A DNA stretch of 64,000 bases from Pelagerythrobacter marinus (GTDB lineage Bacteria > Pseudomonadota > Alphaproteobacteria > Sphingomonadales > Sphingomonadaceae). A model generated the notes under the pieces. That model was not told the origin of the DNA, did no database searches, and saw nothing but the letters and a program-made list of their open reading frames with translations. The DNA is taken from assembly GCF_009827515.1 (NCBI RefSeq), contig NZ_WTYO01000005.1, positions 62,001 through 126,000 of the forward strand, written 5' to 3'. Positions 1 through 64,000 of this stretch are shown piece after piece. The translations under genes and the position numbers were made by a program. Position 1 is the stretch's first letter. Every line of letters starts with the position of its first letter.

Positions 1-115
1 CTTCTACCGCGCGATGGAGAGCTATCGCCGGACGTTCGAGCAGGGCAGCGGCGACAGCTCGATGATCCTGTCGCCGGACAACGAGTACCTGCGCCAGTTC
101 CAGGGCGGGAGGTAA
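1..115 (+). CDS. hflC: HflC-like protease modulator, C-terminal end only
   Basis: Only the last 37 codons are in the window, ending in TAA at 113-115. The visible tail (FYRAMESYRR near the start, then LSPDNEYLRQF) matches the C-terminus of the SPFH protein HflC. HflC pairs with HflK at the inner membrane and modulates FtsH proteolysis. A DegP-type protease gene follows 121 bp downstream, and the hflK-hflC-degP order is common in alphaproteobacteria. The call rests on the short tail and that context. Confidence 0.75.
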   Translation, partial: FYRAMESYRRTFEQGSGDSSMILSPDNEYLRQFQGGR

Positions 116-236
116 CCCGTCCCCCGCGCATTCAAGCCGCATTCAGCACCGCGGCCCATCAATCGCGCCGGGACTGCAAGCCGCCTCTCAGCAAGGGGCA
201 AGGACACGCACTGGACATGAAGAGGAAGCAAAGGAA

Positions 237-1781
<1,545 letters not shown>

Positions 1782-1827
1782 CCCGGCCGCGGGCTGCCCC
1801 GCGGCACATGGCGCCCGGCGCAGGCAA

Positions 1828-1860
1828 GGGCCTCCTTCCCCGGCGGGAAGGGGGCCCTTT
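1828..1860 (+). terminator. Rho-independent terminator between convergent genes
   Basis: Thirteen-base arms at 1828-1840 and 1845-1857 pair with one G-T wobble around the loop CGGC, and a short T tract follows (1858-1860). It sits 47 bp after the protease stop codon and 80 bp from the stop of the convergent penicillin-binding protein gene. The stem is nearly symmetrical, so it may act in both directions, though the A-tract on the other side is weak. Confidence 0.75.
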
Positions 1861-1939
1861 CCCGTTCGGCCGTCTCTTCCCCCTCGGCGCCGGCGGGCGG
1901 CGTGTTCCGGCCGCGGCTGGCGCGCGCGGCAGCCGGGCC

Positions 1940-4135
1940 CTAGTCGGCGGTGGGTGCGGGCGGCAGGCGGAGGGGCTGCGGGGTCGGCGCCGGGCGCGGG
2001 GTGGCGCGCGAAGGCTGGGGCGCGGCGCGGCCCTGCGGCTCGGCCCGCCCGGTCGCACGGTCGAGGAAGTCGTCGCTCGCCGCCTGCCCCGCGCCGCCGG
2101 GCGGCGTCTCGCGTTCCGGCTCGCCCGCGTCTTCCTGGCGCGATCGGTCGGCGGGCGGGGTCTCGCCCTCGATCGGGAAGGGGAATTCGCCCGGCTCCTG
2201 CCGGCGGCCGGGCTCGATCAGGTTGCCCTGCTCGTCGATGTAGTAATAGTCGTCCGGGTCGCCGTAGTAATACTCGTCGTCCGGCTCCAGCTGCCATTCG
2301 GGCAGCTGGAGCTCGGTATCGAACTGCTCCACCGGCCGGTCCCTGACCGCGTAGCGCATGTAGGCGGCGAACGCCTGCGCCGGCGCGCGCCCGCCCTGGA
2401 GGCCCGGCACGGCCCGGGCATCGTCGCGCCCCATCCACACGCCGGTGGTGATGCCGCTGGAAAAGCCCAGGAACCACCCGTCCTTGTTCGAATTGGTCGT
2501 GCCGGTCTTGCCCGCCACCGGGCGGCCGATCTGCGCCGCGCGGCCGGTGCCGGTGTTGACCGTGGTCTGCAGTAGGTCGGTGATCCCGGCGGTCACGTAA
2601 TCGGGCACCAGCGGGGTCGAGGGCGGCGGATCGTGGCTGTAGAGCGTTTCCCCGCTGGCGGTCGTCACCTTGACGATCCCGTAAGGTTCGACCGAGTTGC
2701 CCCCGGCCGAGATCGCGGCGAAGGCGCGGGTCATGTCGATCACGCGCACTTCCGAACTGCCGAGGACCATCGCCGGGTAAGTCGAGATCGGGGTCGTGAT
2801 CCCGAACCGCCGCGCCATCGAGGCGACGGTGCCGAAGCCGACTTCGTTGCCGAGCTGCGCGGCGACCGTGTTCTTCGAATAGGCGAAGGCGGTCCGCAGG
2901 TCGATCTCGCCGGCGAAATTGCCGCCCGAGTTGCGCGGGCTCCACCCGTCGATCGTCACCGGGGCATCGACCACCCGGTCTTCGGGCGTGTAGCCGGCTT
3001 CGAGCGCGGAGAGATAGACGAACAGCTTCCACGCCGATCCCGGCTGGCGCACGGCGTCGGTCGCGCGGTTGTAATTGGTGGTGACGTAATCGGTGCCGCC
3101 GACCATGGCGAGGATCGCCCCGTCGCGGTCGAGGCTGACCAGCGCGCCCTGCGCCCCGCCCGGCGTGTTCGACTTTATCGCCGCGGTCGCCGCGCGCTGC
3201 ATCCCGACGTCGATCGTGGTCCAGACCTCGATCGGCTCGAACGTCTCGGGCAGCAGCAGGTCGAGCTGCGGCAGGGCCCAGTCGGTGAAGTAACGGACCG
3301 AGTTCTGGCCCCGGTCCTCCTTCAGCTTGACGGCGGAAGGATCGACGCTCGCCTCGCTCGCCGAGATCCGCCCCTGTTCGCGCATCAGCCGCAGGACCAC
3401 GTTGGCCCGGCCGACCGCGGCATCGACGTCGGCGGTGGGGGAATAGCGGCTCGGCGCCTTGACCAGCCCGGCGATGATCGCCGCCTCGGCCGTCGAAAGC
3501 TCGGTCGCCGGGTGGCTGAAGAACTTGCGGCTCGCGCTGTCCACGCCATAGGCGCCGCCGCCGAAATAGACCTTGTTCAGGTACAGCTCGAGGATCTGCT
3601 CCTTCGAGAACTTCCATTCGAGCGCGAGCGCGAGGACCGCCTCGCGCAGCTTGCGGTCGAGCGTGCGGTTGGAATTGAGGAAGATGTTGCGCGCCAGCTG
3701 CTGGGTGATCGTCGAGGTCGCGGAAATGCGCCCGTCGCCGGTCATCGCGACCCAGAACGCGCGCGCCAGGCCGTAAGGGTCGATCCCCGGGTGCGAGTAA
3801 TAGCGGCGATCCTCGACCGAGATCATCGCGTCCTTCATCACCTGGGGGATCTCGTCGCTGTCGAGCCACTTGCCGTAACTCGGCCCCAGTTCGACGATCT
3901 CGGTCCCGTCGCGCGCGCGCACGACGATCGTCTGCGCGGTCTGCGATGCCCTCAGTTCGGAATAAGTCGGCAGCGACCGCGCGGCGAAAGCCACGGCCAG
4001 CCCCAGGAACAGGGCGCCGAGCAGCGCCAGCGCGCCGCCCCAGACGAAGAGGCGCCGCAACCAGCGTTTCCAGCCTGTCGGTCCGGTCCGGCCGGTGGAC
4101 CTGGCGCCTTTCCGCCGGCTGCCCCGCTTCGCCAT
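1940..4135 (-). CDS. Bifunctional class A penicillin-binding protein (PBP1A type)
   Basis: A 731-aa inner-membrane peptidoglycan synthase. It has a basic cytoplasmic tail and one membrane anchor at residues 29-52. The GT51 glycosyltransferase domain (about 75-250) carries catalytic Glu108 in SVEDRRYYSHPG and the TITQQLARN motif. The transpeptidase domain (about 310-600) has Ser367 in SAWK, SKN at 420-422 and KTG at 543-545. The last 100 residues form a proline-, glutamate- and tyrosine-rich low-complexity tail, common in alphaproteobacterial PBP1 proteins and of unknown role. Length and motifs are complete, so both activities are expected. Confidence 0.93.
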   Translation of the reverse strand: MAKRGSRRKGARSTGRTGPTGWKRWLRRLFVWGGALALLGALFLGLAVAFAARSLPTYSELRASQTAQTIVVRARDGTEIVELGPSYGKWLDSDEIPQVMKDAMISVEDRRYYSHPGIDPYGLARAFWVAMTGDGRISATSTITQQLARNIFLNSNRTLDRKLREAVLALALEWKFSKEQILELYLNKVYFGGGAYGVDSASRKFFSHPATELSTAEAAIIAGLVKAPSRYSPTADVDAAVGRANVVLRLMREQGRISASEASVDPSAVKLKEDRGQNSVRYFTDWALPQLDLLLPETFEPIEVWTTIDVGMQRAATAAIKSNTPGGAQGALVSLDRDGAILAMVGGTDYVTTNYNRATDAVRQPGSAWKLFVYLSALEAGYTPEDRVVDAPVTIDGWSPRNSGGNFAGEIDLRTAFAYSKNTVAAQLGNEVGFGTVASMARRFGITTPISTYPAMVLGSSEVRVIDMTRAFAAISAGGNSVEPYGIVKVTTASGETLYSHDPPPSTPLVPDYVTAGITDLLQTTVNTGTGRAAQIGRPVAGKTGTTNSNKDGWFLGFSSGITTGVWMGRDDARAVPGLQGGRAPAQAFAAYMRYAVRDRPVEQFDTELQLPEWQLEPDDEYYYGDPDDYYYIDEQGNLIEPGRRQEPGEFPFPIEGETPPADRSRQEDAGEPERETPPGGAGQAASDDFLDRATGRAEPQGRAAPQPSRATPRPAPTPQPLRLPPAPTAD

Positions 4136-4255
4136 CAGTCTGCGTTCACCTCTTTACGGGCCGCGCGGCCCGGTCTTTCGCTTTCCGCCCGGTGCATAGG
4201 GGAGTTGTAACGCGGCGTGAACGGCCCGGCGCGATTAATCCTCCGGCAGGCGCGG

Positions 4256-4654
4256 TCATTCCTCCGGCGCGAAGTCGAGCGCCGCCGAATTGATGCAATA
4301 CCGCAGGCCGTCCGGCCCCGGCCCGTCGGGGAAGACGTGGCCAAGGTGCCCGTCGCAGCGGGCGCAGACGACCTCGGTGCGGACCATGCCGTGGCCGGTA
4401 TCGCGGTGCGCCTCCACCGCCTCGCCGCTGGCGGGCGCGGTGAAGCTCGGCCAGCCCGAACCGCTGTCGTATTTCGCCGCGCTGTCGAACAGGGGCAGGC
4501 CGCAGGCGGCACAGCGATATTCGCCGGCCTGGCCGTTCTTCTCGTACTTGCCGGTGAAGGCGCGCTCGGTCGCGCCTTCGCGCAGGACGCGGTACTGTTC
4601 GGGCGTCAGCCGCTGGCGCCACTCGGCTTCCGATAGCTGGATCTTGTCGGGCAT
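4256..4654 (-). CDS. msrB: Peptide-methionine (R)-S-oxide reductase MsrB
   Basis: A 132-aa enzyme reducing methionine-R-sulfoxide in proteins. Two zinc-binding CxxC pairs (CAAC and CARC) and the resolving or catalytic cysteine in RYCINS near the C-terminus are present. The start chosen is the ATG at 4654, which has GAGGAAG about 8 bases upstream; an in-frame ATG at 4699 would add 15 atypical residues. It lies 37 bp downstream of the glutathione S-transferase gene on the same strand, forming a likely two-gene oxidative-stress operon. Confidence 0.93.
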
Positions 4655-4691
4655 CGTGCAGGCTTCCTCTCGCTGGCGTGGCCCGGCGGGA

Positions 4692-5369
4692 TCAGGCATC
4701 CAGTTCCGCGTAGTGGCGCGGCGGCTGGATCACTTCCATGCGTTCTGACAGGAGCGGGCGGAACGAGGGGCGGCTCTTGAACACCGAGTACCACCCGCGC
4801 GTCTGCTCGTGCCCGGTCCAGTCGATCCCGCCGAGGTAGTCGGCAACCGATATCTGGGCAGCCGCGGCGAGGTCCGCAAGGCTCATCGTCGCGCCCGCCA
4901 GCCAGGTGCGGTTGTCGATCAGCCAGTCGATGTAGTCGAGGTGCCCGTGGGCCAGCTTCATCGCCTCGCGCAGGATCCGCGAATCGGGCGGCTGGCGCAG
5001 GACGAGCCGCTTCTTCATCCGTTCGTGCAGCAGCGGCATCGTCACGTCGCCGAAGAAGTTCTCGTCGAACAGCGCGACGAGCCGGCGGATCTCCGCCCGG
5101 TTGGCGGCGGTGCCGTTGATCATCGGCGCCTTGTCCACCGTCTCTTCGAAATACTCGCAGATCGCGCGGCTGTCGGACAGGGCGATCCGGCGGTCGGGAT
5201 CGTGCAGGACCGGGGTCCGCCCGGCGGGGTTGAGCGCCCAGAACTCGTCGCTCGCATCCCACGGGTTCTCGCGCCACAGCTCGTAGCCGACGCCCTTTTC
5301 GCTCAGGAGAAGGCGAACCTTGCGGCTGAAGGGACAGAGCGGGAACTGGTAGAGGCGCCACATATGCAT
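4692..5369 (-). CDS. Glutathione S-transferase family protein
   Basis: 225 aa, with an N-terminal thioredoxin-fold domain (residues 1-80) and an all-helical C-terminal domain. The glutathione-contact motifs [10 protein letters not shown] near residue 10, NPAGRTPVL and [10 protein letters not shown] fit the family. MHMW gives two possible ATG starts six bases apart. Paired with msrB downstream, it probably handles electrophiles or oxidized thiols in the cytosol. The substrate cannot be predicted. Confidence 0.88.
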
Positions 5370-5445
5370 CCCCGCTCATGCCGGATGCGCGCGGAGCCGT
5401 CCAGCCCGCCCCTGCTTGGCGCGCGGCAGGGCGCGGACCGTGCGC

Positions 5446-5505
5446 GCCAGCCTGCCCGACGCCAGCCCGCCCGACGCCAGCCCGCCCGATGCCAACCGGC
5501 CTAGC
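5446..5505. repeat. Four imperfect 15-bp direct repeats
   Basis: Tandem units begin at 5446, 5461, 5476 and 5491 with consensus GCCAGCCCGCCCGAC. The first three differ at one or two bases and the fourth is degenerate. The array abuts and includes the stop codon of the small exported protein gene read leftward from 5986. Replication slippage in GC-rich intergenic DNA is the simplest explanation. Confidence 0.7.
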
Positions 5506-5986
5506 GCCCGCCGCGGCGCGCTTCCTCCAGCGCTTCCATCAGCCGGCCAGCCATGTCGGCCAGGATCGGGCGCACCGTCTCGACCGTGCCGGCCATTGCC
5601 GCCGCACGGTCGAGCGCGCGGGGCAGTTCCTGCGCCGCGCGGGCCGGGATCTCGCCCGCTTCGGGACGCATCTTGCGCAGCGTGAGGTCGGGATCGACGC
5701 TGGCCGGATCGCGGCCCGCGGCCTCGGCCATCGGCTCGACGATCGGGGCGAGCGGCAGGTCGAGCAGGACTTCGCCCAGCACCGCGACGGTCGCGGCGAG
5801 GCTTTCCTGCATCGCCGGGTCGCGCAGCTGCTGCGACAGGGGCGGCTCGCCGGCGTGGACCGCGCCGTCCGCCGGCGCGACGGGATGCTCGGGCGGATGC
5901 TCGGCCGGATGCTCGGGCGGCAGCTGGGCCTGCGCGGCGGCCGGCAGCGCGACAAGCAGGGCGGCGGGCAGGGCAAGAATGCGCAT
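5501..5986 (-). CDS. Small exported protein of unknown function
   Basis: 161 aa with a clear Sec signal peptide (MRILALPAALLVALPAAAQA) and a His/Pro/Glu-rich segment (residues 22-38, EHP repeats). The rest is helical, Ala/Glu/Arg-rich, and contains no catalytic motif I recognise. The histidine-rich stretch could bind metal, but that is only a guess. It is followed at its C-terminus by a short tandem repeat. A second secreted ORF lies upstream on the same strand, so the pair may be cotranscribed. Confidence 0.7.
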   Translation of the reverse strand: MRILALPAALLVALPAAAQAQLPPEHPAEHPPEHPVAPADGAVHAGEPPLSQQLRDPAMQESLAATVAVLGEVLLDLPLAPIVEPMAEAAGRDPASVDPDLTLRKMRPEAGEIPARAAQELPRALDRAAAMAGTVETVRPILADMAGRLMEALEEARRGGR

Positions 5987-6064
5987 CGTGGCTCTCCGAT
6001 TCGTTCGCCCCGCCGTGCCGCCGGGCGGCTGACCGGGCGGTGAACGATGCGCCGAGCCGTGCCG

Positions 6065-6478
6065 TCAGAGCCCCGAGGCGTCGAGCAGGAGCAGGCAGGG
6101 CGGCATGACCGCGTCGAGCATGTCCCCCCGGGCGAGATCCTCGTACTCGCCCAGCAGGAGCTGCGCGACCGCCGCGCGGTCGAGCCCGGCGCGGTCCATG
6201 ATCTGCGCCGCGCTGCGCACGAAGAACTCGCGCCCGCGCGCGGCCATCGGGGGATAGGCCGCCATTGCCGGCTCGCCCGCCGCCTGCCCTTGCGCGACCA
6301 GCGCGAAGGCGGCCGAACAGCGCAGCGCGGTCCGCTCCCCGGCCTCCAGCGGCACAGCGCTCGCGTCCCGCCCGGCGGCGTCCTGCGCGCGCACCGGGGC
6401 GGGGGCGAACGCTGCGAGCGGGAGCAGGAGCGCGCATGCAACAGCGAGCGGGGCGAAGATGCGGATCGGGCCGGTCAT
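6065..6478 (-). CDS. Small exported protein of unknown function
   Basis: 137 aa. An N-terminal signal peptide (hydrophobic core about residues 8-30, ending near VRAQ) precedes a short mature helical domain. Two cysteines (about 54 and 128) could form a disulfide in the periplasm. The family is not recognised. It lies 78 bp upstream of the other small exported protein on the same strand and is divergent from the aldehyde dehydrogenase. Confidence 0.65.
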   Translation of the reverse strand: MTGPIRIFAPLAVACALLLPLAAFAPAPVRAQDAAGRDASAVPLEAGERTALRCSAAFALVAQGQAAGEPAMAAYPPMAARGREFFVRSAAQIMDRAGLDRAAVAQLLLGEYEDLARGDMLDAVMPPCLLLLDASGL

Positions 6479-6615
6479 GGCCCCACCCTATAGGGCGCGC
6501 GATGAACGCTTGCCAACGCGGCCCGGTTGACGCGGCCCCCGCGCGCCGCCATCCCCCGCGCGAGTTGCGAGCACCCGGGGACGCCCCCCGGCGACGAACA
6601 TCAGGAGCTGCGCTT

Positions 6616-8046
6616 ATGGCCGACTATCCTTCCCTCCACCTGCTGATCGGCGGGGAACAGCTTTCGGGCGATGGTCGCGAGAGCGAGGACGTGATCGACC
6701 CGGCGACCGGCGAGACGATCGGCACCCTGCCCCATGCCGGCACCGACGATCTCGACCGCGCGCTGGACGGCGCGCGCCGGGGTTTTCGCGAATGGCGCGA
6801 CACCCCGGCCGACAAGCGCGCGGCGATCCTGACCAAGGCCGCCGGCCTGATCCGCGAACGGGCGCGCGAGATCGGCCCCGCGATGACGCGCGAACAGGGC
6901 AAGCCGGTGAAGGAAGCGATCGGCGAGACGATCTACTGCGCGATGCTGCTCGAATTCTACGCGCAGGAGATCAAGCGCATCTACGGCCGCACGCTGGTGC
7001 GCCCGTCGGGCCAGCGGGTCGAGGTGCAGTATCACCCGGTCGGCCCGGTGGCCGGTTTCGCGGCGTGGAACTTCCCCGCGATCAACGTCATGCGCAAGAT
7101 CGGCGGCGCGCTGGCGGCGGGCTGTTCGGTGATCGTCAAGCCGAGCGAGGAAACGCCCGCCGGCGGGATCGCGATGGTCCAGGCGCTGATCGACGCCGGG
7201 GTCCCGGGCGACGCGGTGCAATGCGTGTTCGGCGTGCCCGACACGGTCAGCCGCCACCTCCTCGCCTCGCCGGTGATCCGCAAGGTCACCTTCACCGGCT
7301 CGACCGCGGTCGGCAAGCACCTGGCACGGCTGGCGGCCGACGACCTGAAGGTGGCGACGATGGAGCTGGGCGGCCACGCCCCGGTGCTGGTCTTCGCCGA
7401 CAGCGACATCGATGCCGCGCTCGATACGATGGTCCCGACCAAGTACCGCAACGCCGGGCAGGTCTGCGTCAGCCCGACGCGCTTCCTGGTGGAAGAACCG
7501 GTGTTCGAGAAGTTCCGCGACGGTTTCGTGGAACGGGCGAAGCAGGTCGCCGTCGGCAACGGGTTCGAAGACGGCACCCAGATGGGGCCGCTGGCCAATT
7601 CGCGCGGCCTCGATTCGATGGAGAAGCTGCTCGGCAACGCGCAGGAGAAAGGCGCGAAGCTGCTCGCGGGCGGATCGCGGATCGGCAACCGCGGCTATTT
7701 CCACGAGCCGACCGTGCTGAGCGAAGTCCCCCTCGATGCCGAGATCATGAACGAGGAACCGTTCGGCCCGGTCGCGCTGATCAACCCGATGGCGGGCGAA
7801 GAGGCGATGATCGAGGAAGCGAACCGCCTGCCCTATGGCCTGGCGGCCTATGCCTGGACCGACGACCCGGCCCGCCGCCGGCGGCTCGCGGCCGAAGTCG
7901 AGGCCGGGATGCTCGCGATCAACGGCGGCGGCGTTTCCGCGGTCGATGCTCCGTTCGGCGGGGTCAAGTGGTCCGGCTATGGCAGCGAGGACGGGCGTGA
8001 AGGCGTGATGGCCTGCATGGTGCCCAAGACCGTGCACGAAAGCTGA
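6616..8046 (+). CDS. NAD(P)-dependent aldehyde dehydrogenase (succinate-semialdehyde type)
   Basis: 476 aa, full length for the family. It shows the cofactor-loop motif PWNFP-like AAWNFPA, the general-base region MELGGH (about residue 250) and the nucleophile Cys284 in NAGQVC. ATG 6616 is preceded by AGGAGC at 6603-6608; the open frame runs further upstream without a signal to start there. The closest subfamily by motif is the GabD-like group, so a semialdehyde substrate is likely. The formaldehyde operon begins 48 bp downstream, but the substrate itself cannot be read from sequence. Confidence 0.85.
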   Translation: MADYPSLHLLIGGEQLSGDGRESEDVIDPATGETIGTLPHAGTDDLDRALDGARRGFREWRDTPADKRAAILTKAAGLIRERAREIGPAMTREQGKPVKEAIGETIYCAMLLEFYAQEIKRIYGRTLVRPSGQRVEVQYHPVGPVAGFAAWNFPAINVMRKIGGALAAGCSVIVKPSEETPAGGIAMVQALIDAGVPGDAVQCVFGVPDTVSRHLLASPVIRKVTFTGSTAVGKHLARLAADDLKVATMELGGHAPVLVFADSDIDAALDTMVPTKYRNAGQVCVSPTRFLVEEPVFEKFRDGFVERAKQVAVGNGFEDGTQMGPLANSRGLDSMEKLLGNAQEKGAKLLAGGSRIGNRGYFHEPTVLSEVPLDAEIMNEEPFGPVALINPMAGEEAMIEEANRLPYGLAAYAWTDDPARRRRLAAEVEAGMLAINGGGVSAVDAPFGGVKWSGYGSEDGREGVMACMVPKTVHES

Positions 8047-8094
8047 CCGGCCCCGCTGTCACCGCTCCCCCCTTTCGTTCCAGGAGATCCCCCG

Positions 8095-9207
<1,113 letters not shown>

Positions 9208-9268
9208 CCTCGCGCGGCAAGCCGATATAGGTAGCTAATCGAAACCTACTTTTCGGGAGAGATCCGCC

Positions 9269-9670
9269 ATGTTCAATCACGTCATGATCGGTGCCAACGA
9301 CATCGAGCAATCGCGCGCGTTCTACGACGCGGTGCTCGGCACGCTCGGCTTCGAAGGGGAGCCGATCCGCAATGTCTCGGCGAGCGGGCATACCCGCCTG
9401 TTCTACGTCCACGACGGCGGCACGCTGTGCCTGACCGAGCCGATCAACGACCAGCCGGCGACCGGCGCCAACGGCGGAACGATCGGCTTCAAGTGCGATT
9501 CGCCCGAACAGGTGAAGGCGTTCCACGATGCCGGGGTCGCCGCCGGCGGCACCTCGGTCGAGGACCCGCCCGGCCCGCGCGATGGCGGGGTGATGGGCAC
9601 CGTCCATCTCAGCTACGTGCTCGACCCGGCGGGCAACAAGCTGTGCGCGATCCACAGGCCGCAGGCCTGA
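9269..9670 (+). CDS. VOC (glyoxalase/bleomycin-resistance) family protein
   Basis: 133 aa, a single vicinal-oxygen-chelate domain. The start FNHVMIGANDIEQSRAFYD and the C-terminal YVLDPAGNKL are typical, with metal ligands His5-like and Glu-like positions in those strands. Proteins of this type are often placed beside adhC and fghA in sphingomonads, perhaps acting on a glutathione adduct. RBS GGGAGAG precedes the ATG. Confidence 0.85.
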   Translation: MFNHVMIGANDIEQSRAFYDAVLGTLGFEGEPIRNVSASGHTRLFYVHDGGTLCLTEPINDQPATGANGGTIGFKCDSPEQVKAFHDAGVAAGGTSVEDPPGPRDGGVMGTVHLSYVLDPAGNKLCAIHRPQA

Positions 9671-9711
9671 CCGACACCGCCGCCGCCGGCGGGCGGCGCG
9701 GCGAGGCGGGA

Positions 9712-10191
9712 TTGCTGGCGGACCTGCGGGCGCTGGCGATCCCGTTCGCGGCGCACGAGCACCCGGCGACCTTCACCGTCGCCGAAAGCCGCGCGCTCGA
9801 CGCCGGCATTCCCGGCGCGCACAGCAAGAACCTGTTCCTGAAGGATGCGGGCGGCGCGTTCTGGCTGGTCACCGTGCCCGCGGCGGCGCGGGTGGACCTC
9901 AAGGCCCTGCCCGCCGCGCTCGGATGCCGCCGGCTCAGCTTCGCCCGGGCGGCGGAGATGGAGCGGCTGATCGGCGTGTCGCCCGGATCGGTCACCCCGC
10001 TGGCGATGATCGATGCCGCGCCCGGCACGGTGACGCCGGTGATCGATGCCGGGCTGGCGCGGGCGGAACGGGTCAACGTCCACCCCCTGCGCAACACCGC
10101 CACCATCGGCCTTGCCGGGGCCGGGGTGCTGCGCCTCCTGCGCCACTGGGGGCACGCACCGGTCGTGATCGCGGTCCCGGTCGCCGCCTGA
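9712..10191 (+). CDS. Prolyl-tRNA editing protein, YbaK/ProX family
   Basis: About 159 aa. It is expected to deacylate mischarged tRNA-Pro (Ala or Cys). The conserved lysine motif HSKNLFLKD, the SPGSVTPLAMI loop and the VHPLRNTAT strand identify the ProXp/YbaK fold. No ATG exists in the frame. TTG at 9712 behind GGCGAGGCGGG gives the usual length. A CTG at 9667 overlapping the VOC stop codon is the alternative. It is embedded between the VOC gene and the formylglutathione hydrolase gene, so it is probably cotranscribed with them. Confidence 0.8.
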   Translation: MLADLRALAIPFAAHEHPATFTVAESRALDAGIPGAHSKNLFLKDAGGAFWLVTVPAAARVDLKALPAALGCRRLSFARAAEMERLIGVSPGSVTPLAMIDAAPGTVTPVIDAGLARAERVNVHPLRNTATIGLAGAGVLRLLRHWGHAPVVIAVPVAA

Positions 10192-10259
10192 CCGCCCGCG
10201 GCCGCGCACTGCGCGGCGATCCTTCGACAAGTCGGCGCCAAGGCGATAGAGCGGCGCGC

Positions 10260-11114
10260 ATGACCATCGAGACCACCAGCACCAATCGCGCCCATGGCGG
10301 CACCCAGGGCGTCTATCGCCATGCCTCGGCCGCTACCGGCACGCCGATGACGTTCTCGGTCTTCGTGCCCGACCATGCGCCGGGCGCGCGCCTGCCGGTG
10401 CTATGGTATCTCTCCGGCCTCACCTGCACCCATGCCAACGTGACCGAGAAGGGCGAATATCGCGCGGCCTGCGCGCGGCACGGGGTGATCTTCGTCGCCC
10501 CCGACACCAGTCCGCGCGGCGAGGACGTGCCCGACGCGGCGGACGAGTACGATTTCGGCCAGGGCGCGGGGTTCTACCTCGATGCCACGCAGGACCCGTG
10601 GGCGAAGAACTACCGGATGCGCAGCTATATCGAGCGCGAACTGCCCGAACTCGTCGCGGCCCATTTCCCCGCCGACATGGCGCGCCAGTCGATCACCGGC
10701 CACTCGATGGGCGGGCACGGCGCGCTGACCATCGGCCTGCGCAACCCGGATCGCTTCCGCGCGATCAGCGCCTTCGCCCCGATCGTCGCGCCCGGCGAAG
10801 TGCCGTGGGGCGAGAAGGCGCTCGGCCGCTACCTCGGCGGCGACCGCGCCGCATGGCGCGAATACGACGCCGTCGCGCTGATAGAGGACCGCTTCGCCAA
10901 GGCGGGCGGGCGCCATCCGCACCTGCTGGTGGACCAGGGCACGGCCGACGATTTCCTGGTCGAACAGCTGCGCACCCACCGCCTGGCGGAAGCCTGCCAG
11001 GCCGCCGGCATCGACGCCACGATCCGCCTCCAGGCGGGTTACGACCACTCGTACTATTTCATCTCGACCTTCATGGCCGAACACGTCGAATGGCACGCCC
11101 GCTGGCTGGGATGA
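10260..11114 (+). CDS. fghA: S-formylglutathione hydrolase
   Basis: 284-aa esterase-D family alpha/beta hydrolase that releases formate and glutathione from S-formylglutathione. It has the GHSMGGHGAL nucleophile elbow, the N-terminal LSGLTC motif, and Asp/His triad partners near the C-terminus (LVDQGTADDF and YDHSYYF). It completes the pathway begun by the class III dehydrogenase. The first ATG of the conserved N-terminus is at 10260. Confidence 0.95.
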   Translation: MTIETTSTNRAHGGTQGVYRHASAATGTPMTFSVFVPDHAPGARLPVLWYLSGLTCTHANVTEKGEYRAACARHGVIFVAPDTSPRGEDVPDAADEYDFGQGAGFYLDATQDPWAKNYRMRSYIERELPELVAAHFPADMARQSITGHSMGGHGALTIGLRNPDRFRAISAFAPIVAPGEVPWGEKALGRYLGGDRAAWREYDAVALIEDRFAKAGGRHPHLLVDQGTADDFLVEQLRTHRLAEACQAAGIDATIRLQAGYDHSYYFISTFMAEHVEWHARWLG

Positions 11115-11145
11115 GGGGCAGCGCGCCTGCTTCGACCCCGCCGTT

Positions 11146-11712
11146 TCAGCCCTGCGGCGCCGTTCCCGGCCGCAAGTACGCGAACATGTGCGCGACGTAA
11201 TCGGCCTTGCCCAGTTCGATCCCGCGATGGCGCAGGATGGCATAGGCGGTCATGACGTGGAAATAGAACTGGCCGATCGCCCAGTCGCGGACATACTGGT
11301 CGAGCGTCAGGTCGAAGATCATGCCCGTGGGCAATTCGTGCGCGACGGCGCGATCGGGGCCGCCGTCCAGATCGCCGGAAAGCGAGCGGACGAGCGAGAG
11401 CGTTTCCTCGATCCGCGTGCGCGCCTGCGCCATCGTCCCCGGGGCCTCCCCGGCATTGCGCCCCTCGTCGAGCAATTCGGTCAGCGCAGGCGGAAAGGCC
11501 TCGTCCCGCAGGCGGAACAGGCCCTCCTGCGCCTGGACGCAAGCGAAGCGGACCTGAGTCGAGAGCGGGAACATGTCCGGCGCCAGCCGCGCCGAAAGCA
11601 GCGCGTCGGCTTGTTCAGGCGCCTGCGCCTGCGCCTGTGCCTTGTCGAGCCAGCTGGCCAGCGCGGTCAGCATCTGCACATATGTGGGAACGAGAAAACC
11701 TGCCGGCGTCAT
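11146..11712 (-). CDS. DUF1993 family protein
   Basis: 188 aa, helical, beginning PAGFLVPTYVQMLTALASWLDKA, which is the usual DUF1993 (PF09351) opening. Family members resemble DinB four-helix bundles, but no function is established. The ATG at 11712 has GGAAGG upstream, while an upstream GTG/ATG extension to 11790 has no conserved sequence. A short glutamine/alanine repeat (residues 27-33) is a local slippage product. Confidence 0.8.
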   Translation of the reverse strand: MTPAGFLVPTYVQMLTALASWLDKAQAQAQAPEQADALLSARLAPDMFPLSTQVRFACVQAQEGLFRLRDEAFPPALTELLDEGRNAGEAPGTMAQARTRIEETLSLVRSLSGDLDGGPDRAVAHELPTGMIFDLTLDQYVRDWAIGQFYFHVMTAYAILRHRGIELGKADYVAHMFAYLRPGTAPQG

Positions 11713-12045
11713 GATCGACCTTCCATGATGTTGCGCCCGCAGGCCCGGACGCGCGCATAGCACGGCCCGATCCCGCCACCTACCTGCCATGCGGCGCCGC
11801 GCCGAACGACCGTTTTCCTACAGGCCCCGGGACCTGCTAGCAGCGGCTGAACGCTCTTTCGCATCGTGGGTCGTCCATCCCGTTCTCGCGCGCTGCGCGG
11901 GCAGTCGATTGCTTGCGCCCCGCAGGCCGGCGCGCGCGGGCATCTGTCCGTCACCCTGCGATGTGGCGGCGCAAGTGCCTGTTTTTGCCGATCAAATCGG
12001 GGGCGGGCGAAAGTGACGCGGTGTCACCTTTGTCCGGCCTTTCAA
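11713..12045. other. Intergenic stretch without a recognisable gene
   Basis: 333 bp between the DUF1993 start and the metW stop. Short open frames on both strands show no protein-like composition. It must carry the DUF1993 promoter. A weak inverted repeat (GTGAC/GTCAC, 12013-12027) lies just past metW without a T tract, so I do not call it a terminator. Confidence 0.6.
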
Positions 12046-12666
12046 TCAGGGGACGGGCCGCGCCCGGGCCGTGCGGACTTCGAACAGGGCATATTCGGCG
12101 CGCCAGTTCGCGCCTGCCGCGCCCACTTCGCGGTCGGCGGTGAAGAACCAGCGGTTTTCGATTGCGATGCCGAGCTGCGCGGTCAGCTCCTCGAAATCCT
12201 TGACCGTCATGTGGTGGATATTGGCCGTTTCGTACCAGGTCACCGGCAGGTGCCGCGTCACCGGCATCCGCCCGCGCCGCATCAGCGCCCAGCGCATCCG
12301 CCAGTAGGCGAAATTGGGGAACGAGACGAAGGCCCGGCGGCCCACGCGCAGCAGCTCGGCCAGCATCCGGTCGGGCCGCGCGGCGGTCTGCAAGGTCTGG
12401 CTGAGGATCGCGACGTCGAACGCGCCATCGGGATAGAAGGCGAGATCGCGGTCGGCATCGCCCTGCACCACGCTCAGGCCCCGCGCGACGCAGCGTTCGA
12501 CCAGGTCGGGATCGATCTCTATCCCGCGCGCATCGACGTTGCGGCTCTGCTGCAGCGCCGCCATCAGCGCGCCGTCGCCGCAGCCGACGTCGAGCACGCG
12601 CACGCCCGGGGGCACCTGACGCGCGATGACCGCGAGATCGGGCCGCAGGCTCGCCAGCTCAGCCAT
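12046..12666 (-). CDS. metW: Methionine biosynthesis protein MetW
   Basis: 206-aa SAM-methyltransferase-fold protein (motif [12 protein letters not shown] near residue 27; [16 protein letters not shown] later). MetW partners MetX in homoserine acetylation in many proteobacteria, but its exact biochemical role is unsettled. It starts 8 bp inside the metX 3' end, so the two are translationally coupled in one operon. Confidence 0.93.
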
Positions 12667-13771
12667 CGAGGAAGCCCTTCACCACCCGGTCGAGCGCGGG
12701 AACGTCGAGCAGGAAGCTGTCGTGCCCGAAGGGGGAAGACAGCTCGACGAAGCTGACCGGCGCGCCCGCGGCATTGAGCGCGTGGACGACGTGGCGGCTT
12801 TCCGCGGTGGGATAGAGCCAGTCGGTGTCGAAACTGACCAGGCAGAACCGCGCCCCCCTGCCCATCGCGTGGCCGGTGAAGGCATCGGCCAGCTTGCCGC
12901 CATGTTCTTCCGCAATGTCGAGGTAATCCATCGCGCGGGTGATATAGAGGTAGGAATTGGCGTCGAAACGCCGGGTAAACCCGCTGCCCTGGTAACGCAG
13001 GTAGCTTTCGACCTGGAAATCGGCGTCGAAGCCGAAGCTCTTGGCCGAACGGTCCTGCAACCGGCGGCCGAACTTCTCGGTCAGGCCCGCTTCGGAAAGA
13101 TAGGTGATGTGCGCGGCCATGCGCGCCACGGCCAGCCCGGCATCGGGGGCGCTGTCGTGGCCGTAGTAATCGCCTTCGCGCCAGTTGGGGTCGGCCATGA
13201 TCGCCTGCCGCCCGACTTCGTGGAAGGCGATGTTCTGCGCCGAATGGCGCGCGGTCGTGGCAATGGCGAGCACGCGCGCCGCCCGCTCGGGGAAATTGGC
13301 CGCCAGGCTCAGCGCCTGCATCCCGCCCATCGACCCGCCGACGACCGCGTGGAGCCGCTCTATCCCCAGCCCGTCGAGCAGGGCGACGAGGCCGCGGACC
13401 ATGTCGCGCACGGTGATGACGGGGAAGCGCATGCCCCAGGGCTTGCCATCGGGCGCGGGGCTGGCCGGCCCGGTCGATCCCATGCAGCTGCCGATCACGT
13501 TGGCGCAGATGACGTGATAGCGGTCGGTATCGATCGGCTTGCCCGGGCCGACCATGCGTTCCCACCATCCCGGCTTGCCGGTCATCGGGTGCGCGCTGGC
13601 GAGGTACTGGTCGCCGGTCAGCGCGTGGCAGACGAGGATCGCGTTGCCCTTGTCCGCCGCCAGCTCGCCATATGTCTGGTAAGCGATCGCCGCGCCTTCC
13701 AGCGCCTGCCCGCCGTCGAGCGGCAGCGGGCCGGGCAGCGCGTAGCTGTGCGAGGGGGCGGCGGCGGTCAT
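12659..13771 (-). CDS. metX: Homoserine O-acetyltransferase (MetX family)
   Basis: 370-aa alpha/beta hydrolase-fold acyltransferase making O-acyl-homoserine for methionine. The nucleophile elbow [11 protein letters not shown], the N-terminal [11 protein letters not shown] and the C-terminal SPFGHDSFL (His of the triad) are present. ATG 13771 gives the family length. Upstream frames to 13834 add only unconserved residues. The gene is divergent from hisC, and no known SAM riboswitch consensus is visible in the roughly 110-bp gap. Confidence 0.94.
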
Positions 13772-13884
13772 TGCGGCGCGGGGATTGGGCGGCTGCCGCG
13801 CGCCTGTCAACACATCCGCCCTTAGCCGGGGCAAGCAGGATTTGCTTCGGTTTGCAGGTCATGCGGGCTATGCGCCCGGCCATC

Positions 13885-14982
13885 ATGGCCGAAAGTCCCA
13901 CTCGCAAGCCCTGGATCGAGGGCATTCACGCCTATGTGCCGGGCCAGTCGAAAGACGCCGCCGGGCGCGAACTGGTGAAGCTTTCGGCAAACGAGAACCC
14001 GCTGGGCACGAGCGCGGCCGCGATTGCCGCGATGGAAGGGCTCGCCGGCCCCGCGCGCTACCCCGATCCCGATGCCGCCGCCCTGCGCGCGGCGATCGGC
14101 CGGGTCCACGCGATCGATCCGGCGCGGATCGTCTGCGGCACCGGCTCCGACGAACTGCTCAACCTCGCCGCGCAAGGCTACGCCGGGCCGGGAGACGAGG
14201 TGCTGTTCCCGCGCTTCAGCTTCGCGGTCTACGATATCGCCGCCCGCCGCTGCGGCGCCGTGCCGGTGGAGGCGAGCGATGTCGACTACGGCGCCGACGT
14301 CGACGCCCTGCTCGCCGCGGTGACGCCGCGCACGCGGGTCGTCTTCCTCGCCAACCCGAACAACCCGACCGGCAGCTTCCTGCCCGCGGCCGAGATCGCC
14401 CGCCTCCACGCCGGCCTGCCGCGCGACGTGCTGTTCGTGCTCGACCAGGCCTACGCCGAGTATCTCGACCCGCGCGACGACGACAACGGGCTGGCGCTGG
14501 CGCAGCGGCACGAAAACGTCCTCGTCACCCGCACGTTCTCGAAGATCTACGGCCTCGCGGGGGAACGGATCGGCTGGGCGACCGGCGCGCCGGACGTGCT
14601 CGACACGCTCAACCGCATTCGCGGGCCGTTCAACGTCACCGGCCACGGCCAGGCCGCGGCGCGGGCGGCGGTCGAGGATCAGGGCTTCGTCGAACGCTCG
14701 CGCAGGCACAACGCGGCCGAACGCGCCCGCTTTGTCGAAGTGGTCGAAGCGCTCGGCAACCGCGGGCTGCGCGCGCTGCCTAGCGCGGGCAATTTCGTCA
14801 TGGTCCTGTTCGAAGGGGCGACGAGCGCGCGCGAAGCCCATGCCGCGATCGCCCGCGCGGGCTATTCGGTCCGGCATTTCTCGGCCCCCGGGCTCGATCA
14901 CGCGCTGCGGATCACGGTCGGCACGCGCGAACAGATGGACGCGATCGCCGCGGTCCTGCGCGACGTGGCGGGCGAAGCGTGA
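13885..14982 (+). CDS. hisC: Histidinol-phosphate aminotransferase
   Basis: 365-aa PLP-dependent class I/II aminotransferase. The start motif [14 protein letters not shown], the substrate-recognition segment [18 protein letters not shown] and the PLP lysine in [17 protein letters not shown] are visible. ATG 13885 fits the homologous N-terminus. ATGs at 13861 and 13870 are in frame and possible. It overlaps tyrA by one base (TGATG). Such HisC proteins near tyrA often also transaminate aromatic 2-oxo acids. Confidence 0.92.
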
Positions 14983-15917
14983 TGGCGATAGAGCGCGTCG
15001 CCATCGTCGGCCTGGGGCTGCTGGGCGGCTCGGTCGGGCTGGCGATTGCCGAGTGCCTGCCCGGAGTCGCGACCACCGGCTACGACGCCGATCCCGACGT
15101 TCGCCGGCGCGCCGCCGAACGCGGCCTGGCAGGAACCGTTTGCGCCACGCCGGCCGAGGCGGTGCGCGATGCCGACCTGGCCCTGTTCTGCGTGCCGGTC
15201 GGCGCGATGGAGCCTGCCGCGCGCGCCTGCGCCGAGGCGCTGCCGCCGACGGCGATCGTGTCCGACGTGGGATCGTCCAAGGCGTCTGTCGGCGAGGCGC
15301 TGGCGCGCGCGCTGCCGGGCCGCCGCGTGATCCCCGCGCACCCGGTCGCGGGGACCGAGCGGAGCGGGCCGGACGCGGGCTTTGCCAGCCTGTTCCGGCA
15401 GCGCTGGTGCATCCTGACCCCGCCCGCCGATGCCGATCCGGCGGCGGTCGATGCGCTCGGGCAGTTCTGGGAGGCGCTGGGCGCGCGGGTGGAGATCATG
15501 GAGGCCGCGCACCACGATCTCGTGCTCGCCGTCACCAGCCATATCCCGCACCTGATCGCCTATACGATCGTCGGCACCGCCTCCGACCTCGAAGAGGTGA
15601 CCCGCAGCGAGGTGATCAAGTACTCGGCCGGCGGTTTCCGCGACTTCACCCGCATCGCCGCCAGCGACCCGACGATGTGGCGCGACGTGTTCCTTTCCAA
15701 CCGCGACGCGGTGCTGGAAATGCTCGGCCGCTTTACCGAGGACCTGACCGCGCTGCAGCGCGCGATCCGGCGGGGGGATGGGGAGGCGCTGTTCGACCTC
15801 TTCGCCCGCACGCGCGAGATTCGCCGCTCGATCGTCGAACAGGGGCAGGACGATGCGCGGCCCGACTTCGGCCGCGCCGATCACGCCTCGCCGGCTAGGC
15901 CCGGTTCAGCGCGTTGA
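14982..15917 (+). CDS. tyrA: Prephenate/arogenate dehydrogenase
   Basis: 311 aa. It oxidatively decarboxylates prephenate or arogenate in tyrosine synthesis. The NAD-binding Rossmann start (VAIVGLGLLGGSVGLA), DVGSSKASV, the HPVAGTERSGP substrate motif and the later SHIPHL(I) helix all fit. ATG 14982 overlaps the hisC stop. The 3' end overlaps the convergent plsC 3' end by 23 bp. Confidence 0.92.
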   Translation: MAIERVAIVGLGLLGGSVGLAIAECLPGVATTGYDADPDVRRRAAERGLAGTVCATPAEAVRDADLALFCVPVGAMEPAARACAEALPPTAIVSDVGSSKASVGEALARALPGRRVIPAHPVAGTERSGPDAGFASLFRQRWCILTPPADADPAAVDALGQFWEALGARVEIMEAAHHDLVLAVTSHIPHLIAYTIVGTASDLEEVTRSEVIKYSAGGFRDFTRIAASDPTMWRDVFLSNRDAVLEMLGRFTEDLTALQRAIRRGDGEALFDLFARTREIRRSIVEQGQDDARPDFGRADHASPARPGSAR

Positions 15918-16578
15918 TCGCATCGCCCACCCGCGCTTCCACCTCGGCGCGCGGCAGGCCCGGGGCGATCGGATCGGCAAAGCGATAGGTGATCGTCCCG
16001 GGGCGCTTCAGCCTGCGGTGGTAGAGCGGCCCGCTGTCGACCGCGACCGGCACGACCGGCAGGCCGAGCAGCTTGTAGAGCCCGGCGAAGCCGGCCTGGA
16101 GCCTGACCCGCTGGCCATGGGGAACACGGGTCCCCTCGGGGAAGATCGCCAGGGGCCGCCCCGCGGCGATGAACAGGCGCGCGGAAGCGACCATCGCGCG
16201 CAGGGCCCGGGCCCCCTGGTCGCGCGCGACCGGCACGCAGCCATAGGCGCGCGCGGCCCGGCCCCAGCCGGGGATGGCGAACAGCTCGCTCTTGGCGAAG
16301 GGGGCGGGCCGGTCGAACAGGCAAGGAAGGTCGATCGCCTCGAAGAAGCTTTCGTGCCGGATCGCGTAGAGCGCCGGCCCCTCGGGCGCGGGGCCTTCGA
16401 TCCGCACCCGGATGCCCAGCAGCAGGCGCGCGCAACCGCGGTGCCAGCGGCACCAGCCCTCGACGATCCGCTCCAGCCCCCGACCGCGCGCGGCGATCGC
16501 CACCAGCGCGGCGAGGACGAAGCCGACGCTGCCGAGATAGAAGGCCGGGTAGAACGCCAGGTTGCGCAGCACGATCAT
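15895..16578 (-). CDS. plsC: 1-acyl-sn-glycerol-3-phosphate acyltransferase (PlsC-like)
   Basis: 227-aa inner-membrane acyltransferase making phosphatidate. One N-terminal membrane segment (about 8-30) is followed by the catalytic block HESFFE (the H-x4-E variant of H-x4-D common in alphaproteobacteria) and block III FPEGTR. The ATG overlaps the upstream ydcF stop (ATGA), so it is the last gene of the ftsE-ftsX-ydcF-plsC unit. Confidence 0.9.
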   Translation of the reverse strand: MIVLRNLAFYPAFYLGSVGFVLAALVAIAARGRGLERIVEGWCRWHRGCARLLLGIRVRIEGPAPEGPALYAIRHESFFEAIDLPCLFDRPAPFAKSELFAIPGWGRAARAYGCVPVARDQGARALRAMVASARLFIAAGRPLAIFPEGTRVPHGQRVRLQAGFAGLYKLLGLPVVPVAVDSGPLYHRRLKRPGTITYRFADPIAPGLPRAEVEARVGDAINALNRA

Positions 16579-17114
16579 GCCGCCATTCCCCGCCAGAGGC
16601 GCGAGACGAGGCTGGCCAGCAGCTTGTGATATTCGAGGAACAGGATCCGCAGCGACGGCTGCGAGGGAACGGCATCGCGCACGACCTCGACATCGCCGGG
16701 CAACGTGCGCGCCAGCTCGCCCGCGGCGCGGCGCATGTGCCAGTCGGTCGTCACCAGCCGCAGCGAGCGAACCCGGCGCGCGCGCACCCATTCGGCCGTC
16801 TCGGCCGCGTTGCCGCGCGTATCGACGGCCGAGAAGCCGAGCGTGACGCAGCAGGCCATCGTTTCCACCGGGACGCCGAACTGGCCGGCGAACTCGGCCG
16901 GGCGGACTTCGGGGTCCACCCCGGTCACCAGCAGGGCGCGCGCGTCGCCCGCGCCCAGGACCTGCAGCCCGCGCTCGATCCGGCCCGCCGCGCCGGTCGG
17001 CACGATCACCGCATCGGTCACCACCGCCTCCGCCGGACCCGGCAGCGCGATCGCGAACCACAGGAACCCGAGCGCCCAGGCGAGGACGACGGCCGACAGC
17101 GCGCGCCGGATCAC
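16575..17114 (-). CDS. YdcF/SanA-like DUF218 family protein
   Basis: 179 aa with one N-terminal membrane helix (residues 5-25) and a DUF218 (PF02698) domain beginning DAVIVPTGAAGRIERGL. The conserved TTDWHMRRA near residue 125 is the family signature. Its function is unknown; an envelope role is inferred for relatives. The GTG start overlaps the ftsX stop (GTGA) and the 3' end overlaps plsC. Confidence 0.85.
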   Translation of the reverse strand: MIRRALSAVVLAWALGFLWFAIALPGPAEAVVTDAVIVPTGAAGRIERGLQVLGAGDARALLVTGVDPEVRPAEFAGQFGVPVETMACCVTLGFSAVDTRGNAAETAEWVRARRVRSLRLVTTDWHMRRAAGELARTLPGDVEVVRDAVPSQPSLRILFLEYHKLLASLVSRLWRGMAA

Positions 17115-18043
17115 AGCATCTTCCTCAAGGCCGCGAGCACCGTCACGCGCGCGGTGATCGTCGCGATGACCACCCCCGCCAGCGGGATCGCGCCGAGCAC
17201 GATCCAGTCCACCGGCGCCAGCCCGCCGCCGGCGACCATGCCCGATCCGAGCTGGCGGAACTGGCGCGCGAGAACGACCATGCCCGCGAGGCCGATCGCC
17301 AGCCCGGCGATCCCGCCCAGCAGCGCGTCCTGCGCGATCGAGCGCTGGAATATCCGCGCGATCTGGCCGTCGGTGCCGCCCAGCAGGTGAATGATCTCGA
17401 TCGTGTTGCGATTGCTGCCCAGCGCCGAGCGGGCGGCGAGCCAGACGGCCGTGGCGCTGGTCAGCGCGAGCAGCGCGACAAGCGCGATCGCCAGCCATTG
17501 CAGCGCGGCGATCACGCCGAAGACGGGGCCCAGCCAGCTCGACTGGGCATCGACCCGCGCGCCCGGGGCGGCTTCGGCCAGGCGCGCCTGGAGCCGTTCC
17601 ACCGCCGCCAGGTCGGCCACGCCCCGCAGGCGCACGTCGATCAGGGCCGGCACCGGCACCGCGCTGTCCGTCGCGCCGACGCCCAGCCAGGGTTCGAGCA
17701 GCGCCTCCAGCTCCGCTTCGGGGACCCGGCGATAGGTCGCAACATCGGGATCGGCGCTCAGCACCTGCTCGACCGCCTCCGCCTGGCGCTCGCGTTCTTG
17801 CTCCAGCGCCTCCAGCACCTGCACGGTCGCACCGCCCGCCAGCTCGGCGCGGGCATTGTCCGCCATGTTCTGCAGCGCGAGGCCGCCGGCCGCGGCGATC
17901 ACCGTCAGCGCGACCATGATCGCGATCACCCACGGCATCGGCCCGGCGAGGCGCGCATGGGGCACGAGGCGCGCGGCGCGCTCGCCGCCGAAGGGCGCGA
18001 AGCCCCGACGCAGCGCGCGGTTGAGGCCGGGCCGCGCGCTCAT
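17111..18043 (-). CDS. ftsX: Cell division protein FtsX
   Basis: 310-aa membrane subunit of the FtsEX complex that controls septal peptidoglycan hydrolases. It has four membrane segments (about 37-60, 175-200, 230-255 and 280-305) with a periplasmic loop after the first. IEIIHLLGGTDGQIARIFQ is the typical conserved cytoplasmic loop. It overlaps ftsE by 4 bp. Confidence 0.92.
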   Translation of the reverse strand: MSARPGLNRALRRGFAPFGGERAARLVPHARLAGPMPWVIAIMVALTVIAAAGGLALQNMADNARAELAGGATVQVLEALEQERERQAEAVEQVLSADPDVATYRRVPEAELEALLEPWLGVGATDSAVPVPALIDVRLRGVADLAAVERLQARLAEAAPGARVDAQSSWLGPVFGVIAALQWLAIALVALLALTSATAVWLAARSALGSNRNTIEIIHLLGGTDGQIARIFQRSIAQDALLGGIAGLAIGLAGMVVLARQFRQLGSGMVAGGGLAPVDWIVLGAIPLAGVVIATITARVTVLAALRKML

Positions 18044-18777
18044 GCCCCGCCCCCTTCGGCTCCGCGGCCCGCGCGCGGCGGATAGCGCAGGACCCCGGTC
18101 GGATCGGCCAGGCGCCCCTTGTCGAGCCGCATGATCAGCGATTCGGGCACTTTCTTCAGCAGGTGCACGTCGTGGGTCGCGACAACCACCGTGGTCCCCA
18201 GGCGATTGAGCGCCTCGAACAGGCGCAGCAGCTTCAGCGCCATTTCCGGGTCCACGTTGCCGGTCGGCTCGTCGGCCACGAGCAGGTCGGGCCGGCCGAT
18301 CACCGCGCGCGCGATCGCGACGCGTTGCTGCTCCCCGCCCGAAAGCGTGGCCGGGCGGGCCTCGTGCCGGTGCGACAGGCCGACCCAGTCGAGCATGTCG
18401 GCGACCGGCTTGGCCACGTCCGCCTCGTCCACCCCCGAGACGCGGAGCGGCAGGGCGACGTTGTCGAAGGCCGAAAGGTGCGGCACGAGGCGGAAATCCT
18501 GGAACACGACGCCCAGCCGGCGGCGGAATTCCGGCAGGCGGCCGCGCGGCAGGGTGATGACGTCGGTGCCGAACATGCGGATCGCCCCGCGCGACGGGCG
18601 CTGCGCGAGATAGAGCAGCTTGAGCAGCGAGGTCTTGCCCGCGCCGCTGGCGCCGGTGAGGAAGTAGAAACTGCCCGGATAGAGCGTGAACGATATATCG
18701 CGCAGGACCTCGCTGTCGGTGCCGTAGCGCAGGCCGACATTGTCGAAAGACACGATCGCGCTGTCGGAATCGCTCAT
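18040..18777 (-). CDS. ftsE: Cell division ATP-binding protein FtsE
   Basis: 245-aa ABC ATPase. Walker A GASGAGKTS, signature LSGGEQQR, Walker B LLVADEPTGNVD and the H-loop ATHD are all present. It energises FtsX-dependent hydrolase activation at the septum. ATG 18777 is preferred to the ATG six codons upstream. The gene is divergent from the zinc-ribbon protein gene. Confidence 0.94.
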   Translation of the reverse strand: MSDSDSAIVSFDNVGLRYGTDSEVLRDISFTLYPGSFYFLTGASGAGKTSLLKLLYLAQRPSRGAIRMFGTDVITLPRGRLPEFRRRLGVVFQDFRLVPHLSAFDNVALPLRVSGVDEADVAKPVADMLDWVGLSHRHEARPATLSGGEQQRVAIARAVIGRPDLLVADEPTGNVDPEMALKLLRLFEALNRLGTTVVVATHDVHLLKKVPESLIMRLDKGRLADPTGVLRYPPRAGRGAEGGGA

Positions 18778-18932
18778 TGGCGGGCGGTCGCGCAAGCGGT
18801 CGAGGGGAAGTGAGCCGGCATCTGGCCGCGGCTATAGCGAGGCTTCGATGTGGAAAAAAGGCGCTCGCGCATGTCGCCGCCCGGTCGGAGCCTTGTTGCG
18901 ATTCGCCTCGCGCCGTAAGGGTGGCTGTTACG

Positions 18933-19814
18933 ATGATCATCGCCTGTCCCGCCTGTTCGACCCGCTATGTCGTGCCCGACAGCGCCATCGGTGTCGAAGG
19001 GCGCACGGTGCGCTGCGCGAAGTGCCGCCACAGCTGGTTCCAGGAAGGCAACCTGCCGGACGTGCCCGAGCGGCCGCTGGATCGGCCCGGGAGCCGGCCC
19101 GACAGCCCGCCCGATAGCGCGCCGGCCGGCAACGATGCCGCGCCGCCGCCAGCCCCTGCCCGGCCCGCCTCGCCGCCCCCGGCCCCGGCCCAGCCTGCCG
19201 CCGATGCCGAGCCGGCAAGAGCCGAAGCCGCCGCTGCCCCTCCGCCTTCGGGGAGCGCGGTCCCCCCGCCGCCCGTCGCGGAACCGGCCCCGCCGGCCGA
19301 GCCCGCCGCCCCGCCCGCGGGCGAGAGCATCGCGCCGGCAGGGCCCGAGCCTTCGCCCTTCGCGGCCGAACCGCCTTTCCGGCCGCGCCGCAATCCCCTG
19401 CGGCTGTGGACTTTCGCGGCGGCGGGGTTTGCCGCGGTCGCGCTGGGCACGGTGGCGGCGGTCAGTTACTGGGGCCTGCCCGACTGGGTGCCGATCAGCC
19501 GCCCGACCTTCGCGGTCGAGCAGCCCGACCTGGTGCTGGAATTTCCCGCCGACCAGCAGGATCGCCGCACCCTGCCCAACGGCACGGAGTTCTTCGGCGC
19601 GAGCGGAACGATCACCAACGTCGGCCGCGAAACGCGCACGCTGCCCTCGATCCTGATCGTCATGCGCGACGCGCGCGACCGCATCGTCTACAGCTGGGAA
19701 GTCTCCCCCCCGCAACCGCGCCTCGCGCCGGGCGAAACGGTTACCATCAACGAGGCCGTGACCGACGTTCCCAAGTCGGCCAAGTTCGCCGAAATCGGCT
19801 GGAAACCCGACTGA
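18933..19814 (+). CDS. MJ0042-type zinc-ribbon protein with membrane anchor
   Basis: 293 aa in three parts. An N-terminal zinc ribbon has CPAC and CAKC pairs (residues 5-28). A roughly 100-residue proline/alanine linker follows. One membrane segment (about 157-177) then precedes a C-terminal DUF3426-like beta domain predicted outside the cytoplasm. Its position opposite ftsE is conserved in sphingomonads. The function is unknown; a regulatory link to the envelope is an inference from topology. Confidence 0.85.
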   Translation: MIIACPACSTRYVVPDSAIGVEGRTVRCAKCRHSWFQEGNLPDVPERPLDRPGSRPDSPPDSAPAGNDAAPPPAPARPASPPPAPAQPAADAEPARAEAAAAPPPSGSAVPPPPVAEPAPPAEPAAPPAGESIAPAGPEPSPFAAEPPFRPRRNPLRLWTFAAAGFAAVALGTVAAVSYWGLPDWVPISRPTFAVEQPDLVLEFPADQQDRRTLPNGTEFFGASGTITNVGRETRTLPSILIVMRDARDRIVYSWEVSPPQPRLAPGETVTINEAVTDVPKSAKFAEIGWKPD

Positions 19815-19935
19815 TCCCCCGATTGATCGAGGCCCCCGGCCCGGGGGCTTCGCAAACCGCTTGCGGTGCGGCGATCCTGTTGCTAGGGGCGCCGGCCTAC
19901 CCCCCGGGGGGCGCAGCGAGCGCCCTTCTGACTGT

Positions 19936-20022
19936 GCGGTCGTGGCGGAACTGGTAGACGCGCAACGTTGAGGTCGTTGTGGGCTAACGCCCGTGGAAGT
20001 TCGAGTCTTCTCGACCGCACCA
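19936..20022 (+). tRNA. tRNA-Leu (anticodon GAG)
   Basis: 87 nt including encoded CCA. The 7-bp acceptor stem (GCGGTCG with CGACCGC), the class II long variable arm (GGGCTAACGCCC) and the T arm GTTCGAGTC are present. The anticodon stem CAACG/CGTTG encloses the loop TTGAGGT, with GAG at positions 34-36. Mobile-element genes begin directly downstream. Confidence 0.97.
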
Positions 20023-20209
20023 AACAGTCCTGAGTAGTCCTGGAAAATCGTACCGGCCCCGGAACGCCCGCCCGAAGTGGCGCAGTTCTGCGGCCTTTCT
20101 GTATATGATCTCGTGGAACTGCAGCCGGAGACGTGGCGGGGTGAGGCGGATTTTACCTAGATTCGCCGGGGCGTCTCAGCTCGCGAAATCGTGACTGCAA
20201 GTGGTCGGT

Positions 20210-21883
20210 TCAGGCGAAGCCCAGTTCGCGACGCTGCTCCGTCCAGGACAGTGGCAAGGGTCCGCTCATCAGCTGCTTCGCCGTGAGATGCTTCGGCTGT
20301 CTGCCTTCTACAATCGCCGTGACGATATCGGGCGCCAGACAGGACAGAGCAACGAGTTTGCCAAGCCTTGTCCTGCATCGACTATGCTCGCTGGCAATGC
20401 TCGCAATCGATCGCGCCGGGCTCGCGAGCACCAGTTGCCTCGCCTGGTGAGCCTCGGCGACGAGTGAAACGAGTTTCTCGTCTCGCCGGACAATCGTCGG
20501 CCGGCAATTCTCCGGGCCCGGTACGATCAGCCGCAGCTGATGGCCCCGGCGGACGCGCACGGCCGGGATGGTGATCACCGGAATGCTCCGCCCGGTTTCC
20601 AAGCCGGCACCAACGCCAAGCCGCTCCCGGACAGCGTCGTGATCTAGCTCGATTCCGATCCTGTCTTCAGAGAGCCTGACCTGCCGGACAAGCGCCGCAA
20701 TCAGTTCTGCCCGGTCATGGGCGTTGCCACTGCTCAGTGTCGCAGCCAAAGCGTTCGCTTCTGCGGTGGCATTCTGAAGGTGCTCGGCCTTCCGCGCAAG
20801 TTCCAGCACGAACTGCTGATCAGCCAGCTTCCCAGCGATCGCCGCACACACCATCTGCTCGAGATCATGGGCCGAGACCCGCCATGCCCGGGTGCCGCCG
20901 AGCTCATCTAAACGGGTGACGTAGTAGCGATAGCGTTTCCGGTTCTTTGTGGCGTGACTCGGGCCCATCTGCCGACCTTCGCCATCCACCAGCTTGCCGA
21001 TCAGCAGGCTTGGATGCTGGTGTTTCAGACGCCGCGATGAACCGGAAGCGTTGTCGGCAAGGAGCTTCTGCACCGCATCCCACAGTTCGGCGTCGACGAT
21101 CGGTTGGTGTTCGCCCGGGTACGCCCTGTCTTTGTGAACAATGAACCCGCGGTAGATGCGGTTCGAAAGCAGGTGATAAAGTGTGCCTCGCCTGAAGATG
21201 CAGCCGCCCCTGTGCGGACCACTGGTCCGGCGCTGAACCTTGGTTCTGTAGCCTTCCCGGTTCAGTTCCTCGGCCAGCGCAGGCACCGATCCCAGCGCCA
21301 GATAGCGGCGCATGAGGTGCCGCACCTGCTCTGCCTCGTTGTCCTTCACCACGAGCTTGCGATCGCACACCTCGTACCCGAGCGGCACCGGACCTCCCAT
21401 CCACAGGCCCTTCTTCTTCGAGGCTGCGATCTTGTCCCGGATGCGCTCACCTGTGACCTCCCGCTCGAACTGGGCGAAACTCAGCAGCATGTTGAGCGTA
21501 AGCCGACCCATGCTGGTGGTCGTGTTGAAGCTCTGGGTAATGCTGACGAAGCTCGCGCCGGCCCTGTCGAGCACCTCCACAATCCTCGCGAAATCTGTGA
21601 GGCTGCGGGTCAGCCGATCGATCTTGTAGAGCAGGATAATATCGACCTTGCCTGCCTCGACATCGGCAAGCAGGCACTTAAGCCCCGGTCGCTCCATATT
21701 ACCGCCCGAGAACCCGCCGTCATCGTAGCGGTCCTTCGCCAGCACCCATCCTTCATGGTGCTGGCTCAGGGCATAGGCAGCACAGGCCTCATACTGCGCA
21801 TCGAGTGAGTTGAATTCCTGCTCAAGCCCATCGTCAGTGGATTTGCGGGTGTAGACCGCGCAGCGAAGCAGTTTCTCAGCCAT
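20210..21883 (-). CDS. Large serine recombinase
   Basis: 557 aa. The N-terminal resolvase domain has the catalytic Ser15 in YTRKSTDDG and the SFNTTTSMGRLTLNML and FEREVTGERIRDK motifs. A recombinase domain (about 170-270) and a C-terminal zinc-ribbon/coiled-coil region follow. It should cut and rejoin att sites of its element. It is the last of three overlapping leftward genes (DUF3489, DUF2924, recombinase), a set recurrent in alphaproteobacterial islands. All catalytic parts appear intact. Confidence 0.92.
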   Translation of the reverse strand: MAEKLLRCAVYTRKSTDDGLEQEFNSLDAQYEACAAYALSQHHEGWVLAKDRYDDGGFSGGNMERPGLKCLLADVEAGKVDIILLYKIDRLTRSLTDFARIVEVLDRAGASFVSITQSFNTTTSMGRLTLNMLLSFAQFEREVTGERIRDKIAASKKKGLWMGGPVPLGYEVCDRKLVVKDNEAEQVRHLMRRYLALGSVPALAEELNREGYRTKVQRRTSGPHRGGCIFRRGTLYHLLSNRIYRGFIVHKDRAYPGEHQPIVDAELWDAVQKLLADNASGSSRRLKHQHPSLLIGKLVDGEGRQMGPSHATKNRKRYRYYVTRLDELGGTRAWRVSAHDLEQMVCAAIAGKLADQQFVLELARKAEHLQNATAEANALAATLSSGNAHDRAELIAALVRQVRLSEDRIGIELDHDAVRERLGVGAGLETGRSIPVITIPAVRVRRGHQLRLIVPGPENCRPTIVRRDEKLVSLVAEAHQARQLVLASPARSIASIASEHSRCRTRLGKLVALSCLAPDIVTAIVEGRQPKHLTAKQLMSGPLPLSWTEQRRELGFA

Positions 21884-22298
21884 TGCCGGTGAGACCGAAG
21901 AAACGCGGCCCGGACCAGTGCGCGCCGGTCACATACCGGGCGATTTCACTGAGCGAGTTCCAGGTGCGGTCAGCATAAGCGAACCCTTCTTCCAGAACCT
22001 CGACCGTAATGGTCTGACCGTTCCACTCGCGAACCAGCCGGGTGCCAGGTGTGAGTTTGCTACGGCGACGGAGAGGCGCGGAGTTCGGCTTCGCCACGGC
22101 AATCCGTGTCAGTTCCCGCATGACCAGCGCCGGCAAGGCACCGCGCCGCCGCTCTTGCAGGCGCTGCGCCACGAGACGGCTCAGAAGGGAAGATGGAACA
22201 GATGGCGGGGTGGTGCCCTCCATATTGCTCCACTTCTCCCGCAACTGCGATGGCACGAGGTCCGCCAGCGCATTCAGTTCGTCATCCAGCCGGCTCAT
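21876..22298 (-). CDS. DUF2924 family protein
   Basis: 140 aa. The C-terminal half (LTPGTRLVREWNGQTITVEVLEEGFAY, then SLSEIARYVTGAHWSGPRFFGL) is the DUF2924 (PF11149) signature. No function is established. It overlaps the recombinase start by 8 bp and the DUF3489 stop by 4 bp, which suggests an accessory role in recombination. Confidence 0.88.
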   Translation of the reverse strand: MSRLDDELNALADLVPSQLREKWSNMEGTTPPSVPSSLLSRLVAQRLQERRRGALPALVMRELTRIAVAKPNSAPLRRRSKLTPGTRLVREWNGQTITVEVLEEGFAYADRTWNSLSEIARYVTGAHWSGPRFFGLTGNG

Positions 22299-22636
22299 CG
22301 AGACGCTGCCGCCTCCACGACCGTATACCGGCTGATGCCGTCATGCTTCGTTCGCCGGATAGAATGGCCCTTCTTCCTGAGGCCGGTCAGCGCCGCTCGG
22401 GTAGTGTGCGGAAGCCAGCCGGTCGCCTGCACCAGTTCATCCAGCGTTGCGCCCTCTGCGCGCTCCAGGAGTGAAAGCACTTCCTCTATCTTGCTTTGCC
22501 CCTTTGAGGGAGCGTCGTCGGCTGGCTCCCTCACCGCGACGTCTTGTGCGCTCCCGCTCTCCGCTGACGCGGCAGGCCGGGCCATCGGCTCTCGCGCCAT
22601 CCGGCGCGTACGCTTGCTGCTGTTTGTGTTCGCCAT
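22295..22636 (-). CDS. DUF3489 family protein
   Basis: 113 aa. A basic, disordered N-terminus (about 60 residues) is followed by a winged-helix-like domain (KIEEVLSLLERAEGATLDELVQATGW...HTTRAAL) typical of DUF3489 (PF11994), likely DNA binding. ATG 22636 has GGAGG about 8 bases upstream. First gene of the recombinase operon and possibly its regulator. Confidence 0.85.
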   Translation of the reverse strand: MANTNSSKRTRRMAREPMARPAASAESGSAQDVAVREPADDAPSKGQSKIEEVLSLLERAEGATLDELVQATGWLPHTTRAALTGLRKKGHSIRRTKHDGISRYTVVEAAASR

Positions 22637-22803
22637 GAGCAATCCTCCGGATCGGGACAGCACCATTGCTGCCCCACGACCCGAAGCCCTGCCGGGCGAG
22701 CCGGTCAGGGCAGCAGCAGGTCTTGCCGGCCGCGATTCACATGAACAGCAATGCTCCGATTGCAGATGAAGTCGAATGGAATTCGAGATTACCTATGAAT
22801 TGA

Positions 22804-23028
22804 TCAACTGCGATCGGGTACCGCCTCAAGCAACATCCGGGCTGCCGCGGCAAGAGCGCACAGCCCGTTTGCGCTCAGCGTCAGCTGGTCGATTTGCTTC
22901 CCGACTTCCACTGGATTCTCTGGCATCGGAAGAGCAAACTCGGGCGAGACATCTTCCATTATTCGGCCGGCCTTCAGTAAAAGATGTTGGACCAAGTCGT
23001 GCTGCGTGGCGAATTCCATACGGCCCAT
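22804..23028 (-). CDS. Small hypothetical protein
   Basis: 74 aa with a protein-like composition (MEFATQHDLVQHLLLKAGRIMEDV near the start, then a helical, Leu/Ala-rich tail). The family is not recognised. Starts at 23028 or 23019 are possible, neither with a good RBS. It lies upstream of the recombinase operon on the same strand and belongs to the mobile region. Confidence 0.45.
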   Translation of the reverse strand: MGRMEFATQHDLVQHLLLKAGRIMEDVSPEFALPMPENPVEVGKQIDQLTLSANGLCALAAAARMLLEAVPDRS

Positions 23029-23301
23029 GGAGCGACGTTATCGAAAGAAGTCCAGTCAGAGCTTCTGGCAGCCGCTGTGCCCCCTCGTCTCAGTCAGTCG
23101 GGAACCTACCCGACGAATCCAGTGGCGGACGTCCATTGCAGGCCGCAGGCCGCTGGAACGGCAGCATCGTCGGACAGTCCGGAATGGCAGGTTACAACTG
23201 CCCAAATGGAATAGCAGATGTGGATGGCTCCCGCTCACGGCATCTAGGTGCCAAAGTGTGAAGACCGTCAGGAATTCACGAGCAAAATGGGAGCCACCCA
23301 G

Positions 23302-23544
23302 ATGGAGATTAGCACGATCGGCCTCGATTTGGCCAAGAACGTTTTCCAAGTTCACGGCGTAGATGCACAGGGCACGGCCGTGGTTCGCAAGGCATTGCGG
23401 CGCTCGCAGATGCTTCCCTTCTTCGAGAAGCTTCCGCCTTGCCTGGTCGGCATCAAGGCCTGCGGCACGTTGCATTACTGGGCTCGGGAGCTGATCAAGC
23501 TGGGCCATGAGGTTCGGCTGATGCCGCCGGCTTACGTTTCCTAG
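23302..23544 (+). pseudogene. IS110-family transposase, N-terminal fragment
   Basis: 80 codons matching the start of IS110 transposases (STIGLDLAKNVFQVHGVD, CLVGIKACGTLHYWAREL, HEVRLMPPAYV), then an abrupt stop where the family continues for about 250 residues. In the DEDD RuvC-like fold the motif usually reads G-x-E-A-C-G; here the acidic residue is lysine, so even the retained part has lost a catalytic position. No C-terminal Ser domain follows. The noncoding left end of an IS110 element, which in IS621-type relatives encodes the bridge RNA, would lie in 23,050-23,300. Confidence 0.8.
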
Positions 23545-23822
23545 TCTCGGAGAAGGGTGACATCGTCGCTGTGGGCGATCGCGATGGCGAAATCCGAGTC
23601 GTCGACTTCGGTCTCCAGGGATTCCAGCGCGTAACTCGCGACCGTGAAGACACCGTTCATCCAAAGCCGGACCACGTCGTTTACAGCGTGCGCAAACCGG
23701 CCCCGCCGCGCAACATCCTTGGCCACGATGGACCACTCCAACTGCGGGAGTATCAGTTTCGGGACGGTAGCCGGCAGGATCCAAGATCCAGCGGTTGATC
23801 GCGGACTCGTGCCATCCAACAC
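23541..23822 (-). CDS. Hypothetical ORF next to the IS110 break
   Basis: 93 aa from GTG 23822. The C-terminal half (IVAKDVARRGRFAHAVNDVVRL, then ALESLETEVDDSDFAIAIAHS) is protein-like and acidic. The N-terminal third overlaps the AlpA-like remnant in another frame and looks less convincing. It ends at the point where the IS110 fragment breaks off. The family is unknown; it could be a decayed gene. Confidence 0.25.
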   Translation of the reverse strand: MLDGTSPRSTAGSWILPATVPKLILPQLEWSIVAKDVARRGRFAHAVNDVVRLWMNGVFTVASYALESLETEVDDSDFAIAIAHSDDVTLLRD

Positions 23823-23994
23823 CGTGAATGTCGATCTTCACCTGGGGCGGAAAGGTCCCTTCAGTGATCTTGCGGTATACCTTTGTCCTGTTGGCCTACG
23901 TCGCCATTGGAGGAGCAGTGTGGTTGCAAGCGATCTCTTCGATTGCGACCTTCACGATATCCGGACGCCTCAAGCTGGCGTGCAGCAGGGTCAT
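23755..23994 (-). pseudogene. AlpA-like phage/island regulator remnant
   Basis: In one frame the complement reads RTKVYRKITEGTFPPQVKI, then GWHESAINRWI. This is the helix-turn-helix and C-terminal pattern of AlpA-family excision regulators (VYRL..G.FP..V.I, then GW.ESEI..W). An in-frame TAG at 23896-23898 interrupts the helix-turn-helix, and the frame drifts into unrelated sequence after about 23,760. I therefore call it a broken copy. AlpA proteins normally promote excision of integrated elements. Confidence 0.5.
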
Positions 23995-24220
23995 CACTGA
24001 AGGTAACAACGATATGGTCGTCGTCGGCATCTGGCCCGCCTGACTCCGGACGCAGATCGGCGATGTTTCGCCACGAAGATGTGCTTTGACGACAGCGCGG
24101 GGCGAGGAGTCGCTTGGCTTGCTCCGGCGTGATCCGCCCGGCGAGCAGATCGAGGAACGCGCGGGCGGAGAATTTGATCTCCGTTCTGTCGCCTTTCCGC
24201 CACGATATGCTAGTGCTCAA
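23861..24220 (-). CDS. Small hypothetical protein, possibly frameshifted
   Basis: 119 aa from TTG 24220, which has AAAGGA at good spacing. The middle (RTEIKFSARAFLDLLAGRI, then DDDHIVVTFSDD) is protein-like. The last 35 residues overlap the AlpA remnant in a different frame and look like noise, so a frameshift near 23,990 is likely. The family is unrecognised. Confidence 0.3.
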   Translation of the reverse strand: MSTSISWRKGDRTEIKFSARAFLDLLAGRITPEQAKRLLAPRCRQSTSSWRNIADLRPESGGPDADDDHIVVTFSDDPAARQLEASGYREGRNRRDRLQPHCSSNGDVGQQDKGIPQDH

Positions 24221-24376
24221 ATACCGTCCTTTCGCTGTAGGCACGAAAACAGTTTGCTCGTGCAGTTGTCTGCATGGATACGCCGCTTCCTGCGCGGAAG
24301 CGGCGGCGGTGCGAGCCCTCCGAAGCGGACTCTCCCGGGCCTTTCGGGAGGCCCTTGCCAAGGGGGGCAATATGTG

Positions 24377-24392
24377 GTTTGTCCGGACAACT
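24377..24392. promoter_or_regulatory. Operator-like palindrome, site 1
   Basis: GTTTGTCCGGACAACT, a perfect 12-bp palindrome (TTGTCCGGACAA, 24379-24390) 33 bp before the TTG start of operon I. It is one of five copies, all located at promoters of this island. See the matching sites near 35,810, 48,012, 48,160 and 63,725. Confidence 0.8.
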
Positions 24393-24423
24393 TTGAAGTT
24401 GAACCCCAACGAGAGGACGGACC

Positions 24424-25098
24424 TTGGCGGACCTTGCATATCCCACTCTGGTGTTCGTGCACCTGCTGCTGTTCGTGCTCTGGCTCGGCGCCGACGTCGG
24501 TGTGTTCGTGCTCGGCCAGCATTTCCGCAAGCGCAGGAAATATACGCTCGATCAGCGGCTCGCATTGCTGACGCTGCTGGTGGAAGTCGACATGGTGCCG
24601 CGGACGGCGTGGGCCCTGATGGTGCCGGTTTCGCTTTCGGTGGTCGCGATGGGCGGGCACTGGCTGGTGCCGGACTGGCTGCTGGTCCTCGCCTGGGCGG
24701 TCGGCGCCGCGTGGATCTGGCTCGTGTGGGACGCGCACCGGCACGATATGACGCCGCGCGCGGCACGTAACCGCCGGATCGAGTACTGGCTGAAGATCGC
24801 GCTGGCGCTGTTCTACCTCGGGCTCGGCGCCGTCTCGCTCGCCACGGGCGAGCCGCTCGCGGGCGTCTGGCTCGGCCTCAAGGCGCTGATGTTCGGCGTG
24901 ATCTTCGCCGCCGCGATCATGATCGACGTTGCCTTCAAGCCCGTCGGCCCGCAGCTCGGGCGTCTGATCGAGGAAGGGTCGAGCGACGCGACCGAGCTGC
25001 CGCTGCTGGCGACGATGAACCGCACGCGCATCTGGGTGTGGATCGTCTACCTGCTCCTGCTGGCGACCGCCTACCTCGGCCTCGTGAAGCCCTTCTGA
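24424..25098 (+). CDS. Four-helix integral membrane protein (CopD/DUF2269-like)
   Basis: 224 aa with membrane segments at about 7-28, 57-105, 125-145, 150-172 and 200-220. Conserved His12 in the first segment (VFVHLLLFVLW) and the cytochrome-b-like layout recall CopD/DUF2269 membrane proteins. That could allow heme b or quinone contact, but this is inference. The start is TTG behind GAGAGGAC. First gene of operon I; a second protein of similar topology is at 27354. Confidence 0.7.
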   Translation: MADLAYPTLVFVHLLLFVLWLGADVGVFVLGQHFRKRRKYTLDQRLALLTLLVEVDMVPRTAWALMVPVSLSVVAMGGHWLVPDWLLVLAWAVGAAWIWLVWDAHRHDMTPRAARNRRIEYWLKIALALFYLGLGAVSLATGEPLAGVWLGLKALMFGVIFAAAIMIDVAFKPVGPQLGRLIEEGSSDATELPLLATMNRTRIWVWIVYLLLLATAYLGLVKPF

Positions 25099-25112
25099 CC
25101 GGATTGTCTGCC

Positions 25113-25559
25113 GTGAACGAACCGATACGACCTGCAAAGCGCCTGCTCGCGGCTGTGCCCCTCCTCGCCCTCGCCGCCTGCGGCGGCGGCGACGGGAGCG
25201 GAGGCGGCAGCGGCCCGGCGGCCCCCGCTGCCTTCGCCGCCTGCGCCAGCTGCCATTCGGTGGAGCCGGGACCGACGCGCGGCGCCGGGCCCAGCCTCCA
25301 CGGCATCGTCGGCCGGACCGCGGGCGCGGCGGAGGGCTTCGCCTATTCGAAGGCGATGGAGCAAAACGGCCTCGTCTGGACACCCGAGACGCTCGACCGC
25401 TTCCTCGCCGCACCGACCGAGGTCGTGCCCGGCACGCGCATGGTCACCAAGCTGACCGATCCGGCACGTCGGCAGGCCGTGATCGACTATCTGGTGACGC
25501 TGTCGCCCGCGCCCGCAGGCGCCGGCGGCCCGGCACCTTCAACCGATGAGCCTGAGTGA
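25113..25559 (+). CDS. Lipoprotein class I cytochrome c
   Basis: 148 aa. A lipobox (LLALAAC, Cys23) should anchor it to the membrane outside the cytoplasm. One c-type heme site CASCH (44-48) and a distal Met in PGTRMVTKL complete the fold. GTG 25113 is chosen; TTG 25104 is possible. In one operon with a VAO-type flavoprotein, it is a natural electron acceptor for flavin-dependent substrate oxidation, as cytochrome subunits are in 4-cresol methylhydroxylase. That pairing is inferred. Confidence 0.85.
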   Translation: MNEPIRPAKRLLAAVPLLALAACGGGDGSGGGSGPAAPAAFAACASCHSVEPGPTRGAGPSLHGIVGRTAGAAEGFAYSKAMEQNGLVWTPETLDRFLAAPTEVVPGTRMVTKLTDPARRQAVIDYLVTLSPAPAGAGGPAPSTDEPE

Positions 25560-25587
25560 AGGCCTTTGCTTCAGAAGAGAGGGAACA

Positions 25588-26112
25588 ATGGGGATCATTG
25601 AGAGCAGCATGCCGCTGGTGGCGTCCCAGGCCGGCGTGTGGGAAGGCGAATACGTCCACCTCGACGCCGATCACAACGAGATCGATCGCCACCGCTCGCG
25701 GCTCGTCTGCCGGCTGTTCGACGACGAGGACGGCAAGGCCCGGCTGGCGCAGACCAACATCTACGACTGGGCCGACGGCACCCGCGAGATCCGCTATTTC
25801 GACGGCGTCTACAAGGGCGACCGGGTCTGGATCGACAACGTCAACATCACCGGCTGGACCGCTTCCGTCTCGCTCGACGAGACGCAGCGCACGATCATGG
25901 TCGGCTGGGTCCGCGCCGGGGAGCCGGACTTCCGCTACTACGAGATGATCACCGTCGCGGAGGACGGTCAGGCGAAGAACCGCACCTGGCACTGGTATCG
26001 CAAGGGCCGCCTGTTCCAGCGCACGATCATCAACGAGACGAAAGTGAGCGACGACTGGCGGACGCACGACGACCCCAGCTACTACGAATTCCGCCCGCGC
26101 GCCGCGGTCTGA
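25588..26112 (+). CDS. DUF3598-like (calycin-type) protein
   Basis: 174 aa, beta-rich. The opening MPLVASQAGVWEGEYVHLD, then R-x-x-S-R-L-V-C and DWADGTREIRYFD, and the end ...WHWYRKG...RT, match the second copy in this window (33728-34231) along its whole length. The family resembles DUF3598, thought to be a lipocalin-like barrel; ligand or enzymatic role unknown. ATG 25588 has AGAGGGAAC upstream. Confidence 0.7.
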   Translation: MGIIESSMPLVASQAGVWEGEYVHLDADHNEIDRHRSRLVCRLFDDEDGKARLAQTNIYDWADGTREIRYFDGVYKGDRVWIDNVNITGWTASVSLDETQRTIMVGWVRAGEPDFRYYEMITVAEDGQAKNRTWHWYRKGRLFQRTIINETKVSDDWRTHDDPSYYEFRPRAAV

Positions 26113-26132
26113 TCGCGGGAAAGGAACAGCTC

Positions 26133-26624
26133 ATGACACTCGCGTTCCAGCGCTTCACCATCTTCTGCCGCGATCTCGACGCGTCGCTCGGCTTCTACCG
26201 CGACGTTCTCGGGCTGGCGCCGGTGGAGGAGAAAGTCATCGAGGGCGCGGCCGCCGGCGCGCTGCTCCAGCTTCCGCCGTGCCGCATGCGGATCGCGCTG
26301 CTCGCGGTGGACGCTGAGGCAGACCCGGTCGTGGGCCTGTTCGAAGTGGGCGGCGTCGACCTCGACGCGATCGACTATCCGCGCGGGAGCCCTGCGTTCG
26401 GCCAGACCGCGCTGCTGCTCTCCACCACCGACTTCAACGGCGTCCACGCGCGGCTGGAAGCGGCAGGGACCGAGTTCCTGACGCCGCCGCTGCGCTATCC
26501 CAAACACCAGGCCAGCGAGCGCTCGCCGGCGGGCATCTACCGCGAGATGATCTTCCACGATCCCGACGGCCAGCTCGTCGGGGTGATGCAGATCGAGCCG
26601 CTTCCCGAGGGAGCGCAGGCATGA
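26133..26624 (+). CDS. VOC family protein
   Basis: 163-aa single glyoxalase-like domain (FTIFCRDLDASLGFYRDVLGL at the start, EMIFHDPDGQLVGVMQ at the end). The first ligand position, usually His, is not obvious, so metal binding is uncertain. RBS AAGGAAC. The stop overlaps the next gene's ATG. Confidence 0.82.
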   Translation: MTLAFQRFTIFCRDLDASLGFYRDVLGLAPVEEKVIEGAAAGALLQLPPCRMRIALLAVDAEADPVVGLFEVGGVDLDAIDYPRGSPAFGQTALLLSTTDFNGVHARLEAAGTEFLTPPLRYPKHQASERSPAGIYREMIFHDPDGQLVGVMQIEPLPEGAQA

Positions 26625-27349
26625 GCGGGGGGATCGTCCGCTCGGTGACCGGCACGCTGCGCTACACCAGCAACCAGGAAGAGCGCCGGGGCGCAGAACG
26701 TGGGCGCGAGTTCTTCCGCATCGACGTCCATGCCGACGGATCGCGCACGATCGCCGCGCATGGCGAGATCGACGACGCGCCGGCGGTGGTGCGCGACGTG
26801 AACCTGAGAGTCGACGCCGACCGCGCGCCGCAGGAGTGCTTCGTTCGCATCGCCGTGGGCGGCGCGTTCCGCGGTTCCGCGTGGTTCCGCTTCGCTCCGG
26901 ACACAGCCGAGTGCGAGGCATTCACGGCGGTCGAAGGCCGCGTGCGGCAGACGATGACGCTCGACCGGCCGCTCCCCGCCTTCGGCAACCACGCGATGGC
27001 GAACGACGGTTTCATGCTGTCGCTCTACGACCTGTCGCAGGGGCCCGGCGTGCAGGTGATCGAGCGGCTGCTGCTATCCTCCCCCGACCATCGCGGGGCC
27101 ACGGGGCCGATGCTGTTCGCAGTCGACCTCGCGCTCGAGTTCGTGGGCGAAGAGACGGTCACCGTCGCCGCCGGCACGTTCGACGCGCTGCACTTCCGGA
27201 TGGTCGACGTTCCCGGACTGCCGCTCGAGCATCCCGAGTACGACCTGTGGTGCACCGCCGACGGCGACTACGTGCTGCTGAAAGCCGCCGTCGGCGGCTA
27301 CATGCAGACCGCCTACGAGCTGACCCACTACGAACAGCAGGGGCGCTGA
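26621..27349 (+). CDS. Hypothetical protein of the catabolic operon
   Basis: 242 aa, cytosolic by composition and mostly beta strands, without a recognised motif. The region AVDLALEFVGEETVTVAAGTFDALHF resembles the ligand-binding half of DUF3108/DUF6134-type proteins, and that likeness is weak. ATG overlaps the VOC gene stop, so it is a real member of the operon. Confidence 0.6.
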   Translation: MSGGIVRSVTGTLRYTSNQEERRGAERGREFFRIDVHADGSRTIAAHGEIDDAPAVVRDVNLRVDADRAPQECFVRIAVGGAFRGSAWFRFAPDTAECEAFTAVEGRVRQTMTLDRPLPAFGNHAMANDGFMLSLYDLSQGPGVQVIERLLLSSPDHRGATGPMLFAVDLALEFVGEETVTVAAGTFDALHFRMVDVPGLPLEHPEYDLWCTADGDYVLLKAAVGGYMQTAYELTHYEQQGR

Positions 27350-27353
27350 GCGA

Positions 27354-28016
27354 ATGCTGATCTCCGTCCTGCTCGTGGCCCATATCGCGGTGCTCGGCTA
27401 CTGGCTCGGCTCCGAGTTCGTGATCAACAGCACCTACCGCTACGTGTCCTACGGCAGCCAGATGCCGTTCGCCGAGCGCGACCGGCTGATGGATCACGTC
27501 ATGCATGTCGACCAGCACGTCCGCTACGCGCTGGTGCTGCAGGCGGGCCTCGGCTTCGCGCTGGCGGCGCTCTACGGCTACGTCCCCGGCGGCACCGCGA
27601 CCGCCTGGGCGGCAGGCATTCTCGCGGCGCTCTGGCTGACCTTCGTGGAGATCGTCCACCGCCTGCGCCACAGCCCCGCCGGCAAGCGGCTGGGCGACAT
27701 CGACCGCGGCTCGCGCTACCTCTTCATGGCGCTGCTGGTCGCGATCGCCGTCGGCCTCATCGGCGGCGGCTGGGACATGCCCTTCTGGCTGCGGGTGAAG
27801 CTCGGCCTCTTCGCCTGCGTCATGGCAAGCGGGGTCGGCATCCGCCTGGCTCTCATCAGCCATTTCCGCACCTGGGCGGTCATGGCCCGCGAAGGGCCGA
27901 CGGACGAGACCAACGCCATCATTCGCCGCACATACTGGCGCGCAACTTCGGTGCTGCTGGTGCTCTGGGCCTTCATCGGGGCGATCGTGGTGATGAGCGT
28001 GTGGAAACCGGCGTGA
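27354..28016 (+). CDS. Integral membrane protein (CopD/DUF2269-like)
   Basis: 220 aa with about five membrane segments (5-25, 60-80, 85-105, 122-142, 190-213). Conserved His9 in the first helix (LLVAHIAVLGYWLG) and a second His/Arg-rich loop resemble the protein at 24424. The two may form one complex carrying electrons between the operon's cytochrome c or flavoprotein and the respiratory chain. No biochemical assignment is possible. Confidence 0.65.
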   Translation: MLISVLLVAHIAVLGYWLGSEFVINSTYRYVSYGSQMPFAERDRLMDHVMHVDQHVRYALVLQAGLGFALAALYGYVPGGTATAWAAGILAALWLTFVEIVHRLRHSPAGKRLGDIDRGSRYLFMALLVAIAVGLIGGGWDMPFWLRVKLGLFACVMASGVGIRLALISHFRTWAVMAREGPTDETNAIIRRTYWRATSVLLVLWAFIGAIVVMSVWKPA

Positions 28017-29590
28017 CCGATCGCGCCGCGCTGCTCCGGGCGCTGGAGGAAGCGCTCGGGGCCGGCCGCGTGCGCACCGACGACGCGGCGCTCTCGCTGG
28101 CGGCCGCGGACATCTATTCCGCCGGCCCCGCGCCTGTCGCGGTCGTGCGGCCGGATTCTCCCGCCGCCGTGGCCCGCGCCGTGGCCGCCGCGACGGCGCT
28201 CGGCTACGCCGCGATCCCGAGAGGCGGCGGCCTGAGCTATACGAGCGGCTATCGCTGCGAACCCGGCAAGAGCGTGCTGTTCGACCTCGCGGGTCTCGAT
28301 CGCATTGTCGAGATCGCCGAGAGCGACATGTACGTCGTGGCCGAAGCGGGCGTCACCTGGAAGCAGCTCTACGACGCGCTCGCCCCGCGCGGCCTGCGCC
28401 TGCCGTTCTTCGGCACGTTCTCCGGCGCGGGCGCAACGGTCGGCGGCGGGCTCAGCCACGGGGCGCTGTTCTTCGGCAGCGCACGCTACGGCTCGGCTGC
28501 GGAAATGGCCCTGGGGCTCGAAGTCGCGACCGCCGATGGAAAGCTGCTGACGACCGGGCAGTGGGCGCTCGCGGCATCGGCCAGGCCCGTCTTCCGCAAC
28601 TTCGGCCCCGACACCACAGGCCTGTTCCTCCACGACGGCGGCGCGTTCGGCATCAAGACGAAGGCTTCGCTGCGGCTCATCAAGGCGCCGGCCGCGAATG
28701 GTTATCTTTCCTTCGCCTTCCCCTCGCTCGAAGCCGCCGGAGCCGCGCTGTCCGGGATCGCGCGGGCCGGGCTGGCGGAGGACGCCTACGTGCTCGACCC
28801 CGCCGCGGTCGCCGCCACCATCGAGCGCGAACGCGGGATCGGCGCGGCGCTGGCGGCGATCCGCGCGGTGGCGCGATCCGCCGGCGGCGGAACTGGCGCC
28901 ATTCGCGCGCTCGCCGGGCTCGCGGCGGCGGGGCGCGGCGTGGTTCCGCAAGGCGCCTTTACTCTCCATTGCGTGATGGCGGGTTCGTCGAAGGCGGCGG
29001 TGTCGGCGGACATGGATGAAGCGGGGGTCATCGCGTCGGGGCACGGCGGACGATCGATCGCAGCGACGATCCCCCGCATGGCGCGCGCCGACCCCTTCCC
29101 CAATCTCGATGGCGTGCTCGGGAAGGATGGCGCGCGCTGGGCCGCGCTCAATGCCAAGGTCGCCCATTCGGAGGGCGTGCCCCTGATCGAGGCGCATCGG
29201 CGCCTGATGGAACCGCGCGCGGGCGAAATGGCCGCGCAAGGCGTAAGCGTCACTTACCTGCTTTCCGCGCTCGGCAATCACAGCTTCAGTTTCGAGGCCG
29301 TGTTCCACTGGAAGGACGCGTGGATGCCGATCCACAGCCATGCCGTCGATCCGGCCCTGATCGCCACCTATGCGGAGCCCGAGGCGAACCCCGCCGCCCG
29401 CGCTCTCGTCGCCACCCTGCGCGAAGAGACGGTGCAATTGTTCCGCGAGTTCGGCGCCGCGTCGAACCAGATCGGTCGCACCTATCCCTATGTCGAGGCG
29501 CTCGACGCCGATGCGGCGGCACTGGTGCGCCGGCTGAAGGCGCTGCTCGATCCGAAGGGCGCGATGAATCCCGGAGTCTTGGGCCTCTAG
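28013..29590 (+). CDS. VAO/PCMH-type FAD-binding oxidoreductase
   Basis: 525 aa. The FAD_binding_4 domain (PF01565) carries PRGGGLSYTSGY (about residue 70) and GATVGGGLSHGALFFG. The C-terminal domain ends in the typical DPKGAMNPGVLGL. Related enzymes (vanillyl-alcohol oxidase, 4-cresol methylhydroxylase, D-lactate dehydrogenase types) oxidise small alcohols or phenols. The GTG start overlaps the previous stop (GTGA). It is paralogous to 42525-44069. A cytochrome c in the same operon suggests a dehydrogenase rather than an oxidase. Confidence 0.85.
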   Translation: MTDRAALLRALEEALGAGRVRTDDAALSLAAADIYSAGPAPVAVVRPDSPAAVARAVAAATALGYAAIPRGGGLSYTSGYRCEPGKSVLFDLAGLDRIVEIAESDMYVVAEAGVTWKQLYDALAPRGLRLPFFGTFSGAGATVGGGLSHGALFFGSARYGSAAEMALGLEVATADGKLLTTGQWALAASARPVFRNFGPDTTGLFLHDGGAFGIKTKASLRLIKAPAANGYLSFAFPSLEAAGAALSGIARAGLAEDAYVLDPAAVAATIERERGIGAALAAIRAVARSAGGGTGAIRALAGLAAAGRGVVPQGAFTLHCVMAGSSKAAVSADMDEAGVIASGHGGRSIAATIPRMARADPFPNLDGVLGKDGARWAALNAKVAHSEGVPLIEAHRRLMEPRAGEMAAQGVSVTYLLSALGNHSFSFEAVFHWKDAWMPIHSHAVDPALIATYAEPEANPAARALVATLREETVQLFREFGAASNQIGRTYPYVEALDADAAALVRRLKALLDPKGAMNPGVLGL

Positions 29591-29617
29591 CGTCCCCGCC
29601 CGTCCGACGCGCCGGGC

Positions 29618-30796
29618 CTAAGCGCCCACCGCGCCGCCTGCGATCAGCGCTTCCGCTTCCTCTTCCGACAAGCCGAGATCGCCGAGGATCGTGCGCGTGT
29701 CCGCTCCCGGCACAGGCAGCGTCGCCGCGGCTCCGGGTCGCCCGCCCGCCATTTCGATCGGCAGAGCCGGCAGGTGCGCCGTGCTGCCGTCGGGCATGGT
29801 GACGGGCTCCAGCCCGCCCGAGGCGTTGAGGTGCGGATCGTCGAACATGTCCTCCGGCCGCCCGATCGGCGCGAAGGGCAGCCCGCTGCCTTCCAGCCGC
29901 GCGACCAGCTCGTCGCGCGTGAAGCCGCGGATCAGTTCGCGGATGCGCGGCATGATGCGGTCGCGCTGGAGCACGCGGGCGTTGTTCTCGCGAATGCTCT
30001 CGTCGGCCCAGAGATCGTCGAGCCCGAACAGCGCGCAGAACTTCTCCCACAGTGCATCGGTGACGACGCCGATGAAGATCGGATCGTCCTTCGTCTCGAA
30101 CACATCGTAGATCGCCCAGGCGGAAATGCGCGCGGGCATCGGACTGGCGGCCTGCCCCGTCACCGCCTTCTGCGCCATGTGCTGGCCGATCAGGTAGACG
30201 GTCGTCTCGAACAGCGAGCTCTGCACTTTCTGGCCGCGGCCGGTGCGGTGGCGTTCCTCGATCGCGGCGAGAATCGCGATGACGCCGAACATCCCGCCGG
30301 TCACGTCGATGACGCTCGATCCCGCGCGCAGCGGCTGGCCTGGGGGACCCGTCATGTAGGCGAGCCCGCCCATCATCTGCGCGACTTCGTCGAGCGCGGT
30401 GCGGTTCTCGTAGGGCCCCGGGAGGAAGCCCTTCTCCGAGCAGTAGATGAGGCGCGGATTGCTCCGCGACAGGTCCTCGTAGCCGAGGCCGAGGCGGTCC
30501 ATCGCGCCGGGGCGGTAGTTCTCGACCACGACGTCGGCGCGGTCGACCAGCTTGCGCGCGACCGCGATCCCGTCGGGGTTCTTGAGGTCGAGGCAGATGC
30601 TCGCCTTGTGCCGGTTGTACATCGGGAAATAGCCGGCGCCCGAGCCGAGCAGCCGCCGCGTCCGGTCGCCGCCGATCGGCTCCACGCGCACGACCTCGGC
30701 CCCGAGCGAGGCGAGGATCGCGCCCACCGCCGGCCCCATGACCATGTGCGTGAACTCGACGACCTTGATGCCGGCGAGCGGTGTCGGATGCGTCAT
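29618..30796 (-). CDS. CaiB/BaiF CoA-transferase family protein
   Basis: 392-aa family III CoA-transferase. Motifs include VVEFTHMVMGPAVG...LASLGAEVVRVE at the start and NYRPGAMDRLGLGYEDL. The nucleophilic Asp is expected in the TALDEVAQMMGG segment. Last gene of operon II, directly after an HMG-CoA-lyase-like gene with a 4-bp overlap. It probably activates the acid that the lyase cleaves. Confidence 0.88.
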   Translation of the reverse strand: MTHPTPLAGIKVVEFTHMVMGPAVGAILASLGAEVVRVEPIGGDRTRRLLGSGAGYFPMYNRHKASICLDLKNPDGIAVARKLVDRADVVVENYRPGAMDRLGLGYEDLSRSNPRLIYCSEKGFLPGPYENRTALDEVAQMMGGLAYMTGPPGQPLRAGSSVIDVTGGMFGVIAILAAIEERHRTGRGQKVQSSLFETTVYLIGQHMAQKAVTGQAASPMPARISAWAIYDVFETKDDPIFIGVVTDALWEKFCALFGLDDLWADESIRENNARVLQRDRIMPRIRELIRGFTRDELVARLEGSGLPFAPIGRPEDMFDDPHLNASGGLEPVTMPDGSTAHLPALPIEMAGGRPGAAATLPVPGADTRTILGDLGLSEEEAEALIAGGAVGA

Positions 30797-31725
30797 TCCT
30801 GTGTTCCCTTGAAGCCGAGCGGCAGGCCCGCGTCGGGCGTGAAGCCGTAGAGCGGCTCGCCCGGCAGAGCCTCGGCGATAATGGTGCGGACTTCGAGAAG
30901 GCGCTCGAGATCGATGCCGGTCTTGATCCCCATCGCCTCCAGCATGAAGACGAGGTCCTCGGTGACGATATTGCCCGAAGCGCCGGGCGCGAACGGGCAT
31001 CCACCGAGGCCGCCGAGCGAGCTGTCGAGCGTGGTGATCCCCTCCTCCAGCCCCGCGAGCGCATTGGCGAGGCCCAGCCCGCGGGTGTTGTGGAGGTGCA
31101 GCGTGTTGAGCCTGTCGGCGCCGACCGCGGCCTTCACCCGCCGGACGAGCCGCTTCACCTGCGCCGGGTTCGCGTAGCCCGTCGTGTCGCTGAGCCCGAC
31201 TTCCGCCGCGCCGGCCGCGATCGCCTGCTCGGCCAGGCGAACGACCTGGTCCTCGTCTACCGGTCCTTCGATCGTGCAGCCGAAGGCGGTCGCCAGCCCG
31301 ACCTCGAAATGGGGGCGCGTCTCGGCGGGTTCGGCGGCCACCCGCGCGGCGATCGCGGCGATCTCCTCGATCACGGCGGCGTGGTCCTTGCGGACGTTCT
31401 TGAGGCTGTGCGTCTCCGACATGGAGAACGGCATCGAGATCTTCTCGGCGCCCGCCGCAATGGCGCGCTCGGCCCCCTTGAAGTTCGGCACGAGCACGGC
31501 GACGGCGAGGCCGGGAATGGTCCGCGCGAAGGCGACGAGTTCCGCCGTGTCGGCCATCTGCGGAAGCAGTTTGGGCGGCACGAAGCTGCCGACCTCGATC
31601 TCGGGCACGCCGACCTCTGCCTCGGCCTTGATCCAGGCCTTTTTCGCTTCCAGCGGCATGACCCGGTCGATGCTCTGGAGCCCGTCGCGCGGGCCGACTT
31701 CGCTGATGTGGACGCGGCTCGTCAT
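30793..31725 (-). CDS. Hydroxymethylglutaryl-CoA lyase family protein
   Basis: 310-aa TIM-barrel lyase. The metal/substrate motif SEVGPRDGLQ, HLHNTRGLGLAN and the GGLGGCPFAPGASGN signature with the active-site Cys are intact. HMG-CoA lyases split tertiary beta-hydroxyacyl-CoA; relatives also act on citramalyl-type substrates. Given LeuCD-like and CaiB neighbours, a 3-hydroxy-3-alkyl dicarboxyl-CoA is a more likely substrate than leucine-derived HMG-CoA, and that is inferred. Confidence 0.85.
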   Translation of the reverse strand: MTSRVHISEVGPRDGLQSIDRVMPLEAKKAWIKAEAEVGVPEIEVGSFVPPKLLPQMADTAELVAFARTIPGLAVAVLVPNFKGAERAIAAGAEKISMPFSMSETHSLKNVRKDHAAVIEEIAAIAARVAAEPAETRPHFEVGLATAFGCTIEGPVDEDQVVRLAEQAIAAGAAEVGLSDTTGYANPAQVKRLVRRVKAAVGADRLNTLHLHNTRGLGLANALAGLEEGITTLDSSLGGLGGCPFAPGASGNIVTEDLVFMLEAMGIKTGIDLERLLEVRTIIAEALPGEPLYGFTPDAGLPLGFKGTQE

Positions 31726-32348
31726 GCTTGTTCCTCGAGATAGATCCAGGGCCGCTCCGCCCGATCGCGGGCGTGGAACGCGGCGATCCGGTCGCGGAGC
31801 TTGAGGGTCAGGTCGATCGCGTCGAGGCCTTCGGTCAGCATCGCCCGCGCTTCGGCTTCCAGCGAAAACGACCAGGTCCGGCCGTCCGCCAGCGAGACCG
31901 TTCCCGCCTCGACGTCGAGCGACACCTGCGAACCGGCCTCGGCCGCTGCGGCGATTTCCGCCACCGCCTCGGGCGGGAGCACCGCCGGGCAGATGCCGTT
32001 GCGGACGCAGTTGCCGAAGAAGATCGGTGCGAAACTCGTCGCGATAACGGCGCGGATGCCGAACTCGGCCAGCGCCCAGACGGCATGCTCGCGGCTGGAA
32101 CCGCAGCCGAAGTTGCTCCCGCCGAGCAGGATCGTCGCGCCGGCGTAGGCGGGCTGGTTGAGAACGAAGGACGGGTCGGGATCGCGCGTGCCCGGCGCCA
32201 GGTAGCGCCAGCCGGCGAACAACCCCTCGGCGAGCCCCGTCTTGCCGGTCGTCTTCATCTCGCGCGAGGGGATGATCGCGTCGGTGTCGATATTGTCGCG
32301 CAGCAGCGGCGCGGCGACCCCGGTATGGGTGGTGAGCGGCTCAGGCAT
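31722..32348 (-). CDS. LeuD-like hydro-lyase small subunit
   Basis: 208 aa. It contains the swivel-domain motifs RDNIDTDAIIPSREM and NFGCGSSREHAVWAL. It forms a heterodimer with the adjacent LeuC-like protein; the two genes overlap by 8 bp. The family includes isopropylmalate isomerase, citraconate/citramalate and dimethylmalate dehydratases. Placed in a catabolic operon far from other leucine genes, this pair probably hydrates an alkylated maleate, not isopropylmalate. Confidence 0.87.
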   Translation of the reverse strand: MPEPLTTHTGVAAPLLRDNIDTDAIIPSREMKTTGKTGLAEGLFAGWRYLAPGTRDPDPSFVLNQPAYAGATILLGGSNFGCGSSREHAVWALAEFGIRAVIATSFAPIFFGNCVRNGICPAVLPPEAVAEIAAAAEAGSQVSLDVEAGTVSLADGRTWSFSLEAEARAMLTEGLDAIDLTLKLRDRIAAFHARDRAERPWIYLEEQA

Positions 32349-33735
32349 CGGCCCCCTCCCCGATCGCGCGCGGGTCGGCGATCCGCCCGGCGATGGCGCT
32401 GGCGACGACCGTTTCCGGGCTCGCGACATGCGTGCGAATGCCCGGGCCCTGGCGCCCCTCGAAGTTGCGGTTGGTGGAGGAGACCACCCGCGAGCCGGCG
32501 GGAAAGCTCTCGCCCCCGGCGTAGAAGCACATCGAACAGCCGCTCTCGCGCCATTCGAACCCCGCCTCGGTGAAGACCTTGTCCAGCCCTTCGGCCTCTG
32601 CGGCGCGCTTCACCGCGGAGGAGCCGGGAACGCAGAGCGCCTTCACGCCGGGCGCGACCCGGCGGCCGGTCAGCAGCGCGGCCGCGCGGCGCAGGTCGGA
32701 GAGGCGGCTGTTGGTGCAGCTTCCGATGAAGGCCGCGTCGATCGGAAGCCCTGCCAGCGCCTCGCCCGGGCGCAGGCCCATATAGGCGAGCGGGCGGTCG
32801 CCGGCGTCCCCGGGAACGGCGCCGGAGATGGCGACGCTGTGCTCGGGCGAGGTGCCCCAGCTCACCATCGGCTCGAGCGCGGCGGCGTCGATCTCGAGCT
32901 CCGCGTCGAAGCTGGCCCCGGGATCGGTCGCGAGCGTCCGCCAGTGCGCGACGGCGCGGTCCCATGCGGCGCCGCGCGGGGCGTAGCGCCGGCCGGCGAG
33001 GTAGTCGAACGTCGCCTCGTCGGGCGCGATCACGCCGGTCATCGCGGCGAATTCGGTCGCCATGTTGCAGAGCGTCATGCGCCCTTCCATGTCGAGCGCG
33101 GTCACCGCCTCGCCGGCGAACTCGACCACGTGGCCCTTGCCGCCGCCGGCCTCGTGCCGCGCGATCAGCGCGAGGATCATGTCCTTGGGCGTGACGCCGC
33201 GCCCGAGCTTGCCGGTGTAGGTCACCCGCATCGTCCTGGGCGTCGCGACCCGCAGGGTGCCCGTCGCCATCGCGTGCTCCGCCTCGGAGGACCCGATGCC
33301 CCAGGCGAGCGCGCCCAGCGCGCCCTGGGTGCAAGTGTGGCTGTCGGGCGCAACCAGCGTCGCGCCGGGCAGAACGATGCCGAGCTCCGGCGAAACGACG
33401 TGCACGATGCCCTGGTCGGGGTCGGTCACGTCGAACAGGGTGAGGCCCGCCTCGCGCGCGGCGGCGCGGGTTTCGGTGATGAAGGCCTGCCCGCCGGGCA
33501 TCAGCGTCCGGTCGTCCCGGCCGGGGCGGGTGTCCACGATATGGTCCATCACGCAGAACACGCGCGCGGGATCGGCGACCGAGCGGCCGGCCGCCTTCAG
33601 CCCGCCGAGCGCGGCGGCGCCGGTGCGCTCGTGCAGGAAGATGCGGTCGATCGCGATCAGCGCCGCGCCGCCGGGGAGGTCGGCGACGCGGTGCTGGTCC
33701 CACAGCTTGGCAAAAAGGGTGCGCGGCTCAGCCAG
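32341..33735 (-). CDS. LeuC-like hydro-lyase large subunit, probable CTG start
   Basis: 464 aa of the aconitase superfamily. Cluster ligands are in GSCTNSR and SGCSMC; the N-terminal RTLFAKLWDQHRV and DSHTCTQGALGALAWGIGSSE are standard. The family length places the start at CTG 33735, which overlaps the previous stop codon (CTGGCTGA) and has GGAGG six bases upstream. The only ATG (33774) would add 13 arginine/tryptophan-rich residues lying inside the upstream gene. It acts with the LeuD-like subunit. Confidence 0.85.
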   Translation of the reverse strand: MAEPRTLFAKLWDQHRVADLPGGAALIAIDRIFLHERTGAAALGGLKAAGRSVADPARVFCVMDHIVDTRPGRDDRTLMPGGQAFITETRAAAREAGLTLFDVTDPDQGIVHVVSPELGIVLPGATLVAPDSHTCTQGALGALAWGIGSSEAEHAMATGTLRVATPRTMRVTYTGKLGRGVTPKDMILALIARHEAGGGKGHVVEFAGEAVTALDMEGRMTLCNMATEFAAMTGVIAPDEATFDYLAGRRYAPRGAAWDRAVAHWRTLATDPGASFDAELEIDAAALEPMVSWGTSPEHSVAISGAVPGDAGDRPLAYMGLRPGEALAGLPIDAAFIGSCTNSRLSDLRRAAALLTGRRVAPGVKALCVPGSSAVKRAAEAEGLDKVFTEAGFEWRESGCSMCFYAGGESFPAGSRVVSSTNRNFEGRQGPGIRTHVASPETVVASAIAGRIADPRAIGEGADA

Positions 33736-34231
33736 ACGCCGCCTCCATCTCCTTCTCCACCGCGCGCCAGTCACGCGTCACCAGCTTTTCCTGGATCGCG
33801 GTGCGCGTCTCGAGCTGACCGCTGCGGATCCAGTGCCAGGTCCGGCAGCGGCTCTGGCCGTCGTCGGCGAGCTGGATCATCTCGTAGAGGTAGAGCTCCG
33901 GATCGCCCTGGCGCTGCCAGTAGAGCATGACGGTGCGGTTCTTGTCGTCGAGGCCGACTTCCGCCGCCCAGCCCTTGATCAGATCGTTGTCCCACCAGAC
34001 GCGCTTGTCGGCATAAGTCGCGGGGAAATCGCGCGTTTCGGTGCGTCCGTCGGCCCAGGTGTAGTAGTTGGTCTGATGGTAGGGATGCTCGCCCTCGCCG
34101 TCCGGAAAGCGGCAGAACAGGCGCGACGTGTGCTCATCAATCTTGTCGCCGGCCGCGTTGTAGTAGGTGTAAACGCCGTCCCAGACCCCTTCGTGCCGGG
34201 CCAGCAGCGGCATGTCTTCGCGAATTCCCAT
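33728..34231 (-). CDS. DUF3598-like (calycin-type) protein, second copy
   Basis: 167 aa, similar along its length to 25588-26112 (shared MPLLARHEGVWDGVYTY start, YYTWADGRTETRDFP and CRTWHWIRSG). Strand-rich and aromatic-rich, as expected of a small-ligand barrel. ATG 34231 has AGGAGAG upstream. The stop overlaps the leuC-like start. Two copies in separate operons under the same operator suggest related substrates. Confidence 0.7.
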   Translation of the reverse strand: MGIREDMPLLARHEGVWDGVYTYYNAAGDKIDEHTSRLFCRFPDGEGEHPYHQTNYYTWADGRTETRDFPATYADKRVWWDNDLIKGWAAEVGLDDKNRTVMLYWQRQGDPELYLYEMIQLADDGQSRCRTWHWIRSGQLETRTAIQEKLVTRDWRAVEKEMEAASG

Positions 34232-34244
34232 GGTTCTCTCCTGA

Positions 34245-35795
34245 TTATCCCTCGGGCAGCCAGATTTCGGCCCGGATCTCGGCATTGGCGCGCGCCCACT
34301 CCGCCAGGTCCCACCGCCGGATGGACGGCACCCCGGCGACGAGCGCCGCGCGATCCGCGGTCAGCAGCGCGCGCAGCAGGGGCTTCGCCGCGCGAGCGCG
34401 CACGAGAGCGCGATGGCGAAGCGCGAGCCGTTCGGGCGCGACATCTTCGGGATCGAACGGGATCGCGTGCGCCGGATCGGCGCGGAACCACGGCCAGAAG
34501 AAGCGCGCGGCGCGCACCGCGCCCCAGGCTTCGGTCAGATAGTTTCCGAACCGGTCGGGCACGAGGTCGGGCTGCCGCTCGATCCACTCGCCTGCCGCGT
34601 CGGCTCGCGGGATATGCGCGTCGAACGCCTCGGCCTCGGCCCCCAGCCGCGCCGCCACCGCGAGCGCGAGCAGGCCGGAGACGCCCTCCCCCGCGACGAC
34701 CTGCGGCGTGGAGGGGCAGATCGCCTCGATCGCCGCTGCGGTCAGCCGCGACCAGGCGGCAATGTCGGCATCGCCGTCATAGGGGTCCGAAAGGCCGTGG
34801 CCGGGAAGATCGATCAGCAGGGAATCGCCCGCGTCGAGAAGCTCGACCGAGCCGCCTGGCGCGTGGAGCACGACCCGCCCCGCCGCGCGATCGCCGCGCC
34901 AGTGGACGAGACCGTCGAACCCCTCGGCAGCGACGCGCGCGAAGCCCTCGTCGTCGGCCTCCCCGATCTCCACGCGTCCCTCGCCGGAGGCTATGCTCAG
35001 GAAGGCAAAGCTCTCGTCCTGATGCGCGGCGGGCGTGGCAACGGGGCGCGCCACCCAGCTCTCGGGCAGTTCGCCCAGCCGCGCGAGATGCGCCTGCAGC
35101 GGATCGCCGTCGTAAGCGGTGATGAGCACAGGGGCGGTCGCCTCCCCCGGGGCGGGTATGTCGCGCGGCGCGCGCAGGACGGCGCCGTAGCCGGCCCGGT
35201 AGGCATCGCCGCTGTCCAGCATCTCACGGACCGCAGCATCGACCTTGACCGGATCGGCATGGGCCATCCTGAGCCGCGCCTGATGGCGCACGTCGAACCA
35301 CGGGAAGAACCAGCTCTGCTCGAGCATCCGGTTCCAGAGCCAGGTGAGATGCTCGCCATAGGCCGAAGGCTGGAACGGCGGCAGATAGGATTCGCCGAAG
35401 ATCGCCCGCTCTTCCTCGGTCCAGATGCCGTAGCCGCCGATCGCGAGCGCGGCGAAGCGGCGCGGATGGCGGCGGAGCGCGGTCACCAGGATGATGCCGC
35501 CCGAATGGAAGCCATAGGCCGGCACACATTCGAGGCCCGCGGCGTCGGCGAACGCGACGATCGCGTCCGCGAAGTCGTCGATCGTCGGCCCGCCGGGCAG
35601 CGGGTCCGACTGGCCGAACCCCGGCGAGTCGGGCGCGATGCAGGTGAAGTGTTCCGACCACCGCTCCATCAGCGGCTCGTACTCCGCAGAGGAGCGCGGG
35701 CTCTGGTGAATCATCAGGAGCGGCGGACCGCTGCCCGCCTTGCGGTAGTGGACGCGGCGCCCGGCGACATCCAGGAAATGGCGTGAGATCGTCAT
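34245..35795 (-). CDS. Tandem alpha/beta-hydrolase domain protein
   Basis: 516 aa, about twice the length of a single hydrolase. Domain 1 (1-270) has the oxyanion region LLMIHQSPRS, SPGFGQSD and nucleophile Ser98 in GFHSGG. Domain 2 (about 290-510) repeats the layout (HAPGGS, DLPGHGLSDPY) but its elbow reads AGEGVSG with Gly where Ser should be, so it is probably non-catalytic. ATG 35795 lies 10 bp from operator site 2, with AGGA close to it. First gene of operon II. Substrate unknown; an ester, lactone or C-C bond are all possible. Confidence 0.75.
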   Translation of the reverse strand: MTISRHFLDVAGRRVHYRKAGSGPPLLMIHQSPRSSAEYEPLMERWSEHFTCIAPDSPGFGQSDPLPGGPTIDDFADAIVAFADAAGLECVPAYGFHSGGIILVTALRRHPRRFAALAIGGYGIWTEEERAIFGESYLPPFQPSAYGEHLTWLWNRMLEQSWFFPWFDVRHQARLRMAHADPVKVDAAVREMLDSGDAYRAGYGAVLRAPRDIPAPGEATAPVLITAYDGDPLQAHLARLGELPESWVARPVATPAAHQDESFAFLSIASGEGRVEIGEADDEGFARVAAEGFDGLVHWRGDRAAGRVVLHAPGGSVELLDAGDSLLIDLPGHGLSDPYDGDADIAAWSRLTAAAIEAICPSTPQVVAGEGVSGLLALAVAARLGAEAEAFDAHIPRADAAGEWIERQPDLVPDRFGNYLTEAWGAVRAARFFWPWFRADPAHAIPFDPEDVAPERLALRHRALVRARAAKPLLRALLTADRAALVAGVPSIRRWDLAEWARANAEIRAEIWLPEG

Positions 35796-35802
35796 GGTCC
35801 TA

Positions 35803-35818
35803 ACTTGTCCGGACAAAT
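35803..35818. promoter_or_regulatory. Operator-like palindrome, site 2 (divergent promoter)
   Basis: ACTTGTCCGGACAAAT, core TTGTCCGGACAA at 35805-35816, lies between the divergent operons II and III. It is 9 bp from the leftward ATG and 62 bp from the rightward ATG. A further half-site AATTTGTC occurs about 25 bp to the right. One regulator here could control both operons. Confidence 0.82.
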
Positions 35819-35878
35819 TCTTCTCGACAAGCCCTAATTTGTCTTTCATCCTTCTGGCAAGAGTCTTGGGAGATGCGA

Positions 35879-36559
35879 ATGGACCCGATTGGGACGAAAA
35901 TGGTGTCGGACGGAAAGACGGCCCGGCAGATCTTCGAGAGCGTGATGGCCAATCCGGCGCGCAACAAGTTCGGCTTCGGCGAGCGCCTGGCGATCGTGAA
36001 CGTCGACATCCAGCAGGCCTACACCCGGATCGACAAGTTCAAGACCGCCTACGAGACCGACCCGCGCCAGATCGAGTACGTGAACCGCATATCCGCGCTC
36101 GCCCGGGCGAAGGGCATGCCGGTGATCTGGAGCCGGGTCGCCTACATGGACAACGCCGCCGACGCGGGCGTCTGGGGCACCCGCACCGATACCCCCGATT
36201 CGCTGCAGAACATCAAGTACGAGAGCGAGCGCCACGCGTTCGATCCGCGCTGCGAGATCGACCCGAACGACCTGCAATACACCAAGCGCATGCCCTCGGC
36301 ATTCTTCGAGACGCCGCTTGCAAGCTATCTCGTGGGGCAGAAAGTGGATACGGTCGTCGTCACCGGAGGCAGCACCTCGGGCTGCGTGCGCGCGACCGCG
36401 GTCGATGCGCTGAGCCACGGCTATCGCACGATCGTTCCGATCGAGACCTGCGCGGACAAGCACGAGAGCTACCACTTCGCGAACCTGACCGACCTCCAGC
36501 TCAAGTACGCGGACGTGGAGCCCGTTCAGACGGTGATCGACTGGTTGGAAGCACGATGA
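35879..36559 (+). CDS. Isochorismatase-like cysteine amidohydrolase
   Basis: 226 aa. The catalytic Asp is in IVNVDIQQAY, Lys is expected in the IKYESERHAF-YTKR region, and Cys is in GGSTSGCVRATAVDAL. The best-known relatives are N-carbamoylsarcosine amidohydrolase and ureidoacrylate, maleamate or other half-amide amidohydrolases. ATG 35879 has GGGAG at proper spacing, while ATG 35873 does not. First gene of operon III, next to two PuuE-like hydrolases, so a half-amide from ring opening is a likely substrate. Confidence 0.85.
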   Translation: MDPIGTKMVSDGKTARQIFESVMANPARNKFGFGERLAIVNVDIQQAYTRIDKFKTAYETDPRQIEYVNRISALARAKGMPVIWSRVAYMDNAADAGVWGTRTDTPDSLQNIKYESERHAFDPRCEIDPNDLQYTKRMPSAFFETPLASYLVGQKVDTVVVTGGSTSGCVRATAVDALSHGYRTIVPIETCADKHESYHFANLTDLQLKYADVEPVQTVIDWLEAR

Positions 36560-37452
36560 GCGAACCGCAGAAGAGCGATCCGGGCCTCTACGATTTCCAG
36601 GCCTATCGCGGCCGGCCGAAGATCGAATGGCCGGAGGGCAAGACCTGCGCGGTCTGGGTCGCGCCCAATCTCGAATTCTACGAAATCGACCCGCCCGCCA
36701 ATCCGCACCGCAAGAGCTGGGCCAAGCCGCATCCCGACGTGGTCGGATACGGGCACCGCGACCACGCCAACCGCGTCGGCCACTGGCGCATGGCGGAGGT
36801 GATGAGCAAGCACGGCTTTCCCGGCTCGGTCAGCCTCTCGGTCGCGCTATGCGACCACATTCCCGAGGTGGTCGAAGATGCAAGCCAGCGCGGGTGGGAG
36901 TTCTTCAGCCACGGGATCTACAACACCCGCTACAGCTACGGCATGGACGAGGCGCAGGAACGCGCGATCATCGAGGATTCGATCCGCACCGTAGAAGCCG
37001 CGACCGGGCAGCGCATCCGCGGCTGGCTGGCGCCCGCGCTGACGCATACGCCGCGCACGCTCGACCTGATCGCAGAGTATGGCCTCGACTATACCTGCGA
37101 CCTCTATCACGACGATCAGCCGACGCGCGTGAAGGTCAAGTCGGGCAAGCTGACCGCCATTCCCTACAGCCTCGAGGTCAACGATCACTACGGCTTCTTC
37201 ATCTACAACATGAGCCCGCGTGAATATGCCGACACGCTGATCCGCCAGTACGAGCGGCTGGCGGAGGAAGGCGCGCGCTCCGGCACGGTCATGTGCATCC
37301 CGCTTCACAGCTACCTCATCGGCCAGCCGCATCGCATCGGCCCGTTCGAGGAGGTGCTGAAGCATATCGCCGCCGACGGCCGCGCTTGGATCGCCCGCGC
37401 GGGCGAGATCGTCGACGCCTTCAATGCACAGACCGGGGAGGACGGCCGATGA
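36556..37452 (+). CDS. PuuE-like polysaccharide-deacetylase-family hydrolase 1
   Basis: 298 aa, no signal peptide, NodB-fold. Instead of the TFDDG of true deacetylases, the first strand reads WVAPNLEFYEID, as in allantoinase PuuE and cyclic imide hydrolases. The second motif SHGIYNTR retains one His and lacks the usual second His. It overlaps both neighbours by 4 bp. Ring-opening C-N hydrolysis is predicted. Confidence 0.78.
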   Translation: MSEPQKSDPGLYDFQAYRGRPKIEWPEGKTCAVWVAPNLEFYEIDPPANPHRKSWAKPHPDVVGYGHRDHANRVGHWRMAEVMSKHGFPGSVSLSVALCDHIPEVVEDASQRGWEFFSHGIYNTRYSYGMDEAQERAIIEDSIRTVEAATGQRIRGWLAPALTHTPRTLDLIAEYGLDYTCDLYHDDQPTRVKVKSGKLTAIPYSLEVNDHYGFFIYNMSPREYADTLIRQYERLAEEGARSGTVMCIPLHSYLIGQPHRIGPFEEVLKHIAADGRAWIARAGEIVDAFNAQTGEDGR

Positions 37453-38375
37453 CTCTCGATCCCGCCTATCTCGAATACGCGGCGCGCGGCCGGGGCATGG
37501 ACCACGGGCTCTACCGCTATTCCAGTCTCTTCGACCGCCCGCCGGTCGATTGGCCGGAGGGGAAGACGGTCGCGATCGCCTGCGTCGTCAGCCTCGAATG
37601 GTTCCCGATGGTGCCCGAGGACAAGCCCTTCCGCGCGCCCGGCCACATGCAGACCGCCTACCCCGATTACCGCCACTACACGGCGCGCGAATACGGGACG
37701 CGGGTGGGCTTCTACCGCTTGCTCGACGCGTTCGACAAGGCGGGCGTGCGGGCGTCGATCGCCACCAACGGCGCGATCGCCGAGCGCTATCCGCGGATCA
37801 TCGAGGACATCGTGGCCGCCGGTCACGAGATCGTCGCCCACTCCACCGACATGAACGGCACGATCGCGACCGGTCTGCCCGAGGAGGACGAGAAGGCGCT
37901 GATCGCCCGCTCCCTCGCGTCGCTGGAGAGCGCATCGGGGACCCGTCCGAAGGGCTGGCTCTCGATCGCGCGTTCGCAGAGCTGGAACACGCCGCGCCTG
38001 CTGGCCGAGGCGGGGCTCGCCTACATGTGCGACTGGCCCAACGACGAACTGCCCTACCGCATGGAGACCGGGGCCGGCTCGATCGTCAACCTGCCGCTCA
38101 ACCACGAGTTGTCCGACCGGCAGATCCTCAATGTCCAGCAGCAATCGGCCGATTCCTACGTCGAGCAAATCAAGGACGCCTACCGCTGGCTGGCCGGCGA
38201 AGCGCAGCATCATGGCGGCCGCATGTTGCCGCTGCACCTGACGCCCTACATCGTCGCCCTCCCCTACCGGATCGCGGCGTTCGAGAGCCTGCTGGCGTGG
38301 CTCGCCGATCAGGATGGCAGCTGGTTCGCGACCTGCGGCGACGTGGTGGACCAATGGAGCGCGCAGAACCCATGA
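37449..38375 (+). CDS. PuuE-like polysaccharide-deacetylase-family hydrolase 2
   Basis: 308-aa paralogue of the preceding gene, sharing the order of motifs: DWPEGKTVAIACVVSLEWF, then GTRVGFYRLLDAF, HEIVAHSTDMNG and HLTPYIVALPYR. Again the second zinc His of the deacetylase motif is absent (HSTDMN). It may form a hetero-oligomer with its neighbour or act on a second ring. ATGA overlaps on both sides. Confidence 0.78.
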   Translation: MTLDPAYLEYAARGRGMDHGLYRYSSLFDRPPVDWPEGKTVAIACVVSLEWFPMVPEDKPFRAPGHMQTAYPDYRHYTAREYGTRVGFYRLLDAFDKAGVRASIATNGAIAERYPRIIEDIVAAGHEIVAHSTDMNGTIATGLPEEDEKALIARSLASLESASGTRPKGWLSIARSQSWNTPRLLAEAGLAYMCDWPNDELPYRMETGAGSIVNLPLNHELSDRQILNVQQQSADSYVEQIKDAYRWLAGEAQHHGGRMLPLHLTPYIVALPYRIAAFESLLAWLADQDGSWFATCGDVVDQWSAQNP

Positions 38376-39799
38376 CTCTGCAGGTGCGGAATCCGCGGAC
38401 CGGGCAGTTCGACTACAGCATCGAGCCCGCCGGCCGCGAGGCGCTCGAGGCGGCGGCAGGCGCGCTGCGCGAGGCGCAGGTGCGCTGGGCCGCCCGCACG
38501 CCCGAGGATCGCGCGAGTATTCTCCACCGCTGGGCCGACGCGATCGAGCGCGACCAGGCGGCCATCGCCGCCGCGCTGACGGTGGACACCGGGCGCAGCA
38601 CGATTTCCGGGATCGAGGCGTCGGCCATGGTCCAGCTCGTCCGCCGCTGGGCGGACCGCGCGCCGGCGCTGATCGCGGAGCACCAGCGCGGCGGCTGCGC
38701 GACGTCGCACGCGACGATCACCACCTCGACCACGCTGGTCCCCTTCCCGCTCGTGGGCGTGATCAGCCCGTGGAACTTCCCGCTCACGCTCTCGCTGATC
38801 GACGCGGTGCCTGCCCTCGCGGCGGGCTGCGCGGCCCTCGTGAAGCCGTCGGAAGTGACGCCCCGCTTCGTCGCCCCGCTGGTCGAGGCGACGCGGAGCG
38901 TGCCCGAGATCGCCGAGGTGCTCGCGTTCGTGCAGGGCGACGGCGCGACCGGCGCCGCACTGGTCGATGTGGTGGACTTCGTCTGCTTCACCGGGTCGGT
39001 CCCGACAGGACGCAAGGTCGCCGAAGCGGCGGCGCGGGCGTTCATTCCCGCCAGCCTCGAACTCGGCGGCAAGGACCCGATGATCGTGCTCGCCAGCGCC
39101 GATCCCGAGCGGGCCGCTGCGATCGCGCTGCGCGCCAGCATCGTCAACACCGGGCAGGCGTGCCAGTCGATCGAGCGCGTCTACGTCGCGCGCGCGATCG
39201 CGGAGCCGTTCCTCAAGGCGCTCGTCGCGGGAGCGGAAGCCGTGCGGCTGAACCATCCCGACATCTCGGACGGCGACATCGGGCCGTTCATCTTCGAGAA
39301 GCAGGCCCGGGTCGTCCAGGCGCAGATCGACCAGGCCCGGGCCGCCGGCGCCGAGATCCTGACCGGGGGCACGGTCGAGACGCTCGACGGCGGTCTCTAT
39401 CTCCGCCCGACCGTGATCACCGGCGTCGCGCCCGAGATGGCCGTCATGGCCGAGGAGACCTTCGGCCCGGTCATTCCGGTCACGGTCGTCGACAACGATG
39501 ACGAGGCGGTGCGGCTCGCGAACGAAGGCCCTTATGGTCTCTCCGCCGCGGTCATTGCCGGCAGCGTGGAAGAAGCCGAGGCGATCGGCGCGCGGCTCCA
39601 GGTCGGGGCCGTCTCGATCAACGACGGGAGCCTGACGGGCCTCGTGTGGGAAGCGGAGAAGACCAGCTTCGGCGAGTCCGGCCTCGGCCCCTCGCGCATG
39701 GGCGACAGCGGCCTGCTGCGCTTTCTCCGCAAGCGGGTGCTGATCCGGCAGTCGGGCGAGGCGCTGCCGCTCGCCGCCTATGCGGAAAGGAGGAGCTGA
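38372..39799 (+). CDS. Aldehyde dehydrogenase family protein
   Basis: 475 aa. SPWNFPLTLSL, general base in LELGGKDP, and nucleophile Cys264 in NTGQACQSIE are present. Last gene of operon III, overlapping the second PuuE-like gene. It would oxidise a pathway aldehyde to the acid. The replacement of the common Thr-Cys by Ala-Cys at the active site is seen in some subfamilies. Confidence 0.88.
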   Translation: MTLQVRNPRTGQFDYSIEPAGREALEAAAGALREAQVRWAARTPEDRASILHRWADAIERDQAAIAAALTVDTGRSTISGIEASAMVQLVRRWADRAPALIAEHQRGGCATSHATITTSTTLVPFPLVGVISPWNFPLTLSLIDAVPALAAGCAALVKPSEVTPRFVAPLVEATRSVPEIAEVLAFVQGDGATGAALVDVVDFVCFTGSVPTGRKVAEAAARAFIPASLELGGKDPMIVLASADPERAAAIALRASIVNTGQACQSIERVYVARAIAEPFLKALVAGAEAVRLNHPDISDGDIGPFIFEKQARVVQAQIDQARAAGAEILTGGTVETLDGGLYLRPTVITGVAPEMAVMAEETFGPVIPVTVVDNDDEAVRLANEGPYGLSAAVIAGSVEEAEAIGARLQVGAVSINDGSLTGLVWEAEKTSFGESGLGPSRMGDSGLLRFLRKRVLIRQSGEALPLAAYAERRS

Positions 39800-39814
39800 A
39801 CGCCCCTTCCCGGC

Positions 39815-40177
39815 TCAGCTTTCCAGAAGATCGCGGCGGATCTCGTCGATGGAAGGCTCGTTAGTCTTCATGCCCTCCAGGTCCTGCTGAACCCCGCGCA
39901 TGATGCGGGCGATGTACTCGCGCGTCAGGCAGCCGCGTTCGAACGCCGCGTCGCGGTCGGGAACGAACGCCTCGATATCGGCGCGGTCGAGGCTGCCGTT
40001 CTTCTCCAGCAACCGCTCCACGGTATCGAGCCGCTCGCGCAGCACCGAAACCTCGCCGACCAGCGCCATCACGATCGACAGCATGCGATCGAGCGCGGGC
40101 TCCTCGAAAAAGGCCGGGCGCTTGCCCTTGGCCTTGGCATTGGCGCGCAGCATCCAGTCGATCGCGTCGTCGCTCAT
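39815..40177 (-). CDS. Small coiled-coil hypothetical protein
   Basis: 120 aa, highly charged, with a heptad-like helix LVGEVSVLRERLDTVERLLEK (about 41-61). Its start overlaps the upstream methyltransferase stop (ATGA), so it is a true last gene of operon IV. The family is unrecognised; it might be a partner subunit of the methyltransferase. Confidence 0.6.
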   Translation of the reverse strand: MSDDAIDWMLRANAKAKGKRPAFFEEPALDRMLSIVMALVGEVSVLRERLDTVERLLEKNGSLDRADIEAFVPDRDAAFERGCLTREYIARIMRGVQQDLEGMKTNEPSIDEIRRDLLES

Positions 40178-41382
40178 TGCCCGGGCTCCTTCTTCCACGC
40201 GCCGTAGGCGTGCCACGCCGCCGCGCGGCCGTGATCCTCGGCTCCGCCGAGCTTCGACTTGGGAAAGATCGCCTCGTCGACCACGGCCGTCACCCCGGTG
40301 GTGAACAGCTCGTCCTGCGAGAAGCCGCTCTCCAGCATCACGGTCTTGAGATCGAGCGCGTGCATGGCCGACCAGAAGGGTTCATTGTTGTTGAACGCGT
40401 CCCAGTCGCGGATGAATTGCTCGTAGAGCGGCATGTCCTCCGAATACTGCGGTTGCTCGAGGTGGAGCATCAGCCCACCCGGCGCGAGGACACGGTAGAG
40501 CTCGCCCATGATGCGAGGCAGCGCCTTGCCCGAGAGCTCGTGCAGGAACATCGTGGTCTGCACCCAGTCGAAATGGCCGTCGGGCCAGCGCGACAGGTCT
40601 TCCGCGTTGGCCTGCACGAACCGGATGTTGTGCACGCCCATCGATTGCGCGCGCGCATGGGCGTAGCGCAGCGACGGCGCGGCGGTGTCGATCGCGATCA
40701 CTTCGGTTTCAGGGAACGCCTCGGCCAGCGGAACGGCGTTATGGCCGACCGTACAGCCGACGTCGAGGATCCGGCGCGGGGTCCAGTCCGGCCGCTCGCG
40801 CCTGATCCATTCGACCAGCGCCTGGCCGCCGCCATCGTTCAGCGCGCCGAGCCCGCCGCCGGTGGTGGCGAAGATGCCGCAGTCGTAGTTGGCGCCGGCC
40901 GACACGTCGCCGGGCCGCTCCTCGCCGTGATAGCTGCCCGGCATGCAGTGGATGTCCACTTGCGCCTGGTAGTGCGGCACCTCGATCGAGGGATCAAGTT
41001 CCAGAGTGTCGCGCCCTTCGTTGTACTGGCGCGCCTTGGCGTCGAGCTCGTCGAGTTGGCGCAGGACCATCGCGCGGCCGTTCTGCTGCCGCATCTCCAT
41101 CGAGTTGCGCTTCAGCGCGGACCAGAACCGGTGATAGGGGTCGCGGTTCATCGCCTCGCGGATCTCGAACCGGTCCTTCGGCGCGCGCCCGTGCTCCTCG
41201 GCGAAAGCGGGCAGGACGCGCCGCTCGTAGGCGATCGCGTTGCCGGGACCGAGCGTGCCCGCGAGGTACTTGTTGAGGTGCGTCAGGAAGTTGAAGCGCG
41301 CCGCCTCGTCGTGGCGCGGGTTCGGAAACACGCCGTGCCGGGAAACGGCCGTATAGGGCGGCGGGATGTCTTCGCGTTTCAT
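40174..41382 (-). CDS. Class I SAM-dependent methyltransferase
   Basis: 402 aa. The SAM motif I LDVGCTVGHNAVPLAEAFP is at about 200-220, with motif II/III (VIAIDTAAPSLRYA; FDWVQTTMFLHEL) following. The 190-residue N-terminal extension has no motif I recognise. It overlaps the nitrilase-family gene (4 bp) and the small coiled-coil gene. Substrate unknown. Confidence 0.82.
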   Translation of the reverse strand: MKREDIPPPYTAVSRHGVFPNPRHDEAARFNFLTHLNKYLAGTLGPGNAIAYERRVLPAFAEEHGRAPKDRFEIREAMNRDPYHRFWSALKRNSMEMRQQNGRAMVLRQLDELDAKARQYNEGRDTLELDPSIEVPHYQAQVDIHCMPGSYHGEERPGDVSAGANYDCGIFATTGGGLGALNDGGGQALVEWIRRERPDWTPRRILDVGCTVGHNAVPLAEAFPETEVIAIDTAAPSLRYAHARAQSMGVHNIRFVQANAEDLSRWPDGHFDWVQTTMFLHELSGKALPRIMGELYRVLAPGGLMLHLEQPQYSEDMPLYEQFIRDWDAFNNNEPFWSAMHALDLKTVMLESGFSQDELFTTGVTAVVDEAIFPKSKLGGAEDHGRAAAWHAYGAWKKEPGQ

Positions 41383-42509
41383 ATCAAGCCTTCCTTGTCG
41401 AGCCGTTCTATCACCTGCTGCTGAACCCGAACGAAATGGTCGCGGTCGGGCACTTTGACCTTGCCATCCTCGATCAGGCTGTCGGCCGGCTGCACGACCG
41501 TGTCGGCGTAGATCGGCGCGAACAGCTCCGTCCGCTGACGCGCCAGATAGTTTATCATGCCCGGCTTGCGCCGTGCCGCGCGAAGCGCCCCAATGTCGAT
41601 GTCTGCAAAGGCGGTGAAGGTCTCCCCCGCGTTCGATTCCGCGAGCACCTTGCCCTTGAAATCGACCACGATCGAATTGCCGTCGGCCGAGGCTGCAGGC
41701 ATTCCCGACCCCTCGATGCCGGCGGTGTTCGCCGAGACGACGTAGGCGATATTCTCGAAGGCGCGGGCGCGCTTGGCGATCGCTTTCTGCGTCGCGAGGG
41801 GCGAGCCGACTTCGGAGGAACTGTGAACGAACACCTCGGCACCGCGCAGGGCATGGGCGCGCGCGATCTCAGGGTAGAGAATCTCCTCCGACGCGATCGC
41901 AGCGAGATTGCCGATCTCGGTTCGCGCGACCGGGAAGACGCCGTCGATGCCGTACACGTCGAGATACTTGGACCATACGTCGTGCGGCGTTGGCGCGAAC
42001 ATCGAATTCAGCCGCCGGTAGCGAAGCACCACGTCCCCGGACGGCGCGACGACGAAGCTCGTCTGGAAGTAGAGGCCGGGAAAATGCGGATCGACTTCAT
42101 AGGCATTGCCCGCGAGGAACAGGTTCTGCGCCTGGGCGATGCGGCCGAACGCCTCGTATTCGGGCCCGTCGATTTCCAGCGCCGCCTTGTGCGCGAAGTC
42201 GCCGATCGAAATGCGGCCCGGATAGCTGGTCAGCAGGTATTCGGGCAGCACGGCAAGGCGCACGGGCGCGCCGCTGTACTGGCTGATGAAGATCGACGAC
42301 GCGCGAAGTTTCGCGCCCACCTCGTCGATCTGCGCCAGCATCTGCGCGCGCGCGGCGGCGCGGTCGGGCGCGCCCTCGACGGAGCGGGCCGCGACCTGGA
42401 GAGCAAGCGCGGAGTAGGTTTTATCAGCGGGCATGTCTTTCCCCATCACGGGCCAGGGCAGCGACGCCGCGACCAACCCGGCAAGCGCCTGTCTTCGATC
42501 GAGAAACAT
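41379..42509 (-). CDS. Nitrilase-superfamily protein with altered catalytic triad
   Basis: 376 aa. A twin-arginine-like signal (RRQALAGLVAA, residues 5-15) suggests export. The nitrilase fold is clear: Glu90 in LPEYLLTSYPG, then VLRYRRLNSM and AAIASEEILYPEIAR. Against the usual Glu-Lys-Cys triad, the Lys position is Arg (165/166) and the Cys position is Ser207. It is therefore either a non-hydrolytic relative or an enzyme with a different mechanism. Operon IV context suggests it handles an amide or nitrile-like ligand in the periplasm. Confidence 0.75.
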   Translation of the reverse strand: MFLDRRQALAGLVAASLPWPVMGKDMPADKTYSALALQVAARSVEGAPDRAAARAQMLAQIDEVGAKLRASSIFISQYSGAPVRLAVLPEYLLTSYPGRISIGDFAHKAALEIDGPEYEAFGRIAQAQNLFLAGNAYEVDPHFPGLYFQTSFVVAPSGDVVLRYRRLNSMFAPTPHDVWSKYLDVYGIDGVFPVARTEIGNLAAIASEEILYPEIARAHALRGAEVFVHSSSEVGSPLATQKAIAKRARAFENIAYVVSANTAGIEGSGMPAASADGNSIVVDFKGKVLAESNAGETFTAFADIDIGALRAARRKPGMINYLARQRTELFAPIYADTVVQPADSLIEDGKVKVPDRDHFVRVQQQVIERLDKEGLI

Positions 42510-42524
42510 GGCGCGTCCCCATCT

Positions 42525-44069
42525 CTATAGCCCAAGACTACCCGGATTCATCAGATTGTCCGGATCGACGGCGTCCTTCAGCGTTCGCAGGATGGCCCAG
42601 GCGGATGAATCGAGCGCCTCCTGCAGCGGATAGGTGCGGGCGATCTGCAGGTGCGTCGCCCCGAGCCCGCGGAATGTCTCGATCAGTCCGCCCCTAAGAT
42701 GGGCGACCAGCGCCCGCGATTCCTCGTTGGCCGGAAACTGCTCCAGCTTGGCGAGGTGATCGGGCTCGATCGAGCGGCGGTGCAGTTCCTCGAGGTTGTC
42801 GGGCCAGAAGAAGACCGGCTCGATCAGGCACGCCGAACGGCTCACCGCCGCAAGCATCGCACCTGCGCCGACTCCGAGCCGCTCCATCTCGGCCGCGTTC
42901 GCCTCGAACAGCGCCTGGATGCGGTTCCAGCCCTCCAGCAGGCGGCTGTGGGGGAGGAAGCCGTGAACGGGCACCCAGCGCTCGCCCGCGGGGCCGACCA
43001 TCGAGTTGACCGGCGGGAACGGGTTGGCGCGCAGAATCTTGGGAATGCTGTTCTCGACCACGCGTCCGCCGGCGTCGGCGACGATCCGCTCGATTTCGGC
43101 CAAGTCGGCTGCGACCGCAGGCTCGTTGCGCCCCTCGCAGATGAGATGCAGCGAAAAGCCTGCGTCATCGAGGAACGAGCGACCGGCCGCAACGACTTTG
43201 GCGCCTTCCTTCAGTGCCTTCCACGCGGACCCTTGCGCCTTCATCATGTTGACGAGCGACTTGGCATCTTTGGCTAGGCTCTCGCGCTTCATCCGCTGTG
43301 CCTGGAGGAAGGGATCGAAGCCGAAGCTTTCGGAGGCGAGCCCTTCCCGCGCCACGCCGCTCATGGCTTTGAAGAAGCCGTCAGCCGTGTCGAACGCGTA
43401 GGAGCCGTACGCGAAGGCGGCGCCCTCGCGTACGAGCTGGAGCGTGACGGTCGCCTTGATCCCGAACGCGCCGGTGTCGGCGGCGAACAGGCCGGTGATG
43501 TCGGGGCCGAACGGCCGGAAGAAGTCGCTTCCCGTGCTTACGATGCGCCCGTTGGCGAGCACCACCTCGAAGCGGAGCGCTCCGTCGACGACAACACCGT
43601 CGCGCGCGCCCCAGAACACCCCGTTCTGACTCATCCCGCCGCCGACGGTGGCCTTGATGCCCGAAAGCGTTCCCCAGGCCAGCGCGCGCAGACGATGCGG
43701 TTTCAGCGCAAGCCGCAAGTCTTCCCAGGTGCAGCCAGCCTCGACCGTCGCGGTCATGTCGGTCGGGTTGATGTCGAGCACCCGGTTCATCCGGCCGAGA
43801 TCGACGATCAGCGCGCCCGCCTTGGGGGCGACATAGCCTCCGGTGTAGCTCATGCCGCCGCCGCGCGGGATGATGGCGACGCCGGCGGCGGTCGCCGCGC
43901 CGACCGCCCGGGCCAGCGCCTCCTTGTCCGCGGGGCGAATGACCGCGAGTGGCGGCGGGCCCTTGGAATAGACGTCCTGTGCGTAGAAGTCGCATTCGGC
44001 GGGGTCGGTGATCAGGCCTTCCGGTCCGACCGCTGCGGAGAGGCTTTCGAGAATCCCATCGGGTCGCAT
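42525..44069 (-). CDS. VAO/PCMH-type FAD-binding oxidoreductase, second copy
   Basis: 514 aa, aligning end to end with 28013-29590: PRGGGMSYTGGY, GIKATVGGGMSQNGVFWG and the C-terminal DPDNLMNPGSLGL. ATG 44069 with GAGGAA upstream; the much longer open frame to 45215 is a shadow of the transporter gene. No cytochrome c sits in this operon, so it could use the lipoprotein cytochrome from operon I. Confidence 0.85.
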   Translation of the reverse strand: MRPDGILESLSAAVGPEGLITDPAECDFYAQDVYSKGPPPLAVIRPADKEALARAVGAATAAGVAIIPRGGGMSYTGGYVAPKAGALIVDLGRMNRVLDINPTDMTATVEAGCTWEDLRLALKPHRLRALAWGTLSGIKATVGGGMSQNGVFWGARDGVVVDGALRFEVVLANGRIVSTGSDFFRPFGPDITGLFAADTGAFGIKATVTLQLVREGAAFAYGSYAFDTADGFFKAMSGVAREGLASESFGFDPFLQAQRMKRESLAKDAKSLVNMMKAQGSAWKALKEGAKVVAAGRSFLDDAGFSLHLICEGRNEPAVAADLAEIERIVADAGGRVVENSIPKILRANPFPPVNSMVGPAGERWVPVHGFLPHSRLLEGWNRIQALFEANAAEMERLGVGAGAMLAAVSRSACLIEPVFFWPDNLEELHRRSIEPDHLAKLEQFPANEESRALVAHLRGGLIETFRGLGATHLQIARTYPLQEALDSSAWAILRTLKDAVDPDNLMNPGSLGL

Positions 44070-44086
44070 GGAACGAACTTTCCTCG

Positions 44087-45364
44087 TTACGCGGCCGCCG
44101 GAGAGGCGTTGCCGCGCTGCACACCGGCGGATTGGGAGAGATCGGGATAGCGGCCCAGCAGCAGCAGCAGCGCGCCGCCGACGGCGAACAGCCCCATCGA
44201 AACCATCAGGATGGCGTCGTAGCTGCCGGTCGCATCGCGCACCGCGCCGTACGCCATCGGCGACAGCGCCGAGAAGATGCCGAAGGGCATGTAGAGAACT
44301 CCGTAGATGCGGCCGTAGTACGCCATCCCGAAATAGCGCGCGGTGAGGAAGGCGATGACGTCGGATTCCGTGCCCGCAGCGAAGCCGAGCAGCAGGCCAC
44401 CGACGAGGACGAGCGGCAACGAGGTGTCGGTGCCCATGAGCAGGAAACAGGCGAACGCCGGCAGCAGCAGCGCTGGAAACGCCACGCCCGGAGCCCAGAA
44501 GCGATCGAACAGCAGGCCGACGATGATGCGGCCCGCGAGGATGCCGATCGCGACGACGCCCATCACGGTCGCTGCGGTGCCCGCGTCGAAGCCATGGACC
44601 TGCACGATCTGCGCCATGTGAATGTGCGCGCCTGCATAAGCGAACGAGGCGAGCGCGATCGAGACGAACAGAATCCAGAAGCGCCGGCCGCGCGCGGCTT
44701 CGCGAAGCGACAGGCCCAGCACCTTGCCGCTCGCGTCGGAGATACCGGGCGGCTGCTCCTCGGGCCGGGGCTCGCGGAACCACGCCAGTCCGACCGGCAG
44801 CGCGATCAGCAGGGGCAGCAGCGCCAGGACCGGGAAGGCGAGGCGCCAGCCGCCTGCGTCGATCGCGGCGTGGGCGATCTGGGGAACCGCCATTCCGGCG
44901 AAGCTCGTGCCGAGCAGCATGATGCCGAGCGCCAGCCCGCGATTGCGCGCGAACCACATGCTGATCGCGCGGCTCCAGGTGACCGGCGTCGAGCCGATGC
45001 CCACGATCCCGAGGATTGCCCACATCATGTAGTAGCCGGTCAGCGATCCCGGCATGAACCAGAACGCGCCGAAGACCAGGCCGAAGATGAACAGCGACCA
45101 GAGCGCGACCGGGCGCACGCCAAGCTTGTCGGCCAGGGCGCCATAAACCGGCGACATCAGCGAGGCGATGATGCCGAAGATGGTCATCCCGGCGCTGAGC
45201 GCCGCGAAATCCCATCCGAACTCCTCGTGCATCGGCCCCATCGCGAGCGGGAGCACGTTGAACGGAAGCGGGGATGCACCGCAGGTTACACCCAGCAGCG
45301 CCGCCGCGAGGGGCTTGGAGCCAAGCTTGAATTCGCTTCGCGGCGTCGCTGCCGGATTGTGCAT
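44087..45364 (-). CDS. MFS transporter
   Basis: 425 aa with about 12 membrane helices. The MFS loop motif GALADKLGVRPVAL (about 70) and its second-half counterpart GRIIVGLLFDRFW are present. It resembles oxalate/formate-antiporter-like monocarboxylate carriers. Lying directly after the TonB receptor gene in operon IV, it probably takes the substrate or a degradation product across the inner membrane. Confidence 0.88.
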   Translation of the reverse strand: MHNPAATPRSEFKLGSKPLAAALLGVTCGASPLPFNVLPLAMGPMHEEFGWDFAALSAGMTIFGIIASLMSPVYGALADKLGVRPVALWSLFIFGLVFGAFWFMPGSLTGYYMMWAILGIVGIGSTPVTWSRAISMWFARNRGLALGIMLLGTSFAGMAVPQIAHAAIDAGGWRLAFPVLALLPLLIALPVGLAWFREPRPEEQPPGISDASGKVLGLSLREAARGRRFWILFVSIALASFAYAGAHIHMAQIVQVHGFDAGTAATVMGVVAIGILAGRIIVGLLFDRFWAPGVAFPALLLPAFACFLLMGTDTSLPLVLVGGLLLGFAAGTESDVIAFLTARYFGMAYYGRIYGVLYMPFGIFSALSPMAYGAVRDATGSYDAILMVSMGLFAVGGALLLLLGRYPDLSQSAGVQRGNASPAAA

Positions 45365-45401
45365 TACTGGCCTTTCGTTCGTGTCGGTGCCGGAGCCGGT
45401 A

Positions 45402-47957
45402 TCAGAAGCTGTGGCGCGCCCGGACCATCCACCGCATGGGCGGATTGATGTAGGTCGTGTTCGCCAGCGACGTCTGCGACGACGTCTCGTCGAAGCAGTT
45501 CGTGCACTGGAGCGAGAGCTGCCAGGCATTGTCCGGGCCGTTGAGCGACAGACCGGCGTTCACCGTCCACAGCGGCTCGCTGTACGCGCCGGCGATCAGG
45601 TTCCCGTCGTATGGATTTGCCGGGAAGGTCCCGTTAGCGCCGGAAATGCCGCCGGAATAGATGGTGAAGTTGCTGGTGGAGACCCACTGTTCCGAACGGT
45701 AAGTGGCGTTGACCGAAGGCACCAGGGTCATGCCCGAGGAACCGAGCTCGGCCTCGTAGCTTCCGCCGAACGCCAGAGTCCAGTCGGGCGTGCGGACCGG
45801 CGAGGCGATCTCGCCATCGGCGGTGATGATGCCCGCCCCGCAAGCCGCGGCGCCCGGACCACCCGGGACATTGCCCGCCGCGAGCTGCTCCAGACAGGCC
45901 GCCTGCTGCGCCGCCACCGACTGAATGCCATATTCGTCGAATTCGGGGGCATTGCGATCGATGACGTACTCGTCGTCCTGGTAGCCGACGTTCGCGTAGA
46001 GGTTGAGACCGTCCATCGGCGCGAGGATGAACTCCGCCTCGACGCCCTTGTTCTCGTAGTCGGCGAAGTTGCGGGTGAGGAAGGTGATCGCGCCGGTGGG
46101 CCCGACGAGCCCCGACGGCGTCTGCAGGCTCTTCACGTCCATCCAGAAGAACGTCACGTTCGCGCGCAGGATCCGGTTGAAGAGGTCCGACTTGACGCCA
46201 GCTTCGTAGCTCCAGACCTTCTCCGGACCGAACGGCAGCAGAGTGGCCGGCGTGGAGCCGCGGGCGTTCCAGCCGCCCGACTTGAAGCCGCGGGTGGCGG
46301 ATGCGAAAAAGAGCAGGCTGGGATTGGGCTCGTAGCTGACGGCGAAACGCGGCGTCCAGATTCCCACCGACTGTTCGAGGGGGATTGCGAGCCCTGAAGG
46401 TGCAACGAGATTGGCACTGTCGAGACAATTGGCCGGCAGCGGCCCCGACACGTCGCACTGCGCGCGATTGTCGCTGATGCTGATCGTCTTGGTCTCGTCG
46501 GTGTAGCGGATGCCTGCTGTCAGCTTGAGCTGGTCGGTAACATTGAAGTCGGTCTGCGCATAACCGGCAAGCGCCTCGGCCTTGTTGCGCAGGATGCGGT
46601 CGGCCAGCAGAAGCTGCACGTCTTCCGACACGGAGAACAGGTCCGCAAAGTCGGTGCGGTTCTCTTCGATCAGGTAGAACGCACCGCCCACGAAGTCGAC
46701 CAACCCGTCGGCAAAGCTGCCGGAGAACTTCACTTCCTGGCTGAACTGCTCATGCTGGCCGTCGTTCAGGATCACGAAGCCGCCGCGGCTGTAGCCGGTC
46801 ACCGTCGGATAGGGATTAGCTATCGTCGGCGCCGTCCGGCCGTCGTAGAAATCGATCCCGTACTGCTGCGTCTGATTGACGAAGCCGGTGATCAGGTTGA
46901 CCGTGACGTTGTCGCTGATGTCGACTTCGAAATCCGATCTCACCAGATCGGTCGCAGTGCGATTGCCGAGGAGGTAGTTCGCCTTGCGGCCCCGGATGTC
47001 CAGCGGCGCATACGGCGAGCTGTCTGCGGTTCCGCCCTCCGGCAGTCCGGTGGTGACGAAACGGCCATCGCAATCGGTCGGATCGGCCGGGTTGCAGTCG
47101 TAGTTGAGGATGTTCTCGCCGTTGGCGACGATATGGGCATAGGAGCCGCTCCAGCGTACGGATGGGCTGAGCTCGCCCCGGATGCCGAGGCGCGCACCCC
47201 ATCCGTCGTCGTCATTAAGCCGATCGCCGGTGGTGATGTTCTTCGCGTAGCCGTCGTCGTCCTGCCAGTAACCGCTCACCTTGATCGCAAGCGTGTCCAC
47301 GATCGGCACGTCGACCGACCCGCGAACGACTTTCTTGTTGAAGCGGCCGTAGCCGAGTTCCAGGTATCCACCAAACTCGTCGTCCGGCTCGCGCAGGATG
47401 ACGTTGACCGCGCCGCCGGTGGTATTGCGGCCGAACAGCGTACCCTGCGGCCCGCGCAGCACCTCGACCCGCTCCACATCGAACAGGCTGATGTTGTTGG
47501 CGTTCTGCCGGCTGAGATAGATGTCGTCGACATAGGTGCCGACGGGCGGGTCGAAAGTCGGGATGGACTCGGTGTTGCCCATGCCGCGGATGAAGAAGGC
47601 GTTCGACGAACCGAGGCCGGTGTTGTTGAGCGCCACGAAGTTCGGCACGTACTGCGCAACGTCGAGCGTGCTGCTCACACCCTTCGCCTGGAGCTGGTCG
47701 GGCGAGAAAGCGGACACCGCGATCGGCACGTCCTGCAGATTCTCGGAACGTCGCTGGGCAGTCACGAGAATCACGCCGATGCCCGAAGCATCGTCGGCCG
47801 ACGCGGCCTGGGCCTGATCGGCCGCGGCGCTGGCGGTATCCGTGCTTTCGGCCTGGGTGCCGGCGGATTCGTCCTGCCCGACCGTCTGGGCGTGAAGCGG
47901 TGCAGAGACGGCGACGCCCGCGAGCGCGGTTGCGGTGAAAAGAAGGGTTCTGCGCAT
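45402..47957 (-). CDS. TonB-dependent outer-membrane receptor
   Basis: 851 aa. The signal peptide (MRRTLLFTATALAGVAVSAPLHA) and an acidic Ala/Asp/Gln-rich segment precede IGVILVTAQRRSENLQDVPIAVSAFS, the typical plug start in sphingomonads. The plug domain follows (about 70-180), then a beta-barrel ending in Phe (RHSF). ATG 47957 has AGGAGA upstream. Its first position in operon IV and operator site 3 indicate regulated uptake of the island's substrate, which would need to be large or scarce enough to require active import. Confidence 0.92.
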   Translation of the reverse strand: MRRTLLFTATALAGVAVSAPLHAQTVGQDESAGTQAESTDTASAAADQAQAASADDASGIGVILVTAQRRSENLQDVPIAVSAFSPDQLQAKGVSSTLDVAQYVPNFVALNNTGLGSSNAFFIRGMGNTESIPTFDPPVGTYVDDIYLSRQNANNISLFDVERVEVLRGPQGTLFGRNTTGGAVNVILREPDDEFGGYLELGYGRFNKKVVRGSVDVPIVDTLAIKVSGYWQDDDGYAKNITTGDRLNDDDGWGARLGIRGELSPSVRWSGSYAHIVANGENILNYDCNPADPTDCDGRFVTTGLPEGGTADSSPYAPLDIRGRKANYLLGNRTATDLVRSDFEVDISDNVTVNLITGFVNQTQQYGIDFYDGRTAPTIANPYPTVTGYSRGGFVILNDGQHEQFSQEVKFSGSFADGLVDFVGGAFYLIEENRTDFADLFSVSEDVQLLLADRILRNKAEALAGYAQTDFNVTDQLKLTAGIRYTDETKTISISDNRAQCDVSGPLPANCLDSANLVAPSGLAIPLEQSVGIWTPRFAVSYEPNPSLLFFASATRGFKSGGWNARGSTPATLLPFGPEKVWSYEAGVKSDLFNRILRANVTFFWMDVKSLQTPSGLVGPTGAITFLTRNFADYENKGVEAEFILAPMDGLNLYANVGYQDDEYVIDRNAPEFDEYGIQSVAAQQAACLEQLAAGNVPGGPGAAACGAGIITADGEIASPVRTPDWTLAFGGSYEAELGSSGMTLVPSVNATYRSEQWVSTSNFTIYSGGISGANGTFPANPYDGNLIAGAYSEPLWTVNAGLSLNGPDNAWQLSLQCTNCFDETSSQTSLANTTYINPPMRWMVRARHSF

Positions 47958-48004
47958 TTGATCCAATCTCCTGAATGGGGCGTCGGCACCGCATTGGCGC
48001 TCTA

Positions 48005-48020
48005 ATTTGTCCGGACAACT
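48005..48020. promoter_or_regulatory. Operator-like palindrome, site 3
   Basis: ATTTGTCCGGACAACT, core at 48007-48018, lies 49 bp before the TonB receptor ATG. Its centre is 147 bp from the centre of site 4 in the same divergent intergenic region. Confidence 0.82.
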
Positions 48021-48141
48021 CCCACTGATTCGGGGAATCTGTCAAGAGCGTTGATCGCAAGATCGAGAAAAAGCTGCGCGATTGCGGTGCGTGGCCGAGG
48101 CGCGGGCGCCGGATCATTTTTGCGATAACGCAACAAGATGG

Positions 48142-48170
48142 TTGACTTTACATTTGTCCGGACAAATTGT
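48142..48170 (+). promoter_or_regulatory. Putative promoter of operon V with operator in its spacer
   Basis: TTGACT at 48142-48147 and AATTGT at 48165-48170 are 17 bp apart. Operator site 4 fills the spacer and touches the -10 element. A start point 6-8 bp after the -10 would fall at the ATG (48177), so the transcript could be leaderless or nearly so. The -10 match is only partial. Confidence 0.45.
48152..48167. promoter_or_regulatory. Operator-like palindrome, site 4
   Basis: ATTTGTCCGGACAAAT, a perfect 16-bp palindrome and the most symmetrical of the five copies, ends 9 bp before the ATG of the CitE gene. Core TTGTCCGGACAA at 48154-48165. Confidence 0.84.
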
Positions 48171-48176
48171 TGGGAC

Positions 48177-49028
48177 ATGAACCGAACCGGTGCCCCCCTT
48201 CCCGCTGCGCCATCCACGCTGCGCGCGCAGAGCCTGCTCTTCGTGCCAGGATCGCGTCCGGACCGAATCGCCAAGGCGCTCGATTCGGGTGCAGACCTCG
48301 TGTGCGTCGACCTCGAGGACTCGGTGCCGGAGGACGGCAAGGGACCGGCCCGCGCTGCCGCGCTTGCTGCCATCGCCGATCACGCCGACGGCCGGCTGGC
48401 GCTACGGATCAATGGAATTGGGACCCGGCACGGGCTTGCCGACCTGCTCGCCGTCGCCGAAGCGGAAGCGCCCCCGCCCCTCCTGCTGCTGCCGAAAGTG
48501 GAGAGCGACGCGGAAGTGGCGCTGATCGCCTCGGCGTTGGGCCGTGACGGCATTGGACTGGTCCCGCTGGTGGAGAACCCCAGGGGCTTGCGCGCCGCCC
48601 ACCGGATCGCGGCCGCGCCGCAGGTCTGCGCGATGATGTTCGGCGGCGGCGATCTTTCCGGGGAGCTGGGCGTAGCGCTGGAGTGGGAGCCGCTCATCGG
48701 CGCGCGATCGCAGTTCATCCTTGCCTGCGCCGAAGCCGGCGTCCCGGCCATCGACGTCCCTTACGTCCGCCTCGGCGACGAGGCGGGTCTCGAGGAAGAG
48801 ACCCGGCGCGCCAAGGCGCTGGGCTTCGCTGCCAAGGCAGCCATCCATCCCGACCAGATCGCAACCATTCACCGCATGATGAGGCCCACCGCCGAGGAGC
48901 TGGAGGAGGCGCAAGCCGCCGAGGCCGCCTTCGCGGCCGGGAACGGCGCAGCCGTCCGCTTCCGGGGCAAGATGCTCGAGGCGCCGATCATGCGGAGATA
49001 CCGTCAAATTCTCGCTTACAAGGATTAA
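48177..49028 (+). CDS. CitE/HpcH-family acyl-CoA lyase
   Basis: 283 aa. The CitE-family motifs LFVPGSRPDRIAKAL, DLEDSVPEDGK and PKVESDAEV and the C-terminal KAAIHPDQI are present. Relatives cleave malyl-CoA, citramalyl-CoA or methylmalyl-CoA in an Mg-dependent aldol manner. ATG 48177; the frame extends upstream to 48138 but would include the operator. With MaoC and acyl-CoA dehydrogenase genes behind it, cleavage of an alkylmalyl-CoA is likely. Confidence 0.87.
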   Translation: MNRTGAPLPAAPSTLRAQSLLFVPGSRPDRIAKALDSGADLVCVDLEDSVPEDGKGPARAAALAAIADHADGRLALRINGIGTRHGLADLLAVAEAEAPPPLLLLPKVESDAEVALIASALGRDGIGLVPLVENPRGLRAAHRIAAAPQVCAMMFGGGDLSGELGVALEWEPLIGARSQFILACAEAGVPAIDVPYVRLGDEAGLEEETRRAKALGFAAKAAIHPDQIATIHRMMRPTAEELEEAQAAEAAFAAGNGAAVRFRGKMLEAPIMRRYRQILAYKD

Positions 49029-49033
49029 AGAAC

Positions 49034-49543
49034 ATGCGTGAAGGAAGCATCGAAGTGGGCCCGCAGCGGTACCGCGAAACCTTCGGCCGCTATTTCGAGG
49101 AATTCACCGAAGGCGACGTTTACGAGCACCGCCCCGGCCGCACGATTACCGATGCGGACAACGTGTCGTTCACGCTGATGACGATGAACACCCACCCGGC
49201 GCACTTCGATTACGAGTTCGCGAGCAAGACGGAGTTCAAGAAGCCCCTCGTCTGCTCGCCGCTGACAGTCGCCCTGATGGTGGGCATGAGCGTGTCCGAC
49301 GTGAGCCAGAAAGCGGTCGCCAATCTCGGCTGGCAGGACATCAAGCTCACGCACCCGCTGTTCCCCGGCGACACCCTCTATGCCGAGAGCAAGGTCATCG
49401 AGAAGCGCGAATCCAGGTCGCGCCCGGAACAGGGGATCGTGACGGTCGAGACGATCGGAAAGAACCAGCACGGCAACGTGGTCTGCACCTTCAAGCGCTC
49501 CATGCTGATCTGGAAGCGTGGCTTCGGCCCGATGGAAAGCTGA
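49034..49543 (+). CDS. MaoC-family acyl-CoA dehydratase/hydratase
   Basis: 169-aa single hot-dog domain. The motifs GRTITDADNVSFTLMTMNTHPAHFD (catalytic Asp/His region) and KPLVCSPLTVALMVGMS resemble mesaconyl-CoA hydratase-type MaoC proteins. It would hydrate the unsaturated diacyl-CoA made by the acyl-CoA dehydrogenase to the substrate of CitE. Confidence 0.87.
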   Translation: MREGSIEVGPQRYRETFGRYFEEFTEGDVYEHRPGRTITDADNVSFTLMTMNTHPAHFDYEFASKTEFKKPLVCSPLTVALMVGMSVSDVSQKAVANLGWQDIKLTHPLFPGDTLYAESKVIEKRESRSRPEQGIVTVETIGKNQHGNVVCTFKRSMLIWKRGFGPMES

Positions 49544-49555
49544 GGGCAGACGACA

Positions 49556-50734
49556 ATGGCAAACAACCCTGCAGCGACGACGCGCACCATCGACCCCGAC
49601 GAGGAAGCGGCCCTGCTCGAGGCGATCGACCGCTGGGTCGAGCGCGAAGTGCAGCCCATCGTGATGAAGCACGACCATGGCGACATCTATCCGGCCGGTC
49701 TGGTCGAGCAGATGAAGGAGATGGGTCTTTTCGGCGCAACCATCGGCCGCGAGTACGGCGGCCTGGGCCTGCCGGCGACGACTTACGCGAGCATCGTCTC
49801 GAAGATCGCGTCGCACTGGATGGCGCTGACCGGGATCTTCAATTCGCACCTCATCATGGCGGCCGCGGTCGAGCGCTTCGGAACGCCCGAGCAGAAGGCG
49901 CACTGGCTGCCGAAGTTCGCGAGCGGAGAGATTCGGGGCGGCCTCGCTCTCACTGAACCAGACGCGGGGACCGACCTGCAGGCGATCCGCACCAGCGCCA
50001 CCCGGGACGGCGACGATTACGTCATCAACGGCACCAAGACGTGGATCACCAACGGCATCGAGGGAAGCTGCTTCGCTCTGCTGGTGAAGACCGACCCGAA
50101 AGCCGAGCCGCGCCACAAGGGCATCAGCCTGTTCATCGCGCCCAAGCAGGAAGGGTTCAGCGTCGGCAAGAAGTTCGACAAGCTGGGCTACAAGGCGATC
50201 GACAGCGCCGAGCTGGTCTTCGACAACTATCGGCTGCCGAAAGAAAACCTCATCGGCGGCGTCGAAGGTCAGGGGTTCTATCAGGCGACGGGCGGCCTCG
50301 AGCTCGGGCGGATCAATGTCGCCGCACGCGGCGTGGGCATGGCCGATGGGGCGCTGCGCCTCTCGACCGAATATGCGCAGACGCGCCGGACCATGGGCAA
50401 GCCGATCTGCGAACACCAGGCCATTCAGCTCAAGCTGGGCGAAATGGCGACGCGTGCGCGGGCCGCGCGCCTTCTGGTCGAAGATGCCGCGCGCGCCTAC
50501 GATCGGGGGGAGCGCTGCGACATGGAAGCCGGCATGGCGAAGTACTTCGCGTCGGAAGCCGCGGTCGCCAACGCTTCGGAAGGCATGCGCATCCACGGCG
50601 GATACAGCTATTCGAAGGAATACGAGATCGAACGCTTCTATCGTGATGCGATGCTGATGTGCATCGGAGAGGGGACCAACGAAATGCAGCGCATCATCAT
50701 CTCGCGCCAGTGGGTCAAGCGGAACCCGGCATGA
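49556..50734 (+). CDS. Acyl-CoA dehydrogenase
   Basis: 392 aa. The FAD and substrate motifs LALTEPDAGTDLQAI and TKTWITNG, and the C-terminal MRIHGGYSYSKEYEIERFYRD with catalytic Glu in GEGTNEMQR, are complete. Small-chain or branched (methylsuccinyl-type) substrates fit the neighbouring genes. The stop overlaps the CaiB start (ATGA). Confidence 0.9.
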   Translation: MANNPAATTRTIDPDEEAALLEAIDRWVEREVQPIVMKHDHGDIYPAGLVEQMKEMGLFGATIGREYGGLGLPATTYASIVSKIASHWMALTGIFNSHLIMAAAVERFGTPEQKAHWLPKFASGEIRGGLALTEPDAGTDLQAIRTSATRDGDDYVINGTKTWITNGIEGSCFALLVKTDPKAEPRHKGISLFIAPKQEGFSVGKKFDKLGYKAIDSAELVFDNYRLPKENLIGGVEGQGFYQATGGLELGRINVAARGVGMADGALRLSTEYAQTRRTMGKPICEHQAIQLKLGEMATRARAARLLVEDAARAYDRGERCDMEAGMAKYFASEAAVANASEGMRIHGGYSYSKEYEIERFYRDAMLMCIGEGTNEMQRIIISRQWVKRNPA

Positions 50735-51921
50735 CCGATCTGCCCCTCACCGGCTACCGGATCCTTTCGGCCGAGCAGTATGGCGCGGGCCCTTACGGCA
50801 CGATGCTCCTCGCACAGCTCGGCGCGGAAGTGATCAAGATCGAACCGCCCCGCGTCGGCGACAGCGCCCGGGCGGTGGGGCCACACTACCTTCGCGAGGG
50901 GGAAAGCGTCTATTTCCAGACCTTCAACCTCAACAAGAAGTCGCTGACGCTCGACCTCCGCTCCGACAAGGGGCAGGAGATATTCCGCAAGCTGGCCGGC
51001 GAGGTCCACGTCGTCGCCAACAACATGCGCGGCGACCTGCCGGAGAAGCTCGGCCTTACGTACGATGCGCTGAAAGACGTCAATCCAGCGGTGGTATGCG
51101 CGCATCTCTCCGCCTACGGTCGCGACAACGAGCGGGCCCGCTGGCCCGGCTACGATTACCTCATGCAGGCCGAGGCCGGCTATCTGAGCCTGACCGGCGA
51201 GCCCGACGCGCCCCCGACGCGCTTCGGCCTCTCGATGGTCGACTTCATGACCGGTACGATGATGACGATCGGATTGCTCGCCGCGCTGGTCGATGCGGAG
51301 CGCAGCGGAAAAGGGCGCGACGTCGATGTCGATCTTCTCTCCTCCGCGCTGCACCAGACGAGCTATCCGGCGCTCTGGTATCTGAATGAAGGCGACGTCA
51401 CCGCGCGCACCTCGCGGTCCGCCCACCCCTCGGTGACGCCGAGCCAGATGTTCCGCACCGCGGACGGCTGGGTCTTCGTGATGGCGCAGCTTCCCAAGTT
51501 CTGGACCATTCTCACCGACCGGATCGGACGCGCGGACCTTGCGGCGGACGCCCGCTTCGCAACGCCAGCCGATCGCCTGGCCAACCGCGAGGCGCTGACC
51601 GAGGAACTGGACGCCACGTTCTCTGCACAGCCGACCGCGCACTGGATGGAATTGTTGCAGGGGCACATGCCCGTGTCGCCCGTGCATTCGCTCGACCAGG
51701 CGCTCGACAATCCCTTCGCCCACGCGACCGGCATGGTGGCGACGGTCGCCCATCCCGACCGCGAGGACCTGAAGGTGCTCGGAAGCCCGTTCCGGGTCTC
51801 CGGCGAACGCCCCCCGCTCCGCGCCGCCCCGCTTCTCGGCGCCGACACGGATGCCGTGCTGGCAGGCCTCGGCTACGACGATGCCGAGGTGGCCCAGCTC
51901 CGCCACGAAGGGGTCGTCTGA
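50731..51921 (+). CDS. CaiB/BaiF CoA-transferase family protein
   Basis: 396-aa family III transferase. The opening YRILSAEQYGAGPYGTMLLAQLGAEVIKIEPP and NLNKKSLTLDLRSDKG are typical; the catalytic Asp is expected in GYDYLMQAEAG. It overlaps the acyl-CoA dehydrogenase gene and is followed by a second CaiB gene. The two could form one heteromeric enzyme, as in mesaconate- or benzylsuccinate-type CoA transfer. Confidence 0.88.
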   Translation: MTDLPLTGYRILSAEQYGAGPYGTMLLAQLGAEVIKIEPPRVGDSARAVGPHYLREGESVYFQTFNLNKKSLTLDLRSDKGQEIFRKLAGEVHVVANNMRGDLPEKLGLTYDALKDVNPAVVCAHLSAYGRDNERARWPGYDYLMQAEAGYLSLTGEPDAPPTRFGLSMVDFMTGTMMTIGLLAALVDAERSGKGRDVDVDLLSSALHQTSYPALWYLNEGDVTARTSRSAHPSVTPSQMFRTADGWVFVMAQLPKFWTILTDRIGRADLAADARFATPADRLANREALTEELDATFSAQPTAHWMELLQGHMPVSPVHSLDQALDNPFAHATGMVATVAHPDREDLKVLGSPFRVSGERPPLRAAPLLGADTDAVLAGLGYDDAEVAQLRHEGVV

Positions 51922-51926
51922 CCGCC

Positions 51927-53015
51927 ATGGGCAAGCTCGACGGCATCAAGGTGATCGACCTGTCCGTGTTCCTGCCGGGGCCGATGATGACGCTGATGAT
52001 GGCCGATCAGGGCGCGCAGGTGATCAAGATCGAGCCGCCATCGGGCGATCCGGCGCGGGCTATGGAGCCAATCGAGGCCGGACAGTCCGTGTGGTTCCGC
52101 AATCTCAATCGGGGCAAGGCGAGCCTGGCGCTCGACCTCAAGACGGACAGCGGCCGGGACCGGCTGTGGGACCTCATCGACGATGCCGACGTGTTCGTCG
52201 AAGGCTTCCGGCCGGGCGCGATGAAGCGCCTTGGCTTCGACTACGAAGCGGTCGCGGCGCGCAACCCGCGGATCGTCTATTGCTCCATTTCCGCGTTCGG
52301 GCAGAGCGGACCGATGGCGCATCATCCGGGTCATGATATGGTCGTACAGGCGCTGAGCGGCTTTCTTTCGGTGAACGACGTTCCGGGCGCCCGACCGGCG
52401 GTTCCCGGCGTGCCATCGGCCGACATGGCCGCGGGTCTCACGGCGCTCTCGGCCGTGCTCATGGCGATCATCGGGCGGGAGAAGAGCGGCCGGGGCGACT
52501 ACGTCGACTGCGCTATGTTCGATTCCCTCCTCCCCTGGTGCGCGCACATTGCCGGAGAGGCGATCGCAGGCGGCGATCCGCCGGTGTCGGCGAGCCAGCG
52601 CTCGTTGGGCGGCGCCGCCTTCTACCAGGTCTACGCCACGAAAGACGGTCGCCTCGTCGCTCTGGGCGGGCGGGAGCCGAAGTTCGTGGCCAACCTGCTT
52701 AACGCGCTCGGCCGTCCCGATCTCATCCCGCTGGGCGAAGCGCCCGCCGGGGAGGCGCAGGCGCTGTTGCGCGACTATCTCGCCGAGCAGTTCGCCGCGC
52801 GCACGCGCGACGAATGGATCGCATGGTTCGCCGACAAGGACGTCGCCTTCGCCCCCGTGCTCGACTTCCGCGAGGCGCTCTCGCAGCCCCACGTCGCCGA
52901 CCGCGGATTGCTCGTCGATGCCGACGGCGCGCACCAGATTGCGCCGGCCATCCGCTTCGCGCACTCCGATCAGTGGACTCCGCGGGCCGCACCGGCCCTC
53001 GGGCAGGACAACTAG
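51927..53015 (+). CDS. CaiB/BaiF CoA-transferase family protein, tandem copy
   Basis: 362 aa. It shows IKVIDLSVFLPGPMMTLMMADQGAQVIKIEPP at its start, GFRPGAMKRLGFDYEAV and the catalytic-Asp region HHPGHDMVVQALSG. It begins 6 bp after the preceding CaiB stop. Last gene of operon V, convergent with the regulator gene. Confidence 0.88.
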   Translation: MGKLDGIKVIDLSVFLPGPMMTLMMADQGAQVIKIEPPSGDPARAMEPIEAGQSVWFRNLNRGKASLALDLKTDSGRDRLWDLIDDADVFVEGFRPGAMKRLGFDYEAVAARNPRIVYCSISAFGQSGPMAHHPGHDMVVQALSGFLSVNDVPGARPAVPGVPSADMAAGLTALSAVLMAIIGREKSGRGDYVDCAMFDSLLPWCAHIAGEAIAGGDPPVSASQRSLGGAAFYQVYATKDGRLVALGGREPKFVANLLNALGRPDLIPLGEAPAGEAQALLRDYLAEQFAARTRDEWIAWFADKDVAFAPVLDFREALSQPHVADRGLLVDADGAHQIAPAIRFAHSDQWTPRAAPALGQDN

Positions 53016-53028
53016 CTCGATGAGCGCG

Positions 53029-53778
53029 TCAGCTATCCACGTCGATGTGCATGCTGTAGGCGAAGCGATGCCCGGGATGGTGGCTGACGGAAATCTCGAA
53101 CGCGCGCCCGCTATCGTCGAGATAGCTGCGAAGGATGCGAAGGCAGGGGCTGCGCCGCGGCACCTTCAGTTGATCCGCTATCGCGGCCGTGGCCGCGACC
53201 GCCTGAATATCCTGCGTGACGCGGGACACCGAAACGCCTGCATGCTCCTCCAACTGCTGAAAGATCGTGCTTCGCGCGGTTTCGATCTTCTGCGCCGCCT
53301 CGGCAAGCTCGGGGTGGACGTAGGCGTCGGTCAGCGCAATCGGCAGGCCGTCGTGCGTCTGCGTGCGGATGCCGCTGAAGTGCAGCCACTTGCCCGAAAT
53401 CTCCAGGCCCGCCTGCTCGGCATATTTCTTCGGCAGCGTCACGCGGCCGCGTTCCTTGAACATGAACTGCGTGTCGCGGGCGTATTGCAGAATCTCGTCC
53501 ACGTTAGACAGCGGCTGGTGCAGCGCGCCGGCACGGGCCGAGGCGGGCTGGATCATCGTGCCGGAGCCGCGGCGGCGCTTGATCAGACCTTCCGATTGAA
53601 GCTTGCGCAGCGCCTCGCGCACCGTGAAGCGGCTGACGCCGTGTTCCTCGCAAAGAACGGCCTCGGTCGGGAAGCCGTCGGTGTCGTCGAAACGTCCGGC
53701 GAGAATGTCCGCGCGCAGCAGATCGGCGAGTTCGAGGTAGCGCGGTTTACGTTCGACCTTCTCGGCGGTGCTGGCCAC
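53029..53778 (-). CDS. GntR/HutC-family transcriptional regulator
   Basis: 249 aa. The N-terminal winged helix (RYLELADLLRADILAG through SRFTVREALRKLQSEGLIKRRRGSGT, about 12-75) is followed by a UTRA ligand-binding domain (about 95-240), marking the HutC subfamily. GTG 53778 has GGGGAGAAGAAG upstream; TTG 53835 is unlikely. It is the only regulator in the island and diverges from operon VI by 43 bp. HutC-type proteins bind palindromes of the GTC-NN-GAC kind, which matches the five TTGTCCGGACAA sites. Confidence 0.9.
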   Translation of the reverse strand: MASTAEKVERKPRYLELADLLRADILAGRFDDTDGFPTEAVLCEEHGVSRFTVREALRKLQSEGLIKRRRGSGTMIQPASARAGALHQPLSNVDEILQYARDTQFMFKERGRVTLPKKYAEQAGLEISGKWLHFSGIRTQTHDGLPIALTDAYVHPELAEAAQKIETARSTIFQQLEEHAGVSVSRVTQDIQAVAATAAIADQLKVPRRSPCLRILRSYLDDSGRAFEISVSHHPGHRFAYSMHIDVDS

Positions 53779-53821
53779 GGTGTCTTCTTCTCCCCACTTT
53801 GTTGCCCCGGCGGTGCTCGCC

Positions 53822-55078
53822 GTGTCTGACACCAATCCTAGCCTAACAGAACGACTTGCAAAGCATCTTTGCCGGCCGGTGCCAAAAAATGTGCAGGACC
53901 GCGCACGGCTTCACCTGCTCGACTGGCTCGGCTGCGTGGCGGGCGCGCGGCGGAGCGATGTCGCTGCCGTGGTTCGCGCCGCCGAACCCGATGTGCTGAC
54001 CCGCGCCGCGTTCCTCGGCAACGTGCTCGAGATGGACGACGTCCATCGCGCCGCGATTCTGCACCCCGGTCCGGTGGTATGGCCTGCGGCGCTCTCGGCC
54101 GCCCGCGAGGCGGAGGCGCCGTTCGCGGCCATGCTCGACGGGGGGGTGAGAGGCTACGAGGCCGTGATCGCGATCGGCTGCACTCTCGATGCCCGGCACT
54201 ATGCGCTCTGGCACAACAGTTCGACCGCGGGCGGCTTCGGCAGCGCCGCCGCCGCCGGTTCGATATTTGGCCTTGATACGGGAAGTCTGGTCGCCGCATT
54301 CGGCAACATCGGTTCGATCGCCGGCGGGCTCTGGCACATGCGGCACGCGCCGGTGATGACCAAACAGCTGCACGTGGCGCAAGCGGCGGCCTCGGGTCTC
54401 TGGATCGCCCGGCTGGCCCGCCACGGCTTCACCGGTTCGCGCGGCATACTGGAAGGCGCGCAGGGCTTCTATACCGCCATGACCGAACGACCGGATCCGC
54501 TGGCCCTCGACGAAGGCTGGCGTCTTCATCAGGTCAGCTTCAAGCCCTGGGCCGCCTGCCGCCACAGCCATCCCGCGATCGACGCCGCCCTGGAGCTGAA
54601 AGCCCGCGGCGCGCTGCACGGCCCCGTCAGTCTCGAAACCTACGCCGACGCGATCGCCTTCTGCGACCGGCCGGAACCGCGGACAGTGATCGAAGCGAAG
54701 TTCTCGCTTCAGCACTCGATCGCGGTCGTCGCGCTGCGCGGCGAGCCGCGGCCCGAGGACTACGAGCCCGACGCGATCGCGGATCCGGAGCTCGCTGCCT
54801 TCAGGGCCGCGGTCCAGGTCGCGGAAGCGCCTGACATCACGGCGCGCTACCCGGCCCATTTCGGCGCCCGCCTCACTGCCGGCGGCGAAACGGTCGAGCT
54901 CGCCGATACGCGGGGCGACCCCGAGCGGCCGCTGCCGGTAGAGGGCGTGCTGAACAAGGCGCGATCGCTGATCGTCTGGGGCGGTCTTCCCGAGCGGGAG
55001 GCCGATCGCGCGATCGCGCTCGCGCTCGAAGGGGACAGCGTCGCGGACATCGTCGTCATGCTGGAGGATTGGACGTGA
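53822..55078 (+). CDS. MmgE/PrpD family protein 1
   Basis: 418 aa, the iron-free 2-methylcitrate dehydratase/cis-aconitate decarboxylase fold. The motifs RARLHLLDWLGCVAGA, LGNVLEMDDVHR (the D-D-x-H pair of the active site) and WAACRHSHPAIDAAL (His) are present. The start is uncertain: GTG 53822, 53813 or 53768. First gene of operon VI, overlapping its paralogue. Substrates in this family are tricarboxylates or alkylated diacids. Confidence 0.82.
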   Translation: MSDTNPSLTERLAKHLCRPVPKNVQDRARLHLLDWLGCVAGARRSDVAAVVRAAEPDVLTRAAFLGNVLEMDDVHRAAILHPGPVVWPAALSAAREAEAPFAAMLDGGVRGYEAVIAIGCTLDARHYALWHNSSTAGGFGSAAAAGSIFGLDTGSLVAAFGNIGSIAGGLWHMRHAPVMTKQLHVAQAAASGLWIARLARHGFTGSRGILEGAQGFYTAMTERPDPLALDEGWRLHQVSFKPWAACRHSHPAIDAALELKARGALHGPVSLETYADAIAFCDRPEPRTVIEAKFSLQHSIAVVALRGEPRPEDYEPDAIADPELAAFRAAVQVAEAPDITARYPAHFGARLTAGGETVELADTRGDPERPLPVEGVLNKARSLIVWGGLPEREADRAIALALEGDSVADIVVMLEDWT

Positions 55079-56376
55079 GCGCGACGCAGCGGCTTCTCGA
55101 TTTCGCCCGCGCCGATCATCGGCTCGGCCCCTCCACGCGCGCCGCGGCCGAGCACCTCCTGGGCGACACCCTCGCGGTCGGTGCAGCCGGCCGATCGTTC
55201 TCCGAGACCACCGGTCTCGCCGACGCCACGCGCCGATGGGGCGCAGGACCGGAGGCGCGCGCGATCGGATCGGGCGAGCGTCTCCCCGCACCCTCGGCGG
55301 CCTTCCTCAACGGCTTTCGCATCCACTGCCTCGAATGGGACGCGGTGCACTCGCAAGCCGTCGTTCACGCGCTCTCGGTAGTGACCGCCGCCCTCGGCGC
55401 GGCGATCGACCGGCGCGGCGGATGCGACCCCGAAGCGGCGCTGGCCGCGCTCGCCGTAGGAGTCGACGTCGCCAGCGGCATCGGCGTGGCCTCGACAGGG
55501 GCGATGCGCTTCTTCCGACCCGCCACCGCGGGCGTTCTCGGCGCCGCTCTCGCGGTCGCGCGGATCGAGGGAGTCGATCGGCTGGAGGACGTCCTCGGCC
55601 TCGCCTACAGCCAGGCAGCGGGCACGATGCAGGCGCATCTCGAGGGCTCGATCGCCCTGCCGATCCAGATCGCGGTTGCGGTCCGGGCGGCGATCACGGC
55701 GGTCGATCTCGCGGCCGCGGGCCTGACCGGCCCGCACGATCCGCTCGAGGGGCCGTTCGGCTTCTACGGCATCGTCGAGGACGGCGAGCTGGCCCGCTAC
55801 ACCGACACGATCGGCGAGACGTGGCGGATCGAAGAGGTGGCGATCAAGCCCTTTCCTTCAGGCCGCGCGAGCCACGCCGTGCTCGGCACGCTCGACACGC
55901 TCCTTCGCGCGGGCGAGATCACGCCTGCGACCGTCACGCGTATCGAGGCTTTCGTGCCGCCGCTGATCCATCGGCTGGTGGCACGCCCGGCCAGCGACGA
56001 CATGACTGCGTCCTACGCGCGCCTTTCGCTTCCCTTCCTCACCGCGCTGATGCTGGCGGATGGCCGGATCGACCCGCGCCGCTTCACGCCTGCCACTTTC
56101 GCGGATCCCGCGATCAGGGCCCTCGCTGCCAAGTTCGCGATCACGCTCGACGGCAACGAGGATCCCAACGCCCTCGACCCGCAACGCGTGGTGATAACCC
56201 TGTCCGACGGCCGCATGATCGAGCGCCGCGTCGATCATACGCTCGGGAGCGTGGAAGCGCCGATGAGCGACGAGCAGACCGCCGCCAAGCGCGGGCTCGC
56301 GCGCGAACTCGCCGGACCGGAGGCCGACCCGCGCATCTTCGACAATCCTCTCAGCTATTTCACGGAACCAAGATGA
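55075..56376 (+). CDS. MmgE/PrpD family protein 2
   Basis: 433 aa, paralogous to the preceding gene. FLNGFRIHCLEWDAVHSQAVVH carries the active-site pair, and KPFPSGRASHAVLGTL corresponds to the His motif region. GTG 55075 overlaps the previous stop and has GGAGGA six bases upstream. The pair may form a heterodimer or handle two epimers. Confidence 0.82.
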   Translation: MSATQRLLDFARADHRLGPSTRAAAEHLLGDTLAVGAAGRSFSETTGLADATRRWGAGPEARAIGSGERLPAPSAAFLNGFRIHCLEWDAVHSQAVVHALSVVTAALGAAIDRRGGCDPEAALAALAVGVDVASGIGVASTGAMRFFRPATAGVLGAALAVARIEGVDRLEDVLGLAYSQAAGTMQAHLEGSIALPIQIAVAVRAAITAVDLAAAGLTGPHDPLEGPFGFYGIVEDGELARYTDTIGETWRIEEVAIKPFPSGRASHAVLGTLDTLLRAGEITPATVTRIEAFVPPLIHRLVARPASDDMTASYARLSLPFLTALMLADGRIDPRRFTPATFADPAIRALAAKFAITLDGNEDPNALDPQRVVITLSDGRMIERRVDHTLGSVEAPMSDEQTAAKRGLARELAGPEADPRIFDNPLSYFTEPR

Positions 56377-57743
56377 GCTTTCCCACCTATTTCGAGGCCC
56401 TCGACCACCGGCAGATGCTGGAGGACTATCCCATCGGCGACGCCTTCGTGCGCCGCTACACCGGGATGAGCCGCGACGAGCTTCGTGCGATTCAGGAACG
56501 GCAGTTCCAGAAGGTGATGAAGCGGGGCTGGGAAATTCCCTTCTACCAGCGCCTCTGGGGAGCGAAGGGCATCGAGCCGGGCGACATCCGCAGGCTGGAT
56601 GACCTCGCGAAGCTGCCGGCCTACGACAAGTCGGACCTGATGGCCTCGATCGCGGACCATCCGCCCTACGGGGACTATGCCGGCGTCGGCGGCGAGGACC
56701 GCGCGCCGGTGATCTTCCATACCACCTCGGGCACGACCGGGCGTCCGCAGGCGCTGCTGTTCGGCCCGAAGGGGCGCGAGATCACCAATCTTCTCGTCGG
56801 CCGGATGTACCGCTGGCAGGGGCTCTCGCCGTCCGACGTGGTCCAGTCGGTCTATGGCCACGGCATGATCAACGGCGGCCACTACATCCGCGAGGCGGTG
56901 ACGCATTTCACCAACTCGATCTTCCTTTCCGCCGGCACCGGCGTGGAGACGCGCTCGGTCAATCAGGTCAACCTGATGGCGGACTTCGGCGTGACCGCGT
57001 TGGTCGGCTTCATCGACTACATCCGCAAGCTTGCCGAAGTCGCCGAAGCCGAAGGACTGCTCGACCGGATCGGCATCAGGATGATCTGCGGCCACCTGGG
57101 GACAGAGGATCGCGCGAGCGTGGAGAAGGCGTGGGGCGGCGCCAAGGCCTACGACTGGTACGGCGTGGGCGACACAGGCTCGATCGCCGGCGAAGGTCCG
57201 GAGCGCGACGGCCTCTACGTCTGGGAGGACGCGCAGTATCTGGAGCTGCTCGATGTCGACACCGGCGCCCCGGTCGCGCCGGGCGAGACGGGCGACATGG
57301 TCGTCACCTGCCTGTTCAAGGACGACATCGCGCCCTGCATCCGCTTCAACACGCACGACATCACGCACGAACTGACGGGCGCCAACCAGACCGGCATGGT
57401 CTTCCGCCGCATTGCCGGCTTCAAGGGCCGCAGCGACAACATGGTCAAGCTGCGCGGCATCAACGTCTTCCCGCATGCGATCGGATCGCTGATTGAGAAC
57501 CGCGCGGACCTGACCGGCGAATACGTCTGCCGCGTCTCGCGCGATGAGAATGGCCGCGACGAACTGCTGGTCGTGCTGGAGAGCCGGGGCGGTACCGACG
57601 AAGCCCAGCTCGGGACGCTGCTCCGGCAGGGCCTGGGCGTCGAGGTCTCGACGCGCCTCGTCGCGCCCGGCGAAACCGCCGCCGATACGCAGATCGACGT
57701 GCGGCAGAAGCCCATTCGCCTGATCGACGAGCGGAAGCTTTGA
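56373..57743 (+). CDS. Phenylacetate-CoA ligase-like (PaaK family) AMP-forming ligase
   Basis: 456 aa. The P-loop of adenylating enzymes (HTTSGTTGRPQ, about 115), the MFS-like DWYGVGDTGSIAGE and the hinge IAGFKGRSDNMVKLRGINVFP are typical of PaaK. It activates an aromatic or related carboxylic acid to its CoA thioester. ATGA overlap with the PrpD gene; the stop overlaps the amidase start. Confidence 0.85.
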   Translation: MSFPTYFEALDHRQMLEDYPIGDAFVRRYTGMSRDELRAIQERQFQKVMKRGWEIPFYQRLWGAKGIEPGDIRRLDDLAKLPAYDKSDLMASIADHPPYGDYAGVGGEDRAPVIFHTTSGTTGRPQALLFGPKGREITNLLVGRMYRWQGLSPSDVVQSVYGHGMINGGHYIREAVTHFTNSIFLSAGTGVETRSVNQVNLMADFGVTALVGFIDYIRKLAEVAEAEGLLDRIGIRMICGHLGTEDRASVEKAWGGAKAYDWYGVGDTGSIAGEGPERDGLYVWEDAQYLELLDVDTGAPVAPGETGDMVVTCLFKDDIAPCIRFNTHDITHELTGANQTGMVFRRIAGFKGRSDNMVKLRGINVFPHAIGSLIENRADLTGEYVCRVSRDENGRDELLVVLESRGGTDEAQLGTLLRQGLGVEVSTRLVAPGETAADTQIDVRQKPIRLIDERKL

Positions 57744-59005
57744 CGACCGCGGCTCCCATCGAAGGACTGCTCGATCGGATCCGCGCCCGCGATCCGGGCC
57801 TGCGCGCCTTCATCGAGGTCGACGAAGGCGGCGCACGCGAAGCCGCCGCGGAGTCCGCGCGCAGGATCGCCTCCGGGTCTCCGCGTGCGCTTGAAGGCAT
57901 GGCGGTCGCGGTCAAGGCGAATATCGATGTGCGCGGGCTGGAAACCAGCGCGGGTCTGGCGGCGCGGCGCGGCATGGTCGCGCAAGCGGACGCGGAGGCG
58001 GTTGCCCGCCTGCGCGCGGCGGGCGCGGCGATCCTCGGCACGCTCAACATGCATGAAGCCGCGCTCGGCGCGGACACCGATAACCCCTGGTTCGGCCGGG
58101 CCTTCAATCCTCACGGACAGGGCCGCACCCCCGGCGGGTCGTCGGGCGGAAGCGGCGCGGCGGTCGCCGCGGGGCTGTGCGCGGTCGCACTCGGCACGGA
58201 TACGCTGGGCTCGGTCCGCATTCCCGCGGCCTATTGCGGCGTTTACGGCCTCAAGCCCACCCGCGGCGCGGTCTCGCAGCAGGGGCTGGAACTTGTCGTT
58301 GCGGAGTTCGATACGATCGGTCCCCTCGCCCGCACACTGGACGAGCTCGAGACATCGTTCCGTGTTCTCGCCGATGCGCAGCCTGCGCGGCCCATCCGTC
58401 ACGTTGCCCTGCTCGCGGGCCTCGGCGGCGTGCGCTGCGAGGCAAGCGTTCTCGCCGGCTACGAACGCGCGCTTGCCGCCCTGGAGGCGGAGGGCCTCGC
58501 CCCGCAGGACAAGCTCGACCTGGAAGCAAAGCCGGTCCGCCTTGCCGGGTTCGTGCGCGCCTCGCACGAACTGGCAGAGCGCCTCGCCCCGCTCCTCGTC
58601 GAGAAGCCGGAGGGCGTTTCCGACAACCTCAAGTTCCTGCTCGACTATGGCCGTCAGCGCAGCGAGGCCGAGGTGGCGGAAGGCGAAGCCCTGCTCGCGC
58701 GTACGCGCGAGGCGGTGGTGGCCGCCGTCGGCGGCGGTGCCCTGCTGCTGCCAACCGCGCCGCAGGCGGCGTTCGCGCAGGGCGGCCGCGCGCCGGCCAA
58801 CCAGGCCGACTTCACCGCTCTCGCCAGCGTCGCGGGCCTGCCCGCGCTCACCATTCCCGCCGGGACCGATGCCGAGGGGATGCCCGTGGGCGTCCAGCTC
58901 GTCGGCGCGCCGGGCAACGAGCTCGGCCTGATCGAGCTCGCCCGCCGGCTTGAACCCCATCTCGGCGGATTCATCGCACCGCCCGTGTTTGAAGGAGAGG
59001 ATTGA
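57740..59005 (+). CDS. Amidase-signature family amidohydrolase
   Basis: 421 aa. The Ser-cisSer-Lys triad is intact: Lys in MAVAVKANIDV, cis-Ser in PGGSSGGSGAAVAAG and nucleophilic Ser in GTDTLGSVRIPAAYCG. TTG start overlapping the ligase stop. It would release ammonia or an amine from an amide intermediate, consistent with a nitrogen-containing substrate for the island. Confidence 0.88.
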   Translation: MTTAAPIEGLLDRIRARDPGLRAFIEVDEGGAREAAAESARRIASGSPRALEGMAVAVKANIDVRGLETSAGLAARRGMVAQADAEAVARLRAAGAAILGTLNMHEAALGADTDNPWFGRAFNPHGQGRTPGGSSGGSGAAVAAGLCAVALGTDTLGSVRIPAAYCGVYGLKPTRGAVSQQGLELVVAEFDTIGPLARTLDELETSFRVLADAQPARPIRHVALLAGLGGVRCEASVLAGYERALAALEAEGLAPQDKLDLEAKPVRLAGFVRASHELAERLAPLLVEKPEGVSDNLKFLLDYGRQRSEAEVAEGEALLARTREAVVAAVGGGALLLPTAPQAAFAQGGRAPANQADFTALASVAGLPALTIPAGTDAEGMPVGVQLVGAPGNELGLIELARRLEPHLGGFIAPPVFEGED

Positions 59006-59310
59006 TGCGGATCATCGTGTTGTTCAACCTGAAGGAAGGCGTGGATCCCGCCGCTTACGAGGAATGGGCGCGCACGACCGATATTCCCGGAGTTCGCGGC
59101 CTCAAGTCGGTCGAGGATTTCCAGGTCTATCGCGCGACCGGCCTGTTCGGGTCGGATGCGACGCCCCCCTATGCCTATTTCGAAGTGATCGACATCACCG
59201 GCATCGACGCTTTCGAGGGCGACGCCAGCAGCGAGGCGGTGCAGAAGGTCGCGGCGGAGTTCCAGCAGTTTGCCGACAACCCGCTGTTCGTGACGACTGA
59301 GGCCCTGTGA
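59005..59310 (+). CDS. REDY-like HapK family protein
   Basis: 101 aa, a dimeric ferredoxin-like fold by similarity. It has a MRIIVLFNLKEGVDPAAYEEWA start and YAYFEVIDITGIDAF. The family (HapK, PF11639) is named from a prodiginine cluster of Hahella; its function is unsettled. ATG 59005 with GGAGAGG upstream overlaps the amidase stop. In this catabolic operon it might bind or process a pyrrole- or lactam-like intermediate, which is speculative. Confidence 0.75.
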   Translation: MRIIVLFNLKEGVDPAAYEEWARTTDIPGVRGLKSVEDFQVYRATGLFGSDATPPYAYFEVIDITGIDAFEGDASSEAVQKVAAEFQQFADNPLFVTTEAL

Positions 59311-60107
59311 TGCGCCGCTTCGAGGGGAAGACGATCGTCGTCACCGGTTCGGGCCGCGAGAAAGGCCTGGGTCAGGCGATCCTGCAGCGGTTTGCCGACG
59401 AAGGCGCCAACTGCGTCGTGTCGGATCAGTCGATCACCGCCGAGGCCGAAGACGTGGCGGAAGAGCTGCGCAGCCGCGGCGCCAAGGTCGCGGCGATCGC
59501 CTGCGATGTCAGCCAGGCCGACCAATGCCGCGCGCTCGTCGATCAGGCCGTGGCGCAGTTCGGCGCGATCGACGTGATGGTGAACAACGCCGGCATCGGT
59601 TTCATGATGCAGCCCCTGCTCGAGGTCGATCCGGCAGACTGGGACAAGGTAATAGCGGTCAACCTGTCGGGCGCCTTCTACTGCACTCAGGCCGCCGGCA
59701 AAGCGATGGTCGCCGCCGGGCGCGGGGGACGCATCATCAATATCGCAAGCCAGGCGGCCAAGTCCGCTTTCCCGCACGTCCCCGCCTATGTCAGCTCGAA
59801 GCACGGCATGGTCGGCCTCAGCCGGGCAAGCGCGGTGGAGCTGGGTCAGCACGGGATCACCGTCAACGCCGTGTGTCCCAACCACGTCACCACGGGTCTC
59901 GGCGCGAAGCAGAACGAGTACTTCTCCAAGTTGCTCGGCTTCGACAGCGTCGAGGCGTACCTCGACAACATGAAAGCGAAGAACCCGATGGGGCGGCCTG
60001 GCCTCGGCAGCGACACCGCCGCAGCCTGCGCCTGGCTGGCGTCGGACGAGGCTTTCTACGTCACCGGCGAGGCGCTCAACGTCTCGGGCGGGGAGGAGAT
60101 GCATTGA
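59310..60107 (+). CDS. Short-chain dehydrogenase/reductase (SDR)
   Basis: 265-aa classical SDR. The cofactor glycines (TGSGREKGLG), NNAG, catalytic Ser in NIASQ and the Tyr-x3-Lys (YVSSKHG) are present. The Asp after strand 2 (VVSDQS) favours NAD(H). TGATG overlap with the HapK-like gene and a 1-base-type overlap with the next gene. It probably oxidises a hydroxy intermediate. Confidence 0.9.
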   Translation: MRRFEGKTIVVTGSGREKGLGQAILQRFADEGANCVVSDQSITAEAEDVAEELRSRGAKVAAIACDVSQADQCRALVDQAVAQFGAIDVMVNNAGIGFMMQPLLEVDPADWDKVIAVNLSGAFYCTQAAGKAMVAAGRGGRIINIASQAAKSAFPHVPAYVSSKHGMVGLSRASAVELGQHGITVNAVCPNHVTTGLGAKQNEYFSKLLGFDSVEAYLDNMKAKNPMGRPGLGSDTAAACAWLASDEAFYVTGEALNVSGGEEMH

Positions 60108-60973
60108 TGCAGGAAGAACGCATCGACTGGCCGAACGGCGCCAAGGTCGCGCTGTCGATCGTCGTGAACGTGGAAGAAGGCTCCGAGATGACGGTCGCGC
60201 GCGGCGACCGAGGGATGGAGCCGGTCGACGAGCTCGGCATTCACATCAAGTCGCCGATCCGCAATTACGGTAACGAATCGAACTATCTCTACGGGATCAA
60301 GGCGGGCGCGCCGCGCATCGTGAAGCTGCTCGAGCGTTACGACGCCATGGCAAGCTGGACGGTTGCGGCCCTCAGCCTCGAGAACCATCCCGAGATCGCC
60401 CGCGCCATTGCCGATCTCGGCCATGAGCCGGTCAGCCACGGCTGGCGCTGGGTTCACCAGTTCAAGATGGACGAGGCGCAGGAGGCGGAGTTCATCGCCA
60501 AGGCCGTCTCCTCCATCGAGAAGACCGTCGGCGTGCGCCCGTACGGCTGGCTCAGCCGCTATTTCCACACCGACAACACGCGCCGCCTGCTGATCGAGCA
60601 GGGGTTCGAATACCACATGGACGACTACTCGGGCGACGTTCCTTTCTGGGACCGCGACACCGTCCCCGGCAAGCCGCTGGTGATCGTGCCCTATCAGCTC
60701 GATTCCAACGACATGAAGATGTGGATCGACCCGGCGATGACGCCGACCCAGTGGCTGGAATATGCGAAGAACTGCTTCGACCAGCTCTACCGAGAGGGCG
60801 AGGAAGGCAATCCGAAGATGATGTCGCTGGGCCTGCATCTGCGCATCATCGGCCGCCCGGGGCGGATCTGGGCGTTCGAGGAATTCCTGCGCCACGTGAC
60901 CGCCAAGAAAGGCGTGTGGATCGCCAGCCGCCGCCAGATCGCCAACCACTTCGCACAGCAGACGCCGGCATGA
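60107..60973 (+). CDS. PuuE-like polysaccharide-deacetylase-family hydrolase 3
   Basis: 288 aa, no signal peptide. It carries WPNGAKVALSIVVNVEEGSE, the first-strand motif of allantoinase PuuE, and EPVSHGWRWVHQF with both histidines, unlike the two copies in operon III. It is therefore the best candidate for a functional metal- or acid-base active site in this set. The substrate is probably a cyclic amide or imide. Confidence 0.8.
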   Translation: MQEERIDWPNGAKVALSIVVNVEEGSEMTVARGDRGMEPVDELGIHIKSPIRNYGNESNYLYGIKAGAPRIVKLLERYDAMASWTVAALSLENHPEIARAIADLGHEPVSHGWRWVHQFKMDEAQEAEFIAKAVSSIEKTVGVRPYGWLSRYFHTDNTRRLLIEQGFEYHMDDYSGDVPFWDRDTVPGKPLVIVPYQLDSNDMKMWIDPAMTPTQWLEYAKNCFDQLYREGEEGNPKMMSLGLHLRIIGRPGRIWAFEEFLRHVTAKKGVWIASRRQIANHFAQQTPA

Positions 60974-61746
60974 CCGCTCCCCTCCGGCACGAGCGCGAGG
61001 GCGCGATCGCACGGCTCCTGATCGACCGCGCGGACAAGAAGAACGCCTTCAATCAGGAGATGTGGGAGGCTTTCCCCGAGCTTCTCGCCGATGCCATGGC
61101 GGATGCCGCCGTGCGCGTGCTGGTCCTCCAGTCGGCAGCGCCCGGCGCGTTCTCCGCCGGCGCCGACATCGCCGAGTTCTCGACGGGCGCGCGCGATCCC
61201 GAATGGAGGGCGAAGAACCAGGCGGCGATCCGCCGCGCGCAGCACGAGCTCGCCCGCGCCGACAAGCCGACGATCGCGCTGATCGAAGGCGCGTGCGTGG
61301 GCGGCGGCTGCGGCCTCGCGATCGCCTGCGACCTGCGCGTGGCTACACCTTCGGCGAAGCTGGGGATCACGCCCGCGCGGCTCGGTCTGGTCTACTCGCT
61401 CCACGACACGAAGCTGCTGGTGGACATCGTCGGCCCCTCGCAGGCGAAGCGCATCCTCTTCACCGGGAATCTGGTGGACGGCATGGAAGCCGCGCGCATC
61501 GGGCTGGTCGATGTCGTCAGCGAAGATGCCGCGGCCCAGGCCGACGCGATCGCCAGCGCCGTAGCCGAGGCATCGCCGCACAGCGTCGTTTCCAGCAAGC
61601 GGATCGTCCGCCGCATCCTCGACGGGCAGGTCGAGGACGACGAGGAAACGCTCGCCCAGTTCAACGGCGCATTCGACGGCGAGGACTTCGACGAAGGTGT
61701 CGAGGCGTTCCTCGCGAAGCGCAAGGCGCGCTTTCGGCCGCGCTGA
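60970..61746 (+). CDS. Enoyl-CoA hydratase/isomerase family protein
   Basis: 258-aa crotonase. Oxyanion-hole segments GAFSAGADIAEF and EGACVGGGCGLAIACDLRVA are clear. Of the usual two Glu, the one in the second motif is replaced (ITPARLGLVYSLHDT), so isomerase, lyase or other crotonase chemistry is possible. ATGA overlap with the PuuE-like gene. Confidence 0.85.
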   Translation: MTAPLRHEREGAIARLLIDRADKKNAFNQEMWEAFPELLADAMADAAVRVLVLQSAAPGAFSAGADIAEFSTGARDPEWRAKNQAAIRRAQHELARADKPTIALIEGACVGGGCGLAIACDLRVATPSAKLGITPARLGLVYSLHDTKLLVDIVGPSQAKRILFTGNLVDGMEAARIGLVDVVSEDAAAQADAIASAVAEASPHSVVSSKRIVRRILDGQVEDDEETLAQFNGAFDGEDFDEGVEAFLAKRKARFRPR

Positions 61747-61760
61747 GGGAGCTCGGATTG

Positions 61761-62660
61761 ATGACCTTCGACAGACACGGTCGCATCAAGTGCGGCACGG
61801 TATCGACGCCCGATCTCGACGCGGCGCTCGCGGACTATCGCGATCTGCTGGGCCTGGAGCTTGCCGGACGGGGCGAGATCGAGCCCGATCTCGCCGCCAG
61901 TTGGGGGACTCCGAAGGTCGCCGGGCAGCGCTACGCCCTGCTCCGTCCGCAAAGCGGTGCGGCCGGCTTCATCCGCCTCGTGGAGGCCCCCTTGCACACC
62001 GACTTCGTGCCGATGCGCACCTACGGCTGGGCGGCGTTCGAAATCACCGTGCGCGACGTGTACGATCTGGCCGAGCGGGTGAAAGGGAGCGGCTTCGAGA
62101 CGATCGGCCCGCCCAAGGAAATCGCGGGCATGCCGCAGTTCATCCCGATGCAGGTGCTCGGCCGTGGGCGCGAAATGCTCTACTTCAACCAGGTGCGGAG
62201 CGACATGCCCACGTCGGACCTGCCGCGGGCGGGATCGGACGTGGACCACATCTTCATCGTGATTCTGGCGACGCCCGATCGCGCGGCGACGATGGAGCAC
62301 CTGAAGACCCGCCTGGGGTTCGAGGAAGGCGGCACCTATTCGGTGAACTACACCATGATCAACAAGGCCTTTGGCCTCGCCGACGGCACCGAGACGACGA
62401 TCTCCATGATCCAGCACCAGCGCATGCCGATCGTGGAAGTCGACGACTATCCGGACGCGGCCCGGCCCCGCGCGCGGCATGACGGGATGCTTCCGCCCGG
62501 CAACGCGATGGTGACCTTGGCGGTCGAGGATCTCGACGCGACCGGGCTCGACTTCATTGCGCCGCCGACCCGACGCGAGGGGCCGCTCTACGCCGGCCGG
62601 CGCGTGGCGGCGTTCGTCGGATCGGCCGGGGAGCTCACCGAACTGATCGAGCTCCGGTAG
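61761..62660 (+). CDS. Two-domain VOC family protein
   Basis: 299 aa with two glyoxalase-like modules (about 8-155 and 158-298), as in extradiol-dioxygenase-type or isomerase-like VOC proteins. Possible ligands are in RIKCGTVSTPDLDAAL and VDHIFIVILATPD. RBS GAGGGAGC. Last gene of operon VI. Extradiol cleavage cannot be claimed, because the His-His-Glu set is incomplete by eye. Confidence 0.75.
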   Translation: MTFDRHGRIKCGTVSTPDLDAALADYRDLLGLELAGRGEIEPDLAASWGTPKVAGQRYALLRPQSGAAGFIRLVEAPLHTDFVPMRTYGWAAFEITVRDVYDLAERVKGSGFETIGPPKEIAGMPQFIPMQVLGRGREMLYFNQVRSDMPTSDLPRAGSDVDHIFIVILATPDRAATMEHLKTRLGFEEGGTYSVNYTMINKAFGLADGTETTISMIQHQRMPIVEVDDYPDAARPRARHDGMLPPGNAMVTLAVEDLDATGLDFIAPPTRREGPLYAGRRVAAFVGSAGELTELIELR

Positions 62661-62666
62661 AGCCCG

Positions 62667-63644
62667 TCACGGCAGCAGGACGGTCGCCCCGACCGTCTGC
62701 CGCCCTTCAAGCGCCTCGTGCGCGCGAGCCGCGTCCTCGAGCGGGAAACGCTGGCCGATGTGCACGGTGAGCACGCCCTTGCGGATCATTTCGAACACGC
62801 GCTCGGTGCCCGCGCGCACCTCCTCCGGATTGGAATAGTAGTCCCACAGCATCGGCCGGGTGTTGTAGAGCGAGCCCTTCGTCGCAAGAATGCCGAGGTT
62901 GACGCCGCCCACCGGCGCGTCGGCGTTGCCGAAGCTGACGATCAGCCCCCGCTTGCCGCAACTGTCGAGCGACGCCTCCCAGGTCGCCAGGCCCACGCCG
63001 TCGAATACGACGCGAACGCCCGCGCCCCCGGTGATCTCCCGCACCCGCGCCGCAATGTCCTCATCGCGCGAGCTTATGACGTGGTCGGCGCCGGCGGCTC
63101 TCGCGATCTCCGCCTTTTCCGCCGTGCTGGCCGTGCCGATCACGGTTGCCCCGACGTGCTTCAGCCACTGGACGAGATACTGGCCGGTTGCCCCGGCCGC
63201 CGCGTGAACCAGCACGGGCCAGCCGCTCTCGACCTTGGCGCAGCGCTCGATCAGGAACTCCGCGGTGCAGCCCTTCACCATCACCGCGGCCGCAGTCTCA
63301 TCGTCGATGTCGTCGGGCAGCCGCACGAGATCGGCGGCCTGATAGAGGCGCGCGGTCGCATAGGTGCCGAGCGGCGGCTTCATCACGGCGACGCGATCAC
63401 CCGGGGCGACCTGGGTCACCCCCTCCCCCACCGCCTCGACGACGCCGGCCGCCTCGATGCCGAGCCCGGTCGGAAGTTCGGCCGGATAGATCCCCGCACG
63501 GTAGTAGGTGTCGATGAAGTTGAGGCCGACCGCGCTATGCCGGACCAGCGCCTCGCCCGGTGCGGGTGCGGGCAACGTGAGGTCCTGCCATTCGATGACC
63601 TCGGGTCCGCCGCATTGCCGGATGATCGCCACTCGTGCATGCAT
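62667..63644 (-). CDS. Quinone oxidoreductase (zeta-crystallin-like MDR family)
   Basis: 325 aa. It is a zinc-free medium-chain reductase: GLNFIDTYYRAGIYP, the nucleotide motif HAAAGATGQYLVQWLKHVGA and GSLYNTRPMLWDYY are typical. NADPH-dependent one-electron or enone reduction is expected. ATG 63644 has GAGGAGAACG upstream. Divergent from a DUF1330 gene, with operator site 5 between them. Confidence 0.88.
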   Translation of the reverse strand: MHARVAIIRQCGGPEVIEWQDLTLPAPAPGEALVRHSAVGLNFIDTYYRAGIYPAELPTGLGIEAAGVVEAVGEGVTQVAPGDRVAVMKPPLGTYATARLYQAADLVRLPDDIDDETAAAVMVKGCTAEFLIERCAKVESGWPVLVHAAAGATGQYLVQWLKHVGATVIGTASTAEKAEIARAAGADHVISSRDEDIAARVREITGGAGVRVVFDGVGLATWEASLDSCGKRGLIVSFGNADAPVGGVNLGILATKGSLYNTRPMLWDYYSNPEEVRAGTERVFEMIRKGVLTVHIGQRFPLEDAARAHEALEGRQTVGATVLLP

Positions 63645-63717
63645 GTCGTTCTCCTCGTCAAATCCGTTCACGGCCGCTTTCCCTCGCCACCCTTTGCATT
63701 GCAAGCGAATTCCCGTA

Positions 63718-63733
63718 ATTTGTCCGGACAATT
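63718..63733. promoter_or_regulatory. Operator-like palindrome, site 5 (divergent promoter)
   Basis: ATTTGTCCGGACAATT, core TTGTCCGGACAA at 63720-63731. It lies 75 bp from the quinone oxidoreductase ATG and 16 bp from the DUF1330 ATG, with the RBS AAGGAG between. It extends the regulon to the right edge of the window and probably beyond. Confidence 0.8.
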
Positions 63734-63747
63734 CTAAGGAGACCCCG

Positions 63748-64000
63748 ATGCCTGCCTATGTGATCGTAACCGCCGTCGTCGCCGACAGAGACGCATTCCT
63801 CGCCTCCGGCTACCCGGGCGCCGCCGCCGAGTTGGTGACCAAGTTCGGGGGTCGATATCTTCTGCGCGGTCCCGGGGCGGAGCGCCTGGAAGGGGACTTC
63901 GGCGACAATGCCTCGATCGTCATCTCGGAGTGGCCCGACAAGGACGCCGCGCGGCGGTTCTGGAATTCGCCCGAGTACGCCGAGGTCAAGAAGCTGCGCG
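63748..64000 (+). CDS. DUF1330 family protein (partial)
   Basis: Only the first 84 codons are present. PAYVIVTAVVADRDAF and YLLRGPGAERLEGDF, then SIVISEWPDKDAARRFWNSPEY, are typical of DUF1330 (PF07045), a dimeric ferredoxin-like fold of unknown role. Strong RBS AAGGAGA. Regulated with the divergent reductase, probably via site 5. Confidence 0.85.
   Translation, partial: MPAYVIVTAVVADRDAFLASGYPGAAAELVTKFGGRYLLRGPGAERLEGDFGDNASIVISEWPDKDAARRFWNSPEYAEVKKLR

Follow-up and report, generated by a model that had tools for sequence, protein, structure and literature searches.

Glu-Arg-Asp-Ser in place of Glu-Lys-Glu-Cys: a nitrilase-superfamily clade that stays with a conserved, catabolic-looking gene cluster

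Glu-Lys-Cys is regarded as the defining triad of the nitrilase superfamily. In aliphatic amidases and formamidases there is a fourth active-site residue, which we take to be Glu142 in AmiE numbering, and changes of Glu142 also inactivate amidases. Serine enzymes with a carboxylate base are known in other folds, namely the patatin-like Ser-Asp enzymes and the sedolisins. For the nitrilase fold, one study uses AmiE C166S as a catalytic knockout and reports that its fitness metric lies close to the value expected of a non-functional variant, so that Cys-to-Ser kills the enzyme in the canonical setting (PMC5467163). The nitrilase domain of DRT1 carries the catalytic Cys according to another (PMC13275509). 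A literature search, with most subscription papers outside its reach, retrieved neither a natural Cys-to-Ser nitrilase family nor a gene cluster like the one described below.

The gene under study lies in a 64,000-nucleotide stretch of the Pelagerythrobacter marinus genome, here called the window.

41379..42509, minus strand: CN_hydrolase protein with a Glu-Arg-Asp-Ser set, 376 aa (ORF list, Pfam, AlphaFold, VIA)

The ORF list places its ATG at 42509 and its stop at 41379. The coordinates of the original prediction were thus correct, while the minus strand, a Glu-to-Asp change (Asp177) and the conserved gene cluster had been overlooked. Annotation pipelines label such genes 'nitrilase-related carbon-nitrogen hydrolase'. 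PF00795 (CN_hydrolase) is the one Pfam family in the protein (102.5 bits, cut-off 23.2), and domain and alpha-beta-beta-alpha fold both place it in the nitrilase (CN-hydrolase) superfamily. Its best NCBIfam matches stay far under the equivalog thresholds of AmiF and AmiE, with 66.1 bits for formamidase (cut-off 406) and 60.9 bits for aliphatic amidase (cut-off 427). An AlphaFold model from a 65-row alignment has a mean pLDDT of 91.8 and a pTM of 0.90. Amidase and nitrilase structures head the fold lists of both Foldseek and VIA-align. VIA-align ranks the aliphatic amidase 2uxy first (Z 32.5, rmsd 2.8, 291 aligned residues), with other aliphatic amidases within 1 Z and formamidases close behind, while formamidases and aliphatic amidases are the top Foldseek matches, formamidase AmiF being first.

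Homologue identities are 45-85% within one clade, followed by a clear gap and then by the next relatives (tier B) at 29-38%. The tier limits, above 250 and above 90 bits, were set by us in gaps of the score list. The 116 distinct clade sequences comprise 78 from a pattern scan (best 80 of 413), the patterns of which include EEILYPEI beside Ser207 and not Ser itself, 36 from pattern-free whole-genome searches, one from a plasmid search and the window protein; 14 further clade matches of the order search stand outside the residue counts. All 116 carry Glu-Arg-Asp-Ser at the four active-site places, where AmiE has Glu-Lys-Glu-Cys.

42240..42242 (GAA), minus strand: Glu90, at the place of the general-base Glu; Glu in 116/116 clade sequences; codon checked
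42012..42014 (CGG), minus strand: Arg166, at the place of the catalytic Lys; Arg in 116/116 clade sequences, Lys in 24/24 of tier B and 16/16 of the distant tier C
42015-42017 (CGG), minus strand: Arg165; codon checked
41979..41981, minus strand: Asp177, at the place of AmiE Glu142; Asp in 116/116 clade sequences and 20/24 of tier B
41889..41891 (TCG), minus strand: Ser207, at the place of the catalytic Cys; Ser in 116/116 clade sequences; aligned with the Cys of 2uxy
41883..41888, minus strand: Glu208-Glu209, an invariant pair directly after Ser207; each in 116/116 clade sequences, Glu208 being clade-specific

These assignments rest on several alignments. A profile built from 12 clade sequences only aligns YRR with the YR-Lys of AmiE (2uxy) and, without gaps, Ser207 with its Cys. 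A single-sequence alignment to 2uxy likewise pairs Glu90 with Glu, Arg166 with Lys and Ser207 with Cys. The original prediction had named Glu90, Arg165 or Arg166, and Ser207 as the altered triad, which the codons bear out, with Arg166, not Arg165, at the Lys place. As PHDVW is aligned with PIEGW of 2uxy, the fourth amidase residue corresponds to Asp177. In the model, a strand spans residues 200-206 and a helix starts at 207, in agreement with Ser207 at the Cys place. One hhalign run with two small profiles agreed on YRR/YRK, while a 3-residue gap set the Cys column opposite Ala204; we took this shift as a gap misplacement. This run, which moves the register by three residues, would be the argument for a standard Cys amidase that was merely misaligned, or for a gene in decay. 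We consider it hardly credible, given the gapless match of Ser207 with the Cys of AmiE, a reading frame that is open in 116/116 clade sequences, a median dN/dS of 0.081 and the fact that there is no cysteine anywhere in the 376-aa protein. The loss of the nucleophile is therefore independent of the Ser register. For the same reason a Cys moved into the pocket from another segment, the finding that would have overturned the original prediction, does not occur; the richest clade column holds Cys in 28/116 sequences.

By sequence and fold the clade adjoins the branch of aliphatic amidases and formamidases. AmiE (2uxy; profile E-value 1.9e-18) and the Geobacillus pallidus amidase (2plq, 4lf0) are its best solved relatives; they share Glu90 and the following Tyr, and differ in having Lys, Glu142 and Cys where the clade has Arg166, Asp177 and Ser207, at about 22% identity. 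The formamidase AmiF (2e2k, 5g3o) is the top NCBIfam and Foldseek match, yet the same residue changes set the clade apart from it. Proteins of tier B, also named nitrilase-related carbon-nitrogen hydrolases, resemble the clade in mostly having Asp at the Glu142 place, but all 24 keep Lys and none has Ser at the Cys place. The mutants AmiE C166S and plant N-carbamoylputrescine amidase C158S (5h8k) do have Ser at this place, like the clade. However, they represent a single artificial change with Lys intact, whereas the Ser of the clade occurs naturally, is fixed and comes together with the Lys-to-Arg and Glu-to-Asp changes.

The canonical triad is thus absent throughout the clade, with Glu-Arg-Ser in every sequence, and so is the Glu-Lys-Glu-Cys set of aliphatic amidases and formamidases. 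Loss of the canonical catalytic residues with retention of the fold is one mark of a pseudoenzyme, the other being a lack of catalytic activity. The protein might accordingly use its fold and pocket as a non-catalytic partner of the cluster enzymes, such as the methyltransferase or the FAD oxidase, by binding a ligand, serving as a scaffold or regulating them. In 116/116 sequences three amidase residues out of four are altered, and Cys-to-Ser alone is a knockout in AmiE (PMC5467163). We nevertheless consider a purely non-catalytic role rather unlikely, because the invariant pocket-type residues exceed what a scaffold needs: 66 columns of the clade alignment are conserved at 98% or more, and 11 near-invariant residues are clade-specific (N135, Y137, Q149, R166, S169, S207, E208, K242, A300, M318, R324). 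A residue was counted as clade-specific if present in at least 98% of the clade and at most 15% of both other tiers; for S169 and M318 the distant tier offers almost no residues for comparison. As judged from their conservation, and with their nearness to the pocket inferred, the 11 residues suggest that the pocket has been remade and has not decayed.

Selection on the gene is evident. NG86 dN/dS values have a median of 0.081 and a range of 0.021-0.176 over 105 clade pairs, which are not independent of each other and have 85-99% protein identity. The clade is thus kept by purifying selection, as had been predicted for the window gene, and a pseudogene was rejected on this basis together with the open frames. 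Collecting homologues had been suggested as a check on whether Ser and Arg are conserved through a subfamily, and both turned out to be fixed. Ser207 is encoded by TCN in 95/115 and by AGY in 20/115 sequences, from which it follows that the serine outlasted switches between codon classes. The invariant residues Ser169, Ser259 and Ser279 show the same codon mixing; persistence of the serine is therefore established but is not special to site 207.

That the rebuilt pocket is under such constraint speaks for an active enzyme. As the likeliest reading, though at somewhat less than an even chance, we propose a putative amidase-fold enzyme with serine chemistry that acts in the catabolic pathway of the cluster. 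In this scheme, Ser207 would be the nucleophile, at the strand-to-helix turn where amidases hold their Cys. Glu90 would take its proton, Arg166 would steady the oxyanion and Asp177 would position the substrate. The intermediate, resembling an ester, amide or thioester, would then be hydrolysed or lose its acyl group by transfer. From its conservation pattern, Lys242 is perhaps a catalytic partner of Ser207. An active enzyme with a rebuilt pocket is the firmer part of this proposal, for which the confident amidase fold and the conserved gene cluster also speak, and the assignment of Ser207 as nucleophile should be read as a weaker suggestion. Serine chemistry is favoured by the retention of Ser through codon switches, whereas 8/24 sister sequences have Ala or Gly.

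The sister sequences also carry an argument in the opposite direction. In tier B (n=24), Lys is present in 24 and Glu in 22 sequences, while the Cys place is occupied by Cys in 15, Ala in 5 and Gly in 3, with a gap in one. The presence of Ala or Gly at the nucleophile place of conserved sisters indicates that this branch can manage without a nucleophile, which counts against serine chemistry, as do the AmiE C166S knockout and the inactivating changes of Glu142. In the distant tier C (n=16), Lys is found in all sequences and Cys in 15, the exception being a second paralogue from the genome of the window itself, which is aligned as Ser. In a 57-row tree, the 30 clade members included form one starred branch with a support of 100/100. 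The Lys-to-Arg replacement is a single change on this tree, and the states at site 207 require at least 5 changes; the loss of Cys thus recurs nearby, while Ser together with Arg arose once.

These data are consistent with an active enzyme that has no covalent nucleophile. A carboxylate-rich pocket of Glu90, Asp177, Glu208, Glu209 and perhaps Glu233, with His229, Arg166 and the new Lys242, would then directly activate water, a metal or a carbon atom of the substrate, and Ser207 and Arg166 would serve substrate binding only. Sisters that have lost Cys while keeping Lys and Glu, the recurrence of this loss, and the conservation of Glu208, Glu209 and Glu233 in 116/116 and of His229 in 114/116 clade sequences all fit such an enzyme. 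The residue fixed in the clade, however, is Ser and not Ala or Gly, and we regard non-covalent catalysis as rather unlikely. The repeated loss of Cys in sister lineages would equally suit a pseudoenzyme.

The tier-B proteins that keep Lys and have Ala at the nucleophile place are L130, L162, L165, L037 and L040; those with Gly are L048, L046 and L163. They include proteins from the archaeon Haladaptatus and from Tsukamurella. The Tsukamurella gene adjoins a cyclase-family gene and a salicylyl-CoA 5-hydroxylase cluster.

The second nitrilase-fold paralogue (392 aa) is encoded on contig C12 of the same genome, about 4.3 kb past the window end (L167:10325-11500, minus strand). It is divergent and has a clearer twin-arginine leader (SRRMVLGAAAG). 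At the nucleophile place it is aligned as Ser, having no Cys, and Lys is kept. Due to a long branch its place in the tree is unsure. It adjoins a TonB receptor and, at L167:12301-13670, reading frames that are transposase-like from their translations and that may fit the patchy occurrence of the region.

The genes around the amidase-fold gene were compared between 20 loci, one of them incomplete, and 20 control regions. Eighteen test genomes out of the 20 supplied the controls, two of these 18 being used twice; one of the 21 best order-search loci, on a short contig, was omitted.

42525..44069, minus strand: FAD-linked oxidase (PF01565 and PF02913; GlcD- and ADHAP-synthase-like), directly upstream; 20/20 loci, 0/20 controls
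44087..45529, minus strand: MFS transporter; 19/20 loci, 0/20 controls
45402..47966, minus strand: TonB-dependent receptor; 14/20 loci, 0/20 controls
40174..41382, minus strand: SAM-dependent methyltransferase with an N-terminal part outside any assigned family; 13/20 loci, 0/20 controls
39815..40216, minus strand: small protein of 133 aa with no Pfam match; 9/20 loci, 0/20 controls
38354..39799, plus strand: aldehyde dehydrogenase; 13/20 loci, 0/20 controls, 10/15 distant loci
37449..38375, plus strand: polysaccharide-deacetylase-fold protein near PuuE allantoinase (under the NCBIfam cut-off); 15/20 loci, 0/20 controls

Along the minus strand the window has the order TonB receptor, MFS transporter, FAD oxidase, amidase-fold protein, SAM methyltransferase and small protein, and the start of the methyltransferase gene overlaps the stop of the amidase-fold gene. 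The 13 methyltransferase loci comprise 9 with a strong match and 4 with only a 36-38% homologue. The nearest NCBIfam of the aldehyde dehydrogenase is succinic semialdehyde dehydrogenase, under its cut-off. Three other families behaved similarly in the matched test (family 6, 17 loci vs 0 controls; family 8, 15 vs 0; family 10, 13 vs 0).

A larger set comprised 81 genome-contig and window loci; gene calling recovered the anchor gene at 68 of them, and the other 13 were dropped. The FAD oxidase family occurs at 57 of these 68 loci and is the immediate upstream neighbour at 55. Of the 15 distant loci of the clade, the aldehyde dehydrogenase is found in 10, the FAD oxidase in 8, a DUF1330-size family (fam46) in 7 and the methyltransferase in 2, which makes the aldehyde dehydrogenase the most widely kept partner outside sphingomonads. 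In Nonomuraea the gene order is aldehyde dehydrogenase, DUF3598-type protein, amidase-fold gene. The company of the FAD oxidase in 20/20 loci would suit a pseudoenzyme that partners it, but the oxidase is absent, at our threshold, from 7 of the 15 distant loci.

The cluster is part of a catabolic-looking region (30796-57743) that encodes an HMG-CoA lyase, a LeuC-like dehydratase, an alpha/beta hydrolase, two PuuE-like deacetylases, a RipC-like lyase, an acyl-CoA dehydrogenase, two family III CoA-transferases, an MmgE/PrpD protein and a PaaK-like ligase. Upstream, the hydroxymethylglutaryl-CoA lyase (276.5 bits, cut-off 246) and the LeuC-type dehydratase (662.3 bits, cut-off 531) pass their NCBIfam thresholds; the RipC-like lyase (232.6 bits, cut-off 375) is below. 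The combination of uptake proteins, an oxidase, a dehydrogenase and CoA-ester enzymes in a conserved cluster points to a catabolic pathway. We considered a cyclic-imide route, from the PuuE-like proteins, and a ring-cleavage route, from VOC, alpha/beta-hydrolase and FAD-monooxygenase neighbours in some loci. The presence of lyases, the LeuC-like dehydratase and oxidoreductases would also fit an amidase-fold enzyme with non-covalent chemistry.

The gene occurs patchily, as would befit an accessory pathway. Clade-level matches were found in 6 of 40 relatives searched (own genome included) and in 0/6 genomes of the same genus. In wider sets the numbers are 45/296 for the order, 10/385 for the class and 3/398 for the phylum. 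Carriers include Sphingobium, Sphingorhabdus, Erythrobacter, Blastomonas, Peristeroidobacter, a Halieaceae MAG, Kordiimonas and the actinomycete Nonomuraea gerenzanensis. One clade member (L128, 58% identity) comes from a record labelled Sporosarcina cascadiensis, which would be a member of the Firmicutes, and represents either transfer or contamination.

The window protein had been predicted to be exported.

42435..42509, minus strand: twin-arginine-like leader, about residues 1-25 (heuristic; pLDDT about 52-61 over residues 1-30 of the model)

Its start, MFLDRRQALAG, MFLDRRQALAGLVAASL, has the twin arginine and hydrophobic stretch of a Tat-type signal at the N-terminus. A heuristic that asks for RR, a hydrophobic stretch and a nearby start codon finds such a leader in 50/116 clade members; the 66 members without one include Sphingobium, Kordiimonas and Nonomuraea. 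The leader state changes at least 9 times on a 114-row clade tree. The twin-arginine-like start is thus confirmed for the window protein, while conserved export was rejected as a trait of the clade. Leaderless orthologues start near Met26 of the window protein, which has in-frame ATGs at residues 22 and 26 (42432-42446, minus strand), after the GGGGAAAG stretch. An in-frame ATG just before the mature start occurs in 35/50 leader-bearing genes, against a background of 26% for a same-size stretch of the same genes. With this ATG kept, a second, cytoplasmic and leaderless product would be possible. The leader suggests export of at least a fraction of the protein in the window organism, a feature that the clade as a whole does not share.

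In summary, a discrete clade of the nitrilase superfamily has exchanged Glu-Lys-Glu-Cys for Glu-Arg-Asp-Ser and stays with a conserved, catabolic-looking gene cluster. It spans Alphaproteobacteria, Gammaproteobacteria and at least one actinomycete. The uniform replacement of Cys, Lys and the fourth Glu under strong selection means that the fold has either gained a new mode of catalysis or taken on a conserved role outside catalysis. It is conceivable, though we lean against it, that this is a natural re-engineering in which Ser-Arg-Asp-Glu was swapped in for Cys-Lys-Glu-Glu and a new reaction was gained in an undescribed catabolic pathway. If so, this would be the first serine-type, or the first nucleophile-free, enzyme of the nitrilase superfamily. 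Beyond the protein itself, a conserved but patchily spread gene cluster has been marked out in sphingomonads and their relatives, and either outcome makes the role of the fold without its cysteine directly testable.
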